A DNA stretch of 64,000 bases. It comes from an uncultured Verrucomicrobiota bacterium (GTDB taxonomy: Bacteria > Verrucomicrobiota > Kiritimatiellia > CAIVKH01). The notes under the pieces were generated by a model. The model worked only from the letters and a program-made list of their open reading frames with translations. It made no database searches and had not been told where the DNA came from. The DNA lies in the NCBI GenBank assembly GCA_937872895.1, contig CALMUP010000004.1:1-64000 (forward strand). The letters run 5' to 3'. The translations under genes were made by a program, and so were the position numbers. Shown piece after piece: positions 1 to 64,000 of this stretch. Position 1 is the first letter of the stretch; each line of letters starts with the position of its first letter.

Positions 1-169
1 TTGGCTGGCATGCCAAGCCGTAGCTCGGAGCGCAGCGGAGAGCGTGGGATTGGTGGTAAGCCGGGTAAGCCCGCCTTCGCCAAGGCTTCGGCGTGGCAGC
101 CTTCGCTCACCGCTGCGTTTCGGGATTGGCTGGCATGCCAAGCCGTAGCTCGGAGCGCAGCGGAGAGCG
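1..169. repeat. 44-bp direct repeat pair with internal palindrome
   Basis: Positions 1-44 recur exactly at 126-169. Each copy starts with a short palindromic core (TGGCATGCCA) and continues into a segment ending in GGAGAGCG. Between them, at about 100-119, lies a nearly exact reverse complement of the repeat tail and its 3' extension (150-174), so the block can fold. It sits directly downstream of the tRNA-Val gene. It looks like an intergenic palindromic repeat unit rather than a gene. Confidence 0.75.
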
Positions 170-178
170 AAGGCTGGT

Positions 179-251
179 GGGCAATACAGAACTCGAATCT
201 GTGACCTCTTCCATGTCAAGGAAGCGCTCTAACCAACTGAGCTAATTGCCC
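179..251 (-). tRNA. tRNA-Val (anticodon GAC)
   Basis: The reverse complement folds as a complete 73-nt cloverleaf. It has a seven-base acceptor stem (GGGCAAT/ATTGCCC), a D arm GCTC/GAGC, an anticodon stem CTTCC/GGAAG with loop TTGACAT (anticodon GAC), and a T arm ACAGA/TCTGT with loop TTCGAAT. CCA is not encoded directly after the acceptor stem. GAC reads valine codons GUC and GUU. Confidence 0.95.
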
Positions 252-323
252 GTCAACTCTCGTTACGAGGTTGCGGACCATACGAAATGCCCCGGATGGT
301 GTCAAGGCGGGGGAACGGTACGA

Positions 324-380
324 GGGTGCAAGGGTCGCAGGGGTACAAGGGTGCAAGGGTGCAGGGGTGCAAGGGGACAA
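324..380. repeat. Degenerate GGGTGCAA tandem repeat
   Basis: Seven consecutive 7-9-nt units of the type GGGTGCAA, GGGTCGCA, GGGGTACAA, GGGTGCAA, GGGTGCA, GGGGTGCAA, GGGGACAA fill the spacer between the tRNA and the end of the GH20 gene. No gene is visible in 252-393. Confidence 0.7.
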
Positions 381-393
381 GGGGGCAGATGCG

Positions 394-2172
394 TTAGCTC
401 AGTTCGGCGAGGCGTTGTTGGAGCGGGGCGATGCTTTCGGGGAGGCCGCCGGGGCGGTTGCGGGCGAGCCAGAGGTGTTCGTGCTCGGCGAGCAGGGCGG
501 CGAGTTCGGCCCTGCGGGCGGCCGGGGCCGGGAGTCCCGGGGCCTGCTTGAGGGCGAGGCCGCGCTGGACGGCGTGGCGCAGCAGGCCGGCGGCGAGGCG
601 AATCTCCCGTTGCTCGAGGTCGCTTCCGCCGGTGGGCAGGGTGGCGGTGATGCGGTCGAGGTGATCGCTGGCGGCGTGCAGCCGTTCCGGGGTCCAGCGG
701 TCGAGCACGGTGACCGGTTGCTGGAAACGCAGCAGCGGGAACAAGGGGCTGGTGTTGTGCAGCGGAAAGCCGGCGTCGAGGTAGCAGCGGCCGAGGTCGA
801 TCAGCGTTTCCGCGTGCGGGAGGATCTGGTGCAGCGTGGCGGGCGGCGGGGCGCGTCCGGTCCAGGCGGCACCGGCGCCGAGGGCGAGGGCGAGGCGGCT
901 GAACGGCTGGGTCTGCCAGTGGCCGTTGTCGCCCCACTCGGTGAGCAGCAGCCCTTCGGCCCCGTGGGTGCGGCCGGCGGTGGCGGCAGTGTCGATGTTT
1001 GTCCAGGCGTTGTCGAACCGTCCGGCGATGCTGTTCCAGGTGGAGGTGCCGGGACAGACCCAGAAGGGGATGCCGCTGGCGGCCAGGGTGGCGCATTGGG
1101 CGGGCAGCGGGTCGGTGGCCTCGTAGCCCCAGACCAGGGCGCGCAGGTCGCGGGGAAGTTCGGGGATCACCTCGGGATGGTTCAGCACGATGTCGGCCCA
1201 GAACATCATGCGGCGGCCGCGCGCCTCGACGCGGCGGTGGATCTGTTTCAGGAAATCAAGATAGACGCGGCCCTTGCCGCGCGTTTCGCAGGCGGCCTTG
1301 CTCGCGCCCTGGCCGAGGTCGAAGGTTTCGTCGCCGCCGATGTTGACCCACGGGCTGGTGAAGTTCGGGAACAGTTCGTCGTAGAGGCTTTCGAGAAAGG
1401 TGAGGGAGCGCGGGTCGAGCGGGTTCAGGCTGAACGGGCCGGTGCGGCGTTCGCCCCACGGGGTGGTGTAGCCGTCGGGACTTTCGGCTAGGTCGCGGTA
1501 GGCGGGCAGGGAGAGCCAGCGGTGGAGGTGGCCGAAGGAGTTCTGGTTGGCGGAGAGTTCGATGTGGAGGCGGCGGCAACGGGCGTCGAGCTGGCGCACC
1601 TCGTCGGCGGTCATCGGCGACGCGTCGCGCCACACGTCGGGATGGGCGGCGTAGGCGAAGGTGTGTTCGGTGTAGAGTTGGAGGTGGTTGAACTTCCAGG
1701 CGGCGAGCTGGTCGACCAGCGCGAACAGGGTGGCCATGGTCGGAACCTTGGTGCGGCTGATGTCGAGCATGAAGCCGCGGCGTGCGAAGGCCGGGGCATC
1801 GTCGAGGTCGATCACCGGCAAGGTGTCCGGATGGCGCGCGAGGAGCTGGCCGAGTGTGGTGCCGGCATACTGGAAGCCGGGGGCGTCCGCGGCGGCAATG
1901 CGGATGCCTTCGGCGAGCACGGAGATCCGGTAGGCCTCGGGCGCGGCATCGGGCAGCGGATGCAGGTCGATGACCACGCCGCCCGCGGGCGTCCAGGAGC
2001 GGTCGGCCAGCGGTGCGGTGAGCACAAAGCCGCGGCGGAAGGATTCCGCGGCGGCCTGGTTCACGTGGGTCGTGCGGCAGGTCAGGGCGGTCGGCCGGGG
2101 GATGGTGGCACCGCCGCGGTGGTGGATCGAGCGCGGAAGAGGGAACAGGGCCTGGTCTTCCGGGTGAAGCAT
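394..2172 (-). CDS. Glycoside hydrolase family 20 (beta-N-acetylhexosaminidase-like)
   Basis: This 592-residue protein should cleave terminal beta-linked N-acetylhexosamines. The N-terminal ~125 residues resemble the small GH20b domain (AYRISV...AAADAPGFQYAGTTLGQLL). A TIM barrel follows from about 130 (RRGFMLDISR). The family signature GGDETFDLG puts the Asp-Glu pair at D281-E282, where E282 is the expected acid/base and D281 positions the acetamido group. No signal peptide is visible, so it probably acts in the cytoplasm on imported sugars. It begins 10 nt after ridA and probably shares its transcript. The C-terminal ~170 residues are helical, Ala/Arg-rich and not recognised. The substrate is not determined by sequence. 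Confidence 0.88.
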   Translation of the reverse strand: MLHPEDQALFPLPRSIHHRGGATIPRPTALTCRTTHVNQAAAESFRRGFVLTAPLADRSWTPAGGVVIDLHPLPDAAPEAYRISVLAEGIRIAAADAPGFQYAGTTLGQLLARHPDTLPVIDLDDAPAFARRGFMLDISRTKVPTMATLFALVDQLAAWKFNHLQLYTEHTFAYAAHPDVWRDASPMTADEVRQLDARCRRLHIELSANQNSFGHLHRWLSLPAYRDLAESPDGYTTPWGERRTGPFSLNPLDPRSLTFLESLYDELFPNFTSPWVNIGGDETFDLGQGASKAACETRGKGRVYLDFLKQIHRRVEARGRRMMFWADIVLNHPEVIPELPRDLRALVWGYEATDPLPAQCATLAASGIPFWVCPGTSTWNSIAGRFDNAWTNIDTAATAGRTHGAEGLLLTEWGDNGHWQTQPFSRLALALGAGAAWTGRAPPPATLHQILPHAETLIDLGRCYLDAGFPLHNTSPLFPLLRFQQPVTVLDRWTPERLHAASDHLDRITATLPTGGSDLEQREIRLAAGLLRHAVQRGLALKQAPGLPAPAARRAELAALLAEHEHLWLARNRPGGLPESIAPLQQRLAELS

Positions 2173-2182
2173 CGGGGACCTG

Positions 2183-2569
2183 CTAGGGCACCAGCGCCAC
2201 GACCTCGATCTCGATCTTCGCGTCCTTGGGCAGCCGGGCGACCTGGATGGTCGAACGCGCCGGAGGCGTCGGTCCGGTGAAGTAGCTCGTGTAGATCACG
2301 TTCATCGCGGCGAAATCGTTCATGTCCTGCAGGAACACCGTGGTCTTTACCACGTGGTCGAAGCCGGTGCCGGCGGCGGCGAGGATCGCGCGCAGGTTGG
2401 CGAACACCGCGTGGGTCTGCTCGGTGATGCCGCCACCGACCATTTGCCCGGCGGCATCGAGCGGAATCTGGCCGGAGGTGAAGAGGAACGATCCACTCGC
2501 CTTGACGGCCTGGCTGTAGGGGCCGATCGGCGGAGCGGCCTGCTTGGACAAGACAATTTCGCGGTTCAT
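2183..2569 (-). CDS. ridA: RidA family reactive intermediate deaminase
   Basis: RidA proteins hydrolyse reactive enamine/imine intermediates made by PLP enzymes. The 128-residue length is typical, and family motifs are present: IGPYSQAV near the N-terminus, FTSGQIPLD, VVKTTVFLQDMNDF, and a C-terminal AKIEIEVVALV. The start at 2569 is chosen because AGGAGA lies 8 nt upstream; an in-frame ATG at 2593 lacks such a site. The arginine expected to bind the substrate carboxylate is probably the one in PPARSTIQV. It precedes the GH20 gene and lies downstream of paired TCCA-N5-TGGA dyads. Confidence 0.93.
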   Translation of the reverse strand: MNREIVLSKQAAPPIGPYSQAVKASGSFLFTSGQIPLDAAGQMVGGGITEQTHAVFANLRAILAAAGTGFDHVVKTTVFLQDMNDFAAMNVIYTSYFTGPTPPARSTIQVARLPKDAKIEIEVVALVP

Positions 2570-2637
2570 GCAGCAATCTCCTGATCTGTGCACAGCCTAC
2601 GCTCCGGACGTGAATTGTCGAACCGGAAAATCCTTGA

Positions 2638-2688
2638 TTGTCCAGGGATTGGACAACGGGCATGGCCAATGGTCCAATCGCTGGACAA
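2638..2688. promoter_or_regulatory. Paired TCCA-N5-TGGA dyads (candidate operators)
   Basis: Two imperfect palindromes, TTGTCCAGGGATTGGACAA (2638-2656) and TGGTCCAATCGCTGGACAA (2670-2688), share TCCA-N5-TGGA cores about 32 bp apart centre to centre, close to three helical turns. They lie in the divergent spacer between ridA and the gene at 2788. A similar pair precedes metF. Confidence 0.5.
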
Positions 2689-2712
2689 TCGGGGCGGGGG
2701 TGCCGCCGGTGC

Positions 2713-2742
2713 TTGTCTTGGCGCGCGGCGTCTTGGTATGGT
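2713..2742 (+). promoter_or_regulatory. Putative sigma-70 promoter for the 2788 operon
   Basis: TTGTCT (2713-2718), an 18-bp spacer and TATGGT (2737-2742) lie about 45 bp before the start codon at 2788. Confidence 0.45.
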
Positions 2743-2787
2743 GAGTCCCGTGAAACGGACCGACTGTTCCTCTGGAGTGACCACGCG

Positions 2788-3033
2788 ATGAAGGCGAAGC
2801 GCTCGCGCGTGACGCGTATCGTCGGGGTGGGGCCGGCCGCTCCGGACGGGCATGTCCGCATCACCAAGGGCAAGCAGTACCAGGTGGTGCAGGGATCGGA
2901 AGCGACCCATGCGCTGATGAACCAGTGGTGCGAGGGCATCGAGGCGAAGCTGGCCGCGATGAACAAGGATATGAAGGATCTCTCCGTCGAGGAATTCCTC
3001 CGCATCGCCCGCGAGGCCGCGCCACCGGCATGA
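2788..3033 (+). CDS. Small conserved-looking hypothetical protein
   Basis: This is an 81-residue basic protein with no recognised family. The N-terminus is Lys/Arg-rich (MKAKRSRVTRIVGVG). The middle reads as a small beta segment (HVRITKGKQYQVVQG) and the rest as amphipathic helices. CTGGAG lies about 8 nt upstream of the ATG. The stop overlaps the next start (ATGA at 3030-3033), so it is translationally coupled to the glycosyltransferase and is probably the first gene of that operon. Confidence 0.7.
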   Translation: MKAKRSRVTRIVGVGPAAPDGHVRITKGKQYQVVQGSEATHALMNQWCEGIEAKLAAMNKDMKDLSVEEFLRIAREAAPPA

Positions 3034-4238
3034 AAATCCTGTTCCTCACCGCGCGCATTCCCTACTCGACCGTCGCCGGCGGCCACGCGCTGGTGTACCA
3101 GCGGATCGCCCGGTTGGCCCGGCGCGGCCATGAGGTCGGGCTGATTTCCCTCGCCGAGCCGGATCACCAGGTCAACCGGATCGATCCATTGTTCGGTTTC
3201 ATCCGCGATTTCCGCGCGGTGCCGATGCCGCGTCGCCGCTGCCGTTTCCTCTGCCGTCTGCGCGGGCTGTTCTCCGGTATCCCGCCGTTCTTCCACGAGG
3301 TGCGGTCCTTGCCGATGATGCGCGCCGTGGGCGACCTGGTCCACGAGGCGGGTTACGATCTGGTCGTTGCCGAGTTTTCGGCGATGGGCCAGTACCTGTT
3401 CCGCAATCCTTATCTGCCGGCGGTTCGCAAGGTGATTTCCTGCCACTTCAGCGTGGCCACGTTTTCGCCCGATCTCGCACGCAACCTGGGGGCGCGGGCG
3501 GCCGGGGTGCGTTCGCGGTACGGGTTGAACCGGTTGATGGTCTACGAGGTGGCGATGTACCGCGAGGTGGACCGGGTGCTGGTGCTTACCGCGCACGACC
3601 GCTACAGCCTGCTGAATGCCGATCCGACGCTGCGCGTGAATGTCATCCCGGTGGGCGTGGACGCCTCGTACTTCCGTCCGCCCGCCGACCCGTCGGTGCG
3701 CGAAGAGGCCCTGATCTACACCGGTCAGTACGAGGTGTATTCGAACCTCGATGCGGTGCGTTGGTTTGTCGCGACGACCTGGCCGATCCTGAAGCAGCGC
3801 CGTCCCGGGCTGAAGTTCTACATCGTCGGTCCCGGTGCCGAACAGGAACTCCACGAGCTGGCGCGGGGTGACGACGCGATCACCGTCACCGGCGGCGTCC
3901 ACGACATCCGGCCCTACCTGCACCGCGCGATGCTCTATGTCTGCCCGGTCCGCCTCGGTTCCGGTCTGCGTTTCAAGCTGCTCGAGGCGATGGCCGCCGG
4001 CCTGCCGGTGGTGACCACGACGCTGGGCGCGGAGGGCATCCCGCTCCAGAACGGCGACAACTGCTTCATGGCCGACAAGCCGGAGATCATGGCCGAGTGT
4101 GTGGACCTGCTGCTCGGCGACGAGCCGTTGCGGCTGTCGGTGGCCCGCCAGGCCCGCACGCTGGTCGAGGAGCGTTTCCACTGGGACCACGGGATCGATC
4201 TGCTCGAAGGGGTGATGAAGGATGTCTTCCAGCACTGA
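3030..4238 (+). CDS. GT4-family glycosyltransferase
   Basis: This 402-residue GT-B-fold enzyme should transfer a sugar from a nucleotide donor during envelope or exopolysaccharide assembly. The N-terminal Rossmann half starts MKILFLTARIPY with the usual glycine-rich acceptor loop (TVAGGHALV). The C-terminal donor domain begins near residue 230 (EEALIYTGQYEVYSNLDAV). It contains the GT4 signature GSGLRFKLLEAMAAGLPVV with the EX7E-type glutamates. No membrane segment is visible. It overlaps the next gene by 17 nt, which suggests the pair acts in one glycan pathway. Donor and acceptor cannot be read from the sequence. Confidence 0.88.
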   Translation: MKILFLTARIPYSTVAGGHALVYQRIARLARRGHEVGLISLAEPDHQVNRIDPLFGFIRDFRAVPMPRRRCRFLCRLRGLFSGIPPFFHEVRSLPMMRAVGDLVHEAGYDLVVAEFSAMGQYLFRNPYLPAVRKVISCHFSVATFSPDLARNLGARAAGVRSRYGLNRLMVYEVAMYREVDRVLVLTAHDRYSLLNADPTLRVNVIPVGVDASYFRPPADPSVREEALIYTGQYEVYSNLDAVRWFVATTWPILKQRRPGLKFYIVGPGAEQELHELARGDDAITVTGGVHDIRPYLHRAMLYVCPVRLGSGLRFKLLEAMAAGLPVVTTTLGAEGIPLQNGDNCFMADKPEIMAECVDLLLGDEPLRLSVARQARTLVEERFHWDHGIDLLEGVMKDVFQH

Positions 4239-6423
4239 CCTCCCGAGCGCCGCACCACGCCCCGGCTTGCGGGCGGGCACCGACCTGTGGCTGGGCCTGC
4301 TGCTGGTGCTCGGCACCGTCGCGGTGTATGCCCCGGCACTGGGCGCGGGCTTTATCTGGGACGACGATGTGCATTTCACCGCCAACGAGGCGGTGCGGCG
4401 CTGGCGCGGGATCATCGATATCTGGACTTCGCGCACCGCCGTGTATTATCCCCTCGTGCTGACCACCGCGTGGGTGGTGCACAAGGTGGCCGGCTTCAGC
4501 GCGCCGGTGTTCCACGCCCTCACCCTCGGCCTGCACATCGCCAACGCGCTGCTGCTGGTCCTGCTGTTGCGGCGGTTGCGAATTCCCGGCGCGTGGGTGG
4601 CGGGTTTCCTGTTCGCGTGGCATCCGCTGCAGGTCGAGTCGGTGGCGTGGGTGACCGAGTTGAAGAATACGCAGTCCGGCTTTTTCCTGCTGTTGTCGCT
4701 GCTGGCCCTGCAGGCCTCCGGCTTTTTCGAGCGCGCCGCGTTTCCGGACCGCCGGGCGCGCGGCTGGCACTGGGCCTCGATCGCCTTGTTCGCGCTGGCC
4801 CTGTTGAGCAAGCCCTCGGTGGTGATGGCCCCGGCCGCCTTGCTGGCGGTGGTGTGGTGGCGGCGCGGCATCCGGCGTTGGATGGATGTCGATGCGCTGT
4901 TCCCGGTCTTCATGCTCGCCCTGCTCGCGTCGGGCTGGACGGTGTGGGAGCAGCGCTACAGTTCCGGCGCACACGGGTTCGAGTGGGCGCAATCGCCGCT
5001 TGAGCGCCTCGCCCTCGCCGGGCAGGTCACGGTGTTCTACCTGCGCAAGCTGGTCTGGCCGGAACCGCTGATGTTCCTGTACCCGCCGTGGCCGGTCGAG
5101 GCCGGGCGGTTCTCCGCGTGGCTGCCGCTGCTCGGTGTGCTCGCCGCGGCCGCGCTGTGCGTGTGGAAGAGCGCGGGGTGGGGTCGGTATCCGGGCCTGA
5201 CCCTCTGGTGGATCGGGGTGTTCCTGTTTCCGGTGATGGGATTCTTCAACGTCTATTTCATGCGCTATGCGTGGGTGGCCGATCATTTCGTGTACCTGCC
5301 GATCATCGGCTGGTGCGCCGCGCTGGGCGCGGCCTGGTGGTGGCTGGCGGAGCGGCAGCGCGCGCTCGCGTTGGCGCTCGCCGTTGTTGTGCTCGCCGCG
5401 TGCGGCTGGGCCAGCCACCGGCATGCCCGGAGCTTCCACGACAACGAGACCTTGTGGCGGGCCAGCATCGCCGCGTCGCCGGCGGCGTGGATGGCCCATA
5501 ACAATCTCGGCCTGATCCACGCCGGGCGCGACGAGGACGACCTCGCGGAGCACCACTACCGCGCCGCGCTGGAACACAATCCGCGCCACTACGAAGCGCT
5601 CCACAACCTCGGGTTGATGCGGCTCGTCGCGAGCAACGCGAGCGAGGCGCTGACCTACTTCGATCAGGCGCTGGCCTTGCGCCCGGACCTGTACGTGGCG
5701 GTGCTGAACCGGGGGCGTGCACTGGAGCAGCTCGGTGACACGGCCGGTGCGCTGGCGGCCTACGACCACGCGGTCGCGCTCCATCCGCCGCTCGACACGG
5801 GGTATGTGGCCATCGGCATGTTGTCCGAGCGCACCGGCCAGCCGGACCGGGCGATCCAGGCCTACGAACGGCTGCTGTCCCGGAAAAACGCGACCCCGGA
5901 ACAGGTGGGCGGCTTCCTGTTCGAGCGCGCCTACCAGGTCGGCGAGCAAGGGGATGTCGAGACCGCGTTGATCCTGCTGGCGGCGGCGCGGCAACGGGCG
6001 CCGCGGTTGCCGGACATTCATCTGCTGGAGGGCATGCTCAAGGAGCGGCGGGGGGATTGGAGCGGTGCGGAAAAATCGTACCGCATCGCCATGTCGTTCA
6101 GGCCCGACTGGGGGGCGGTGCTGGTGCGGCTGGCCCGCCTGCTCGCCGCGCATCCCGACCCCGCGCAGCGGCGGCCGGCCGAAGCGGTGGAGATGGTCGA
6201 GGCGATGCTGGCGGCGGGCGGCCGCGACATCCCGGAGATCGTCGATGCCTACGCGATGGCCCTCGCTTCCTCCGGCCGCTACGGCGATGCGATCCGCACC
6301 CAGCAGCGCGCGATCGACCTCGCGCCGAATACCGATGAAGCCGCCGCCATGAACCAGCGGCTTGTCCTTTACACAAGGGGTCAAAGCTATACGCTTCCCC
6401 TTCCATCACCCATCAACCATTAA
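4222..6423 (+). CDS. Membrane GT-C-like protein with C-terminal TPR repeats
   Basis: This 733-residue protein has an N-terminal half (about 20-400) with around ten hydrophobic helices. The first periplasmic loop contains the acidic FIWDDDVHF motif, typical of GT-C transferases that use lipid-phosphate sugars. Residues ~425-715 form TPR repeats, for example AWMAHNNLGLIHAGR, HYEALHNLGLM and AVLNRGRALEQLGD. The plan is like eukaryotic TMTC and bacterial O-mannosyltransferase-like proteins. It is co-transcribed with the preceding glycosyltransferase. The last residues (PSPINH) are encoded inside a heptanucleotide tandem repeat, so the native C-terminus may have been altered by repeat insertion. 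Catalysis is inferred, not shown. Confidence 0.8.
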   Translation: MSSSTDLPSAAPRPGLRAGTDLWLGLLLVLGTVAVYAPALGAGFIWDDDVHFTANEAVRRWRGIIDIWTSRTAVYYPLVLTTAWVVHKVAGFSAPVFHALTLGLHIANALLLVLLLRRLRIPGAWVAGFLFAWHPLQVESVAWVTELKNTQSGFFLLLSLLALQASGFFERAAFPDRRARGWHWASIALFALALLSKPSVVMAPAALLAVVWWRRGIRRWMDVDALFPVFMLALLASGWTVWEQRYSSGAHGFEWAQSPLERLALAGQVTVFYLRKLVWPEPLMFLYPPWPVEAGRFSAWLPLLGVLAAAALCVWKSAGWGRYPGLTLWWIGVFLFPVMGFFNVYFMRYAWVADHFVYLPIIGWCAALGAAWWWLAERQRALALALAVVVLAACGWASHRHARSFHDNETLWRASIAASPAAWMAHNNLGLIHAGRDEDDLAEHHYRAALEHNPRHYEALHNLGLMRLVASNASEALTYFDQALALRPDLYVAVLNRGRALEQLGDTAGALAAYDHAVALHPPLDTGYVAIGMLSERTGQPDRAIQAYERLLSRKNATPEQVGGFLFERAYQVGEQGDVETALILLAAARQRAPRLPDIHLLEGMLKERRGDWSGAEKSYRIAMSFRPDWGAVLVRLARLLAAHPDPAQRRPAEAVEMVEAMLAAGGRDIPEIVDAYAMALASSGRYGDAIRTQQRAIDLAPNTDEAAAMNQRLVLYTRGQSYTLPLPSPINH

Positions 6424-6459
6424 CCATCCACCATCACCCATCCCCCATTCATCACCACC
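6404..6459. repeat. Eight tandem CATNNNC-type heptamers
   Basis: Exactly eight consecutive 7-mers (CATCACC, CATCAAC, CATTAAC, CATCCAC, CATCACC, CATCCCC, CATTCAT, CACCACC) run from the end of the TPR gene to one base before the trmJ ATG. The third supplies the TAA stop of the upstream gene. No Shine-Dalgarno sequence precedes trmJ because the repeat occupies that position. Confidence 0.9.
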
Positions 6460-6460
6460 C

Positions 6461-7228
6461 ATGTCCCTCTTCAACATCCACGTCGTGCTTGTCCGTCCGC
6501 TCTACGGCGGCAACATCGGTTCGGTCTGCCGGGCGATGAAGAACATGGGCTTGTCCAAGCTGCGGCTGGTTGCGCCGCAGGCCACGGTGGATTACGAGGA
6601 GGCGGCGAAGATGGCGGTGTCGGCGGGCGACCTGCTCGAGCAGCGCACGGAATTCGCCACGCTGGCCGAGGCGGTCGCGGAGTGCGCGCAGGTTGCGGGC
6701 ACCACCGCGCGCACCGGCCTGTACCGGGCACACTCGTACACCGCGCGGGAATGGGCCCCGGTGTTCCTGGACAGTGCGCGGAGCAATCCGGTCGCGCTGG
6801 TGTTCGGGCCGGAGGACAACGGACTCAGCAACGAGGAGCTCGCCTTGTGCTCGCAGATCGTCCGGATCCCGTCGTCGCCGCAGTACTCGTCGCTCAACCT
6901 GTCGCAGGCGGCGTTGGTCTGCTGCTACGAACTCTTCCTCGCCACCGGGCATTTCCAGCCGACCGGGGAACACCATCCGGAGGCCCCGTCGGCGATGCGC
7001 GAGCGGATGTACACGATGTGGGACGACACGCTCAAGCGGATCGGGTTCTACGACGACGAAAAGGCGGGGCACATGATGATGGCGATGCGGCGCATCTTCT
7101 CGCGCGGCAAGCTGTCGGTCGCCGACGTCAACATCCTGATGGGCGTCGCCCGCCAGGCCCAGTGGCGCCTCGACCATCCCGAGCCGGGCACGGATGGCTC
7201 CGTGCCGCCCGCCCGGGATGTGTCGTAG
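6461..7228 (+). CDS. trmJ: SpoU/TrmJ-type RNA 2'-O-methyltransferase
   Basis: This 255-residue SPOUT enzyme probably methylates the 2'-OH at tRNA position 32 using SAM. N-terminal VLVRPLYGGNIGSVCRAMKNMG is motif 1. NPVALVFGPEDNGLSNEELALC is motif 2, and the knotted SAM-site motif 3 reads YSSLNLSQAALVCCYE. A helical C-terminal extension (about 170-240) is typical of TrmJ rather than TrmH. The start follows directly on a heptamer repeat, so no ribosome binding site is evident. The final 15 residues are low-complexity. TrmJ fits better than TrmL because of the extension. Confidence 0.88.
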   Translation: MSLFNIHVVLVRPLYGGNIGSVCRAMKNMGLSKLRLVAPQATVDYEEAAKMAVSAGDLLEQRTEFATLAEAVAECAQVAGTTARTGLYRAHSYTAREWAPVFLDSARSNPVALVFGPEDNGLSNEELALCSQIVRIPSSPQYSSLNLSQAALVCCYELFLATGHFQPTGEHHPEAPSAMRERMYTMWDDTLKRIGFYDDEKAGHMMMAMRRIFSRGKLSVADVNILMGVARQAQWRLDHPEPGTDGSVPPARDVS

Positions 7229-7239
7229 CGCGGGTTTGG

Positions 7240-10200
7240 TTACTCGAGGGTGGTGCCGATGACACCGGGCTGGCCGACGCGCACGCGGTAGTACCGGTAC
7301 TGGCCGAGTGGGGCGGAGTACTGCGGTCCGAGTTTGCCGTCGATGCCACCCCAGTCGGTGACCGGCTGCCACGGGTACGCGTTGAGGTCGTTGCTGGCTT
7401 CGACGCGGTACAGGCGGTCGGGGCGGCTGGTCCAGGAGAGCTCGATGCGGCCGTCCATGATGACGGTCTCGACCGCGAGCAGCGAGGTGTGGTCGAGCGG
7501 ATCGGTGGCGGCGACGATCTCCTCCATGTCCATCATGCCGTCGGCATCGCTGTCGGCGGCGAACGGATCGGTGCCGAGGTGGTATTCGGCGAGGTTGCTC
7601 AAGCCGTCCTGGTCGTGGTCCTCGTCGGCCATCGTTCCGGAGAGCAGGTCGATGCCGTAGCGGGCTTCCCAGCCGACGAGCAGGCGGCTGGCCCCGGCCT
7701 CCGAACCGGTCACCACGGTTACGCTGTAGGCGCGGGTGCGTTCGTGCATGGTGATGCGGTAGGTCGCGGCGGGCAGGCCGGTGAGGCGGACGTTGCCGCC
7801 CGACGATTCGAGCCAGCCATTCAGCGGGGCGGAGGTGCCGGGTTGGTCGTTATCGCCCCAGTTGGTGCCCCAGCTCCCGTTTGCTGCGAACTTCAACTGC
7901 ACGTCACCGCTCAACACGAAGGTGCCGGACCAGGTGTAGTCGCCGATCACCTGCAGGTTGTTCGCGGCGGGGTTCCATCCGTTCATCGTGCCGGCCACGG
8001 CGACGGCGGTGAAGTCGCGGGCGAACGTGCCGCCGATCTTGGTCACGGTGTAGCGGCGATCGGCGTCGTTGTAGCGGATGCGGTAGGTTCCGGCGCCGGA
8101 GGAGACGGCGATGTTGCCGCCGGATTGCTCGGCGATGCCGTCGTTGTTGTTGTCGCCGAAGTTCAGCGACCAGTCGCCGTACACATCGAACTTGAAGCGC
8201 TCGTTCGATGAGCTGCCGAAATTCGCCTCGGTTTCCCACACATTGTTGCTCACCAGGGTCATCAACTGGCTGCCCCAATTGTTGTGCGAGCCGCGCAGGT
8301 ACACCTGCGGGTGGACCTTGTTGAAGCCGCCTGCCTGCTGGGTGATGGTCACGGTGCCGGTGGACATCGCGCCGTTGTTGTCGGTCACCCGCAGGCGGAA
8401 GGTGTACACGGCGTTGTTGGTCTGGCTGAGCAGGACCACGGTGGCGTTCGGGCTGCCGGGGTGTGCGTAGGAAATAATGGCGAACGGGCCGGAGGCCTGG
8501 GTCCAGGCGTATTCGGAAATCGTGCCATCGGGGTCGTAGGAGCCGCTGCCGTCGAGGTAAACGGTGGCGCCGCCGAGGCCGTTGATGGTCTGGTTCGGGC
8601 CGGCGTTGGCGACCGGGGGTTGGTTCACGGTTTCCTTGGTGGCGGTATAGCGGCGGGTCTGGTCGTTAAAGCGCACGGTGTAGGTGCCGGCGCCTTGCTG
8701 GAAGGCGATGTTGCCGCCGGACTGGTCGGCCCAGCCGTCGTTGTTGTTGTCGCCGAAGTTCAGGCTCCAGTTGCCGTACACGTCGAACTTGTAGTTCTGG
8801 GTACCGCTGCCGACGACCACGGTCACTTCCCATGTGTAGTTGCTGACGAGGTTCATGAGCTGGGTGCCCCATCCGTTCGGGGTGCCGCGGAAATAAACCT
8901 GCGGGTAGGTCTTCTGGTAGGTGATGGTCGAGGTCTGGGTGACGGTGGTCGTCGCGGTGGCCGAGGCGCCGCGGTTGTCGGTGACGGTCAGGCGGACGCG
9001 GGCGACGCGGCTGCTGATGGTCGGTGCGGTCCACTGGACGGTCGGGGTGGCGGTGGAGGCGTCGGTCATCCAGACCGGACCATCGGAGCCGTCGATGATC
9101 GACCAGGCGTAGCTGGTGATCTGGCCATCGGGATCGTAGGAGCCACCGCCGTTCAGGGTGACCGGCTCCATCTGGTAGGTGGTGACGTTCGCGCCGGGCA
9201 CGGCCACGGGCGGGACGTTCGGGACGATTTTCGTCACGGTGTAGCGGCGGGTCTGGTCGTTGAACTGGATGCGGAAGTTGCCGTCACCCTGGGTGAGGGC
9301 GATGTTGCCGCCGGACTGGTCGGCCCAGCCGTCGTTGTTGTTGTCGCCGAAGTTCAGGGACCAGTCGCCGTAGACATCGAACTTGAAGCTGGAGGCGCCG
9401 GTGACGGCGACATCGAGCTGCCAGGTGTAGTTGGTGACGAGGGCCATGGCGGTGGTGCCCCAGCCGTTCGGGGTGCCGCGGAAGAACACCTGCGGGTAGG
9501 TCTTCTGGAAGACCTGGCCGGCGAGCTGGGTCACGGTGGTGGTGGCACTCGCGGAGGCCCCGTGGTTATCGGTCACGGTCAGGCGGACGAGGGCGGTACG
9601 GTTGCTCGTCGAGGGGGCGGTCCAGCGGACGGCGGGGGTGCTGGCGTTGGCGTTGTCGAGGACAACCGGTCCGCTGTTCGGGTTCGGGATGATCGACCAG
9701 GCGAAGGCGGCGATCGAGCCGTCGGGATCGTACGACGCGGTGCCATCAAGGGTCACCGGGTTGATGCCGATGGTGGAGCGGGCGGGGCCGGCGAGGGCGA
9801 CGGGGGCGACGTTGTTGGTGGGGACGCGGTCGAGGTGGTCGAGGTAGTTCGGGAGCAGGTTCGCGTTGGCGTCGTCGTCGGAGAGGTCGCCGTTGCGGTT
9901 CATGTCCTCGTCCCAGTTCCACAGGCCGTCGCCGTCGGCATCGGACTGGTCCACAATGGTCACGGTTTCGGTTGAGAAGGAGTAATTCACGAGGTACGAG
10001 CTGTGGGTCAGCAGGAACACCATCACGGTTTCGTTGCCTTCGGGAATGATGTCGTTGATGGGCCGGATCGGCAGTTCCACGGTGGCGACGCCGGCGGGGA
10101 TGGTGATCGAGCCGGGGAGTTGGGCGTAATCCAAGCCGTTGATGGCGGTGCCGGCGACGCTGTACTGGACGGTCAGCGGGCTGTGGGTCGGTCCGGTGCG

Positions 10201-12189
10201 GTGGAACGTCAGGAGGCCGGAGGCGGCCGGGCCGGTCACGCCTTCGACGGCGCGGTTGCGGATGTATTCCAGGGTGACGATGGGTTTGCTGCCGTGTTCG
10301 GTGGTGGCGGTGAAGCCGGCGAGGCGTTGCTGGGCGTTGGAGCCGTAGTGCTGGAAGTGCAGGTAGGGGGTGGCGCGGGAGAGGGCGATGCCGGGCGCGG
10401 TGTGGGCGCTGTCGATCACGGTGGTGTTGTTCACGCGCAGCGTGGCGCGGTCGAGGGTGAAGGCGGCCTCGACGCGGGGCATTGCGCCCTGGTGCAGGTT
10501 GTTCACCCAGGCGGTGGCGAGCGGGGTGGTGTCCCATCCGGGCGCGCCGGTCCAGCTGGTGCGGGTCCAGACGGCGTACTTGTCGAGTACGCTGATCGTC
10601 GGGAGGACGGAGCACTGGAGCAAGTCCACGCGGGCCGAGGACTGACCGCGCTGGTAGGTGATTCGGAAGGCAAGGCGGCCATTGGCGACGGCGTCGTCGC
10701 TGAGGTCGAAGCTCATGAACTGGTCGGAGCCGTAGAGTTCGCGCACGCCGATGAACAGTTCGTTGAAGTCGGAAAAGCCGGTGCCGGCCTTGGTGTCGTA
10801 GTCGAAGGCGAGCACGACCTTCTTGCCGGGTTCGGTGAGGTTCACGCGGGCGAGGTCGCCCCAACCGTTGCGCAGGTCCACGCTGACGCGGCCATGGCCG
10901 CGGTTGCCGGTGACGTGGATGACGCCGTTGTGGTTGCTCGGGGTGGTGTAGTCGAGCAGGTCGAAGGCGGTGTAGGCGGCGGAGACGCGGAAGAAGCGAG
11001 GGTCGAGAAAGTGGGGTACGGAAGAGGGGCCGTTTACGCGGACGGCCGGGGGCAGGTTGGTCATCGAGAAGTTCGGTTCGTAGGACGGATCACCGGGGTA
11101 GGTTTCGGCCAGGGCGACGGCGGCGGCGAAGTCGGCCACCGGGTAGCGGAGGCCGGTGTAGATGTCATCCGTGAATTTCGCGGAGCGTTTGAGGATGCGG
11201 TCCATCTGGCTCACCCGCAGCCAGCGTCCGGTATGGGTGTTGATGTAGGCTTGCTGGACGAGGGTCGCGCCGCCAGCGAGGAACGGCGAGGCGAGGGAGG
11301 TTCCGCCGATCGATTGGTCGTAGGCGTTGTCGGGGCCGATGGTCTTGACCACGTAGTCGGTGAATATTGTCTCCTGGTTGCGCTGGCTGCCGGTAGCTTC
11401 GGCGCGGCCGATGGTGGCGGTTTCGAGGGTCAGGCCGCTGACCACCAGGTCATAGCCGTGTTGCTCCACCCAGCGAACGCTGGCGCGGTGGGGGGAGTAG
11501 CCGCCCACGATCATGCGGTCGGCCGAGAGGTAGGAGAACGAGTTGCCGGCGGCGTTCACGCCGATCACGCCGCTGTTGCGGCGGGTCGTGCCGTCGATCA
11601 TGGACCAGCCGGTGAAGCTGCGGTTCATGACCACGGTGCGGTTCGGATTGCCGTCGGGGACGAGGCTCAGCAGGAGGTTGAAGTTCTCGGTGTCCCCGGC
11701 GAGCACGAGGCGCGCTTTCGGGGCGGCGCCGAGGCTTTCGCCAAACGGACCGCGTTCGCCGGAGGCGGCCGCGCCGGTCACCCAGGTGCCATGGTAGCCC
11801 CAGATCAACGGCTTCAGCGGGTTGTTCATGCTCACCGGCAAGGTGAATGATTCGGGAGACTCGTATCCGTGCTTCATCTGGTAATAGGCCTTGGCGGCGT
11901 ACTCGCGGTGGGCGGACATGAAGATACGCGGGTTGGTGCGGTTCAAGTGGGGGATGGAGGACTGGTTGTTGAACCATTCGGTATAGACCTTGCCGCCGGT
12001 CCAGCCGAGGCCGGGGTGGGTTACATCGAATTCGGTGTCGCTCACGCCGATGGTCAGGCCTTCGCCGGTGAGGTGGGGGTGGGAGGTCTCCAGCGCGGTG
12101 AGGCCGAAGAAGGATCGTTCCTGGGAGTCCAGGGCGGAGGTGGTACTGGCGGTGGCGAGCAGCAGGGTGGTGAGAAGGGCACGTTTCAT
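7240..12189 (-). CDS. Secreted subtilisin-like (S8) protease with PKD and carbohydrate-binding-like modules
   Basis: This 1649-residue exported protein has a signal peptide at 1-19. The peptidase S8 domain (about 40-370) has a complete triad: D51 in GVSDTEFD, H134 in YHGTWVTG and S299 in GGTSLASP, with NAAGN as the oxyanion region. A beta-rich region and a Calx-beta domain (INGLDYAQLPGSITIPAG) follow, then three alternating PKD domains (SYDPDG...YAWS) and modules of the type FRGTPNGWG...FDVYGDWSLNFGDNNNDG. Those modules resemble SusE/X25-like starch-binding domains. A fourth, divergent copy follows. Residues ~1500-1649 are a C-terminal module with W-x-x-RYG, EF-hand-like DQDGLSNLAEY and a beta sandwich. 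It probably acts outside the cell or at its surface on glycan-bound protein. Confidence 0.9.
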   Translation of the reverse strand: MKRALLTTLLLATASTTSALDSQERSFFGLTALETSHPHLTGEGLTIGVSDTEFDVTHPGLGWTGGKVYTEWFNNQSSIPHLNRTNPRIFMSAHREYAAKAYYQMKHGYESPESFTLPVSMNNPLKPLIWGYHGTWVTGAAASGERGPFGESLGAAPKARLVLAGDTENFNLLLSLVPDGNPNRTVVMNRSFTGWSMIDGTTRRNSGVIGVNAAGNSFSYLSADRMIVGGYSPHRASVRWVEQHGYDLVVSGLTLETATIGRAEATGSQRNQETIFTDYVVKTIGPDNAYDQSIGGTSLASPFLAGGATLVQQAYINTHTGRWLRVSQMDRILKRSAKFTDDIYTGLRYPVADFAAAVALAETYPGDPSYEPNFSMTNLPPAVRVNGPSSVPHFLDPRFFRVSAAYTAFDLLDYTTPSNHNGVIHVTGNRGHGRVSVDLRNGWGDLARVNLTEPGKKVVLAFDYDTKAGTGFSDFNELFIGVRELYGSDQFMSFDLSDDAVANGRLAFRITYQRGQSSARVDLLQCSVLPTISVLDKYAVWTRTSWTGAPGWDTTPLATAWVNNLHQGAMPRVEAAFTLDRATLRVNNTTVIDSAHTAPGIALSRATPYLHFQHYGSNAQQRLAGFTATTEHGSKPIVTLEYIRNRAVEGVTGPAASGLLTFHRTGPTHSPLTVQYSVAGTAINGLDYAQLPGSITIPAGVATVELPIRPINDIIPEGNETVMVFLLTHSSYLVNYSFSTETVTIVDQSDADGDGLWNWDEDMNRNGDLSDDDANANLLPNYLDHLDRVPTNNVAPVALAGPARSTIGINPVTLDGTASYDPDGSIAAFAWSIIPNPNSGPVVLDNANASTPAVRWTAPSTSNRTALVRLTVTDNHGASASATTTVTQLAGQVFQKTYPQVFFRGTPNGWGTTAMALVTNYTWQLDVAVTGASSFKFDVYGDWSLNFGDNNNDGWADQSGGNIALTQGDGNFRIQFNDQTRRYTVTKIVPNVPPVAVPGANVTTYQMEPVTLNGGGSYDPDGQITSYAWSIIDGSDGPVWMTDASTATPTVQWTAPTISSRVARVRLTVTDNRGASATATTTVTQTSTITYQKTYPQVYFRGTPNGWGTQLMNLVSNYTWEVTVVVGSGTQNYKFDVYGNWSLNFGDNNNDGWADQSGGNIAFQQGAGTYTVRFNDQTRRYTATKETVNQPPVANAGPNQTINGLGGATVYLDGSGSYDPDGTISEYAWTQASGPFAIISYAHPGSPNATVVLLSQTNNAVYTFRLRVTDNNGAMSTGTVTITQQAGGFNKVHPQVYLRGSHNNWGSQLMTLVSNNVWETEANFGSSSNERFKFDVYGDWSLNFGDNNNDGIAEQSGGNIAVSSGAGTYRIRYNDADRRYTVTKIGGTFARDFTAVAVAGTMNGWNPAANNLQVIGDYTWSGTFVLSGDVQLKFAANGSWGTNWGDNDQPGTSAPLNGWLESSGGNVRLTGLPAATYRITMHERTRAYSVTVVTGSEAGASRLLVGWEARYGIDLLSGTMADEDHDQDGLSNLAEYHLGTDPFAADSDADGMMDMEEIVAATDPLDHTSLLAVETVIMDGRIELSWTSRPDRLYRVEASNDLNAYPWQPVTDWGGIDGKLGPQYSAPLGQYRYYRVRVGQPGVIGTTLE
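8040..9500 (-). repeat. Intragenic ~595-bp repeats encoding PKD plus binding module
   Basis: A nearly invariant stretch beginning GCCGTCGTTGTTGTTGTCGC recurs at 8137, 8734 and 9328, spacings of 597 and 594 bp. Each marks one PKD plus carbohydrate-binding-like unit of about 198 residues. The DNA is most conserved over the FGDNNNDG loop. Confidence 0.8.
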
Positions 12190-12204
12190 GGTCGGTTCCT
12201 TGGG

Positions 12205-12969
12205 TTACTCAACAGTCAAAAATCGTTCTTCGTTGGCGGGTTGGCCGGGGTATTCGATGCGGTAGCGTCCGGCGGGCAGCGGGTCGAGTGCGCCGTCCAG
12301 CTCCACCGGAACTTCGATACCGGGGGCGGGTTCACCCGAACGGGTGCCGAGCGGCTGGAGCACGAGCCGGTCATCGAATTGTGTCACCAGTATGTGGGTA
12401 AAGGCGTGGGAGGCATCGGGGAGTCGGCCGGTCAGGCGGTAGGGCACCGGTTCGCCGGCCGTCGCCGTGACGGGGAGATCGAGGGTGCCGATGGTCACGG
12501 CGTGGACATTGCGGCGGGGCAGACGGACGAACACTGCACCGGCGTCGCGCAGGATGTGCTCCGGGACGCCCTCGGCACGCAGGCGTTCCAGGGTCTGACG
12601 GATGTCCTCGGCGGTGATGCCATACTGCTCCCGCCAGTAGTCGGCTATGGGCGAGACATCCAAGGTGATCGGCGCAACCGGGGGTGTGCTGCTCGCGGCC
12701 GGGCTGCCCACCGGTGATGGGGTCGTCGGAGCGACGGCCGGCTGGGCAATCGGAGGGAACGCCGGCGATGGCCCTTGCGGTGTGCCGGGGATGGATGCTG
12801 GGGCGGAAAGCGAGCGCGGGGCCGATGCTTCCTGTGTGGCAGGAGCATGGACGGCCGGGGGAGCGCCGCGCTCCTCCCGGATGGCCTGAGGCGCCAGCCA
12901 CAGCAGGGCCATCACGACACCACCCAGGACACCGAGCCAAACAATCCAAAACAACAGCCTGCGATTCAT
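12205..12969 (-). CDS. Membrane-anchored hypothetical protein with proline-rich linker
   Basis: This 254-residue protein of unknown family has one N-terminal membrane helix (about 5-27, FWIVWLGVLGGVVMALLWLA). A Pro/Ala/Ser linker covers ~35-105. The C-terminal half includes a helical segment (DYWREQYGITAEDIRQTLERL) and beta-rich segments ending RYRIEYPGQPANEERFLTVE. It was probably anchored in the inner membrane with a periplasmic domain. It lies just upstream of the secreted subtilase on the same strand (15 nt gap), so the two are likely co-transcribed. A role in export or activity of the protease is possible but unproven. Confidence 0.75.
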   Translation of the reverse strand: MNRRLLFWIVWLGVLGGVVMALLWLAPQAIREERGAPPAVHAPATQEASAPRSLSAPASIPGTPQGPSPAFPPIAQPAVAPTTPSPVGSPAASSTPPVAPITLDVSPIADYWREQYGITAEDIRQTLERLRAEGVPEHILRDAGAVFVRLPRRNVHAVTIGTLDLPVTATAGEPVPYRLTGRLPDASHAFTHILVTQFDDRLVLQPLGTRSGEPAPGIEVPVELDGALDPLPAGRYRIEYPGQPANEERFLTVE

Positions 12970-13022
12970 GGTTAAACATATTAGTGAATCGCTTTACATT
13001 ATGCCAAGGTTAAATTAACATT
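12970..13022. promoter_or_regulatory. AT-rich divergent promoter region
   Basis: This is a sharply AT-rich spacer. On the plus strand TTTACA (from 12994) is followed by a TAAC-type -10 about 17 bp on, toward the DUF2851 gene. On the minus strand TTGGCA, an 18-bp spacer and TAATAT point toward the gene starting at 12969. Boxes were assigned by eye. Confidence 0.4.
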
Positions 13023-13076
13023 TTTTATGGAGAGAGGTCGGCGGATTGACTGAGGCCGTGAGTGAGGAGCGCTATC

Positions 13077-14552
13077 ATGTTGATGGATAAATATTTCGGC
13101 GAATCGTTGCTGTACTGGTCGGTTGGGCGGGCGACGAACGAGCGGGTGGTGCGGGAGTCGCGGTCCAGTGGGCGTGTCTTTCCGTATTCGGAGCGGCATG
13201 TGCAGGCGGTTTGGTTTGATCAGCGGTGGCGGCCGGGTGGATTGATAACTGCCACCGGGGAGCGGGTGGAGGTGGTTTATCCGGGCCGTTGGAACATGGA
13301 GGCGGGGCCGGATTTTCTGGATGCCGTGCTGGTGTTGGGTCCGGGCATGCGGCGGATCGAAGGGGATGTCGAGGTGCATGTATTCCCCTCGGGGTGGCGG
13401 CAGCATGGGCATCGGCACGATCCGCGTTATCGCAGGGTGGTGGCGCACGTAACCTACTTTGAAGGAGTCGTGGAGCCGGGTGAATTGCCGCCCGGTGCGG
13501 TGGAAATCCCGTTGCGTTCATTGCTGCAGGCGCAGCCAGGTTTCGCCTTTGAGCATCTGGATGTGACCGAATATCCTTACGCGGGGCGATCCGACCAGCC
13601 GCCTTGCCGTACCTTGTTGCGCGGGTGGCCGCCGGAAGCCAAGATCCGGTTGTTGGTGTCGGCGGGCCATGCGCGGATGCGGTTGAAGGCGGAGCGATTG
13701 GCGGCGGCCGTGGCGGAGAGAGGTCTGGATCAGGTCTGGTACGAATCGGTTTTGGCTGCGATGGGATACCAGCACAACAAGCGTGCGGCCCAGGCCTTGG
13801 CCGAATTGGCACCACTTGATCACTGGCGGGCGTGTGCCGATGGCGATGTGCTGCGTGGTTATGCCATCCTGGCCGGGTTGTCGGGATTGCTGCCGGCAGA
13901 AATGGACGGAGCGTGGGATGTGGAAACGCGGGATTTCGTCCGAATGATATGGGACGTCTGGTGGCGCGAAAAGAGTCGTTTTCCCGCAGGACTGCCGCGG
14001 TCGGCGTGGCGGCTGCACGGTATCCGGCCGTTGAACCATCCCTTGCGTCGCCTGATGGGCGCGGCACGGATGTTGATCGGTGCCGCAACGGCACGCCAAG
14101 CCTTGGCCGCGTGGGTCTTTCCAGATGCGCGCCGTTCGGTGTTGGCGCTGGATGCCGCATGCCATGGCCCGGAGGCCGGATCCGGGCCGTGGCGCGAATA
14201 CGTGGGTGGCACCCGGTCTTCCCGCCCGGTGGCCCTGGTCGGTCAAGACCGGTTGAATGCCCTGTTGCTCAATGTCGTCCTGCCGCTGGCGGCGGCATCC
14301 GGATTTGACCCCGTGACCCTTGACGCAAACCTTGCCTCGATCAAGCCCGAGCCCTTGAACCAAATCATGAAACAAACCGCCCATTACCTGTTCGGTACCG
14401 AGTTCCCGTCCCGATGGCTAGCCTCGGCCAGCGCCCGCCAGGGGTTGATGCAGGTATTTCACGATTATTGCCTGCATGACCGGTCGCAGTGTGCCCGCTG
14501 CCCCTTTCCGGGTTGGTTGGCCGTGCCGCAAAACCCCGGATTGCAACAGTAG
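13077..14552 (+). CDS. DUF2851 family protein
   Basis: This 491-residue protein belongs to a family of unknown function common in Bacteroidota and PVC bacteria. The family core is clear: ERVEVVYPGRWNMEAGPDFLDA, then GDVEVHVFPSGWRQHGHRHDPRY and VVAHVTYF. A cysteine cluster near the C-terminus (CLHDRSQCARCPFPGW) could bind metal. The ATG at 13077 has GAGGAG 8-9 nt upstream; an in-frame GTG at 13062 is less well placed. No signal peptide is visible. It stands alone between an AT-rich promoter region and the next operon. The His-rich, acidic core would suit a metal-dependent enzyme, but that is speculation. Confidence 0.87.
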   Translation: MLMDKYFGESLLYWSVGRATNERVVRESRSSGRVFPYSERHVQAVWFDQRWRPGGLITATGERVEVVYPGRWNMEAGPDFLDAVLVLGPGMRRIEGDVEVHVFPSGWRQHGHRHDPRYRRVVAHVTYFEGVVEPGELPPGAVEIPLRSLLQAQPGFAFEHLDVTEYPYAGRSDQPPCRTLLRGWPPEAKIRLLVSAGHARMRLKAERLAAAVAERGLDQVWYESVLAAMGYQHNKRAAQALAELAPLDHWRACADGDVLRGYAILAGLSGLLPAEMDGAWDVETRDFVRMIWDVWWREKSRFPAGLPRSAWRLHGIRPLNHPLRRLMGAARMLIGAATARQALAAWVFPDARRSVLALDAACHGPEAGSGPWREYVGGTRSSRPVALVGQDRLNALLLNVVLPLAAASGFDPVTLDANLASIKPEPLNQIMKQTAHYLFGTEFPSRWLASASARQGLMQVFHDYCLHDRSQCARCPFPGWLAVPQNPGLQQ

Positions 14553-14561
14553 TTTCTATTG

Positions 14562-14590
14562 TTGTTGATCGACCGGTCGTGGTTTAATAC
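14562..14590 (+). promoter_or_regulatory. Putative sigma-70 promoter of the coiled-coil/kinase operon
   Basis: TTGTTG (14562-14567), a 17-bp spacer and TAATAC (14585-14590) lie 30 bp before the first start codon. Confidence 0.55.
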
Positions 14591-14620
14591 GCCATAATCC
14601 ACGTTTAGGAGTTTATGGCC

Positions 14621-15802
14621 ATGGTGTTTTATGTACGAACATGGGTGCCCGTTTTGGTGGCGCTGCTTTGGGCGATCCCGGTCTTTGTTCAGGCGCAGGA
14701 TGCGGACAAGATTCGCCGCCAACTCGACCGGCTGAACAAGGCGTTGGCGGAGACCAGCCAGATCCCCCCGAATACCGAAGCGACGCTGGAGACGTTGCGC
14801 CGCGAATTGTTCCGGTCGGCGCTGGAAACGCGCGATGCAAAGAAGCGCTCCGATGCCATCGCCGAATCCATGAAGACTGGCCAGGCCGATCCGGTTGCCG
14901 AGCTGGAAGCCTTGCGCGGCGACATCATTGCCGCAGGTACACGTTTGCGCGAATTGCGGGACCGGATCGAGCGGTTCTCTGCGATCATCGAGGATCAGAA
15001 ACGCTTGTTGCAGGACCAGGCCAGCCAGATCGAAAAACTCGACCGCGCCCTGCTCCAGCAGCCCGGCATGCTGGAGGATGCTGTGGCGAGGAAGACCCGT
15101 GCCCTCGAAAAGACCATCGCCTCGCTCAACGAGCAATTGGCCGCGCGCGACGCCGCGATCGCCCGCCTGGACGTCAAACCGTCCACGCGTGCCACGCCAC
15201 CACCGCCCGCCGTAGCCGCTGCGGTCGTGGATACCACCCCGGCGTTGACCGTCGCCTTTGATGCCCTTGCCTCCGGTCGCATCGACGAAGCACTTTCCGG
15301 ATTCCAGGGTGTGCTGGCCGTGGATCCGGCCTCGTTGGATGCCCGCGCCGGCTTGGCCGCCGGCTTTTTCGAGCAGGGGCAGTTTGCCGCCGCCAACGAG
15401 TTGGTCGAGCAAGTCTTGGAGGTGGAGCGCAAGCATGCCCGCGCCCTCGGCCTGCGCGGCGCCCTGTTGTTCCGTGAAGGCAAGGCGAAGGATGCCCGCA
15501 AGGCCCTGGAGCGCGCGGTGGATGTCGACGATACGAACCCGTTCAACTACAACCAGCTCGGCGTGGTCCTGAGTGGACTCGGGCGGAACCGCGATGCGAT
15601 CAAGGCCCTGCAACGGGCCGTGGAGCTAGATCCGGAATATGTCACCGCCATGGTGAACCTGGCCATCCTGCTCGCTTCGGACAAGGAACCCGACCTTGAA
15701 TTCGCCCGGTACTACTACGTCAAGGCGTTGAGCAAGGGCAGCGCCCGTCAGCCGTTCCTTGACGACGTGCTGGGCTTGGGTGATTCCGTGGAAACGCCAT
15801 GA
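14621..15802 (+). CDS. Secreted coiled-coil and TPR protein
   Basis: This protein of about 393 residues has a signal peptide (FYVRTWVPVLVALLWAIPVFVQAQ). A long coiled coil (about 25-185) is rich in charged heptads. After a short Pro-rich linker, TPR repeats cover about 215-375 (LDARAGLAAGFFEQGQFAAA, NPFNYNQLGVVLSGLGRNRDA). TAGGAG at 14606-14611 favours the second ATG at 14621 over the one at 14615. It should be a periplasmic scaffold. The stop overlaps the start of the next gene by 4 nt, beginning a coupled operon with another secreted coiled-coil protein and a histidine kinase. The partner is unknown. Confidence 0.82.
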   Translation: MVFYVRTWVPVLVALLWAIPVFVQAQDADKIRRQLDRLNKALAETSQIPPNTEATLETLRRELFRSALETRDAKKRSDAIAESMKTGQADPVAELEALRGDIIAAGTRLRELRDRIERFSAIIEDQKRLLQDQASQIEKLDRALLQQPGMLEDAVARKTRALEKTIASLNEQLAARDAAIARLDVKPSTRATPPPPAVAAAVVDTTPALTVAFDALASGRIDEALSGFQGVLAVDPASLDARAGLAAGFFEQGQFAAANELVEQVLEVERKHARALGLRGALLFREGKAKDARKALERAVDVDDTNPFNYNQLGVVLSGLGRNRDAIKALQRAVELDPEYVTAMVNLAILLASDKEPDLEFARYYYVKALSKGSARQPFLDDVLGLGDSVETP

Positions 15803-17781
15803 AGGCCACGCTGCCCTGCTTGCTCGTCTTCGTTTTGCTGGTTGGTGCCACGGCTCGATCGCTCCATGCCCAACAGCCGCCCGAACATGTAAATGCGTAC
15901 GTGTTCAGTGTGCGTGCGGAACAGGCCGAGGCGGACGGCCGGCTGGATGAGGCGTTGAATCTTTATGCGGAAAGCCTTCGGTTGTACCAGGAAACCGCGA
16001 CGGCTCATCCGGACTGGAATCCAACCGTTGTTCAATACCGCATCACCACGACCGCGAACCAGGTTGACCGGCTCCAGCGTGCGCGTGCAGCCGAAGCGGA
16101 GAAGCAACGCGAGGCTGAACAGGCCGCGATCCTTGCTGAACAGGAGAAGGCCGTTGCCGAAGCCCGTACCGTCTGGCTGGCCGAAAAGGCGGCCCTCGAA
16201 TCGCGCATCACCGAGCTGGATGCCGAGCGGGTCCGCCTTCAGGAAGCGGGCCGTGCCGTTGAAGCAGCCTTGAAGGAGGCACGCGGCGGCACCGAGGAAC
16301 TCGAAAAAATCATCGCGGCGCGCGAGAAGCGGATCAAGCGGCTCGAGGAGGCGCGCGATGAATTGCGCGATGAGACCAAGGGCCTTGCCGCCACGGTGGC
16401 CGAACGTGATCAAGCCATCGCCGAATTGACCGAGCGGCTTGCCACCCTCCCTCCGCCGCCGATCTCCGCGGAAGAACTGGCCATCCTCCATGAAACCGTG
16501 GCCCGGCGCGAACAGGAACTCGCCACGCTTCAGGGACGACTCGGCGACTTACAGGCGGAAGTCGATTCGTTGGCCGAAGCGGCCGTCGTGGCCGATCAAC
16601 GACGGGCCGATTCGGAAGCCGACCACGCGGCCGCCCTTCAGGCCAAGCAGGAAGCCTTCGATGTCCTGCAGGCGCAACTCGCCGCGCGCGACGAAGAGCT
16701 TGATCGTTTGCGCCGCGAGTTGGCCGCTGCTCCCGCGCCGTTGATTACCGAGGACGGATTGCGGCAGCTTGAAGCTGATCTCGTCGCGCAGTCCGCCGAA
16801 TCCGCCACCCACCTTGCCCGCCTTGCCGAAATCGAAGCGGAGCTGGCCGGATTGCGGAAGACCCTGCAGGACCGTGAACAGGCACATGTCGTTGCGATGG
16901 AAAAGGCGGAAGCCTCTGCGGCGAAGAGGCTGGCCCGCGTTGAAGAAAAACTCAAGACCGCCCGCGAGGAAGCGGATGGGTTGCGGCGCTCCCTCGATGA
17001 ACGCACCGGAACCGATGCGGAACGTTCCGCCGCGTTGACGGAGCTTTCAGCGCAACGTGTCGCCTTGGCGGATGAATTGGCCATCGCGGTATCCACCCGC
17101 GACGCGTTTTCACGGCAGGCTGAAACGCTCGCCGCCGAGCTCGGTGAAGCCCGCGATGCATTGGCCCGGCAGCCGGCCCCCTTGATCACGCCCGGGGAAC
17201 TCGCCGCCTTGCGCGATGAATTCGGCCGCCGTGAGACCGAGCTCGCCGACCTCGCCGCCCGGTTGGCGTCCTGCCAGGCTGCCGATGCCGAACGCCAAGC
17301 CTCCATCACCCAGCTCGAGACGCAACTCGCCACTGCCCGGCAGGAGCGCGATACCGCCCACGCAAACCTGACCAAGTATGCGGATTGCGCGGCCATGTAT
17401 GCACGGTTCGAAAAGGCCGAAGTGGAGAATATCATCTACCGCGATGCCATCGTCTCGCTTTCCAACCGCATCCAGAGCCTGACCGCGCAGTCCTCCGGCA
17501 TGAACACCGGTCTTGCCGTTGACGCGCGGAAGTGGGATGTCGAACGCCGGAAGCTGATGGACCAGATTGCCGCCCTCAAGGAAACGGTGGATCTGAACCA
17601 GGCCGAGATCGATAAGGTTCGCGACCTTCGCGCCACCGTCCGCTCGCTCGAGAAAGAGAACCGCAGCCTGGCCCGGCGGGCCAAGGGTCCGGACAGCGAG
17701 GCGGAAGCGGTTCTCACGCTGGAATCACGCATCGCCGAGCTTGAAGTGGAGGTCGAGTCATTGCGCCGGATCAAGCCATGA
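15799..17781 (+). CDS. Secreted long coiled-coil protein
   Basis: This 660-residue protein has a signal peptide at 1-24 (CLLVFVLLVGATARSLHA). A short helical repeat (EQAEADGRLDEALNLYAESL) resembles a single TPR. About 560 residues of near-continuous coiled coil follow, rich in Ala, Glu, Arg and Leu. Short PAPLIT-type breaks recur near residues 310 and 455 (APLITEDGLRQLEADL, APLITPGELAALRDEF) and suggest segmental duplication. No known enzymatic domain is visible. It overlaps both neighbours by 4 nt (15799-15802 and 17778-17781). A periplasmic fibrous or tethering role is inferred. Confidence 0.82.
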   Translation: MKATLPCLLVFVLLVGATARSLHAQQPPEHVNAYVFSVRAEQAEADGRLDEALNLYAESLRLYQETATAHPDWNPTVVQYRITTTANQVDRLQRARAAEAEKQREAEQAAILAEQEKAVAEARTVWLAEKAALESRITELDAERVRLQEAGRAVEAALKEARGGTEELEKIIAAREKRIKRLEEARDELRDETKGLAATVAERDQAIAELTERLATLPPPPISAEELAILHETVARREQELATLQGRLGDLQAEVDSLAEAAVVADQRRADSEADHAAALQAKQEAFDVLQAQLAARDEELDRLRRELAAAPAPLITEDGLRQLEADLVAQSAESATHLARLAEIEAELAGLRKTLQDREQAHVVAMEKAEASAAKRLARVEEKLKTAREEADGLRRSLDERTGTDAERSAALTELSAQRVALADELAIAVSTRDAFSRQAETLAAELGEARDALARQPAPLITPGELAALRDEFGRRETELADLAARLASCQAADAERQASITQLETQLATARQERDTAHANLTKYADCAAMYARFEKAEVENIIYRDAIVSLSNRIQSLTAQSSGMNTGLAVDARKWDVERRKLMDQIAALKETVDLNQAEIDKVRDLRATVRSLEKENRSLARRAKGPDSEAEAVLTLESRIAELEVEVESLRRIKP

Positions 17782-20195
17782 ATCAACCCCCGTCCCAGCA
17801 ACCGGGTAAACCAACGCAGGGCTCCGTGCCCGAAGAGGTTGTCCGGCAGTTCATGCAGGCCGCCTCGATTCCCCTGCTGGCGCTGGACGATACCGGTGCC
17901 GTCATGTTTTGTACCCGCCATGCCGCCGAAGTGCTGCTGGCCCGGCCTGCCGACCTGCAAGGGTATGACCTGCTTACCCCCCTCCGCCCCCGCGACCAAT
18001 CGGTGCTGCGTTCCCATCTGGATTCGGTCACCCGGGATCACCAGCCGGCCCGCTGCGAGTTCGAAATGGTCATGCCCGATGCATCGCGTCAGTGGGTCCG
18101 CCTGATCAGCCAGCCCGGCCCCGCCATGCCCGGTCAACCGGTGGTCTGCTGGGCGGCTGTGGAAAACCTGACCCAGATCAAGCGGATGGAAAAAACCGAG
18201 GCGTTTTTCCAGCGCGCCGCCTCCGTGCAGGGCACGGCCTCCACCCTCCGGCAGTTCACCTCCGAGATCTTTGATCTGTTGCGCATCCTCTTCGGGATCG
18301 AAAACGCCTACCTTGCCATCGCCAACGAAAAGACCGGGATGATCGAGTTCCCGGTCTTCAACGATCAGCGCGATCCCGCCCCCGTCCCGCGCAAGCCGGC
18401 GGGCGGCATGACCGATTATGTCCTCACCATGGGCCGCTTGGTCTGGTTGCACGATGCCCGCTCCGGCGACAAGGTGGCCGAACTCGGGTTCCGCATTCTC
18501 GGCACGCAGCCGTCCGACTGGATCGGAGTCCCGCTGGTGTCCCGTGGCCGGGTATTTGGCATGATCGCCATCCAGAGCTACGAGCAGGGATTTGTCTTCA
18601 GTGCCAAAGACATCGGCTTGATGCTCGGGGTGAGCCACCTCTTCGAGGTTTTTTTCGAGCGGGTGGAAATGGTCGATGGCTACCAGCGCCTGCATGCGGC
18701 GATTGAACAGGCCGCCGAAACCGTGGTGATCACCGACCCGAAAGGCGTGATCGAATACGTCAATCCGGCCTTTGAACGCATTACCGGATTCACCCGCGCC
18801 GAAGTCATCGGCAAGACGCCGCGCGTCCTGCAGAGCGGAAAACACGATCCGTCCTTCTACCGACAGATGTGGGTGACGCTGGACCAGGGACAACCGTGGC
18901 GTGGCCGTTTCACCAACCGCCGCAAGGACGGAAGCCTCTACGAGGAGGAAGCGGTCATTTCCCCGGTGAAGAATGCCGCCGGCGAACTGGTGAACTACGT
19001 GGCCGTTAAACGTGATATCACCCGCGAAAGCAATCTCGAGGAGCAGTTCTTCCTCGCCCAGAAAATGGAGGCGGCCAGCCGGTTGGTCGAGGCGATATCC
19101 CACGATTTCCGCAACCTGCTGATGGTTATCCGGCAAAATGCCGAGTTGATGCGCCAAACGGATTCGACGTCCTCGCCCTCCGAGGAACTGCAGCAAGTCC
19201 TGATGGCTGCCGAGCAGAGTGAGAACCTGATCCAACGGCTGACCTCGTTTGCCACGCAAGGCACGGCCGATATGGAACGATCGGAGGTGAATGCCCTCGT
19301 GCAACAGTTCGAGGCCACCGCCCATGCCCTGATCGGGGAAACCCACCAGTTGCGGATCGATCCCGCCCCGCGCCTCCCTCCCGTGTCCGTACACCGCGGT
19401 CAATTTGAGCAGGCCCTGGCCAATCTCGTCCTGAATGCCGCCGATGCCCAGCCCGATGGCGGCGACATCGAAGTGCGAACCCGTTCCGATATCCTGAAGC
19501 CGGTCGAGGGGGAAGTATTCGCCTTCCCGCCGGTGGCCACCGCCGATCCGTTTACCATCATCGAAGTCGCCGATACCGGTGTGGGCATTGCCCCGGCCGT
19601 CATGGCCGAGGTGTTCCGACCCGGCTACAGCACCCGTGAAGGCGCCAGCGGGCTCGGCCTTTCCGTCTGTGTCGAGATCATGCGCCGCCACAAGGGCTTT
19701 CTCTCCGTGCGGCCGAACTCCCCGCGGGGATCGGTATTTTCCCTCTATATTCCCGCGGTACGGGGAACCGCCCCCGAGCCGGTTCAGCTGGTACCCCCGG
19801 AACCGGAGCTCGCCCGCGGCCACGAGACCATCCTGCTGGCCGAGGATGAGGACGGTGCGCGCAGGGTGATCTCCCGGATGCTCCAGGACCAGGGGTATCA
19901 TGTCATCGAGGCGGAAAACGGCTCCATGGCCATCCGCTCCCTGCTGTACCACCAGGGCCCGGTAGATCTGCTGCTGACCGATCTGATGATGCCCGACTTC
20001 GATGGCCGCGCCCTGGCCGAACAGATCCGCGGCCTCCAACCGGGCATGAAGGTCGTCTATATATCCGGCTACAACGAGTCGCACCTGGAGGAGATCGGCA
20101 TGATCGCCCCCGGTGAATCCATCCCGCTGGTGAAGAAGCCGTTTCGCCGCGAGGACCTTGTACCCCTGATCCGTCGTGTCCTCGACGGTGCATAA
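17778..20195 (+). CDS. Soluble hybrid sensor histidine kinase (PAS-GAF-PAS-HisKA-HATPase-REC)
   Basis: This 805-residue signalling protein has no evident membrane helix. An N-terminal PAS domain (about 22-130) is followed by a GAF-like domain (~145-290), a second PAS/PAC (~300-420, ENAVVITDP-like core AETVVITDPKGVIEYVNPAFE) and HisKA with H442 in EAISHDFRNLL. The ATPase has N box NLVLNAADAQ, G1 VADTGVGIA and G2 GLGLSV. A C-terminal receiver carries phosphoacceptor D735 in LLLTDLMMPDFDG and conserved K in LVKKPF. It should autophosphorylate and pass phosphate to its own receiver. No DNA-binding partner lies nearby. The kinase is cytoplasmic while its operon partners are secreted. Confidence 0.93.
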   Translation: MNQPPSQQPGKPTQGSVPEEVVRQFMQAASIPLLALDDTGAVMFCTRHAAEVLLARPADLQGYDLLTPLRPRDQSVLRSHLDSVTRDHQPARCEFEMVMPDASRQWVRLISQPGPAMPGQPVVCWAAVENLTQIKRMEKTEAFFQRAASVQGTASTLRQFTSEIFDLLRILFGIENAYLAIANEKTGMIEFPVFNDQRDPAPVPRKPAGGMTDYVLTMGRLVWLHDARSGDKVAELGFRILGTQPSDWIGVPLVSRGRVFGMIAIQSYEQGFVFSAKDIGLMLGVSHLFEVFFERVEMVDGYQRLHAAIEQAAETVVITDPKGVIEYVNPAFERITGFTRAEVIGKTPRVLQSGKHDPSFYRQMWVTLDQGQPWRGRFTNRRKDGSLYEEEAVISPVKNAAGELVNYVAVKRDITRESNLEEQFFLAQKMEAASRLVEAISHDFRNLLMVIRQNAELMRQTDSTSSPSEELQQVLMAAEQSENLIQRLTSFATQGTADMERSEVNALVQQFEATAHALIGETHQLRIDPAPRLPPVSVHRGQFEQALANLVLNAADAQPDGGDIEVRTRSDILKPVEGEVFAFPPVATADPFTIIEVADTGVGIAPAVMAEVFRPGYSTREGASGLGLSVCVEIMRRHKGFLSVRPNSPRGSVFSLYIPAVRGTAPEPVQLVPPEPELARGHETILLAEDEDGARRVISRMLQDQGYHVIEAENGSMAIRSLLYHQGPVDLLLTDLMMPDFDGRALAEQIRGLQPGMKVVYISGYNESHLEEIGMIAPGESIPLVKKPFRREDLVPLIRRVLDGA

Positions 20196-20204
20196 GGAAC
20201 CGCC

Positions 20205-20624
20205 ATGAAACATCCGTCACCGACTATGTGCCGATCCCGCCTCCTGCCCGGTTGGATCCCGTGTTTCTTCCTGCTGCTGGCTACGCTGGCGTTCCTCGGG
20301 TGCAATGATAGCGGTGGCGGGGACGGCGGTGTATTATCGGGAACCTGGCGCGGTTTCACGATCAGTGCCACCAATGGTATTTCCGTGACCCGGGACCAGA
20401 TCATGAAATTGCGCCACAGCGGAACGGACAACATCACCGGAACGCAAAAAACCGGCAGCGAAAAGTCATCCCCGCTGGTGGGAACCTATTACCCCGCCTC
20501 CAGCATCATGGAAATTACCGTGGCCACCCGCGAGGGCAACCGCGATGAAGTGTGGCGGCTCGAAGAGGGTGGGGGCGTGCTGACCCAGGTGTCCGGCGGG
20601 AACGGGCAGGTATTTCGCGAATAA
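20205..20624 (+). CDS. Small predicted lipoprotein
   Basis: This 139-residue protein has a type II signal peptide ending in lipobox LAFLGC, followed by a Gly/Asp-rich linker. The mature part begins GTWRGFTISATNG and is beta-rich, like small lipocalin- or META-type domains that open with a GxW motif; no family is firmly recognised. AAGGAA lies about 6 nt before the start, 9 nt after the kinase stop, so it is the last gene of that operon. It is probably attached to the outer membrane. Confidence 0.78.
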   Translation: MKHPSPTMCRSRLLPGWIPCFFLLLATLAFLGCNDSGGGDGGVLSGTWRGFTISATNGISVTRDQIMKLRHSGTDNITGTQKTGSEKSSPLVGTYYPASSIMEITVATREGNRDEVWRLEEGGGVLTQVSGGNGQVFRE

Positions 20625-20638
20625 CCAGGCCGGGGGCG

Positions 20639-21682
20639 CTACTTGCGCGCTCCGGGTTTCAGCGTGCTCAACCGGATATCCTCCTGCAGCACGACCCGGT
20701 TTTTCTCGTCGCGGATCTGCAGCGTGATCAACGGATCCGGTTGCCATTCGATCAGGATCAGTCCGAAGTTGTTCTCGAAAAACTGCTCTCCGATCCGGTG
20801 CCGGTTCGGTTCCGGCCAGTAGCCACCACGACCCATGTTGAGCCCGCTTGAGGTCAGGTCGTAGAGTGGATACCCGATCGCCTTGTCATGGCGCGACAGC
20901 TCGGCCATGTGCCGGTCCCCGCTCAACACGATCACCCCGTTCGCCTTCGTGGCCTTGATCATCTTGAACAACCGGTTGCGTTCCAGCGGGAACAGGTCCC
21001 AGCACTCCCAGTAATGATCTTCCGGGACCACCTGGATGCTTGAGACCAGCAAGCGTACATCCGCCGGGACACGCAATTGCTGTTCAAGCCAGGTCCATTG
21101 CTCCGCCCCGAGAATCGTTGCCGCACGGTCCCGGTTACGGGTATAGCGGCCTTCGCCCTCCGCCCGCTCCGCACGCTTCACCAGCGCACTGCGAAAATAC
21201 CGGGTGTCGAGCAGGATGAACTGGAGCCGATATCCGTTGATGTCCACAACCCGCGCCACGCTGACCCCCGGATTGTTGCGGCGCGGTGATTTCTTGGGAA
21301 CCCCCCAGAAGTTCAGGAAATTTTCCCGAGATCCTTCCTTCTCGCGGAACTCCGCGCCGGAATCGTTCAACCCGAAATCATGGTCATCCCACGTCGCCAG
21401 CAACACCGAGGATTGCTTCAGTTTCTGGAATCCCGCATGCGCGGCCAGTTGCTCGTACTTCTTCCACTGCAACGCCATGTTGTACGTGTCGGAGTAAATG
21501 TTGTCGCCGCCGAAGATGAAGTAGTCCGGCTTGTGGCTGAGGATCGGGTCCCAGAAGGCCTGGGAGCGACTCTGGTGGGAACAGGAACCGAATCCGATCA
21601 CCGTGCGGGCCGGTTTCGGTGCTTGCTGTGCAGCGACGGCCACAGGCAGAAGCAGGACCAAGGCCACGCCAACATTTCGCAT
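20639..21682 (-). CDS. PhoD-like secreted metallophosphatase
   Basis: This protein of about 347 residues has a signal peptide (MRNVGVALVLLLPVAVAAQQ). The metallophosphatase fold has the metal-binding motifs GFGSCSHQ, FGGDNIYSD, WDDHDFG and SGDRHMAEL, as in PhoD phosphodiesterases/alkaline phosphatases. It probably hydrolyses phosphoesters in the periplasm or outside. An in-frame ATG at 21709 would add nine hydrophobic residues. The start at 21682 is preferred because it gives a normal signal peptide, although neither start has a clear ribosome binding site. It is convergent with the lipoprotein gene, only 14 nt away, with no clear terminator. Confidence 0.88.
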   Translation of the reverse strand: MRNVGVALVLLLPVAVAAQQAPKPARTVIGFGSCSHQSRSQAFWDPILSHKPDYFIFGGDNIYSDTYNMALQWKKYEQLAAHAGFQKLKQSSVLLATWDDHDFGLNDSGAEFREKEGSRENFLNFWGVPKKSPRRNNPGVSVARVVDINGYRLQFILLDTRYFRSALVKRAERAEGEGRYTRNRDRAATILGAEQWTWLEQQLRVPADVRLLVSSIQVVPEDHYWECWDLFPLERNRLFKMIKATKANGVIVLSGDRHMAELSRHDKAIGYPLYDLTSSGLNMGRGGYWPEPNRHRIGEQFFENNFGLILIEWQPDPLITLQIRDEKNRVVLQEDIRLSTLKPGARK

Positions 21683-21806
21683 AAGAGCAATCACGACAAG
21701 GAAATACATTCCACCATGGCTACGTATCCGTCAACGGAAAACGCCCGGCCGGGATCGTCCTTCCGGTGCTTGCCCTCGCGCAGGGCTTCGCCTACAGTCT
21801 AGGGGC

Positions 21807-22256
21807 ATGAACCATGTATGTATCGCGTTTCGCTGCCTGTGGATGTGTGCCCTCGTGGCTGCGGTGACCGGGTGTTCGACGCCGGCTTCGCGCATCAAGA
21901 AGAACCCCGAATTGTTCGCCTCGTTTCCGCCCGAGGCACAGGCACTCATCCAGCAGGGGCAGATTGACCTCGGCTTCACACCCGACATGGTGTCGATGGC
22001 CCTCGGTGAACCCAACCGCATCTACAACCGCACCACCACCGAGGGCAGCGTCGAGGTCTGGTCCTACACCAGCAAGTCCACCAGTACCGACCGCCAACGG
22101 GTCAGCGCGAACATTCGCTACCGCGATGCCGATGGCCGCTCACGCTCCACCACCGAATGGGTGTGGGTGGATGTGGCCCGCGATACGGAATACGAACGGA
22201 TCCGCGTTGAATTCAAGGACGGCAAGGTCGCGGCGATCGATACGCTGCAGCAGTAA
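21807..22256 (+). CDS. Predicted lipoprotein of unknown function
   Basis: This 149-residue protein has a lipoprotein signal peptide ending VAAVTGC (Cys at about 23). The mature region has PPEAQALIQQGQIDLGFTPDMVSMALGEPNRI, like the BamE/SmpA fold in which a 'G..P..V...LG.P' helix precedes a small beta sheet. The sheet region follows (VEVWSYTSKS, RIRVEFKDGKVAAID). A BamE-like or outer-membrane assembly role is plausible but not certain. AGGGG lies just upstream. It converges with epmA, leaving 5 nt between stops. Confidence 0.8.
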   Translation: MNHVCIAFRCLWMCALVAAVTGCSTPASRIKKNPELFASFPPEAQALIQQGQIDLGFTPDMVSMALGEPNRIYNRTTTEGSVEVWSYTSKSTSTDRQRVSANIRYRDADGRSRSTTEWVWVDVARDTEYERIRVEFKDGKVAAIDTLQQ

Positions 22257-22261
22257 CCGCG

Positions 22262-23128
22262 TCACTCCCGGAACGGGATGACCACATCAAGGCTCGTCGC
22301 CCCGGCCAGCGCCATGACCAGCCGGTCGATCCCCAGGGCAATGCCCCCGCACGGCGGCAACCCCGCCTCCAGTGCCGCCAGAAACGCCTCGTCCACCGCA
22401 TATACCGGTTTGCCCATCGCCGCGCGCGCGCGCGCGGCCTCGGCGAACCGTCGGCGCTGCTCCTCCGGATCGGTCAGCTCGCTGTACGCATTGGCGATCT
22501 CGATACCGTCCAGGTACAGTTCCCACCGCTCGGCGAGGTGCGGGGCGTCCGGCTTGCGCCGTGACAACGCCGCCGCCTCGGCCGGGTAGTCGATCAGCAC
22601 CACCGCGCGGTCGCGCGGCAAGGCCGGTTCGACCTTGTCCACCAGGTCGAGCTCGAACCGCGCCGCGTCGTATGCCTGTGACGGATCCCATCCGGCCCAG
22701 CGCAGGAAGGCCTCGCTCACCGGGATGACCTCCCACCGCCGCTCCGGCAACCCGGCCGCCGCCAGCAGGGCCTTCGTGTCGTCGAGGATGCCAAGGTAAT
22801 CGGTTCCCGTCCGGTACCATTCCAGCATGGTGAACTCCGGATGGTGCCGCTCACCGCGCTCACCGCGCCGGAAACACGGACCGATCTGGAAGATGCGCTC
22901 GAACCCGGCGGCGAGCAGCCGTTTCATGTGCAATTCGGGCGAGGTGCGCAGGAACCAGTCACCCGACGGTTCGGCATCAATGTGCGTCTCAAGGGCGGGG
23001 CAGGGCAGGCGGACCGGCGTCTCGACTTCCAAAAAATTCCGTTGGGCAAAAAAATGCCGGATGCCCGAAAGCATCCGGCTGCGCAAGTGCAAATTTTTCT
23101 CTAGAGCGGTTAGGCGTTCAGCTTCCAC
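22262..23128 (-). CDS. epmA: EF-P--(R)-beta-lysine ligase EpmA
   Basis: EpmA attaches (R)-beta-lysine to a conserved lysine of elongation factor P. This 288-residue protein is a class II lysyl-tRNA synthetase catalytic domain without the anticodon-binding domain, the hallmark of EpmA/PoxA/GenX. Class II motifs are visible: motif 2 IFQIGPCFRRGERGERHHPEFTMLEWY and motif 3 GGIALGIDRLVMALAG. It lies directly downstream of efp on the same strand (37-nt gap with heptamer repeats), supporting the substrate assignment. No epmB (lysine 2,3-aminomutase) is seen in the window. Confidence 0.94.
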   Translation of the reverse strand: MEAERLTALEKNLHLRSRMLSGIRHFFAQRNFLEVETPVRLPCPALETHIDAEPSGDWFLRTSPELHMKRLLAAGFERIFQIGPCFRRGERGERHHPEFTMLEWYRTGTDYLGILDDTKALLAAAGLPERRWEVIPVSEAFLRWAGWDPSQAYDAARFELDLVDKVEPALPRDRAVVLIDYPAEAAALSRRKPDAPHLAERWELYLDGIEIANAYSELTDPEEQRRRFAEAARARAAMGKPVYAVDEAFLAALEAGLPPCGGIALGIDRLVMALAGATSLDVVIPFRE

Positions 23129-23131
23129 CTT

Positions 23132-23160
23132 GTTTGGATGTTGACTGTTGAACGTTGCCG
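23132..23160. repeat. GTTG-headed heptamer repeat
   Basis: GTTGACT, GTTGAAC and GTTGCCG (23140-23160) are consecutive 7-mers preceded by a GTTTGGAT variant. They fill the short efp-epmA spacer and belong to the same family as the repeat at 26774-26815. Confidence 0.7.
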
Positions 23161-23165
23161 CAGGC

Positions 23166-23747
23166 TTACTTCCGGCCCGCGCTGCTCACGCGGTCGGCGT
23201 ACTTGCCGGTGCGGGTATCGACCCGGACGATGTCGCCCTGGTTGATGAAGATCGGGACCTGGATTTCGTAGCCGTTGTCCAGCGTAGCCGGCTTGGTCAC
23301 GTTGTTCGCGGTGTCGCCGCGGAAACCCGGTTCGGTCTCGATGATTTCCTTCTCGATGAAGACCGGGAGGTCGAAGTCGATCGGCTTGCCGTTGAAGAAC
23401 AGGATGTTGACGTGCATTTCCTCGATCAGGAACCACTTCTTGTCGCCGATGGCTTCCTCGGAGATTTCCACCTCCTCGTAGGTCTCCGGGTCGCTGAACA
23501 CGAAGTTCTCGCCGCTCTTGTAGGTGTACACCAGCTCGCGCGAATAGATGTCCGGCTTGCCGATCTTCTCGACTTCACGGAAGGTGCGGTCCTGGGTGCC
23601 CCCGGTGATCATGTTGCGGATACGGCACTTGTACATGGCCATGCCCTTGCCGGGCTTGACGAACTGGAACTCGGTGATTTCGAACGGGACGCCTTCCAGT
23701 TCGATCTTCAACCCCTTGCGTAAATCCGAAGCGCTGTAATCTGCCAT
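23166..23747 (-). CDS. efp: Elongation factor P
   Basis: EF-P binds ribosomes stalled at polyproline stretches and promotes peptide bond formation. The 193-residue length and three beta-barrel domains are typical. The N-terminal loop reads KPGKG with K34 as the modified lysine, agreeing with the adjacent epmA. Domain II carries EEMHVNILFFNGKPIDFDLP and domain III ends in the family signature INQGDIVRVDTRTGKYADRV. GAGAGGATC lies about 5-8 nt before the ATG, and a strong promoter lies about 40 bp upstream. Confidence 0.97.
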   Translation of the reverse strand: MADYSASDLRKGLKIELEGVPFEITEFQFVKPGKGMAMYKCRIRNMITGGTQDRTFREVEKIGKPDIYSRELVYTYKSGENFVFSDPETYEEVEISEEAIGDKKWFLIEEMHVNILFFNGKPIDFDLPVFIEKEIIETEPGFRGDTANNVTKPATLDNGYEIQVPIFINQGDIVRVDTRTGKYADRVSSAGRK

Positions 23748-23784
23748 GGTCTGATCCTCTCTACCGAAACGTTAAAGGGCCGCG

Positions 23785-23813
23785 TTTATACTGGTTAGTC
23801 CACCTTTCGCCAA
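23785..23813 (-). promoter_or_regulatory. Sigma-70 promoter of efp
   Basis: On the minus strand TTGGCG (23813-23808), a 17-bp spacer and TATAAA (23790-23785) precede efp. Confidence 0.7.
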
Positions 23814-23906
23814 GCTAATTTGCTGGCTGCATCCCTGCGGTTTGAAACGATTTTCAAAGGAATGGACCGGTCGCGCGTCGTCCTTGCTGAAGGGAACGAG
23901 TACCCC

Positions 23907-24419
23907 ATGGAACACCCGGAATGGATCGAGCGTTTGGTCGGGCAGCATGAAAAGCCGCTGTGCCGTTATGCCTACAGCCTGACCCGGTCGGTCAGCGCGG
24001 CCCAGGACGCGGTGCAGGAGACCTTCCTGCGCTTGTGCAAGGCCGATCGATCGAAGATCGAAGGGCACGAGGCCGCATGGTTGTTCCAGGTATGCCGCTC
24101 CCGCGTGATCGACATGCAACGCAAGGAGAAACCGATGAACCACCTGACCCCCGCCCAGGAGGCGGTCCTCGCCGCACCGGGGAAAAACCCCGCCGAAACG
24201 GCGATGCACCGCGATACCGAAAACCTGGTCCCGCGCCTGATGGACGGACTGCCCGACCGCCAGCGCGAGGCCATCCGCCTGAAATTCCAGCAGAACCTCA
24301 GCTACCGCGACATCGCCCGCGTGCTCGATACCTCCGAAGGCAATGTCGGATTCCTCATCCACACCGGAATCAAAACCCTGCGCGACCAGATGAAAACCCT
24401 TTCCGGAGCCGTATCATGA
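23907..24419 (+). CDS. ECF-type RNA polymerase sigma factor
   Basis: This protein of 170 residues has sigma-70 region 2 (YAYSLTRSVSAAQDAVQETFLRLC...AWLFQVCRSRVIDMQRK) and region 4 (LMDGLPDRQREAIRLKFQQNLSYRDIARVLDTSEGNVGFLIHTGIKTLR). These bind the -10 and -35 elements of target promoters. The start at 23907 follows AAGGGAAC by about 10 nt; an in-frame upstream ATG at 23862 is possible. Its stop overlaps the next start (ATGA), coupling it to a protein with an anti-sigma-like N-terminus, so that neighbour is its likely regulator. Confidence 0.92.
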   Translation: MEHPEWIERLVGQHEKPLCRYAYSLTRSVSAAQDAVQETFLRLCKADRSKIEGHEAAWLFQVCRSRVIDMQRKEKPMNHLTPAQEAVLAAPGKNPAETAMHRDTENLVPRLMDGLPDRQREAIRLKFQQNLSYRDIARVLDTSEGNVGFLIHTGIKTLRDQMKTLSGAVS

Positions 24420-26533
24420 ACTTCGACCCGAACGATCCCCGCCTGACCGCCTACGTCCTGAACGAACTCCCCGATGCCGAACGCGCCGAGGTCGAGGCCC
24501 TGCTCGCCTCCAACCCCGAGGCCGCCGCCTTCGTCGAGGAACTCCGCGCGACCACCGGACTGATCGCCGCCAGCCTCGCCAACGAGCCGGACCTCACCCT
24601 CGATCCCGCCCGCCGCGCCACCATCCGCACCGCCGCGGAAACGCACCCCGCCGGTCGGATCGTTGCGTTCCCCTGGTGGCGAACCCTCGCCGGCTTCGGC
24701 GCGGCCGCCGCTGCGCTCGTACTCGCCGTCGTCGGATTGCACCTGCAGCGGGTAAAGGAGTCCCGGTCGTCGGCCAGCGAACTGCAGATCGTAACCGGTA
24801 TCGTACACGAACAGCCCACGGATGCTGCTCGCGGAGCGGTTCCTGCATCGGTGGCGATCAAGGACGACCGCCTCGTCGCCACTCCGCCCGAAGCCACGTT
24901 TGATGTCGCCGCGTTGGAGAAGATGGCGGAACCGCCCAAGGAGGAGCTGGCACGGGACAACGCCTTCACGATGTCCGCCCCTGCGCCCGCCGCCGCGCCA
25001 GCCTCGCCGGTGCTGGCGTCGACGCGCGCGGTTGGCTTGGCCGCCAAGGGCATCATCGGTTCCGGCTTCGCCGAACGCCGTCGCCAGGAGCGCGAATCCG
25101 CCATCATCAGCCCGAGCCAGGACGACTTCGACGTGATCCGCGAGAACGGGTTCCAGCGGGTGGGGGACCATCCGTTGTCGACCTTCTCGATCGATGTCGA
25201 TACCGCGTCGTACGCCGTAGTGCGCAAGTTGCTGAACGACGGATTCCGTCCCCCGCGCGATGCGGTGCGCATCGAGGAACTGATCAATTATTTCACCTAC
25301 GACTACCCGCCGCCGGTGGATGGACGTCCCTTCGCCGCGCACCTCGAGGCCATGCCCGCACCGTGGAATCCGCAGCATTCCCTCGTGCGCATCGGCATCA
25401 AGGGCAAGGTCATCGACCGCGCCGAACGTCCGCCGCTGAACCTCGTGTACCTGCTCGACGTGTCGGGTTCGATGAACGACGTGAACAAGCTGCCGCTGGT
25501 GAAGCGTTCGCTGCAGGCGCTGGTGAACCAGCTCGACGCCCGCGACCGCGTGGCCATCGTGGTCTATGCCGGCGCGGCCGGCCTGGTGCTACCGCCGACC
25601 CCGGGGGATCAGGGCCCGGCGATCCTCGAGGCCCTCGAACGGCTCGAGGCCGGGGGTAGCACCGCGGGCGGTGCCGGCATCGAGCTGGCCTACCGCACCG
25701 CGCGGGAACATTTCCGGAGCAACGCGGTCAACCGCGTGATCCTCTGCACCGACGGCGACTTCAATGTCGGCACGGTCCAGCGCGGCGACCTCGAGGCGCA
25801 GATCGAACGCGAGGCGAAATCGGGCGTGTTCCTCACCGTGCTCGGTTTCGGCATGGGCAACTACAAGGATTCCACGCTGGAGCTCCTGTCCAACAAGGGC
25901 AATGGCAACTACGCCTACATCGACGACTTCAACGAGGCGCGCAAGGTGCTGGTCGACCAGATGCTCGGCACGATGGTCACCATCGCCAAGGACGTGAAAA
26001 TCCAGGTCGAGTTCAATCCCGCCGTGGTCGCCGCCTACCGGCTGATCGGCTACGAGAACCGGATGCTCAAGAAGGAGGACTTCAACAACGACAAGGTCGA
26101 TGCCGGGGAGATCGGGGCGGGCCACACCGTGACCGCGCTCTACGAGCTGATCCCGGTCGGCCAGCCGCTTCCGGATGTCCCGGAGGTCGATGCGCTGAAG
26201 TACCAGGTGCCGTCCTCGCCGGCCGCGCCGGACACGGAGGCGCTCACCGTCAAGATGCGCTACAAGGACCCGGCCGGCGATACCTCGACCAAGCTCGAAT
26301 TCCCGTTGCCGGCCGGGGCGCTGGGCAATCCCGCGCCGTCGGACGATGTCCGCTTCGCCGCTTCGGTGGCCGGCTTCGGCATGCTGCTGCGCGACTCCGA
26401 ACACCGCGGCACGCTCACCTACGCCGACGTCCTCCGCCTCGCCGAGTCCGCGCTCGGCGACGACCGGCTCGGTTACCGCGCCGAGTTCCTCAAGCTCGTA
26501 CGCAACGCCGAGGCGATTACCGGGAAGCCATAA
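24416..26533 (+). CDS. Anti-sigma-like, VWA-domain (YfbK-type) membrane protein
   Basis: This 705-residue protein has an N-terminal cytoplasmic segment (1-80, DPRLTAYVLNELPDAERAEVEALL) that resembles anti-sigma factors, though no zinc HxxxCxxC is visible. One membrane helix follows at ~88-108. After a low-complexity linker, the YfbK N-terminal region (STFSIDVDTASYAVVRKLLNDG) leads into a von Willebrand A domain with a complete MIDAS start DVSGSMN (D348). A C-terminal DUF3520-like region ends it. The periplasmic VWA part could sense a partner and release the co-encoded sigma factor. Family architecture is known; the signal is not. Confidence 0.88.
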   Translation: MNFDPNDPRLTAYVLNELPDAERAEVEALLASNPEAAAFVEELRATTGLIAASLANEPDLTLDPARRATIRTAAETHPAGRIVAFPWWRTLAGFGAAAAALVLAVVGLHLQRVKESRSSASELQIVTGIVHEQPTDAARGAVPASVAIKDDRLVATPPEATFDVAALEKMAEPPKEELARDNAFTMSAPAPAAAPASPVLASTRAVGLAAKGIIGSGFAERRRQERESAIISPSQDDFDVIRENGFQRVGDHPLSTFSIDVDTASYAVVRKLLNDGFRPPRDAVRIEELINYFTYDYPPPVDGRPFAAHLEAMPAPWNPQHSLVRIGIKGKVIDRAERPPLNLVYLLDVSGSMNDVNKLPLVKRSLQALVNQLDARDRVAIVVYAGAAGLVLPPTPGDQGPAILEALERLEAGGSTAGGAGIELAYRTAREHFRSNAVNRVILCTDGDFNVGTVQRGDLEAQIEREAKSGVFLTVLGFGMGNYKDSTLELLSNKGNGNYAYIDDFNEARKVLVDQMLGTMVTIAKDVKIQVEFNPAVVAAYRLIGYENRMLKKEDFNNDKVDAGEIGAGHTVTALYELIPVGQPLPDVPEVDALKYQVPSSPAAPDTEALTVKMRYKDPAGDTSTKLEFPLPAGALGNPAPSDDVRFAASVAGFGMLLRDSEHRGTLTYADVLRLAESALGDDRLGYRAEFLKLVRNAEAITGKP

Positions 26534-26820
26534 GAACCCGACTTCCAAGGATAGAACCGCGGATTGCGCGGATGCTCGTGGATGGCTTTGCCTTGCCCGC
26601 CCACTGCTTCAAACCGAAGATGGTGCCGAATACCAGTGGTTTTGGAGCGAAAACGGCGTTCCTTATCCGCGATCTCTGCGTAATCAGCGGTTCGTTATCA
26701 TCCGTCATCGTGATAATGGATGGAGCCGCGGTGCTTGCCTGCCGCAGGCATGGCCCTCACCGCGCCTCGTTCATTTGGAAGTTGAAAGTTGGGTGTTGAA
26801 TGTTGAAAGTTGCGCCTCGC
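26534..26820. other. Non-coding spacer with decayed-looking repeats
   Basis: No supported gene lies in this 287-bp spacer. It contains CGCGGAT-type near-repeats (about 26556-26585) and an inverted-sense counterpart near 26665-26695. It ends with the heptamer repeat listed separately. Confidence 0.6.
26774..26815. repeat. GTTGNNN heptamer tandem repeat before xth
   Basis: Five exact-length 7-mers (GTTGAAA, GTTGGGT, GTTGAAT, GTTGAAA, GTTGCGC) occupy 26781-26815 with a TTTGGAA variant before them. They end 5 nt before the xth ATG, so no Shine-Dalgarno site is present. Confidence 0.9.
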
Positions 26821-27597
26821 ATGAAGATCGCCACCTACAACATCAACTCCATCCGTTCACGCCTCGAATCGCTCACCGCCTGGCTGGCCGCGCACCAACC
26901 CGACATCCTCTGCCTGCAGGAGACGAAGGTGCAGGACAGCGAGTTCCCGCTCGAGGCGGTCGCGGCCACCGGTTACCACGTCGCGTTCAAGGGGATGAAG
27001 GCCTACAACGGCGTGGCCATCCTGTCGCGGGCCAAACCGGACCAGGTGTGGACGGGCCTTGACGACGGTGGCCCGGCCGACGAACCGCGTCTGATCCGCG
27101 CGCGCTTCGGCGACCTGCACATCGTCAACACCTACGTGCCGCAGGGGCGCGACATCGAGCACGAGATGTTCCAATACAAGGTCGAATGGCTCAAGCGGCT
27201 GCGCGCCTATTTCGACCGGCACTTCACGCCGAAGGACAACGTGCTGTGGCTCGGCGACCTCAACGTCGCGATCCAGCCGATCGACGTGTACAACCCGGAG
27301 CAACGCGCCAAGCACGTCTGCTACCACGCCGACGTCCGCACCGGGCTCGCGCACTGCCTCGCCTGGGGCTTCGGCGACGTGTTCCGGAAGTTCCACCCCG
27401 AGGGCGGACACTACACCTTCTTCGACTACCGCACCATCGACTCGCTCGGCAAGGGGCAGGGCTGGCGCATCGACTACATCCTCGCCAGCCCACCGATGCT
27501 TGCCCGGGCCAGGGCCTGCACCATCGACCTCGAACCGCGCCGCCAACCCAAAGCCTCCGACCACACCTACATGGTCGCGCAGTTCGGGGCGGGATAA
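26821..27597 (+). CDS. xth: Exodeoxyribonuclease III (AP endonuclease)
   Basis: This 258-residue enzyme of the EEP superfamily cuts DNA at abasic sites and removes 3' blocking groups in base excision repair. All family motifs are present: MKIATYNINSIRSR, LCLQETKVQD (metal-binding Glu), NTYVPQG, WLGDLNVA (GDxN), GWRIDYIL and the terminal SDHTYM carrying the catalytic His. The ATG at 26821 begins the canonical MKIATYN. Its upstream sequence is a heptamer repeat rather than a ribosome binding site. It is the only gene in its transcript as far as can be seen. Confidence 0.95.
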   Translation: MKIATYNINSIRSRLESLTAWLAAHQPDILCLQETKVQDSEFPLEAVAATGYHVAFKGMKAYNGVAILSRAKPDQVWTGLDDGGPADEPRLIRARFGDLHIVNTYVPQGRDIEHEMFQYKVEWLKRLRAYFDRHFTPKDNVLWLGDLNVAIQPIDVYNPEQRAKHVCYHADVRTGLAHCLAWGFGDVFRKFHPEGGHYTFFDYRTIDSLGKGQGWRIDYILASPPMLARARACTIDLEPRRQPKASDHTYMVAQFGAG

Positions 27598-27611
27598 TCC
27601 GGTTCATGCGC

Positions 27612-27666
27612 AGCCGGGATAAACCCGGCTCTGCTTACCGCCCGTAGAGCAGGGTTTACCCCGGCT
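27612..27666. repeat. Large inverted repeat after xth
   Basis: Arms 27612-27632 and 27646-27666 (AGCCGGGATAAACCCGGCTCT and its reverse complement) pair with two mismatches around a 13-nt loop; the left arm alone also forms GCCGGG/CCCGGC. It lies 15 nt past the xth stop. With no T tract it is only a possible terminator. The rest of 27667-28043 holds no supported gene. Confidence 0.65.
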
Positions 27667-27901
27667 AACACAGGGCCTTGATCTGTCATGCTGTGTTGTT
27701 GTGCAATAACTTATGTGACGCTCCCTGATTATGCAGAAATATGCATCCATGCCTTTTGCAGAACGTGACGCACACAACGTTCGGCAGGCGGGATCGCGTT
27801 CGGCTACGCGTCGATGGAAGGGGTTGGGCAAGCGGGTATTCGATCAAGGGTTTGCATCAGATGGTCGGTCTGGGTGCGTGGATCCGGAATGCCGGTATGC
27901 C

Positions 27902-27930
27902 TTGACATCGCGGGCGCGACCTCCTATACC
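27902..27930 (+). promoter_or_regulatory. Sigma-70 promoter of the DEAD-box helicase gene
   Basis: TTGACA (27902-27907), a 17-bp spacer and TATACC (27925-27930) predict a transcript with a leader of about 107 nt before the helicase start. Confidence 0.65.
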
Positions 27931-28043
27931 ACGCACCCATTCATTGGCGCGACCATCTCCGCGCCGCATCCTCTTTCCCTCCACGTCCGGCAGGTTGAGT
28001 GTGTGATCACGTACCACTACCGGACGAAACAGAGAGACAAGAC

Positions 28044-29345
<1,302 letters not shown>

Positions 29346-29509
29346 CCGGCCCGCCGTTTTGCCCACCTCCGGCGGATGTCGTCCCGGTGTGTAAACGCAT
29401 TGTGGCTTGAGGGTTGCGCGGGATGGAGGCGAACCGTGCAAAACCCTCTTTGCCGTGGCCAATTCCTTGGTCGTGTGGTACTGTCTGCCCTTTCGTGGGT
29501 GAACGGATT

Positions 29510-32415
<2,906 letters not shown>

Positions 32416-32419
<4 letters not shown>

Positions 32420-34953
32420 GCCGCCTCCGCGTTTTCTGGCTGGGCGTTTTCCTGCTCGCCGCGCCGTGCGTCGCCCCGGCGCAGGAGGCCGAGCGCGATG
32501 CCGACTTCATCGCCGGCCGCGCCGCACTCGACGACGGATTCTACGAGGTGGCCGCCGGCCGTTTCGAGGCCTACATCGAGAGCACGATCGTCCGGCGCAA
32601 GAAGGCCAATGCCTCGGTCTTCCTTTTCATGGCCTGGCACAAGATGGGGCAGGACCAGAAGATCATCGACTGGCTCAACGAAAACGCCAAGGTCGCAGCG
32701 AACACACGGTATGAGGGCAGTTATTTCTACTGGTATGCCCAGGCTCATTATGCGCTGGGTCATTATAGCACCGCGTTGGATTTCCTCGACACGTTCCGTT
32801 CGCGGTATCCCGATGATGAACTCGCGCCGTATGCCATGCGGTTGAGGGCGCTCGCACTCCGCGGCAGCGGAAAGCTGGCGGAATCCGAGCGCTGGTTCCG
32901 CACCTTTTATGAAACCTATCCGACCTGGCCGGATCTGCCCGATCACCTGATGGATTGGGCCGATGTGCTGATCGCCTTGAAGGACCGCACGGAAGCCATG
33001 GTCCGCATGAAGGAGTTGGTGGACCGGTATCCCGCACACCCCGCCGCCGCGCGTGCGCGGTTGTGGCTCGGGCAGGCGGCGCTGGAGAATCGGCAGTACG
33101 ACACGGCGGATGCCTGGCTGCGGCCGCTCGCCGCGGACCGCGAGGCCGACCCGGCCCTGCGTGCCGATGCCTGGTTTGCCCTCGCCGCCCTGGCGGTCAG
33201 GCAGGAGGCGCCGACCAATGCGCTTGCCGCGCTCGCCGCCGCCGAATTGCTCACCACCAACACCGAACGCAAGGTGGAGGCCCGCATCGACCAGGCCAGG
33301 CTCATGATGCAGTTCGGACGGCTCGACGACGCGGTGCACATGATGAACCAGACGGTCTTCACCCTCGCCTCGCTTCCCCAGGCCGCGCGGGCCCAAATCG
33401 AACTCTCCGATCTGTTGCGCGCCCAGGGCCGCTTCGAACAGGCGGCGGAAGCCTACCAGCGTTACCTCGAGTCGTTCACCGATCCGGTCGGCCTTCGCCA
33501 TGCCCAGTACAGCAAGGCCTGGTGCTTGTGGGAACTCAGCCGGTTTGCCGAAGCCGCTTTGGCCTTCGAGAAGGCCTACGATCTGCTGCGGAACCAGGCC
33601 CTGCGTGAGCTGGCGCTGGTCAAGTCGGCCGATGCCTACTTCATGAACGGCCAGTACCGGCTGGCCGGCGCGGCCTATGAGCGGGCGATGGCGGAGTTTC
33701 CGCGAAGTCCTGATCGGCCCGCCATGCTGGCCCAGGCTGCGGAAAGTTTCGCCCGCGCGGCCGATGCCACCAACACCGTCCGTCTGCTCGGCGCATTGAT
33801 CGCCGAGAGACCGCAGTCCGAGGAGGCCATGGCGGCCCAGTTGCGGCTTGCCCGCTTCCACGAGGATCAACGTGCCTGGGACGATGCCCTGGCGGCCTAC
33901 GACACCTTCCTGGCCACCTATTCGGCCAGCGAGCGCTATGCCGATGCCCTGCTTGCGCGCGGTCTGCTGCGTTACCGGATGCACGCGTATCCGGAAGCGC
34001 TGGCCGACTTCGAGCGGTTGATGGCGGAAATGCCCGGAACCACCTGGGCCGAGCGCGCGTATTTCATGCGCGGTTGGTGTCACTACCAGAGCGGCGATGC
34101 ACGGCAGGCCGTCGATATCGGACGCTCGTTCCTGGCCAAGTATCCGGATTCAACCTGGGCCGCCGATGTATCCTTCTGGCTGGCTGAACATGAATTCAAT
34201 GTGCAGCGGTTCGGGGTTGCCGAGACCAACTTTGCCGCGCTGGCCTCGTTCTACCCGACCCATGCGCTTGCTGACCGTGCCCTCTACTGGGCCGGGCGTT
34301 CCGCCTATGAACAAAAGGCCTTCGCCCGCGCCATCGACCACTACGGCCAACTGATCCGGCTATACACCAACAGCCCGATGATTCCCGAAGCGCGGTTTGC
34401 CCAGGGTGATTCCCTGACCGAGATCGGCGATTTTGCCGGCGCCATTCTCGCCTACGATGAAATCATCCGTAAATTCCCCGCCCATCCGCTGGTCGTGCGC
34501 GCGCTTGGTCGGATCGGTGATTGCCAGTTCTCCCTGGGCAGTGACCGGTTCGAGCGCTACAACGAGGCTGCGGCCACCTACCGATCCGCCTTGACCCACC
34601 CGCAGATCGCCCCGGACCTCGCATTCCAGGTTGAATACAAACTTGCCCGCACCTACGAACGGCTTGGCCGCACCGAGGAGGCGGTCACGCATTACCTGAA
34701 CGTGGTGTATCAATGGCTGGCCCGCCGGGCCGAAGCGGTCATACCGCCGGAGGAGATCTGGTTTGTCCGTGCGGCCTTCGGTGCCGCCGCACTGAAGGAA
34801 TCCGCAGGGGCCATCGAGGAGGCAGGGCGGATCTACCGCCGGGTGATCGAGTCGGGTGTGGCGGCCGCACCGGATGCGGCCATCCGTATGAACCGGCTTG
34901 CCTTGAAAAAAGCGGATTCGACAAGCGCATCGGAAATCCGGAACATGCCGTGA
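32416..34953 (+). CDS. Large secreted TPR protein of the ExbB/ExbD cluster
   Basis: This 845-residue protein has a signal peptide (RLRVFWLGVFLLAAPCVAPAQ) followed almost entirely by TPR repeats, for example EGSYFYWYAQAHYALGHYSTALDFLDTF, TTWAERAYFMRGWCHYQSGDARQAV and SPMIPEARFAQGDSLTEIGDFAGAI. About 18 repeats can be counted roughly. It should form a periplasmic superhelical scaffold, in the manner of YbgF/CpoB with Tol-Pal but far longer. It starts within the uvrA stop and sits 16 nt before exbB, so it probably binds the ExbB/ExbD/TonB-like complex encoded next. Confidence 0.85.
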
Positions 34954-34969
34954 GCGTGAGGAACCTACA

Positions 34970-35605
34970 ATGATGACGTTTCACCTGATGGAAAAAGGCG
35001 GGCCGGTGATGTGGCTGATCCTGGCAATCAGCCTGTTTGCCGCCCTGCTGTTCATCCGGCGCGCGCTGCACCTGCACCGAGCCCAGATCAAGACCACCGA
35101 CTTCATCCGCGGCATCTTCACCATCGTGGGCAAGGGGAACATCGTCGAGGCGGTCAGCCAGTGCGAAGAGACACCCGGTCCGGTTGCGCACATGCTGCGG
35201 ATGGCCATCCTCGAACGCGAACACGGGCCCGAACGCGTTCGGCAGGCCATGCAGGAAGTCGGGCTGGCCGAAGTGCCCCGCCTCGAGGCGAACCTCGGCA
35301 TCCTGCTCACCCTCGCCCAGGTGGCCCCGCTGGCCGGACTTCTGGGCACCGTGCTGGGCATGATGGAAAGCTTGAGGATCCTGATGGAGCTTTCCCCGCA
35401 GGTCTATGCCGGTGATTTGAGCGGTGGGCTCTGGACCGCACTGCTGACAACGGCCTTTGGCCTGACCGTGGGCATCTGCATCTACATCGGCTACAATTTC
35501 CTGGTCAGTCGCGTCGAATCGATCCTGCTCGATATGGAACGGGCCTTCGGCGAGATCATGCAGTTGTTGCCCCGGCTCGGCGATTCCAACCACCACGCCT
35601 CCTGA
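34970..35605 (+). CDS. exbB: MotA/TolQ/ExbB proton channel protein
   Basis: This 211-residue inner-membrane protein should form the pentameric proton channel that powers a TonB- or Tol-like system. The first helix (about 12-30, GPVMWLILAISLFAALLFI) is followed by a cytoplasmic loop. Two further helices then carry the family core LLGTVLGMMESLRIL and LWTALLTTAFGLTVGICIYIGYNFLV. AGGAAC precedes the ATG. Its stop overlaps the exbD start (TGATG). TolQ and ExbB cannot be told apart by sequence alone; the context with a TonB-like gene favours ExbB. Confidence 0.93.
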   Translation: MMTFHLMEKGGPVMWLILAISLFAALLFIRRALHLHRAQIKTTDFIRGIFTIVGKGNIVEAVSQCEETPGPVAHMLRMAILEREHGPERVRQAMQEVGLAEVPRLEANLGILLTLAQVAPLAGLLGTVLGMMESLRILMELSPQVYAGDLSGGLWTALLTTAFGLTVGICIYIGYNFLVSRVESILLDMERAFGEIMQLLPRLGDSNHHAS

Positions 35606-36078
35606 TGCCCATGTCCACGCAAGTGTCCATCGTGCGCGAACAACTGTTCTACTTGAAGCGCCGCTTCCGTCCGAACCAGCGCCTGGCCGGTGGCCTGCTC
35701 GACTCGGCACCGTGGATCGATGTAGTCCTGCTGGTCATCCTGTTCATGATCACCCAGACCGCGACGCTGAAGAAGCCTGGCCTGCGCGTGGACCTGCCCC
35801 AGGTGCGCGCAGCCAGCGGGGCGCGGTATGATGCCCTGGTCCTGACCGTTCCCCGCGAAGGCACGTTTTTCTTTGCCGATGAGCGTGTCCCCTGGCCCGC
35901 GCTGCCGGAGCGGCTACGCCAAGCAGCCCTGAACCATCCGGATGGGGAATTGATCATCGAGGCCGATGGCTCAGTGAGCCATGCCGCGATGAGCAGCATC
36001 TACAACCTGGCCGTGGAGGCCGGATGGAACCACGTCGTGCTGGCTACACGGGTCGATGCGTCGGTGGGTCGCCGGTGA
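35605..36078 (+). CDS. exbD: ExbD/TolR family biopolymer transport protein
   Basis: This 157-residue protein has one N-terminal membrane helix (about 37-53) carrying the essential aspartate in APWIDVVLLVILFMI, as in TolR and ExbD. A periplasmic domain follows (LVLTVPREGTFFFADERVPW...IIEADGSVSHAAMSSIYNLAVEAGWNHVVLAT). The aspartate takes part in proton flow through the ExbB pore. Overlaps of TGATG type on both sides show tight coupling with exbB and the TonB-like gene. Confidence 0.92.
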   Translation: MPMSTQVSIVREQLFYLKRRFRPNQRLAGGLLDSAPWIDVVLLVILFMITQTATLKKPGLRVDLPQVRAASGARYDALVLTVPREGTFFFADERVPWPALPERLRQAALNHPDGELIIEADGSVSHAAMSSIYNLAVEAGWNHVVLATRVDASVGRR

Positions 36079-36878
36079 TGGATGCTGCCCCCGTCCAGGC
36101 CAGGCCTGCCGGGCACCGCGCCGACCGGTTGCCTCCGCACTGGCGTATCGGCAGCGTGGGGGTGGTGCTCGCCGCGCACCTCGCCTGGCTCGGACTCGCC
36201 TGGCGTCCTGTCACCGTAAGCACCCCGGAGAGATCCGTACGCGCCGCACCTCCCGGCGTCACCTTCCTGGGCGATCCTCCCGCAATCGAGCCCGCTTCGT
36301 ACGCTGCGGATGCTCGCCTGCTGTATTCGCCGGTGTTGTTTGCCCTGCCCACCGCCATTGGATTCAGCGGCCCGATGCTTGCCGCGGCCGGGACCAAGCA
36401 GCCTCCGGTCGAATTGCCGACGCCATCGCCGCGGATCCGTGACCTGGATCAACCCTTTGCCGCTTCGCCGTTCGGCGCCTCCTCCCGCTCCCTCGTGAAC
36501 CTGATCGAGCAACCCCGACCGTTCCCCGCGCCTCCACCACGGGAACCCGAGGATGTCCTGCCACCCGCCACCATTCCCATGAATGCCTTTACCGTGTACT
36601 GGCCTGACCGTCCGGAACAGCCGCGCGAATTCATTCCCGTCGATGCAGCAGCCACCTGGGTTGGCCGCACCGCCTGGGATATGGTGCTGTATGTATGTTT
36701 TGATGCCGATGGCCTGATCCGCCAGGTCATGGTCGAGAAGCCCTCTCCCTACCAGGACGTCACGGCCGCCGTGCTGCGAATCGCCCGCGGCATGGTTTTC
36801 GGGGCCCCCATGCCGGATCAATGCGGCCGTTTGATCGTGGCTTTCCAACCCGCCCCCGAGAAAAAAGACCTGCCGTGA
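36078..36878 (+). CDS. TonB-like energy transducer
   Basis: This 266-residue protein has an N-terminal membrane helix (about 24-40, IGSVGVVLAAHLAWLGLAW), a Pro-rich periplasmic region (around 100-170, FPAPPPREPEDVLPPA) and a C-terminal domain like TonB (MVLYVCFDADGLIRQVMVEKPS...VLRIARGMVFGAP). Such proteins carry proton-motive energy from ExbB/ExbD to outer-membrane partners. The final domain is short and lacks some canonical residues, so TonB-like is safer than TonB. The next gene starts within its stop (GTGA). Confidence 0.75.
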   Translation: MDAAPVQARPAGHRADRLPPHWRIGSVGVVLAAHLAWLGLAWRPVTVSTPERSVRAAPPGVTFLGDPPAIEPASYAADARLLYSPVLFALPTAIGFSGPMLAAAGTKQPPVELPTPSPRIRDLDQPFAASPFGASSRSLVNLIEQPRPFPAPPPREPEDVLPPATIPMNAFTVYWPDRPEQPREFIPVDAAATWVGRTAWDMVLYVCFDADGLIRQVMVEKPSPYQDVTAAVLRIARGMVFGAPMPDQCGRLIVAFQPAPEKKDLP

Positions 36879-37105
36879 ACGTCCCGCTGGTCATCCTCTT
36901 TGTCGCGCCCGTGGCCTTTATCCTCGTGGTGGTCATCGGCCTGTGGTTGTATTACAGTATGCGGGGCCACGGCCAACCTCAGGACTCCGGCGACGGCAAG
37001 ATCTACCGGTGCGGGAATTGCGGGATGGTATATGTGGAGCGGCGTCTGTATCCGGTGTTGGAGTGCCCGCGTTGCCATCATCCCAACACCGCCATCCGAC
37101 GATAG
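36875..37105 (+). CDS. Small membrane protein with zinc ribbon
   Basis: This 76-residue protein starts with GTG overlapping the previous stop. One hydrophobic helix (about 5-28, LVILFVAPVAFILVVVIGLWLYY) is followed by a short linker and a zinc ribbon, CGNC-x15-CPRC, embedded in YRCGNCGMVYVERRLYPVLECPRCHHPN. The ribbon is rubredoxin-like and should lie in the cytoplasm if the N-terminus is outside. It closes the ExbB/ExbD cluster. No family name is known to me; an accessory or metal-sensing role is a guess. Confidence 0.8.
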   Translation: MNVPLVILFVAPVAFILVVVIGLWLYYSMRGHGQPQDSGDGKIYRCGNCGMVYVERRLYPVLECPRCHHPNTAIRR

Positions 37106-37148
37106 CCGCCGGACGGTCAACCGAATCTGAACAACGAAGGAACGAACC

Positions 37149-38453
37149 ATGTGGTCGATACAAGTTACGAAGTGGGTGCCGAACCAGACCTCCGAGGTCG
37201 TGCAGGATTTCCTCAGCCGTCCGGCCTTCCTGCCCGAGGCGGAAGCGGTGGCCCGCGAGGTGCTGGAGGACATCCGCCAGCGCGGTGACGCCGCGGTGCT
37301 CGACGCGGTGGCGAAATACAACGACCAGAAGCTGACCGCCCCGAAGCTGCTGGTGACCAAACCCGAACGGATGGCCGCGATCGACGCGGTCAGCCCCGAG
37401 TTCAAGCGCGCGGTGCAGGAGGCGATCGCCCGCGTGACCAAGTTCTCCAAGGCCGGCCTGCGCCCGAACTGGCAGATCCTCAGCCCGAAGGGCGGCATGA
37501 TGGGCGAGCAGTTCATGCCCCTCGACCGCGTGGGCTGCTACATCCCCGGCGGCGCGGCCCCGCTGGCCTCGACCGCGATCATGACCGTGGTGCTGGCGAA
37601 GGTCGCCGGCGTCCAGGAAGTGGTCGCCTGCACGCCCACCGAAAAAGGCGGCAAGGTCAATCCGTACGTCCTCTACGCCCTCGATACCGCAGGCGCGACC
37701 GAGATCTACCGCATCGGCGGCATCCAGGCCATCGGCGCGATGGCCTACGGCACCCGCACCATCCGCTCGGTCCAGAAGATCGTCGGCCCCGGCGGCCCCT
37801 ACGTCACCGCGGCCAAACGCCTGGTCTACGGCATCGTTGATCTCGACCTCGTCGCCGGCCCGAGCGAGGTCGCGATCCTGGCCGATGACTCGGCGCGGGC
37901 GAGCCACCTCGCCGCCGACCTGCTCGCCCAGGCCGAGCACGGCACCGGCCACGAGAAGGCGCTGCTCGTCACCTCCTCCCAACCGCTGGCCTACGCCGTG
38001 CAGGAGGAGATCACCAAGCAGGCCGCCGCACTGCCGAAGAGCGACGCGCTGAACCGCGTGCTGAACGAAGGCACGATGATCGTGATCGTCGACAACCTCG
38101 ACATCGGCATGGACCTGTGCAACCAGTTCGCCCCGGAACATTTCGAGATCATCGTGCGCGAACCGCGCATGTGGCTGAAGAAGGTCCGCCGCGCCGGCGC
38201 GGTGTTCATCGGGCCATGGACCCCCGAGTGCGCGGGCGACTTCGTGGCCGGCCCGAGCCACGTGCTGCCGACCGGCGGCACCGCCGCGATGTTTTCCGGC
38301 CTGACCGTCGATTCCTTCCGCCGCCGCACCAGCTATGTCTCGTACACCCGGGCCGACTTGCAGGACGTGCTGCCGCACATCGAGGCGTTTGCCCAGGTCG
38401 AGCAACTCGAAGCCCACGGCCGCTCGGCGAAGATCCGTTTCGAACGCGAATGA
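37149..38453 (+). CDS. hisD: Histidinol dehydrogenase
   Basis: HisD performs the last two oxidations of histidine biosynthesis, histidinol to histidine, with NAD and zinc. The 434-residue length is normal. Family motifs are present: DRVGCYIPGGAAPLASTAIMTVVLAKVAGV, IGGIQAIGAMAYGT, VAGPSEVAILADDSA, LLAQAEHGTG (zinc ligands) and the active-site region NQFAPEHFEI...AGDFVAGPSHVLPTGGTA. It follows the envelope cluster by 43 nt and overlaps hisC. Confidence 0.97.
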   Translation: MWSIQVTKWVPNQTSEVVQDFLSRPAFLPEAEAVAREVLEDIRQRGDAAVLDAVAKYNDQKLTAPKLLVTKPERMAAIDAVSPEFKRAVQEAIARVTKFSKAGLRPNWQILSPKGGMMGEQFMPLDRVGCYIPGGAAPLASTAIMTVVLAKVAGVQEVVACTPTEKGGKVNPYVLYALDTAGATEIYRIGGIQAIGAMAYGTRTIRSVQKIVGPGGPYVTAAKRLVYGIVDLDLVAGPSEVAILADDSARASHLAADLLAQAEHGTGHEKALLVTSSQPLAYAVQEEITKQAAALPKSDALNRVLNEGTMIVIVDNLDIGMDLCNQFAPEHFEIIVREPRMWLKKVRRAGAVFIGPWTPECAGDFVAGPSHVLPTGGTAAMFSGLTVDSFRRRTSYVSYTRADLQDVLPHIEAFAQVEQLEAHGRSAKIRFERE

Positions 38454-39499
38454 GCACACCCCGCGACGACCTGATCTGCCGCCACGTCCGCTCGCTGCAC
38501 GGCTATGTCCCCGGCGAGCAGCCGCGCATTCCCGGCCTGATCAAACTCAACACCAACGAGAACCCGTACCCGCCTTCCCCGGCCGTGCTGCGCGCGATCG
38601 CCGGCACGGTCGAGGCCCAGGCCCGGCTCTACCCCGATCCGGTGTCGCTCGCCCTGCGCACCCGCATCGCCGCGCTGCACGGTGTCAGCGTCGACCAGGT
38701 CTTCGCCGCCAACGGATCCGACGAGGTGCTCGCCCTCTGCACCCGCGCCTTCGTCGAGGATCAGGGCGTGATCGGCTGCTTCGATCCGTCGTACTCGCTG
38801 TACCCGATCCTCGCCGGCATCCGCCCGGCCCGCGTCGAGACCGTCCCGCTGACCGCCGACTACGGATGGAACATGCCGGAAGGCTACCGCGCCGCCTTGT
38901 TCTACCTGACCAACCCGAATGCCCCGACCAGCCTGCAGTTTCCCAAGGAGAAGATCCGCGCCTTCTGCGCCGCGTTCCCGGGCGTGGTGCTGATCGACGA
39001 GGCCTACGCCGATTTCGCCCCGTGGAACTGCATGGACCTCGCGTCCGCATTCCCGAACGTGCTGGTCAGCCGCTCGCTGTCGAAGTCGTACTCGCTCGCC
39101 GGCTTGCGCGCCGGCTATGTGGTCGGTGCGAAACCGCTGATCGACGCGCTGTTCACCATCAAGGATTCGTACAACGTCAACGCGGTGACCCAGGCCGCCG
39201 CGCTGGCCGCGATCGACGACCAGGCGCACATGAAGGCGAATTGCGCGAGGATCATCGCCACCCGCGAACGCATCGCCACCGCGCTGCGCCAACGCGGCTA
39301 TACCGTGTACGCGTCCGCGACGAACTTCCTGTGGGCGCGCCCGCCGGCCGGCCACGCCGCCGACGCGGTGTTCCGTCACCTGCGCGAACACAAGGTGCTG
39401 ATCCGCTACTTCCCCGGCGAAAAAACCGGCGACTGCATCCGCGTCACCATCGGCACCGACGAACAGATGGATGCCTTCCTTGCCGCGCTGCCGGCGTGA
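38450..39499 (+). CDS. hisC: Histidinol-phosphate aminotransferase
   Basis: This 349-residue PLP enzyme converts imidazole-acetol phosphate to histidinol phosphate. The substrate loop KLNTNENPYPPSP, cofactor residues in NGSDEVLALC and TNPNAPTS, DEAYADF, and the Schiff-base lysine in SRSLSKSYSLAGLRAGY are intact. It overlaps hisD by 4 nt. A short hairpin (AACCCG/CGGGTT, 39508-39530) follows the stop and may help termination, but lacks a T tract. Confidence 0.96.
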   Translation: MSTPRDDLICRHVRSLHGYVPGEQPRIPGLIKLNTNENPYPPSPAVLRAIAGTVEAQARLYPDPVSLALRTRIAALHGVSVDQVFAANGSDEVLALCTRAFVEDQGVIGCFDPSYSLYPILAGIRPARVETVPLTADYGWNMPEGYRAALFYLTNPNAPTSLQFPKEKIRAFCAAFPGVVLIDEAYADFAPWNCMDLASAFPNVLVSRSLSKSYSLAGLRAGYVVGAKPLIDALFTIKDSYNVNAVTQAAALAAIDDQAHMKANCARIIATRERIATALRQRGYTVYASATNFLWARPPAGHAADAVFRHLREHKVLIRYFPGEKTGDCIRVTIGTDEQMDAFLAALPA

Positions 39500-39534
39500 C
39501 CTGCCTGAACCCGTGGTGATGGTTCGGGTTGTGG

Positions 39535-39570
39535 TTGACGTATGGGTGATCAACCCATACGCTAACCCAT
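39535..39570 (+). promoter_or_regulatory. vapB promoter with overlapping operator
   Basis: TTGACG (39535-39540), a 17-bp spacer and TACGCT (39558-39563) predict transcription starting at or next to the ATG at 39571. An inverted repeat GTATGGGT-GATCA-ACCCATAC (39540-39560) covers the spacer. A third half site (AACCCATA) runs into the start codon, as expected for autoregulation by VapBC. Confidence 0.7.
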
Positions 39571-39807
39571 ATGAAGACTACGGTTGAATTGGATGAGAAA
39601 AAACTGCTTCGGGTGATGTCGCTGGGCGGCTTTGCCACGCGCAAGGAAGCGATCGACTACGCGCTCACGGAGGCCGAGAAAAAAACCCGGCTGAAGGCGT
39701 TGGAGGAGAAACCGTTTTATGTTTCCAACGGGCCGGTCATTGCTCCCGGATATGATGTGATTCGTCTGCGTCGCCAGGAAGTGAAAAGCCGTGCGCGTCG
39801 TCATTGA
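39571..39807 (+). CDS. vapB: VapB-type antitoxin
   Basis: This 78-residue protein has an N-terminal ribbon-helix-helix (KTTVELDEKKLLRVMSLGGFATRKEAIDYAL) for DNA binding. A C-terminal tail should wrap the toxin. It would neutralise the co-encoded PIN-domain RNase and repress its own promoter through the palindrome immediately upstream. There is no ribosome binding site and virtually no leader, so translation should be leaderless. The toxin start lies within its last 17 nt. Confidence 0.88.
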   Translation: MKTTVELDEKKLLRVMSLGGFATRKEAIDYALTEAEKKTRLKALEEKPFYVSNGPVIAPGYDVIRLRRQEVKSRARRH

Positions 39808-40189
39808 TTCCAGCGTCTATATCGACTGGCTGAAACATAAACAGCCGTTCATTTCCCGGTTGCGACCCTTGCTGGAGCGCGATGCGTTATTCACATGCGG
39901 CATCATTCGTTGCGAGGTGTTGCGCGGCATCGTGCAGGATGCGGAACGTTCGCGCATGGAAGAACTGTTTGCGCTGTCGGTCGAGGTAGTCAATGACCAT
40001 GCATTTTGGGACGGGGTGTGGCAGTTGGGGTGGAGCATGGACCGCAAAGGATTGGTCCTTCCGCTGACCGACTTGGCCATCGCGTACATGGCCATCCGGC
40101 ATGACGCCCTACTGATTACCTTGGACAAGCACTTCGACCACATCCCGGGGGTCAACGTGGCCCCGCGTCTTCCCGGCGATTTGCGCTAG
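39791..40189 (+). CDS. vapC: VapC-type PIN-domain ribonuclease toxin
   Basis: This 132-residue PIN domain starts with GTG. Acidic metal-binding residues are visible in VVIDSSVYIDWL, IIRCEVLRG and LTDLAIAYMA, followed by LITLDKHFDHIP. It should cleave RNA (often initiator tRNA or rRNA in this family) when the antitoxin is degraded. It overlaps vapB by 17 nt and is convergent with metF, whose stop is 10 nt away. Confidence 0.92.
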   Translation: MRVVIDSSVYIDWLKHKQPFISRLRPLLERDALFTCGIIRCEVLRGIVQDAERSRMEELFALSVEVVNDHAFWDGVWQLGWSMDRKGLVLPLTDLAIAYMAIRHDALLITLDKHFDHIPGVNVAPRLPGDLR

Positions 40190-40198
40190 ACGCCCCGC

Positions 40199-41089
40199 CT
40201 ACAGGTGCCGTCCGAACAGCGCGAGCAGCTCCGGCGACAAGGCGGCGCGGGAGCGGTTGAGGATGTAGAGGTGGATGCCGGGCACGCCGCGGGCGAGCAG
40301 GTCGCGCATCTGTTCGATGGCCCAGTCGATGCCCGCCTGTTCCGCGGCATCGGCGTCATCACCGGCGGCGCGTAGCCGGTCGGCGAGGGCCGGGGGCAGG
40401 TAGGTGTCGCACATGGTGCACATGCGTTCGACCTGTTTCAGCGATAGCGCGGGCAACAGGCCGGGCAGGATCGGCTGGGTGATGCCGAGGGCGCGGGCCT
40501 TTTCCACGAAGCGGTAGTACACCGCGTTGTCGAAAAACAACTGGGTGGTGCCGAAATCGCCCCCGGCATCCAGCTTGGCCTTCAGGTTGGCGAGGTCGGA
40601 TTCCGGCGAGGCGGCTTCCGGATGCTTTTCCGGGTAGGCGGCCACGCCGCAGCAGAAGTCGGGGTGCTGTGCCTTCAGCAGTTTCACGAGGTCCACCGCG
40701 TAGGAAAGCCCGTCGGGCGCGGCCTTGAATGTCGTGTCGCCCTTCGGCGGGTCGCCGCGCAGGGTCATGATGTTGCGGTAGCCGCGGGCATGGATCTGGT
40801 CGGCCAGTTCGCGCAACGCGGCGCGGCTGGACCCGACGCAGGTCAGGTGGGGCATGACCGGGCCGAAACCCATTTCGGCCAGCATCGCGCAAACCTTGAA
40901 GGTGCGCTCGCGGGTCGAGCCGCCCGCCCCGTAGGTCACGGTGACGAAATCCGGGTGGGTCGGCTTCAGCTTCTCGCAGGTCGCGCGCAGCGCCTCCAGG
41001 CCGGCATCGTCCTTCGGCGGGAAGAACTCGAAGGAGAGGAGCGGGCGCGTGGCGCGGCTGAACAGCGAGCTGATCTGGATATCCGTCAT
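40199..41089 (-). CDS. metF: Methylenetetrahydrofolate reductase
   Basis: This 296-residue flavoenzyme reduces 5,10-methylene-THF to 5-methyl-THF for methionine synthesis. The TIM-barrel motifs are complete: LLSFEFFPPKDDAG (catalytic Glu), DFVTVTYGAGGSTRERT, MPHLTCVGSS, RNIMTLRGDPPKG, TQLFFDN and GVPGIHLYILN. The -10 box ends only about 8 nt before the ATG and no Shine-Dalgarno site is seen, so the mRNA is probably leaderless or nearly so. The -35 box overlaps a TCCA-N5-TGGA dyad, suggesting repression. Confidence 0.96.
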   Translation of the reverse strand: MTDIQISSLFSRATRPLLSFEFFPPKDDAGLEALRATCEKLKPTHPDFVTVTYGAGGSTRERTFKVCAMLAEMGFGPVMPHLTCVGSSRAALRELADQIHARGYRNIMTLRGDPPKGDTTFKAAPDGLSYAVDLVKLLKAQHPDFCCGVAAYPEKHPEAASPESDLANLKAKLDAGGDFGTTQLFFDNAVYYRFVEKARALGITQPILPGLLPALSLKQVERMCTMCDTYLPPALADRLRAAGDDADAAEQAGIDWAIEQMRDLLARGVPGIHLYILNRSRAALSPELLALFGRHL

Positions 41090-41097
41090 GGCGGGTC

Positions 41098-41126
41098 AAT
41101 GTAGCAGAGGTCGGGAAATTGTCCAA
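41098..41126 (-). promoter_or_regulatory. metF promoter
   Basis: On the minus strand TTGGAC (41126-41121), a 17-bp spacer and TACATT (41103-41098) lie immediately before metF. Confidence 0.65.
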
Positions 41127-41168
41127 TCCTTGGAATCACGGCCGGAGGGGGTGTCCAGTCCATGGACA
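41119..41168. promoter_or_regulatory. Second pair of TCCA-N5-TGGA dyads
   Basis: TTGTCCAATCCTTGGAA (41119-41135) and TGTCCAGTCCATGGACA (41152-41168) are about 33 bp apart, matching the spacing of the pair before ridA. The first overlaps the metF -35 box. Confidence 0.55.
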
Positions 41169-41169
41169 A

Positions 41170-41255
41170 AAAAGGAACCACCCGCTTCGCTGGAGAAAGA
41201 GGAGACCGTGGTCTTTCCTCTTCCGCCTCCTCTTTCTCCAGCGAAGCGGGTGGTT
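41170..41255 (-). terminator. Rho-independent terminator of the rplU-rpmA-obgE operon
   Basis: A perfect 29-bp inverted repeat (41176-41204 with 41227-41255, 22-nt loop) begins at the obgE stop codon. On the minus strand it is followed within a few bases by six T residues. Confidence 0.85.
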
Positions 41256-42364
41256 TAGTCCTTCCGCTTCACGGCCGGTGCGGCGTCGATGAACCGCCGG
41301 CCGCGCTTCCAGTCGTAGAGCGCTTCCTTGAGCTTGTCGATGCCGTCGCCCTGCTCGGCCGAGAGGGTGAGGGGGGTGATGCCGGTTTCCTTGATGAAGC
41401 GGGCGAGGTGGTCCGCCGCATCCGGCAGGTCCATCTTGTTGCCGAGCACGAGGGCGGGGCGGTGCACGAGGTCCTCGTTGTAAAGCTGGAGCTCGTGGCG
41501 CAGGCTGGCGTAGTCGTGGACCGGATCGCGCCCGTCCACGCCGCCCATGTCGAGCACGTAGATCAGGAGTTTGGTGCGTTCGACGTGGCGGAGGAAGTCG
41601 TGGCCGAGGCCGACGCCGCGGTGGGCACCCTCGATCAGCCCGGGGATGTCGGCGATGCGCACCGTGGTGTAATCCTCGAACTGCAGCATGCCGATCAGCG
41701 GATTGAGTGTCGTGAACGGGTAGGCGGCGATCTTCGGGTGCGCGTGGCTCAGTTTGGAGAGCAGGGTGGACTTGCCGGCGTTGGGGTAGCCGACGAGGCC
41801 GACTTCCGCCACCATCTTCAGTTCGAGCAGCAGGCGGCGGCGTTCGCCTTCGGTGCCGGGGGTGAACTCGCGCGGGGCGCGGTTGGTGGAGGAGGCATAG
41901 GACAGGTTGCCGCGTCCGCCCTTGCCGCCGGTGGCCACCCGCAGGGTGTCGCCGTCGTTGACCACTTCGCCCAGGTAGGTGCGGGTCTCCTCGACCGGCT
42001 CCGGTTTTTCCTCGGGATCCTTCTCGAAGTCGAGCGGATCATGGGGGACAACATCGGGAATCTGGAACACCACCGTTCCACAGGGGACCGGCATCACCAG
42101 GTCGTCGCCGGTTTCTCCGGTCCGGTTGTTGCTGCCGCCTTTGCCTCCGTGGCCCGCCTTCTGGATCGGCTGGTAATACCAATGCACCAGCGAGTCCACG
42201 TCCTTGCTGGCCTGAAGGATTACGTGGCCGCCGTGGCCACCGTGGCCGCCGTCCGGGCCGCCAAACGGGACAAATTTTTCGCGGCGGAACGAGACGCAAC
42301 CGTCGCCACCGTTACCGGCGGATACCTGGACCTTGACGCGGTCTTTGAAGGCGATGCTTTTCAT
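41255..42364 (-). CDS. obgE: GTPase Obg/CgtA
   Basis: This 369-residue GTPase is involved in large ribosomal subunit maturation. The N-terminal glycine-rich Obg domain (AGNGGDGCVSFRREKFVPFGGPDGGHGGHGG) is followed by the G domain with G1 GYPNAGKSTLL, G3 DIPGLIEG, G4 NKMD and G5 LSAEQGDG. The start at MKSIAFKDRVKVQVSAG matches the family; an in-frame ATG at 42415 would add an unrelated extension. It follows rpmA after a 312-nt repeat-bearing gap, in the common rplU-rpmA-obg order, and ends in a strong hairpin terminator. Confidence 0.95.
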   Translation of the reverse strand: MKSIAFKDRVKVQVSAGNGGDGCVSFRREKFVPFGGPDGGHGGHGGHVILQASKDVDSLVHWYYQPIQKAGHGGKGGSNNRTGETGDDLVMPVPCGTVVFQIPDVVPHDPLDFEKDPEEKPEPVEETRTYLGEVVNDGDTLRVATGGKGGRGNLSYASSTNRAPREFTPGTEGERRRLLLELKMVAEVGLVGYPNAGKSTLLSKLSHAHPKIAAYPFTTLNPLIGMLQFEDYTTVRIADIPGLIEGAHRGVGLGHDFLRHVERTKLLIYVLDMGGVDGRDPVHDYASLRHELQLYNEDLVHRPALVLGNKMDLPDAADHLARFIKETGITPLTLSAEQGDGIDKLKEALYDWKRGRRFIDAAPAVKRKD

Positions 42365-42676
42365 GTCAGTTGATGCTGTTGTAAGGAGGAACCGAAGGTC
42401 GCCACGGATGGACACCGATCAACACGGATGAATGCTGTTGTGGCTTTCTATCCATTGAGCACGTTACGTGTTGCTGCTGCCGAAGGTTTTCTTGGTGGTT
42501 GCACGTTGGGCGTTGCTCCAACACGTCTCAACGTGCTTTGTATGTATGTTCAATCCGAGTTTATCCGTGTGCATCCGTGGTTGTTCATGCCCCTAAACGC
42601 AACATGGCGAACCCCGGAGTGGGATTCGCCATGGTGTGGGCGATCGCGGAGGGCGTTTGTGGCGCCACCCGCATCG
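42365..42676. other. Repeat-rich spacer between rpmA and obgE
   Basis: No supported gene. It contains CACGGATG-type near-repeats at both ends (about 42402-42430, and in reverse orientation near 42560-42585), a heptamer block, and a hairpin ATGGCGAA/TTCGCCAT (42603-42631). The hairpin lies downstream of rpmA on its strand and may attenuate transcription into obgE. Confidence 0.6.
42459..42536. repeat. Bulged inverted repeat enclosing GTTG heptamers
   Basis: Arms 42459-42473 (GCACGTTACGTGTTG) and 42519-42536 pair except for a 3-nt bulge. The interval ends in heptamers GTTGCAC, GTTGGGC and GTTGCTC (42498-42518). Confidence 0.65.
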
Positions 42677-42931
42677 TCAGGCGGTCTGCAGCGCGCGCAC
42701 GTTGACGCGGCGGCCGTCGCGGTCGAATTCAACCACGCCATCCGCCAGCGCGAACAACGTGAAGTCGCGACCCTGACCGACGTTCTTGCCGGGGTGGAAC
42801 TTGTTGCCAACCTGACGGACGATGATGTTGCCGGTGATGACGTTCGAGCCGCCGAACACCTTCACGCCGCGGCGCTGCGAGTTGCTGTCGCGGCCGTTCT
42901 TGGTAGAGCCTTGTCCTTTTTTATGTGCCAT
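42677..42931 (-). CDS. rpmA: 50S ribosomal protein L27
   Basis: This 84-residue protein begins [24 protein letters not shown] and ends in the usual [15 protein letters not shown] region, the full family length. L27 lies near the peptidyl transferase centre, where its N-terminal tail contacts tRNA. No N-terminal cleavage extension of the Firmicutes type is present. It lies 21 nt after rplU on the same strand. Confidence 0.98.
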
Positions 42932-42952
42932 GACGGTATCCTCCGGGCTGGA

Positions 42953-43270
42953 TCAGCCCTTGATCTCCTCGATGCGGATCTTCGTCAGCTCCTGACGGTG
43001 TCCGATCTTCTTGTGAAAACCCTTGCGGCGGTTCTTGCGGAACGCCACGGTCTTGCGGCCGCGGTGCTGTTCGACGATCTCGGCGGTAACCGAAGCGCCA
43101 GCGACGGTCGGCGAACCAACCACCAGCTCGGACCCGTTGGAGACGGCCAATACGGCGTCCAGCGTGATCTTGGTGCCGGCTTCGCCTTCCAGCAATTCCA
43201 CATCAAACAAATCGTTTTTTTGAACCCGGTACTGCTTTCCACCGGTTTCGATGACTGCATAAGCTTCCAT
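42953..43270 (-). CDS. rplU: 50S ribosomal protein L21
   Basis: This 105-residue protein starts [20 protein letters not shown] and has the family signature [26 protein letters not shown] near the C-terminus. It binds 23S rRNA. It is the first gene of the rplU-rpmA-obgE operon and is driven by a near-consensus promoter about 30 bp upstream. Confidence 0.98.
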
Positions 43271-43299
43271 GATGCCCTCTTTCGATAAACAGGGGGGTG

Positions 43300-43328
43300 A
43301 AAATAGGGGAATCCTCGGTGTCTGTCAA
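43300..43328 (-). promoter_or_regulatory. rplU operon promoter
   Basis: On the minus strand a consensus TTGACA (43328-43323), a 17-bp spacer and TATTTT (43305-43300) precede rplU. Confidence 0.75.
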
Positions 43329-43392
43329 TCAAACAACCGGGGATTTTGGCGGCGGCGGTTTCGGGTGTTCCATGCTGCTGCCGCTCAACCGG

Positions 43393-44307
43393 TTATGGGG
43401 CGTTGCGGACGGTCCGGAACCCGATGCGGGTGTAGGTGTTGTCGGCGGTGGCATTGTTTCGCCCGGAGACCCGGCAGAAGAAGCCGGCCCGGTCCCAGCT
43501 TCCGCCGCGCAGGACCCGGCCCGAGCCCTGTTCGGGGCCGCGCGGGTTGTCGGCGGGCGAGGTTGCATAGTATTCGGACAGGTACCGGTCCCAGCACCAT
43601 TCCCACATGTTGCCGGCCATGTCGTGGAGGCCGAAGCCGTTGGGTTTGAACATCCGGACCGGGCTGCCGCCCGGCGGCTTGATGCCGGGGTGGTGGCCGC
43701 GGGTGCCGCTGACGTCGAAGGCGTCGTTGGTGCGGCTGATGTAGTTCGCCCGGCTGTGATCGATGCTATCCACGTCGGCCCAGGGAAACCGCTTGCCCTT
43801 GGCTCCGCCGCGCGCCGCCTTTTCCCATTCGGCCTCGGTGGGCAGGCGGTACCCGTTGGCCGACCAGTTGACCAATCCGTTATGCAGGTTCGCCGCGCCG
43901 GTGCGGAGAACGGTGGTGCGGGCGTCATCGACGAAATAGACCGGTTGCAGGCCTTCCATCTCGCTGCGGGCGTTGCACCACTTGACGGCGCTGAACCAGG
44001 TGACGCTGTGGGCGGGAAATCCCTCGTCCTGGCCCTTGGCGGAGGTGATCCCGATGTCGTATCCGTTGGTCGCCGCCCAACCGGCCACCTTTTTCCACAG
44101 GTCGAACGTGACTTCGGTCTGGTCCATGTAGAACGCGTCGAGGGTGACGGTGTGCACCGGCAATTCCGCCGCCGTGCCATCGCCCAGCGCGTCGCCCATT
44201 TCAAACGAACCCGCCGGAATCAAGACCATGCCCGGAGCCGCTGCATGCCCCGAGGTTACCGGAACAGCGACCGCCATCAGCATCAACAAACGATAAAAAA
44301 AGTGCAT
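43393..44307 (-). CDS. Secreted SUMF1/FGE-sulfatase-domain protein
   Basis: This protein of about 304 residues has a signal peptide (HFFYRLLMLMAVAVPVTSGHA) and a formylglycine-generating-enzyme fold. Motifs are MVLIPAGSFEMGD, EVTFDLWKKVAGWA, YRLPTEAEWEKAARGG, GLHDMAGNMWEWCWD and GRVLRGGSW...IGFRTV. Genuine aerobic FGE has two active cysteines in the region after RGGS; only one (FFCRVSGRN) is seen, and the other position is Arg. Sulfatase activation is therefore doubtful, and a binding or other SUMF-fold role is more likely. A strong AAGGAGGAG sits just before the ATG at 44307. Confidence 0.88.
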   Translation of the reverse strand: MHFFYRLLMLMAVAVPVTSGHAAAPGMVLIPAGSFEMGDALGDGTAAELPVHTVTLDAFYMDQTEVTFDLWKKVAGWAATNGYDIGITSAKGQDEGFPAHSVTWFSAVKWCNARSEMEGLQPVYFVDDARTTVLRTGAANLHNGLVNWSANGYRLPTEAEWEKAARGGAKGKRFPWADVDSIDHSRANYISRTNDAFDVSGTRGHHPGIKPPGGSPVRMFKPNGFGLHDMAGNMWEWCWDRYLSEYYATSPADNPRGPEQGSGRVLRGGSWDRAGFFCRVSGRNNATADNTYTRIGFRTVRNAP

Positions 44308-44364
44308 ACTCCTCCTTGGTCCGGGGGACACTACGCCATACGATGCAGGAATCAAGATTGGAGT

Positions 44365-45792
44365 ATGGTTAGCGCGGTTGGCTGGAACAGTATGATGAAC
44401 CTTGGCCTGATCGGTCGGATGGCGGCGCTGGTGGTCGCGGTCAAGTTCCTGCTCGGGTTGCTGGATCTGGCACCGCTTTTTTTCCTGGGCGATTCCGCGA
44501 CCTACCTGTCCGCGGCGATCGAAGGGTATCTGCCGGTTGATCGCTCATTCACCTACCCGCGCCTGCTCACCTGGCTCGCGGTATATCCAGGCTCATTGAC
44601 CGGTGTGTTGATTGCCCAGATTGCTTCGGGTGCAGTGGCATCCCTTCTCCTCGGGTTCAGCCTGTTCCGCTACGCCAGGGTGCGTCCAGGTATCGCCATG
44701 GCGGCAAGCCTTGCCCTTGCGCTCGACCCGCTGAATGTTGTCCATGAGCGCCTGGTGCTGACCGAATCGTTGGCTCTGCTTGGCTATGCCGGGGTCCTGA
44801 CGCTCGGGCTGGCCTATGTGGAGAGGCCGCGTTTCCTGGTGATTGCCGCAACCTGTGCGCTGGGTGTCGCACTCGTAAGCCTCCGTTTTGTGTTTATCCC
44901 GATGGTCCTGCTCTTTCCGTTGCTCTTGGTCGCCATCGCCGGGGTCACCTTTCGGGATGCCAGGCTGTCCGGTCCCCGATGGCTTGTTCTGGCCGCGCAC
45001 CTGCTTGGTGCGGTTGTGCTGACCGGATGGATGCACCACGGCTACCGCGCGTATGTGGGTCGCCACTTCAGGGGTCACCCCGGCTACCAGCACATGGATG
45101 GTCTGATGTTGTTGGGGGCGTGGTCACCGATGGTGGAGGCGAACGATACCCCGAATGCGCGGTTCGCCGCCATCATCGCTCAGCTACGCCAAGATTCCGG
45201 TGTGCCTTCGGGCCTCCGGCTCCACCGCGAGGCACAGATCTGGCAACCCGGGGGCCTGGCGGAAACCCTGGTGCGCGATGTGTTCGCGGGCGATCGGATC
45301 GCCGCCAATGCCGCGGCGAAACAGGCGTGCCGGACCGCCGTGTTCCGTGATCCACGCGGCATTGCATCGCTGGGCGCAACGACGTGGATTGAATACCTCA
45401 ATCCATCAACCATGCAGGAACGCATCCTGGTCGAGCAGGGATGGGCCCGTCCGCTGGATGAGCGTTTTCTGCAGGTGGTGCGCGTGCGATTCGGTTTCGA
45501 TGCCGCCAGGATTCACCTCGTCCTGACCCCGGCGCGCAGCTACCACCGCTTCGGCTGGCCCTGGTACATCGTGCTCGCGCTGTCCCCGCTGCTCAATCTC
45601 GCGGCCGTGTTCGTCGTCCCGCGCGAACAACGTCCCGCCGCCTTGCTGTTGGCCGTGTGTGCGATGCTGCTCATGGTCGTCACGGTTCTCACCGCTCCGG
45701 GCGCGGTGGTGCGTTACCTTCAGCCGTTCACCGTCACCGCATGGGCGGCCATCGCGTTGCTGGTCAGTGCCGCGATACCCCGTCCCGAGTGA
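44365..45792 (+). CDS. Polytopic membrane protein, GT-C-like
   Basis: This protein of about 475 residues has roughly ten predicted membrane helices. The first loop holds FFLGDSATYLSAAIEGY, with an acidic residue where GT-C glycosyltransferases carry a catalytic Asp, and a large extracytoplasmic segment covers ~215-380. It may move a sugar from a lipid carrier, but no family is firmly recognised. Two starts are possible: ATG at 44365, or ATG at 44392 just before MNLGLIG; neither has a good ribosome binding site. It diverges from the SUMF-domain gene and has no close partner on its strand. Confidence 0.75.
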   Translation: MVSAVGWNSMMNLGLIGRMAALVVAVKFLLGLLDLAPLFFLGDSATYLSAAIEGYLPVDRSFTYPRLLTWLAVYPGSLTGVLIAQIASGAVASLLLGFSLFRYARVRPGIAMAASLALALDPLNVVHERLVLTESLALLGYAGVLTLGLAYVERPRFLVIAATCALGVALVSLRFVFIPMVLLFPLLLVAIAGVTFRDARLSGPRWLVLAAHLLGAVVLTGWMHHGYRAYVGRHFRGHPGYQHMDGLMLLGAWSPMVEANDTPNARFAAIIAQLRQDSGVPSGLRLHREAQIWQPGGLAETLVRDVFAGDRIAANAAAKQACRTAVFRDPRGIASLGATTWIEYLNPSTMQERILVEQGWARPLDERFLQVVRVRFGFDAARIHLVLTPARSYHRFGWPWYIVLALSPLLNLAAVFVVPREQRPAALLLAVCAMLLMVVTVLTAPGAVVRYLQPFTVTAWAAIALLVSAAIPRPE

Positions 45793-45807
45793 GCCGCAAC
45801 GCGGGAA

Positions 45808-46020
45808 TCATCCCCTTTGCCGGGAACCTGCTTCGCTACGGAACAGCGCGATCCGCCCTTCTTTGTTGCGGTGCACCTGTACCTGGTCGCCGCGCCGCGA
45901 AAGGCGCTCGCATTCCTTCTGGCACCATGCTGAAAAGGTGATTCGACCGCACGTGGTGGTGACCTCGTCGTCGGGTACCAGCCACAGGCTGATACGGTAC
46001 TTGTCGTTAAACGGCTTCAT
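45808..46020 (-). CDS. Small hypothetical protein
   Basis: This 70-residue protein has no known family: MKPFNDKYRISLWLVPDDEV...GRITFSAWCQKECERLSRRGDQVQVHRNKEGRIALF. Codon use is GC-rich at third positions like its neighbours, which favours a real gene. Alternating hydrophobic residues suggest a small beta-rich fold with three cysteines. GGAG lies about 11 nt before the ATG. It converges with the membrane-protein gene, 15 nt away. Confidence 0.5.
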   Translation of the reverse strand: MKPFNDKYRISLWLVPDDEVTTTCGRITFSAWCQKECERLSRRGDQVQVHRNKEGRIALFRSEAGSRQRG

Positions 46021-46184
46021 GGCTACACGGACTCCAATGCAGGAAATGGGGGTGGAACTCGGGCGGGTCGGAATGATTTCAGCCACAACGCGGGAAACCC
46101 GGCAGGGCGCAGGTAACCAGGGAAAGGGTGTCCACGCACCGCAGGGATGGCCGGTGCCGGGTCGGGGTGTGGCTGGGTCCGCGC

Positions 46185-46523
46185 CTAAAGGATCAGTTGG
46201 CTGTGCCGGAAGGCGGCATGTGTCTCGTCCGGACTTGGTGACCGATGCCGCGCCGTGCAGGAGCCTTGGAGATCGGTGCCATGTCGCTGGCCCCGGTCAT
46301 GCCACACCGTGCAGGCGGAGGGGTGGTCAGGGAACGAGAGTTTCCGGCCGGTTTGGAACTTCGCGGGCAACAGTGGTTCCGGTCCGTTTTCCAGGAAGGC
46401 CATTTCCGCATCCGGGGACATCAGGATTTCGGCCAACGCGGCAGCACGCAGGCCCAGTCCATCCGGCATGAACGCCATCAGGACCACGAGGCAAGCCACC
46501 AATCTGGTATGTACGGGTTTCAC
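46185..46523 (-). CDS. Possible secreted hypothetical protein
   Basis: This candidate of 112 residues starts at GTG (46523). A basic start and hydrophobic core (TRLVACLVVLMAFMPDGLGLRAAALA) look like a signal peptide. The mature part (EILMSPDAEMAFLENGPEPLLPAKFQTG...SACTVWHDRGQRHG) matches no family I know. Codon use is similar to neighbouring genes. There is no clear ribosome binding site, so the start is uncertain. It lies downstream of the GH18 gene with a 201-nt gap. Confidence 0.42.
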   Translation of the reverse strand: MKPVHTRLVACLVVLMAFMPDGLGLRAAALAEILMSPDAEMAFLENGPEPLLPAKFQTGRKLSFPDHPSACTVWHDRGQRHGTDLQGSCTARHRSPSPDETHAAFRHSQLIL

Positions 46524-46724
46524 GGTTCCACGGCAGCTCCGGGTCGCGCGATCAGCTGCCGGTGCACAGCATCCAACTGGACCAGGCAAAACGCAAGTGT
46601 CAAAACGGTGGGGTAATGGCGCCGAGATGAAGAGCACGTCGATGGTTGCAGGCCCGTTTTGGCCGATGGCTTTATTCCTTCGCGGTCGCGATCTTGGGGA
46701 GGCCACATACAAACGCGGCGGCGG

Positions 46725-47807
46725 TCAGCGGAATTCCTTTTGCCACAAGCGCACCGCCTCGTAGGCAAAGGCGTAGGGTTTGGTGCCGCCGTCGCGCGAT
46801 GCGTCCCAGTTGATCGACCAGGTCATCAGGCCGGCGAGGTTGGGATGACCGCCCTTCTGCCGCAAGCGGTAGGCGGTCTTGTAGGTGGGTTTGCCGGTGA
46901 GCAGGTAATGCATGGCGGCCTGGAGCTGCGCCGGCGTGAGGTATCCGCCGCCGCTGGCCGCGGAGGGCGTGGCGGGGAGGCCGATGGCGACCTTATCGGC
47001 GCCGAGACCAGGGAAGACGTTCTTCGGGTTCAGGCCGACCGGGAACCCGAGGATCAGCATCTCGGTCAGCGCGACCACGAAATCCGGCGTGCCCTTGGTC
47101 ACGATCAGGCCCTTCTCGTTGATCTCGCGTCCGTCGTACACCAGCTGGGTGCCCGAGTTGTAGTACTGCATGTGCACGACATCGAGCACGTCGCGCAGGG
47201 CGTGCAGGACCGGCAGGTAGCCGCCGAATTCCCGGCCGTAGCGCTTGTGGCCGGCGGTCATGAACTGGGTCTCCGGCGATGCGCTGAGCACGAAGGTGTT
47301 GTCGAAGTGGTTGACCACGGTGCGGATGCCCTCGATGAAATACACCACGCGTGGGGTTTTCGGCCGCCGGAAATCGGTGTCGCCCGGGTCGAGCACCAGC
47401 GAATGTTTCTCCAGGTTGATGTCGATGCCGTTGAAACCGTAACGCTCGACCAGGTCGATCAGGCTGCGCGCGAAGGCCTGCCCCTGCTTACGCGAGTTGA
47501 GCACGACCGGATGGTTGCCGCCGCCGATCGACAGCAGCACGCGCGTGCCGCGTGCCTGGTGGTAGGCGATGTCGCGCTTGAACTCCTCGGGCGGCTGTTT
47601 CTTCGGCTCGAACACCATCGCGCCCGAACCTTTCGGATCGGGAATGGCGAAGGCCACGTTGATCTGGTTGTACACCGAGGGCACGTCGCGCAGGCGGATG
47701 TACTCGGTGGATTTGCCGGTCCAGTTGTGCCAGTAGCCGACCATCAGCGGACCGGCGTGGGCACTGGTGGCTAACAGGAAAAGTAAGCTGATGATACGAA
47801 TCAACAT
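46725..47807 (-). CDS. Secreted GH18 (chitinase-like) protein with altered catalytic motif
   Basis: This 360-residue protein has a signal peptide (LIRIISLLFLLATSAHA) and a GH18 TIM barrel: PLMVGYWHNWTG, INVAFAIPDP, RVLLSIGGGNH, the catalytic strand FNGIDINLEKH, FVLSASPETQF, DVVHMQYYNSG and GLMTWSINWDAS. The usual DGxDxDxE reads N126-G-I-D129-I-N131-L-E133. The acid Glu133 is kept, but the Asp two residues before it is Asn. That should weaken substrate-assisted catalysis, so it may be a slow enzyme or a chitin-binding protein. It stands alone on its strand. Confidence 0.9.
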   Translation of the reverse strand: MLIRIISLLFLLATSAHAGPLMVGYWHNWTGKSTEYIRLRDVPSVYNQINVAFAIPDPKGSGAMVFEPKKQPPEEFKRDIAYHQARGTRVLLSIGGGNHPVVLNSRKQGQAFARSLIDLVERYGFNGIDINLEKHSLVLDPGDTDFRRPKTPRVVYFIEGIRTVVNHFDNTFVLSASPETQFMTAGHKRYGREFGGYLPVLHALRDVLDVVHMQYYNSGTQLVYDGREINEKGLIVTKGTPDFVVALTEMLILGFPVGLNPKNVFPGLGADKVAIGLPATPSAASGGGYLTPAQLQAAMHYLLTGKPTYKTAYRLRQKGGHPNLAGLMTWSINWDASRDGGTKPYAFAYEAVRLWQKEFR

Positions 47808-47820
47808 GGTGGCAGATGAT

Positions 47821-47994
47821 AGGAGGAAAAGCCGATCGCGCCATGAAAATCGCACCGGATGCGATCGAGAGCTCGTCGTTCGCGGGATGCTCCTTCTTGT
47901 CCGGCTTGCCACCCTTGCCGGACCACTGGTTTCTGGCCTGCGCAGTGAATTCAGCGATCGTGACTGCGCTGTCACCGTCGGCATGTCGCCCTTC
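47821..47994 (-). pseudogene. Possible remnant of an EF-hand-bearing exported protein
   Basis: One minus-strand frame reads GRHADGDSAVTIAEFTAQARNQW, similar to an EF-hand loop and the helix after it as seen at the end of some exported enzymes. A Lys/Pro-rich stretch follows. The surrounding frame has no start or fold. It could be a chance match; no other gene is supported in 47808-48020. Confidence 0.2.
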
Positions 47995-48020
47995 AGGGAA
48001 TGACGAGAATGGCCCTTCTA

Positions 48021-48048
48021 TTGACATCATATTGCAACACAGTATGAT
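48021..48048 (+). promoter_or_regulatory. Promoter of the second vapBC module
   Basis: TTGACA (48021-48026), a 16-bp spacer and TATGAT (48043-48048) precede the ATG at 48056 by 7 nt, predicting a leaderless message. Confidence 0.72.
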
Positions 48049-48055
48049 TTTATGC

Positions 48056-48304
48056 ATGCGAACAACCATAGATATGCCTGATGCGCTGTTCCGTCGCGCC
48101 AAGATGGTGATGGCCAAGCGGGGCATGACCTTCCGTTCGCTGGTCATCGACGCACTGGAGCAGGCGCTGGATGAGAACCGGTCCAAGGCGTTTGTATTGC
48201 GCGAGGCCTCGGCCGGTTATGCCGTGGACAAGAAAGGCGGAGTTTCCCGTCAAAACATCAATAAGAAGATCGACGAAATCCGTGAACCCAGGGTTACGTC
48301 GTGA
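48056..48304 (+). CDS. VapB-type antitoxin (second module)
   Basis: This 82-residue protein begins MRTTIDMPDALFRRAKMVMAKRGMTFRSLVIDALEQAL, a ribbon-helix-helix domain, followed by a basic toxin-binding tail. It should inhibit the PIN protein encoded next and repress its own promoter. The -10 box is so close that the ATG is probably the first transcribed base or nearly so. The toxin start overlaps its stop (GTGA). Confidence 0.85.
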   Translation: MRTTIDMPDALFRRAKMVMAKRGMTFRSLVIDALEQALDENRSKAFVLREASAGYAVDKKGGVSRQNINKKIDEIREPRVTS

Positions 48305-48738
48305 TTGCGTTGGATACCAATATCCTTGTGCATGCTCATCAGCGGGAGGCTGAACTTCATGCCGAAGCGGTGCGCGTAGTACGAGAATTGGCCGAATCGC
48401 CCGTGCCTTGGGGCATAGGTTATCACAGCCTGATTGAATTCTATGCCGTGGTTACTCACACGAAATTGTGGAGGCAGCCTTCAACGCCCCGGCAGGCGAT
48501 GGACCAGATAGCTGCTTGGAGGGAATCGCCTTCGTTGCGTGTGCTTTTGGACAATGAAGACAGCCTCGGTCTTCTTGGTCAATTGGTCCAGAAGGCTAAA
48601 ATAACCGGCGGTCAGATCCATGATGCCCGTATAGCCGCCAGTTGCATGGCCTATGGTGTACGCGAACTATGGACGGTGGATCGAGACTTCAGTCGTTTCC
48701 CCACGCTAAAGATCCGCAACCCACTCATGGCGCCATGA
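48301..48738 (+). CDS. PIN-domain ribonuclease toxin (VapC family)
   Basis: This 145-residue PIN domain starts with GTG. Metal-binding acids are seen in ALDTNILVHAHQ, YHSLIEFYAVV, IHDARIAASCM and LWTVDRDFSRFP. It belongs to the TA-type PIN group with a DTN start. RNA cleavage is expected from the family; the target is unknown. It is coupled to its antitoxin by a 4-nt overlap. Confidence 0.9.
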   Translation: MIALDTNILVHAHQREAELHAEAVRVVRELAESPVPWGIGYHSLIEFYAVVTHTKLWRQPSTPRQAMDQIAAWRESPSLRVLLDNEDSLGLLGQLVQKAKITGGQIHDARIAASCMAYGVRELWTVDRDFSRFPTLKIRNPLMAP

Positions 48739-48764
48739 AACGGCCCGCCGACGGGTGATCGCTC

Positions 48765-48881
48765 CTAGGCCGAAAAGCTCTTGGCCTGGTTCTTCTTCTC
48801 TTTCTTGGCCGCGCGTTTCTCGGCGAGGGTCTTCTGCGGTGCCTTCTTGGATGCCTTCTTGGTGTCGTGCGACTTGCTCAT
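48765..48881 (-). CDS. 38-residue lysine-rich protein
   Basis: The small protein MSKSHDTKKASKKAPQKTLA... runs to a C-terminal KSFSA and has about 14 Lys residues. GGGAGA lies about 7 nt before its ATG. Tiny basic proteins with this MSKSxDxKK opening and TLxEKRAAKK middle occur in many bacteria without known function. Nucleic-acid or ribosome binding is likely from charge alone. Confidence 0.75.
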   Translation of the reverse strand: MSKSHDTKKASKKAPQKTLAEKRAAKKEKKNQAKSFSA

Positions 48882-49000
48882 GGATCGTCTCCCGCGGGGT
48901 GTACCATCCCCGGCATCATGCCGGGTGGTGCGAACAGGCTATAGGCTTTTGGCGGCCACACCGCAACAAGATACGGGTATGATCGGGCCGACACGGTTTC

Positions 49001-49025
49001 CGCGCCCTTCCGGGCGCGCGTTTTT
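49001..49025 (+). terminator. Hairpin with T tract
   Basis: CGCGCCC/GGGCGCG (49001-49007 with 49012-49018) is followed by five T residues at 49021-49025 on the plus strand. It could end the vapBC transcript 260 bp upstream, or act on the convergent gene. Confidence 0.5.
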
Positions 49026-49447
49026 CAGAACAGGAACCCGACCCCCGCCGTGCCGAGCCAATCGTCATCGCCGTCGCCGACGCGGCGGTAGCCGCCGGTG
49101 CTAAGCAGCAGGCGCTTGATGCTTGCTTCCAGTTCGACGCCGAGGAAGGTCTGGTTATCATCCACATCGATCGGTTCGATCCAGGTGCGCAGCATCGCCG
49201 CCTTGACGCCAAAACCGACCTTGCCGTGGCCGGTGCCGTCCAGGCCCACGGCGAGTTTGCCACCGCCGACACCGGCTTCCGCCTGGATCGTCGGACGCAA
49301 TCCGCCGTCATCGTCCCCGAACTTCACCCCGGCGGTGCCGCTCGCGATCAGCGGCGAGGACAAACGCAGTCCGAAGAAACCGTCCGCGGCAAACACAGCC
49401 GGCGCGGTCAACAGGGCCAACAGGAGCAGGGTGCTTCGAACATGCAT
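49025..49447 (-). CDS. Exported hypothetical protein, possible outer-membrane barrel
   Basis: This 140-residue protein has a signal peptide (MHVRSTLLLLALLTAPAVFAA). The mature part consists of amphipathic strands with Gly and aromatic residues (FFGLRLSSPLIASGTAGVKFG, KVGFGVKAAMLRTW, FLGVELEASIKRLLLSTGGYRRVG) and ends in phenylalanine (GVGFLF), a pattern common in outer-membrane beta barrels. It is too short for most known families. It appears monocistronic. Confidence 0.72.
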   Translation of the reverse strand: MHVRSTLLLLALLTAPAVFAADGFFGLRLSSPLIASGTAGVKFGDDDGGLRPTIQAEAGVGGGKLAVGLDGTGHGKVGFGVKAAMLRTWIEPIDVDDNQTFLGVELEASIKRLLLSTGGYRRVGDGDDDWLGTAGVGFLF

Positions 49448-49573
49448 GGTGAGGATTCCTTTTGCACCACGCTACGCCAGACCCCATGCCAACCTCAAGC
49501 GGGGAATCACCGAGACCGACTTGCAGGATTGGAGAGGAAACTCGGTTTGGCAGCCGCACGGATCCAGGCTCGC

Positions 49574-50011
49574 TCATGCTTCCGGCAACGGAACGACCTC
49601 GATCCAGGGAAAGAGGCGATAATCCCGATCCTCGGTCAGAATGCGGATTATCCCATGTTCCCGCATAAGCACAGCCACATGCAGGTCATGAACCATATTT
49701 CCACGGATGCGCGGAGCTTCCTGAAGGCAGCGTGCCGTTGCATCCGCGTGTTCCGCCGTCTCAGTCAGCAGGTGGCAATCAGGGTGGGTGACAAGTTCCC
49801 AGGCGAAGCGCCAAGCCACATCGGTTTCGAGAGGGGCGTGAAAGATCTTGGGATGGGTGGCAACGCGCATGAATTCGTACACGATGCTCCAGGACAAAGC
49901 CCAGCTCCCGCCCTTGTTGACGATGGATTCCAGCATGCGAGTGGCGAGCTGGTTTCTGGGATCGTCGCGGTTGACCGCGTACAGCAGAATATTCGTATCA
50001 ATCAGGATCAT
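49574..50011 (-). CDS. PIN-domain ribonuclease toxin (third module)
   Basis: This 145-residue PIN domain has metal-binding acids in MILIDTNILLYAVN, SIVYEFMRVATH, NMVHDLHVAVLM and ILTEDRDYRLFP. It overlaps its antitoxin gene by 4 nt. Its subgroup (DTNILLYA, VHDLHVAVL) is the one often annotated as TA-system VapC. Activity is inferred from the family. Confidence 0.9.
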   Translation of the reverse strand: MILIDTNILLYAVNRDDPRNQLATRMLESIVNKGGSWALSWSIVYEFMRVATHPKIFHAPLETDVAWRFAWELVTHPDCHLLTETAEHADATARCLQEAPRIRGNMVHDLHVAVLMREHGIIRILTEDRDYRLFPWIEVVPLPEA

Positions 50012-50247
50012 CGCTCGTCCATGATCCGGTACAGGGCATCGCGATCCGAAACATCAACGATTGGCATTCCCATGGAAACGGGTTTCACCGTGTAGATGGG
50101 TCGAGGTTCACGAACAGCCCGTTCGTCACGGGATAACCGTTCGTCCAAGGCCTCGGTCACCACTTCCGACAGGTTTTTGTCGTGCTTTAGAGCGTACGCC
50201 TTGGCCCGTTTGAATACGGGATCGGCTATGATCAGGGTCGTTCTCAT
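50008..50247 (-). CDS. VapB-type antitoxin (third module)
   Basis: This 79-residue protein has a ribbon-helix-helix start (MRTTLIIADPVFKRAKAYALKHDKNLSEVVTEALDERL) and a Pro-rich tail (PRPIYTVKPVSMG) for toxin binding. Its start is similar to the second module antitoxin (MRTTIDMPDALFRRAK), which suggests related but distinct modules. Direct repeats in the promoter region are candidate operators. Confidence 0.87.
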   Translation of the reverse strand: MRTTLIIADPVFKRAKAYALKHDKNLSEVVTEALDERLSRDERAVREPRPIYTVKPVSMGMPIVDVSDRDALYRIMDER

Positions 50248-50277
50248 CGTTTTGATTGATCATCCCAAGCTGTCGTC

Positions 50278-50295
50278 TTGCATACAAGCATACAA
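50278..50295. promoter_or_regulatory. Direct repeats upstream of third vapB
   Basis: GCATACAA occurs twice head to tail (50280-50287 and 50288-50295) in an AT-rich stretch 33-48 bp before the antitoxin start. It is a likely operator for VapBC autoregulation. Confidence 0.5.
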
Positions 50296-50349
50296 TATAT
50301 ATGACTGAGTGCAAGGGCGGATTCCCAGGGCTTTCGAGGCCCGGTAGGG

Positions 50350-50380
50350 AAAAAAAGCGGGGGCCGGATGGCCCCCGCTT
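50350..50380 (-). terminator. Rho-independent terminator of pfp
   Basis: AAGCGGGGGCC (50355-50365) and GGCCCCCGCTT (50370-50380) pair perfectly around a 4-nt loop. On the minus strand the stem is followed by a run of seven T residues, 55 nt after the pfp stop. Confidence 0.9.
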
Positions 50381-50434
50381 CGATGGTCGGGACGGGAAAC
50401 CTTCCGGCCCCCGCGAACGAAACGTCACGTCGGG

Positions 50435-51661
50435 TTACTTCGCCTTCGGGACCTTCACGCCCTTGAAGCGGCCGATGACCGGGAGTTTGCCGACCAGCGG
50501 CTTGGCGTAGTCGATGAACGCCTTGGTGACGTCGTTGGCTTCCTTGTTGATGAAGTGGTCCGGCACGTGGCGGGTTTCCTTCGAGACCTGGCGCAGTTCG
50601 ACGCGCTCGTAGTACACGTTGTACTTCTTGCCCGGCTTGCGCTTGATGGCGATCGAGCCGCTGGAGAACTTGCCGGCGACCGCGGCCTGGACGGCCTTCT
50701 GTCCGACCGTGCGGGCCTCCTTGGCGTCGACCTCGGAGACGAGGCCGGCGAAGGAGCGCTGGAGGTAGCCGAAGGTGTCGGCGCGCACGCGCGAGATGTT
50801 CGCCTTCTCCTTGATCTCCTTGGCGAGCAGGTCGCCCAGCGCACCGGAGCCGCTCAACTGCACGTTGCCGTGCGAGTCGACTTCCTTGATGAACTTCGCG
50901 GCGACCGGCGTGCCGTTCTCGTCGGAGATGCCCTCGGATACCGCGACCATGCAGCGCCCGTACTTCTTGACCACGGCCTGCACGTCGGTGACGAACTTGT
51001 CGGTGGAGAAGGGGCGTTCCGGCAGGTAGATCAGGTGCGGCCCGTCATCGGGGTACACGCGGGCCAGCGCGGCGGCGGCGGTCAGGAAGCCGGCGTGGCG
51101 GCCCATGATGATGTTGATCTTCACGCCGGGCAGGGCGCGGTTGTCGAGGTTGTCGCCCATGAACGCCTGGGCCACGAACTTGGCTCCACTGCCGAAGCCG
51201 GGGGTGTGGTCGTTTTCCTTCAGGTCGTTGTCGATCGTCTTGCAGATGTGGTAGCACTGCATCTGGTAGCCGTACTTCTTGGCTTCCTCGTTGATGATGT
51301 GCGTGGTCTCGGCCGAGTCGTTGCCGCCAATGTAGAAGAAATAGCGGATGTTGTACTTCTGCAGGACCTTGAAGATCGCGACGCAGTCTTCCGGGGTCGG
51401 CTTCTTGCGGACCGAGCCGAGCATGGAGGAGGGGGTGTTGGCGACTTCCTCGAGGGTCTTCGCGCTTTCCTTGGCGAGGTCGATGAAGTTCTCGTCGAGG
51501 ATGCCCTTGATGCCGTGGAGGGAGCCGTAGATCTTCTTGATCTGCGCCTTGTGCTTCCTGGCCTCGACGACCGCGCCGATCAGGCTCTGGTTGATGACCA
51601 TGGTCGGACCGCCGCTCTGGGCGATCAACATGTTGCCGACGACTTTCTTCGCTGTTGCCAT
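50435..51661 (-). CDS. pfp: Diphosphate-dependent 6-phosphofructokinase
   Basis: This 408-residue phosphofructokinase phosphorylates fructose 6-phosphate. IGGNDSAET at 111-119 replaces the ATP-type GGDGS, and K141 precedes TIDND; both features mark pyrophosphate-using enzymes. Catalysis would be reversible, letting the cell run glycolysis or gluconeogenesis with PPi. Other conserved segments are AQSGGPTMVINQSL, GFGSGAKF and NIIMGRHAGFLTAAAA. A promoter lies about 40 bp upstream, GAGAGG serves as ribosome binding site, and a strong terminator follows. Confidence 0.93.
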   Translation of the reverse strand: MATAKKVVGNMLIAQSGGPTMVINQSLIGAVVEARKHKAQIKKIYGSLHGIKGILDENFIDLAKESAKTLEEVANTPSSMLGSVRKKPTPEDCVAIFKVLQKYNIRYFFYIGGNDSAETTHIINEEAKKYGYQMQCYHICKTIDNDLKENDHTPGFGSGAKFVAQAFMGDNLDNRALPGVKINIIMGRHAGFLTAAAALARVYPDDGPHLIYLPERPFSTDKFVTDVQAVVKKYGRCMVAVSEGISDENGTPVAAKFIKEVDSHGNVQLSGSGALGDLLAKEIKEKANISRVRADTFGYLQRSFAGLVSEVDAKEARTVGQKAVQAAVAGKFSSGSIAIKRKPGKKYNVYYERVELRQVSKETRHVPDHFINKEANDVTKAFIDYAKPLVGKLPVIGRFKGVKVPKAK

Positions 51662-51698
51662 ACGTTCCTCTCAACGGTTGTGGGTTAAAAACAGGCCG

Positions 51699-51726
51699 AA
51701 TGTAGCGAAAACCACCGTCACTGCAA
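51699..51726 (-). promoter_or_regulatory. pfp promoter
   Basis: On the minus strand TTGCAG (51726-51721), a 16-bp spacer and TACATT (51704-51699) precede pfp. Confidence 0.6.
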
Positions 51727-51824
51727 GCGTGTTGTCGGTCAGGCTTTCCCCGGTTTGTGCGGCGGGGCGGGGGATGGCCACGCTTCCCGGTTGATTCCGC
51801 CGGGGAAATCGCCAGAGTAGCGGC

Positions 51825-52892
51825 ATGAGGAAGGTGCTGGTAACCGGCAGCAGCGGCCTGATCGGCTCGGCCTGCGTGGCGCTGTTTGATGGCGAGGGCT
51901 GGGAGGTCCACGGCGTGGACAACAACCAGCGCCGCGACTTTTTCGGCCCGGAGGGCGATACCCGCGGCAACCTCGCCCGCCTGGTCCGCGCCGCCCCGCG
52001 TTTCCGCCACCACGACCTCGACATCCGCGACCGCGCCGGGGTGCTGGACCTGGTCGCCACCGTCCGCCCCGATTACGTGATTCACTGCGCCGCCCAGCCC
52101 AGCCACGACCTCGCCGCCTCGCGCCCGTTCGACGATTTCGATATCAACGCCACCGGCACCCTGAACCTGCTCGAGGCCGTGCGCCGCGCCGCCCCGGAAG
52201 TGCCTTTCGCCCATGTCAGCACGAACAAGGTGTACGGTGACGCCCCGAACGAGATCGCCCTGCACGAACTGCCGACACGCTTCGATTACGCCGATCCCGC
52301 CTACGCCGACGGGATCGATGAAACGATGCGGATCGACCGCAGCAAGCACAGCCTGTTCGGCGCGAGCAAACTTGCCGCCGATATCCTCGTGCAGGAATAC
52401 GGCCGCTATTTCGGCCTGCGCACCGCCTGCTTCCGCGGCGGCTGCCTGACCGGTCCCGCCCACGCGGCGGTCGAGTTGCACGGATTCCTCGCCTACCTCG
52501 TCACCTGCTGCCGCACCGGCCGCCACTACCGGATCTTCGGCCACCAGGGCAAACAGGTGCGCGACAACATCCACGCCGCCGACGTGGCCCGCCTGTTCGC
52601 CCTTTATGCCGAAGCCCCCCGCACCGGGGAGGTCTACAACCTCGGCGGCGGCCGCGCCAACAGCATCTCCCTGCTCGAAGCCATCGCCCGCGCCGAGGCC
52701 GCCACCGGCCGCCGCCTCGACACCGAGTACCTCGATACCCCTCGCGCCGGCGACCATATCTGCTACATCACCAACCTCGCCAAGGTCCGCGCCCACTTCC
52801 CCGGGTGGGCGATCACCCGCTCCCTCGACGCCATCATCGAAGAGATCGCCACCGCCCCCTTGCCCGACCCGCCACCACCCGCCGCCAATTAA
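51825..52892 (+). CDS. NAD-dependent epimerase/dehydratase (CDP-paratose 2-epimerase-like)
   Basis: This 355-residue extended SDR protein has the N-terminal nucleotide-binding motif [14 protein letters not shown] and HCAAQPSHD. Its STNKVYGD and [19 protein letters not shown] motifs resemble CDP-paratose 2-epimerases. The catalytic YxxxK reads FGASK, with Phe178 replacing Tyr and Lys182 kept. Either this subgroup uses another proton donor or the chemistry differs. It probably acts on a nucleotide sugar for envelope glycans. The stop codon lies inside the operator region of the GH31 gene. Confidence 0.85.
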
Positions 52893-52926
52893 AACGTTTA
52901 ACAAGCGGGTCCGTTTGGATTATGTT
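52889..52926 (+). promoter_or_regulatory. GH31 promoter with LacI-type operator
   Basis: TTAACA (52898-52903), a 17-bp spacer and TATGTT (52921-52926) form a promoter. A palindromic AAACGTTT core (52892-52899) with a central CG, typical of LacI-family operators, overlaps the -35 box. Confidence 0.55.
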
Positions 52927-53012
52927 TAGCGGACGGTGCGTCACGTAACTCCGCATGGGGCGGGTGGAAACACCGAAGGAATCGCGCAGGCGAGCAGAAA
53001 GAGGTCGTGGGT

Positions 53013-56000
53013 ATGGGCGTTTTCACCGGTCGTGTCGTTAAACCGCTTTTGTGCATCTTGTTGTCGTGCTGGAGTTTGGCCGAGGTGCGTGCCGCCGTGG
53101 TCAATGCCGGCAACGTGACCGGGGTCAGCATCACCACCAATGCCTCGAACGGCAACCTGACCTACTCGTTTGCGCTGAGCGGTGGCGGTTCGTCGGAAAT
53201 CACCGTCTATGCCCCGGACGTGATCCGCGTGAACTACCACTGGGCCGGTCCGTTCGACACCGCGCAGCCGATGATCGCGAAACCGCTGAACGACTGGAGC
53301 GGCACCACATCGACGCTGTCCGACCTGGGTTCGACCTATGTCATCGCCACCACGCAACTGGATGTCGAGGTCGTGAAGTCCCCCTACAAGGTGCATTTCA
53401 AATCGAAGGGCGGCTACTACCTGCTGCAGGACGATTTCACCGAGCGCGATGCCGATTACAACTATACCGGCCAGCGCGGCACCGGGTCGTCGAAGCTGAA
53501 GAACCGGAAGATCTTCCCGGCCAACCAGGCGATCTTTGGCCTCGGCGAGTACGGCGGACCGATGAACCGCCGCGGCCGCGAGTTGGATATCTGGAACACC
53601 GCCACCTACAACTGGGGCGAGTTCACCAACCCGACCTACATGATGATCCCGTTCTACTACGGCATGCAACCGGCCTCCGGGGGCAACCCGGCCTTCGTGT
53701 ACGGCGTGTTCCTGAACAATCCCTGCCGTCCGCTGTTCAAGTTCGGCACCGAGACCGGCGACCGCTATTCGTTCCAGATGGGCGACGGACGCCTCGACTA
53801 CTTCTTCTTCGGCGGCTCCTCCGCGCACAGTTTCCCGAAGGTCATCGACCGCTTCTCCGAACTCACCGGGCGTCCGACCTTCCTGCCCAAGTGGGGCATC
53901 GGCCACCACCTGTCCCGCTTCAGCTACGACAACCAGAACTGGGTCGAATACATCGCCAACGAGGCCACCGCGACCGATATCCCGCTCGATGCCGTGTACC
54001 TCGACATCGACTACATGGATGCCAACGCCGACGGCAACATCGGCGACGGCCAGTTGCGCCAGTTGACCTTCAACTCGAAGTTCCCCAATCCCGCCTCGAT
54101 GATCACCTACTGCCAAACCCGCGGCGTGAAGGTCGTCCCGCTGATCGAGCCCTGGCTGATCCCCGGCGATGTCCTCCACACCGAGGCCAACAACAACCTG
54201 CACTTCATCAAGGACAACGCCGGCAACACCGTCACCCGCGGCATCTACGTCGGCAACGTCTCCTGGTTCGACTACTCCAGCACGCCGATGAACCAGTGGT
54301 GGGCCCGCAAGATCACCAACTGGTTCCACCAGGTCCCCATGGACGGCATCTGGAACGACCTGACCGAACCCGAGGGCGGCGACCAGATTCCGCACAATGC
54401 GCTGCTGTGGGTGGACGGCCAGTTCGGCACCTCGAACACCGATTCGCGCCGTTTCTGGTCGAACGAGCGTAACTACTTCGGCCTGCGCTGCGCCCGCCAG
54501 AGCTACAACGCGATGCTGGACCGCGCGCCGAACAAGCGCCCGTTCGTGCTCAGCCGTTCCGGCAACGCCGGCCTGCAGCGCTTCGGCGTGAGCTGGAGCG
54601 GCGATACCCGCGCCGACTGGTTCTACCACCGCGCCACCATCCGTTTCGGCATGGGCGCGATGATCGCCGGCGCGGCCTGGTACGGCAATGATGTCGGCGG
54701 CTTCGCCGGCACCGCCTCTCCGGAGCTGATGGTCCGCTCCACCGAGGCCAACTGCCTGACCCCGTTTTTCCGTAACCATTGCGACAAGAGCGCGGCCAAC
54801 CGCGAACCGTGGCGCTTTGATGAGCCGTTCCGCAGCATGCAGCGCGAGCTGATCAAGTTCCGCTACCGCCTGATGCCGTACTTCTACACGCTCGCCTACG
54901 AATCGACGATCACCGGTGAGCCGATGAATGTGCCGCCGGCCTTCGACTACTACACCGACGCGAACACCCACGGCGAACAGAGCGACTACAACTTCCTCGT
55001 CGGCGACTACATCCTCGCCGCGCCGGTGTATGCCCAGGGCGCCAGCACCCGCCAGGTGTACCTCCCCTACAAGGACGGCATCCACTGGTACTACTGGCAC
55101 AACAACGCCCGCCACGAGGGCGGCCAGACCGTCACCGTCAACGCCCCGCTCGGCACGCTGCCGCTGTTCGTCCGCTCCGGCGCGATCATCCCGATGGGCC
55201 CTTCGATGCAGTACGCCAACCAGTTCCAGGCCCCGTGGATGGACATCAACTGCTGGCCCGACGGCCAGAGCGAGTTCACCCTGTTCGAGGACGACGGCGA
55301 GACCTGGAACTACCAGGGCAACGGCTTCTCCAAGCGCCGCATGGTCAGCAACCGCACCGCCGCCTTCTGGGACTTCACCATCGAGGCGAAGCAGGGCACC
55401 TACAACACCGGCACCCGCGATTTCTACGTGTACTGCTACAACCCCGGGACGAACGTGGTGAAGAGCGTGCGGCTGAACGGCACGGCCCTGCCGCAGCTCG
55501 CGAACTTCAATGACGGACCGCAGGGCTGGCGCTTGGCCGACGGTCGTATCGGCGTGAAGCTGCCCGACACCGGCACCGAGGCGGCGATCCGCGTGACCTT
55601 CGCCGATGTCGAGGATTCGCTGCAGTTCGAGTGGCCGACCTATGCCCTGCCCGAGAACAGCGCCTTCCTGCGCGCCTACGTGACCCGCACGGGCAGCGCG
55701 ACCGGCGCGGTCAGCGTGGCCTTCGCCACCGCGAACGGCTCCGCCACCGCCGGGGCCGACTACGTCGCCACCAACGGCACGCTGTCGTGGGCGGCCGGTG
55801 ACCTCGCCGCCAAGTTCATCGATGTCGTCCTGACCGATGACACAATCTACGAGGGCAACGAGACCTTCACCATCCAGGTGAGCAGCCCGGCCGGCGCGGT
55901 GCTCGGCACCCCGTCCCTCACCACCGTGACCATCCAGGAAAACGAGGCGGTCCCGCCCGCCCTCGTCGTCACCAATCCCGCCAACGGCGCGGTCGTGGCC

Positions 56001-57236
56001 AGCGGCGTCTCGAACATCACCCTGCAGGGTGTCGCCAACGCCCTCGAGTGGACCGGCCTGCGCTGGAGCAACAGCCTGACCGGAGCGTCCGGCTCGGCCC
56101 CGATCGCCTTTTACTGGAGCATCGCCGACGTCGCCCTCGCCGCCGGCACGAACCGGATCACCGTCACCGCCACCAACGCCGGTGCGGCCGTGCTGGCCCG
56201 CGACAGCGGCACCAACGCCGCCTACGCCGACGGCTGGGCCACCAACGACAACGGCGGTTTCGGCTGGGGCCCGTGGGTGATCTACACCAGCTCGACCGAC
56301 CCGAACCGCAACGGCCGCTTCATGGCCGACGTCGCCGCGGTGAACATCGGTCGCCCCGCCTGGGGCCTCTACGCCAACCAGGGCAACCTCTCCGAGGCCA
56401 AGCGGCAACTGACCAACACCCTGGCCGTTGGCCAGACCGTCTCGGTCAGCATGGACAACGGATTCCTTGAGGGCGGCGCCGGCACCGGCGTGGCCTTGCA
56501 GAATTCCGACGGCGTGACCCTGTGGGAGTTCTTCTTCAACGGCGGCGACAATTATTACAGCATCAGCGGCGGCACCACCGATGTCGGCTGGACCAGCGGC
56601 GGCCTCGACGTGGCCTTCACCCTCACCGGCCCGACCACCTACCGCGCCCTGATCACGCCCTATGGCGGCAACACCCGTACCAATACCGGCAGCCTGATCG
56701 CCGCCGCGAACAGCGACATCCGCCTGTTCCGCGCCTGGAACTTCAACGCCGGCGCCGGCTCCGACTACGACTTCTTCTTCAACAACCTGGCCCTCAGCGG
56801 CACGGCTGGCGGCGCGACCGGCGTCGTGGTCAATGTCGTGCGTGGCGGCGAAGGCCAGATCCCGCAGGCGTGGCGCGACCGGTACAACCTCACCGGCCCG
56901 AACTCCGGCGATGCCGAGGACATGGACGGCGATGGCGTGAGCAACCTCGACGAGTACATCGCCGACTCGAACCCGACCAACAGCGCCTCGTTCTTCGGCC
57001 GCGTCGGTGCACCCGCCACCACGCCCGCCACCGGGGTGGTCGTTACCGTGATGATCCAGGCCCCGACCACCAACAGCCGCCTCTACGACCTGTCGTTCAG
57101 CGCCGACCTGATGGGCGACACCTGGACGCCGCTCGGCCTGAACGTGCCCGGCGCGGCGAACGGCGATGCGGTCATGCTCAACGTCACCAACAACGGCGCC
57201 GGCGGCCACTACCGCGCCCGGGTGTTCCTGCCATGA
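53013..57236 (+). CDS. Secreted GH31 alpha-glycosidase with Calx-beta and C-terminal anchoring-like module
   Basis: This 1407-residue exported enzyme has a signal peptide (about 1-27). The GH31 domain spans ~30-850, with nucleophile D449 in DGIWNDLTEP and acid/base D531 in SWSGDTRADW, pointing to alpha-glucosidase or alpha-xylosidase activity. A Calx-beta domain lies at ~870-980 and further beta modules to ~1270. The C-terminal ~125 residues have WRDRYNL, a calcium-binding DMDGDGVSNLDEY loop and a beta sandwich, matching the end of the subtilase at 7240. GAGG 8 nt before the ATG at 53013 supports this start over GTG 53007. A LacI-type operator suggests sugar induction. Confidence 0.92.
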   Translation: MGVFTGRVVKPLLCILLSCWSLAEVRAAVVNAGNVTGVSITTNASNGNLTYSFALSGGGSSEITVYAPDVIRVNYHWAGPFDTAQPMIAKPLNDWSGTTSTLSDLGSTYVIATTQLDVEVVKSPYKVHFKSKGGYYLLQDDFTERDADYNYTGQRGTGSSKLKNRKIFPANQAIFGLGEYGGPMNRRGRELDIWNTATYNWGEFTNPTYMMIPFYYGMQPASGGNPAFVYGVFLNNPCRPLFKFGTETGDRYSFQMGDGRLDYFFFGGSSAHSFPKVIDRFSELTGRPTFLPKWGIGHHLSRFSYDNQNWVEYIANEATATDIPLDAVYLDIDYMDANADGNIGDGQLRQLTFNSKFPNPASMITYCQTRGVKVVPLIEPWLIPGDVLHTEANNNLHFIKDNAGNTVTRGIYVGNVSWFDYSSTPMNQWWARKITNWFHQVPMDGIWNDLTEPEGGDQIPHNALLWVDGQFGTSNTDSRRFWSNERNYFGLRCARQSYNAMLDRAPNKRPFVLSRSGNAGLQRFGVSWSGDTRADWFYHRATIRFGMGAMIAGAAWYGNDVGGFAGTASPELMVRSTEANCLTPFFRNHCDKSAANREPWRFDEPFRSMQRELIKFRYRLMPYFYTLAYESTITGEPMNVPPAFDYYTDANTHGEQSDYNFLVGDYILAAPVYAQGASTRQVYLPYKDGIHWYYWHNNARHEGGQTVTVNAPLGTLPLFVRSGAIIPMGPSMQYANQFQAPWMDINCWPDGQSEFTLFEDDGETWNYQGNGFSKRRMVSNRTAAFWDFTIEAKQGTYNTGTRDFYVYCYNPGTNVVKSVRLNGTALPQLANFNDGPQGWRLADGRIGVKLPDTGTEAAIRVTFADVEDSLQFEWPTYALPENSAFLRAYVTRTGSATGAVSVAFATANGSATAGADYVATNGTLSWAAGDLAAKFIDVVLTDDTIYEGNETFTIQVSSPAGAVLGTPSLTTVTIQENEAVPPALVVTNPANGAVVASGVSNITLQGVANALEWTGLRWSNSLTGASGSAPIAFYWSIADVALAAGTNRITVTATNAGAAVLARDSGTNAAYADGWATNDNGGFGWGPWVIYTSSTDPNRNGRFMADVAAVNIGRPAWGLYANQGNLSEAKRQLTNTLAVGQTVSVSMDNGFLEGGAGTGVALQNSDGVTLWEFFFNGGDNYYSISGGTTDVGWTSGGLDVAFTLTGPTTYRALITPYGGNTRTNTGSLIAAANSDIRLFRAWNFNAGAGSDYDFFFNNLALSGTAGGATGVVVNVVRGGEGQIPQAWRDRYNLTGPNSGDAEDMDGDGVSNLDEYIADSNPTNSASFFGRVGAPATTPATGVVVTVMIQAPTTNSRLYDLSFSADLMGDTWTPLGLNVPGAANGDAVMLNVTNNGAGGHYRARVFLP

Positions 57237-57676
57237 CGCCGCGCGCGCGCCCGGTGGCGCTCGCTCTGGCCGTGCTGGTCCTCGCGGCCGGCGCGGTCTG
57301 GTGGCTTCGTCCGCGCGGCGTGATGCCGCTCGACGCACAGACCCTCGAGGCCTTCCAGGAGGCGAACAGCCGGGCCATGCTGCAGCTCCAGGGCAAGCTC
57401 GACGGGCGTTCGTTCTACGAGGTCACCGCCGACGGGTTCCGCCGCGCGGTGGCCGACCTCGGGTACGATCCCGACCTGACCCTGCTGCACTGGATGTCGC
57501 CGGAATTCCGCGCCGAGGCCGCCGCCGACCCGGCGCGTGCCACCGACCTGATCCGCCTCACCGAAGCCCAGCTCCGCCTCGCCTTCGCCGACGGCGCCCC
57601 CGACGACGAGTTCGAACGGGCGATCCGTCTCCATGACGAAACGGTCCAGGCCGCGGCCCGCGCCCGGCGTCCGTAA
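57233..57676 (+). CDS. Hypothetical protein with N-terminal membrane helix
   Basis: This 147-residue protein starts within the GH31 stop (ATGA). A single hydrophobic helix (about 7-25, VALALAVLVLAAGAVWWL) could be a signal anchor. The rest is helical and acidic (TLEAFQEANSRAMLQLQGKLDG, FRRAVADLGYDPDLTLLHWM). No family is recognised. Coupling to the GH31 gene suggests a linked function at the envelope. Confidence 0.75.
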   Translation: MTPRARPVALALAVLVLAAGAVWWLRPRGVMPLDAQTLEAFQEANSRAMLQLQGKLDGRSFYEVTADGFRRAVADLGYDPDLTLLHWMSPEFRAEAAADPARATDLIRLTEAQLRLAFADGAPDDEFERAIRLHDETVQAAARARRP

Positions 57677-57722
57677 CGGATCCGGACGCGGCGAGGGCCA
57701 CGCCTTCGGCGGGTAAGCGCCG

Positions 57723-57758
57723 CATCTCCATCTCCATTCCCATCTCCATCCCCATCTC
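57723..57758. repeat. Six tandem CATCYC hexamers
   Basis: Consecutive 6-mers CATCTC, CATCTC, CATTCC, CATCTC, CATCCC and CATCTC fill most of the spacer before glnS. The pattern is similar to the CAT-headed heptamers before trmJ but with a 6-nt period. Confidence 0.8.
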
Positions 57759-57827
57759 TTCCTTCCGCTTTCCTCCTTGTTTTTCCGTGTTCCTGCGCTA
57801 ATTCTAGCGGCTTTTCAGGAACACCCC

Positions 57828-59492
<1,665 letters not shown>

Positions 59493-59620
59493 GCGGTGCG
59501 AAGCCGGGCAGGACGTTTCCCCGTCCTGGGTGGTGGATACCAGCCCGGTGCCGTCAGGCACATCCGCTCCATCCGCGAAATCCGCGGTTCCTCTGCGGGG
59601 CGCGACGCCGGTCGGGTTGA
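59493..59620. other. Convergent spacer with hairpin
   Basis: CAGGACG/CGTCCTG (59509-59515 with 59522-59528) forms a short hairpin between the converging glnS and mnhG genes and may end both transcripts, although no T tract is present. ATCCGC-type near-repeats follow at 59562-59592. Confidence 0.5.
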
Positions 59621-59971
59621 TCACCCGGGCGGCGGCGGGGATTCGGATTTCTTCTGCTTTTTCCACTCGTCGATGACCGTGCCTTTCCACAGTTCGACGC
59701 CCATCTCGTAGGCGGCGCGGCCGATCATGTGGGCGGCGATGGGGGCGGTGGCGAGGAAGAAGACGATGATGAGCAGGGCGGGGGCGGCGACCTTCATCTG
59801 CTCGAAGTGGACCGCGACGGCGAGCACGATGCCGCTGACCCCGACCGTGCCGACTTTCGTCGCGGCGTGCATGCGGGTGAACAGGTCGGGCATCTTCACG
59901 AGGCCGATCGCGGACAACAGCATGAATAGGCTGCCGACTATCAGGAGCAGGCTGGCGATGAGGTCGTTCAA
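59621..59971 (-). CDS. mnhG: Mrp antiporter subunit G
   Basis: This 116-residue inner-membrane protein has three helices (LIASLLLIVGSLFMLLSAIGLV, GVSGIVLAVAVHF, ALLIIVFFLATAPIAAHMIGRAAY) and the MnhG signature LPDLFTRMHAATK-like KMPDLFTRMHAATKVGT. It is part of the multisubunit Na+(K+)/H+ antiporter. The likely start is TTG at 59971, overlapping the mnhF stop (TTGA). The C-terminal tail is charged and Pro-rich. Confidence 0.92.
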   Translation of the reverse strand: MNDLIASLLLIVGSLFMLLSAIGLVKMPDLFTRMHAATKVGTVGVSGIVLAVAVHFEQMKVAAPALLIIVFFLATAPIAAHMIGRAAYEMGVELWKGTVIDEWKKQKKSESPPPPG

Positions 59972-60243
59972 TGGGGTGCCCCCCGGCGGATGAACAGGGC
60001 GAGGGCGACCGTGCCGATGAAGGCGATCAGGGCGAGGGCGATGCCGGCGGTGAGGTAGACGTACTCGTCGCTGCGGATGGCGTGGATGCAGAGGATGCCG
60101 ACCACCACCGAGGCGATCAGGTCGAGGGCGATGATCCGGTCGGGCAGGGACGGACCACGAATGACCCGCACGAAGGCGAGGGCCATTGAAACCAGCAGCA
60201 TGTAGAGGGAGATCGTCGATCCCCATTCGAGTACCGGGCTCAT
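59968..60243 (-). CDS. mnhF: Mrp antiporter subunit F
   Basis: This 91-residue protein has three membrane helices and the family core RVIRGPSLPDRIIALDLIA, with the conserved Asp-Arg. It is required for antiport in the heteromeric Mrp complex. ATGA overlaps join it to mnhE, and TTGA to mnhG. Confidence 0.94.
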   Translation of the reverse strand: MSPVLEWGSTISLYMLLVSMALAFVRVIRGPSLPDRIIALDLIASVVVGILCIHAIRSDEYVYLTAGIALALIAFIGTVALALFIRRGAPH

Positions 60244-60713
60244 CGCATCAACTCCAGCAGGCGTTTCTCCAGTCCTTCCTTGATCTCGCGGCGCAGGGCG
60301 TCGGGATCGTCGATGAACATGGCGTGGATGTACAGGGTCTTGCGGTCGGGCGAGACATCGAGGCTCAACGTGCCGGGGGTCAGGGTGATCACGTTGGCGA
60401 GCAGCGCGATTTCGGAATCGGTCTCGGCATCCAGCGGCACGGCGATGACCCCGGGACGGGCATGATCGGCCGGGGTGATCACGTCGTAGGCCACCCGCAC
60501 ACTGGATACGAGCAGTTCCTTCAGGAAGACCAGGGTAAACCGGACGGCTTGGCTGACCTTGGCGAAATAACTGGTCTGGCGTCCGCTGACCCGCATCGTG
60601 CCGAGGATAATGTACCCGACCAGGAAGCCGACCAGCAGGTTGGCGTCGTTGATGCCGCCGTTCAGGACCGACCACAGCAGGGCGAGGGCGATGTTGAACA
60701 GGAAGGTGGTCAT
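60240..60713 (-). CDS. mnhE: Mrp antiporter subunit E
   Basis: This 157-residue protein has two N-terminal helices (about 3-40) and a cytoplasmic part with the MnhE signature [31 protein letters not shown]. It stabilises the Mrp complex. The ATG overlaps the mnhD stop by 4 nt. Confidence 0.94.
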
Positions 60714-62221
60714 GGGGCCTCCGTCACACCGAGCACTGCGGTCACATAATCACGGGGGTCGAGCAGTTGTTCGGCGGTCTGCCGGGCGAGGTCGAACATC
60801 CAGCCGGAGCCGAGGCCGATGCAGACCGTGCAGGTGGCGAGCACGATGATCGGCAGCAGCAAGGCGATCCGTTCGCGGACCGGGATGGCGGCGAGGGGCA
60901 GGGTGGGCTTGCCCTCCGGGGCCGGTTTCCAGAACACTTCGTTCCAGATCTTGGTCATCGAGAACAGGGTCAGGAGCCCGACGGACAACGCCACCGCAGC
61001 CATCGCCCACGATCCACCGCGCAATGCATCCACGATCAGGGTCAGTTTCGCGAAGAAGCCGGACAGGGGCGGGATGCCGGCCAGGGACAGCGCGGGCACG
61101 AGAAACAGCACGGCCAGCCAAGGCGCGGCGCGGTACACCCCGCCGATCTTCTTCAACTCGTTGCTCCCGGCGAGGCGCTGCACCACGCCGGCGACCAGGA
61201 ATAGGTTCGTCTTCACGATGATGTGGTGCATGATGTAGAACACCGAGCCGGCCAGCGCCAGTTCGGTAAACAGGCCGAGGCCCATTACCATGTAGCCGAT
61301 CTGGCTGACAATGTGGAACGACAGGATCCGGCGAATATCCATCTGTGCGGCTGCGCCGAGCACGCCGGTGACCATGGTGAAGGCGGCGAGGATCAGGATG
61401 ATCTGGTGGGTGAATGCGACATCCTGCCGGAACACCAGCGTGAACACCCGGATCAGCGCGTACACCCCGACCTTGGTCAGCAGGCCGGCGAAGATGGCCG
61501 AGACCGGGTGGGGCGGGGTGTGGTACGAGGCGGGCAGCCAGAAGAACAGCGGGAACAGCGCGGCCTTGATGCCGAAGGCGACCAGGAACAGCATGCTGAT
61601 CATGTTGATGATGCCCTGGTGCGCCGGCTGGGCGAGCACCTGCGACAGGTCGGCCATGTTCAGGGTGCCCGAGATGCCGTAGAGGATACCCACCCCGGCG
61701 AGGAACAGCGCCGAGGAGAGGAAGTTCAGCGCGACGTACTTGATCGCGCCTTCGAGCTGGGCTCGTTCGCCCCCGAGCGAAAGCAGGACGAACGAGGCCA
61801 TCAGCATCACCTCGAACCAGACATAGAGGTTGAACAGGTCGCCGGTCAGGAACGCGCCGTTCACGCCCATCATCAGGACATGGAACAGCATGTGGTACCC
61901 GTGCCGTTCGCGCGCTTCGTCCATCGTGGCCAGTCCGTACACCGCGACGGCGAGTCCCATCAGTCCGGACAGCACCAGCATGATGGCGCTGAACAGGTCG
62001 GCCACGAAGGTGATCCCGAACGGGGCGGGCCAGCTGCCGAGCTGCAGCACGAGGACGCCGTCGGTGCGTACCGCGTTGAACAGGGCCAGGGCGATGGAAA
62101 GGGCGGCGGCGTTTGCGCACACGGAGACGATACGCTGGAAGCGGACGCGGGTGCGCAGCGCGAGCGACAGGATCGCGGCGAACAGCGGCAGGGCCACCGG
62201 GGCGATGAGCCATGCGTTCAT
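60710..62221 (-). CDS. mnhD: Mrp antiporter subunit D (NuoN/M-like)
   Basis: This 503-residue protein has about fourteen membrane helices and is homologous to the antiporter-like subunits of complex I. Conserved segments include the Glu-bearing [20 protein letters not shown], the broken-helix lysine region [45 protein letters not shown], and [13 protein letters not shown]. It forms one of the proton/cation half-channels. It overlaps mnhC by 4 nt. Confidence 0.95.
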
Positions 62222-62565
62222 CGGTCGGTGCTCCTTAACCGTTCCATGTCATCGGTGCGGATTTCCTGGTGGGTGCGCAGGAACAATACCAGGGCGAAGG
62301 CGAGCAGGGCGAAGCTGATCACGATCGCGGTGAGGATCAGGGCCTGCGGCAGGGGGTCGGCGATGAGGCCGGCCGGGGCCTCGGCACCTTCCGGAATGAT
62401 CGGGGCCTTGCCGCGCGAGAGCCCGCCGGCGGTGAAGATCAGCAGGTTCGCCCCGTGGCTGAGCAGGGCGAGGCCGATGATGAACTTGGCGATATTGCGC
62501 CGCATCATCAGGTACAGCCCGGTGGCGTACAGGACGCCGATCACCACGGCCAGGATCGCCTCCAT
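62218..62565 (-). CDS. mnhC: Mrp antiporter subunit C (NuoK-like)
   Basis: This 115-residue protein has three helices ([60 protein letters not shown]) and the NuoK/MnhC motif [14 protein letters not shown]. Its start overlaps the mnhB stop by one base (TGATG). Confidence 0.95.
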
Positions 62566-62993
62566 CAGCCGGCCTCCGTTTCCTGGTCGGACAGGGCGAA
62601 CAGGATGGTCACGGTCACGCCGAGCACAACGAGGTACACGCCGATGTCGAAGAACAGCGGGGTGCCGAGTTTCAGCTTGTAGGTCGAGGTGATGGCCAGT
62701 TCGCCCCAGGTTCCGGTCATGAACGGCTGGCCGAGGGCGACCGAGACGAGGGCGCTGCCGAGGGCGATGACCAGGCCGAGGGCGATGACGGTGCGGCTGT
62801 CGATGCGCAGCAGGTGGCGCGCGGCGGCGACGTCGTAGGCGAGGGCGTAGAGGATGTAGGCGCTCGCTGCGGCTAGGCCGCCGACGAAACCGCCGCCCGG
62901 CTCGTTGTGGCCGCGCAGCAGGGCGTAGATCGAGAACAGCATGATGATCGGGAACAGGTACCGCGCGGCGGTGCGCAGGATGAGCGAGGTCAT
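62565..62993 (-). CDS. mnhB: Mrp antiporter subunit B
   Basis: This 142-residue protein has four membrane helices and the MnhB signature [27 protein letters not shown], followed by [21 protein letters not shown]. It overlaps mnhA by 4 nt, giving gene order A-B-C-D-E-F-G as in separated-subunit Mrp operons. Confidence 0.95.
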
Positions 62994-64000
62994 GGCTTGC
63001 CTCCCGCCTTGGCCCGGAGTTTCAGCAGGGCCAGCGAGCCGAGGCCGGCCACCGCGAGCACGGTGATTTCGCCAAGGGTGTCGAGGCCGCGGTAATCGAC
63101 GAGGATCACGTTGACGATGTTGCGCCCGTGGCCCATCGGCACGCTGGTCTCGGCATAGTAGGACGAGATCGGGTCGCGGAGCTGTACGCCACTGGCCACC
63201 AGCACAAGCAAGGTCACCACCGCGCCGGCGAACACCGACACGGTCAGGTCGCGGGCCCGGCCGCGCCAGGTCGAGCGTTTGGCGAACGGGGGCAGGTAGT
63301 AGAAGGCCGAGACGAGCAGGACCACGCTGAGCGTCTCGACGACGAGCTGGGTCATGGCGAGGTCGGGTGCGCCGAAGAAGATGAAGAATACGGCCACGCT
63401 GAAACCGACCACGCCCATCGCCGCCACTGCGCCGAGCCGGGAGGTCGAGAGGGTCGCCGCGATGGCCGACAGGATGACCAGCACCGACAGCAGCGCCATC
63501 GGCAGGTTGACCGGCGAGAGGGCGCGGAAGGCCAGGGCCATGTCGGCGCGGGCGAAGCTGACCACGACCAGGGCGCACAACGTGATGACCGTCACCAGCA
63601 GGTAGCGCCGCAGCGAACCGTTCTGCAGGAAACGGGTCTGCCAGCCGGCGAAGGCCACGAGCCCCTTCAGTTTGGCGTCGTACAGGCGATCCGGTCCGAA
63701 CCGCGCGGCCGGAGCGAGGGCTTCGGCCACGCTGCGCCATCCGGAGGCGGTGGCGATCATCGCGGCCCCGACGGCGAGGGTCAGCGCGCTGAGCAGCAGG
63801 GGCAGGTTCAGGCCGTGCCAGAGGTGGAGATGAACCTCCAGCGGATGGCCGCGCATGGCCGAGGCGGCGGCACCGGCGAGACCATCGGCCAGGCCGGGAA
63901 CGATGCCGAGGGTCAGCGACACCAGGCCGAGCAGGAGCGGCCCGAATGTCATCGACCACGGCGCCTCGTGCGGGTGCTTCGGGGTCTCGGTACGGGTGGC
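62990..64000 (-). CDS. mnhA: Mrp antiporter subunit A, C-terminal part (cut by window end)
   Basis: The visible 336 residues are the C-terminal region of MnhA; the frame stays open to the window end, so the N-terminal NuoL-like core lies outside. The typical junction [16 protein letters not shown] is followed by several membrane helices. The complex I NuoJ-like segment includes [33 protein letters not shown], and the C-terminus carries [23 protein letters not shown]. This subunit is thought to carry much of the ion path. It is the first visible gene of the operon. Confidence 0.95.

Follow-up and report, generated by a model that had tools for sequence, protein, structure and literature searches.

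An FN3-like C-terminal beta domain on unrelated exported proteins of a Kiritimatiellia bacterium: a candidate targeting or retention tag

Two enzyme genes and their C-terminal ends

The window (the whole 64,000-nucleotide stretch that was analyzed) belongs to an uncultured bacterium of the class Kiritimatiellia, the genome of which is a 3.87 Mb draft in 51 contigs. Two of its genes are considered here, one for a GH31 enzyme and one for a subtilase. The GH31 gene (53007..57236, plus strand) was determined from the ORF and Pfam to encode a signal peptide, GH31 domains, a DUF5110 domain, a Calx-beta domain, and a C-terminal module. The subtilase gene (7240..12189, minus strand) was determined in the same way to encode a signal peptide, an S8 domain, PKD and AMPK1_CBM-type repeats, and a C-terminal module. 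Both reading frames are intact, and the C-termini are real and in frame. Pfam detected the catalytic domains, the Calx-beta domain, and the PKD/starch-binding-type repeats, and found nothing at the ends of the two proteins except TSP3_bac below threshold. The PKD and glycogen/starch-binding-type repeats of the subtilase (AMPK1_CBM/X25 type; window 7700-9900, minus strand) are unusual next to a protease domain.

The end of the GH31 enzyme consists of WRDRY, DMDGDGVSNLDEY, a beta-rich part, and HYRARVFLP followed by the stop at 57236. Its TSP3-like calcium-loop linker (WRDRY...DMDGDGVSNLDEY) spans 56853..56990 on the plus strand, and the D and E columns of this linker were invariant in the genome profile described below (A1). 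The terminal FN3-like beta domain follows at 56991..57233 (plus strand) and runs up to the stop codon. The end of the subtilase consists of WEARY, DHDQDGLSNLAEY, a second DxDxDG loop, a beta-rich part, and RYYRVRVG with a short tail. TSP3-like unit 1 (WEARY...DHDQDGLSNLAEY) lies at 7561..7674 on the minus strand, corresponding to amino acids 1511-1548 of the stop-to-stop ORF, and unit 2 (DSDADGMMDMEE), recognized from family and profile matches, lies at 7492..7560 on the same strand. The terminal FN3-like beta domain (7267..7491, minus strand) ends 8 residues before the stop codon. Both beta domains were assigned by profile, AlphaFold2, and fold search.

When the two ends alone were compared by pairwise BLASTP, the alignment had an E-value of 4e-5 with 30% over 115 columns and was driven by the calcium loop. 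Because this alignment was only modest, the claim was tested across the genome. Each end matched a profile built from 44 genome copies, the two ends themselves included, with an E-value below 1e-22. These values and the intact frames confirm the statement in the first-pass annotation that both enzymes share C-terminal elements. Its description of these elements as one module stood in part: both parts are real, but the calcium loop can be separated from the beta domain, which alone is tied to the C-terminus.

Distribution and anatomy of the module

The subtilase end, used as a query, identified 82 places in the source genome. Profile A1, built from 44 of these, gave 137 matches in the same genome, and translation of the fetched regions yielded 72 copies of the beta domain in 71 proteins. 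The domain forms the end of about sixty exported proteins of this genome that are otherwise unrelated. The stop codon was no more than 8 residues away in 63 of the 72 copies, compared to an expectation of approximately 1.5% for uniform placement. Among other genomes of the class and phylum, all of the sampled copies (42/42) ended 0-8 residues from the stop, in a sample of 40 loci picked by best profile scores and not by position. Modules placed anywhere in proteins would have spoken against the sorting reading of the first-pass annotation, and the module is almost always terminal. Within a sample of 145 genomes, profile matches were present in 47/47 class genomes and in 47/98 other members of the phylum. 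Many of the latter genomes have a single weak match, which probably represents an Amuc_1099-type protein, based on the scores, on family hits, and on four loci in which the match lies inside a protein of 348-351 amino acids. One tblastn search of plasmids gave no match, and one scan of genome contigs with the whole subtilase found only relatives of the subtilase repeat region, in other phyla. An end module common to two unrelated enzymes, as originally proposed, extends to dozens of unrelated exported proteins throughout the class.

Exceptions to terminal placement were found. In two DUF1800 proteins the module lies close to the mature N-terminus (L053:2091-5627 and L057:4611-7337), and in one ORF of 2011 amino acids it lies 515 residues before the end. 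One protein contains an additional, internal copy, and two weaker hits also fall at internal positions. These cases show that a strict C-terminal code cannot account for every copy.

Carriers include, besides the GH31 enzyme and the subtilase, two GH13 alpha-amylases, a C25 peptidase, a cyclophilin, a glucose/sorbosone dehydrogenase, and endonuclease/phosphatase-family, RCC1, and FG-GAP proteins; many have no Pfam domains. A crude home-made test assigned signal peptides to 54/66 carriers and to 69/261 other, neighboring genes, the latter being unannotated ORFs, so that the background rates are rough. In most of the 12 carriers that failed, a plausible signal peptide is seen from a start site deeper in the frame, or one with a weak n-region. 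Cytoplasmic proteins among the profile hits would have spoken against a link to export, and no carrier was clearly cytoplasmic.

A two-gene cassette was also observed, in which an exported C25 peptidase that lacks the module is directly followed by an exported protein of approximately 270 amino acids ending in a TSP3 unit and the beta domain. It occurs twice in the source genome and also in genomes G053 and G044 (L065:4052-8261; L063:5487-9106; L210:658-3693; L213:208-3365), and in G071 and G121 both genes lie close together. The module is fused to a C25 peptidase at another locus of the source genome, and a frame of 7424 codons ending at 55656 of G000 C22 (L049, L215) has a C25 peptidase domain with the module at its end.

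The first half of the module is a helix with W (90%) followed by a D-x-D-x-D-G loop and E. TSP3_bac (PF18884) matched 33/44 members (best E-value 3.4e-12), covering the calcium loop only, and this loop is predicted to bind calcium. Because the TSP3 unit was also found by itself within proteins and as part of a pilus/secretion component, it is a generic unit; since the calcium loop can be internal, only the beta domain is specific to the terminus. This second half has about 75 residues, and no Pfam or NCBIfam family covers it in the 64 members scanned. Its strongest constraints are a Y after [G/N]-[R/K] (92%) and a Y-R near the end (R 86%). A last strand, F/Y-Y-R-V-x-V, closes the chain, which stops 4-7 residues past the conserved Y-R in 74/105 copies. 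The terminal residue is proline in 68% of the copies from the source genome and 55% of those from other genomes, compared to 17% of other ORFs. The C-termini finish in a polar beta strand, and none has a terminal hydrophobic helix or basic tail.

AlphaFold2 modeled the whole module with a pLDDT of 88.7 and the beta domain with 82.3. The model that included the TSP3 part gave ambiguous fold matches, whereas the beta domain alone matched FN3 domains: fibronectin FN3-6, CtXyl5A, and the FN3 domains of the pectate lyases PelI and Pel3. With TMq up to 0.62, rmsd of 2.4-3.0, and E-values of 0.01-0.7, these matches are evidence at the level of the fold only. The PelI and Pel3 domains were among the best by TM-score (TMq 0.62), and CtXyl5A was equally good. 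FN3 is a very common fold. A discoidin-type relation, suggested by profile similarity to a chitosanase domain (E-value 0.003), was dropped as weak and partial. Searches of the literature, mainly of its freely readable part, revealed no description of such a C-terminal domain in this clade. Taken together, the module is predicted to end in an undescribed domain of FN3 fold, normally after a calcium-type TSP3 linker.

A possible terminal tag and its candidate readers

Both the terminal position and the constraint on the chain end were seen in two samples, which points to a role that depends on the chain end, for example in targeting, passage, or retention. The reading that we favor, though tentatively and at a little short of an even chance, is that the beta domain is a terminal targeting or retention tag, probably linked to type II secretion (T2SS). 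The signal peptides suggest that a carrier would be exported by Sec; it would then fold in the periplasm, and the domain, whose final strand lies at the free chain end, would be recognized. Recognition would lead to passage of the carrier across the outer membrane and to its retention at or close to the cell surface. The reader would most likely be the T2SS that the genome encodes. The source genome has four secretins, and its T2SS operon contains GspD, E, F, J, and K with PilM/PilN-like genes, GspD scoring over the NCBIfam cut-off. This operon lies approximately 1.2 kb from a module gene, and among the routes looked for in the genome it is the only near-complete one that takes folded proteins across the outer membrane. 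PF03934 was discarded as a T2SS marker, as it has matches in Bacillus and misses the GspK of the source genome; the T2SS was read in the source genome alone. In the PelI FN3 domain, loop 3 is known to act as a T2SS secretion signal, and how the T2SS recognizes its substrates is still an open question (PMC7949064). The N-terminal copies in DUF1800 proteins, the internal copies, the commonness of FN3, and the N-terminal position of the PelI FN3 count against the favored reading. It is doubtful that a terminal FN3-like domain is a general, portable T2SS secretion signal across a whole bacterial class; if it were, many proteins would share one signal for a machine that recognizes its substrates in a way not yet understood.

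The domain might instead bind a surface or glycan, keeping secreted enzymes attached to the envelope of the cell itself or to their substrate, with no role in crossing the outer membrane, and the terminal place would then reflect fusion at a free end. FN3-like and similar small beta domains are frequent non-catalytic parts of secreted enzymes. We regard this as quite possible, if somewhat improbable: the CtXyl5A fold match, the weak profile similarity to the chitosanase discoidin-type domain, and the N-terminal module of the two DUF1800 proteins, which fits attachment, all agree with it, but most conserved positions look structural (Y, W, L, V) or consist of R/K and residues of the chain end, the sequence shows no evident conserved patch of aromatics for binding, and ordinary binding modules lack so strict a placement at the final residues. 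A very improbable reader is the pilus/secretin cluster resembling Amuc_1098-1101, to which cargo could dock like to like through the TSP3 unit of the 1099-type subunit. The 1099-type protein of the source genome contains DTDGDGMPDVWEEQYGLNP...DLDGDGFSNLEEF and lies inside a PilM/1100/1099/secretin operon, and the NCBIfam model of the 1099-type family matches 42/44 cargo modules; what is shared, however, is the generic TSP3 unit alone and not the beta domain, and the presumed Akkermansia genus, named by an Amuc_1099 family match (E-value 1e-100), keeps the 1099-type subunit with no C-terminal modules found. The cluster of the source genome (Amuc_1101/1100/1099/1098-like, L065:13113-19823) holds another of the four secretins, and its 1099-type subunit contains a perfect TSP3 unit.

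C25 is the family of PorU and the gingipains, and C25 peptidases that may carry the module are present, which would suit a type IX-like translocon reading the domain as the type IX system (T9SS) reads its C-terminal Ig-like domain. The logic is the same, with a terminal beta sandwich of about 75 residues on Sec-exported proteins (PMC5445135), but such a translocon is very unlikely. A SprA profile, run with no positive control, matched 0/145 genomes. Scans of 44 and of 64 module members, up to an E-value of 1, yielded no match to a T9SS sorting family. C25 peptidases, present in 17/47 class genomes, are missing from the other 30, module-rich ones included. This absence from module-rich genomes led us to reject a C25 peptidase as the universal sortase. 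Least probable of all is processing of the carriers by an exosortase or other intramembrane sortase. Three exosortases scored over the cut-off in the source genome and matches were found in 45/47 class genomes; however, the module lacks the hydrophobic helix and basic tail, the presumed Akkermansia genus has an exosortase and no C-terminal modules, and genome G068 has modules and no detected exosortase. No PEP-CTERM-like tail turned up when 0.91 Mb of fetched sequence was searched with a simple pattern; the tails of the exosortase substrates may be of a variant type, or the substrates may be encoded elsewhere. Exosortase-family genes were located at G000 C38:34418-35173, C38:10558-11313, and C19:63446-63919 (L152, L153, and L154).

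The dedicated secretion or anchoring route proposed in the first-pass annotation is supported in part, by a shared, almost always terminal, class-wide module on exported proteins; its dedicated translocon or sortase is hypothetical. One uncatalogued domain on about sixty unrelated exported proteins, found class-wide, is a testable candidate signal for secretion or surface retention. As a terminal tag, the module would allow these bacteria's extracellular proteins to be recognized directly from sequence, and it could be put to use in surface display.

Comparison with known systems

TSP3_bac (PF18884) matches the calcium-loop half of the module and does not include the terminal beta domain. The T9SS C-terminal domain is also a terminal beta sandwich of approximately 70-80 residues with a constrained chain end, on many unrelated Sec-exported proteins (PMC5445135). 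In contrast, the module has no sequence match to it, is predicted to be FN3-like, usually has a TSP3 loop in front, and has two copies near a mature N-terminus, and SprA was not found (no positive control). The first suggestion that the module differs in sequence from type IX sorting domains is supported. The PEP-CTERM/exosortase and GlyGly-CTERM/rhombosortase systems likewise place one C-terminal tag on many proteins, and exosortases are encoded in the source genome; their tags are short, with a membrane helix and a basic tail, whereas the module is a folded domain that has neither. In its predicted fold (TMq 0.62) the module resembles the FN3 domains of PelI and Pel3, two pectate lyases secreted by the T2SS, and like them it sits on exported enzymes; the likeness is at the level of the fold. 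These domains are N-terminal and occur in one enzyme family, whereas the module is C-terminal on dozens of unrelated proteins. The PelI FN3 carries a T2SS signal (PMC7949064), and the module may itself be recognized by the T2SS.
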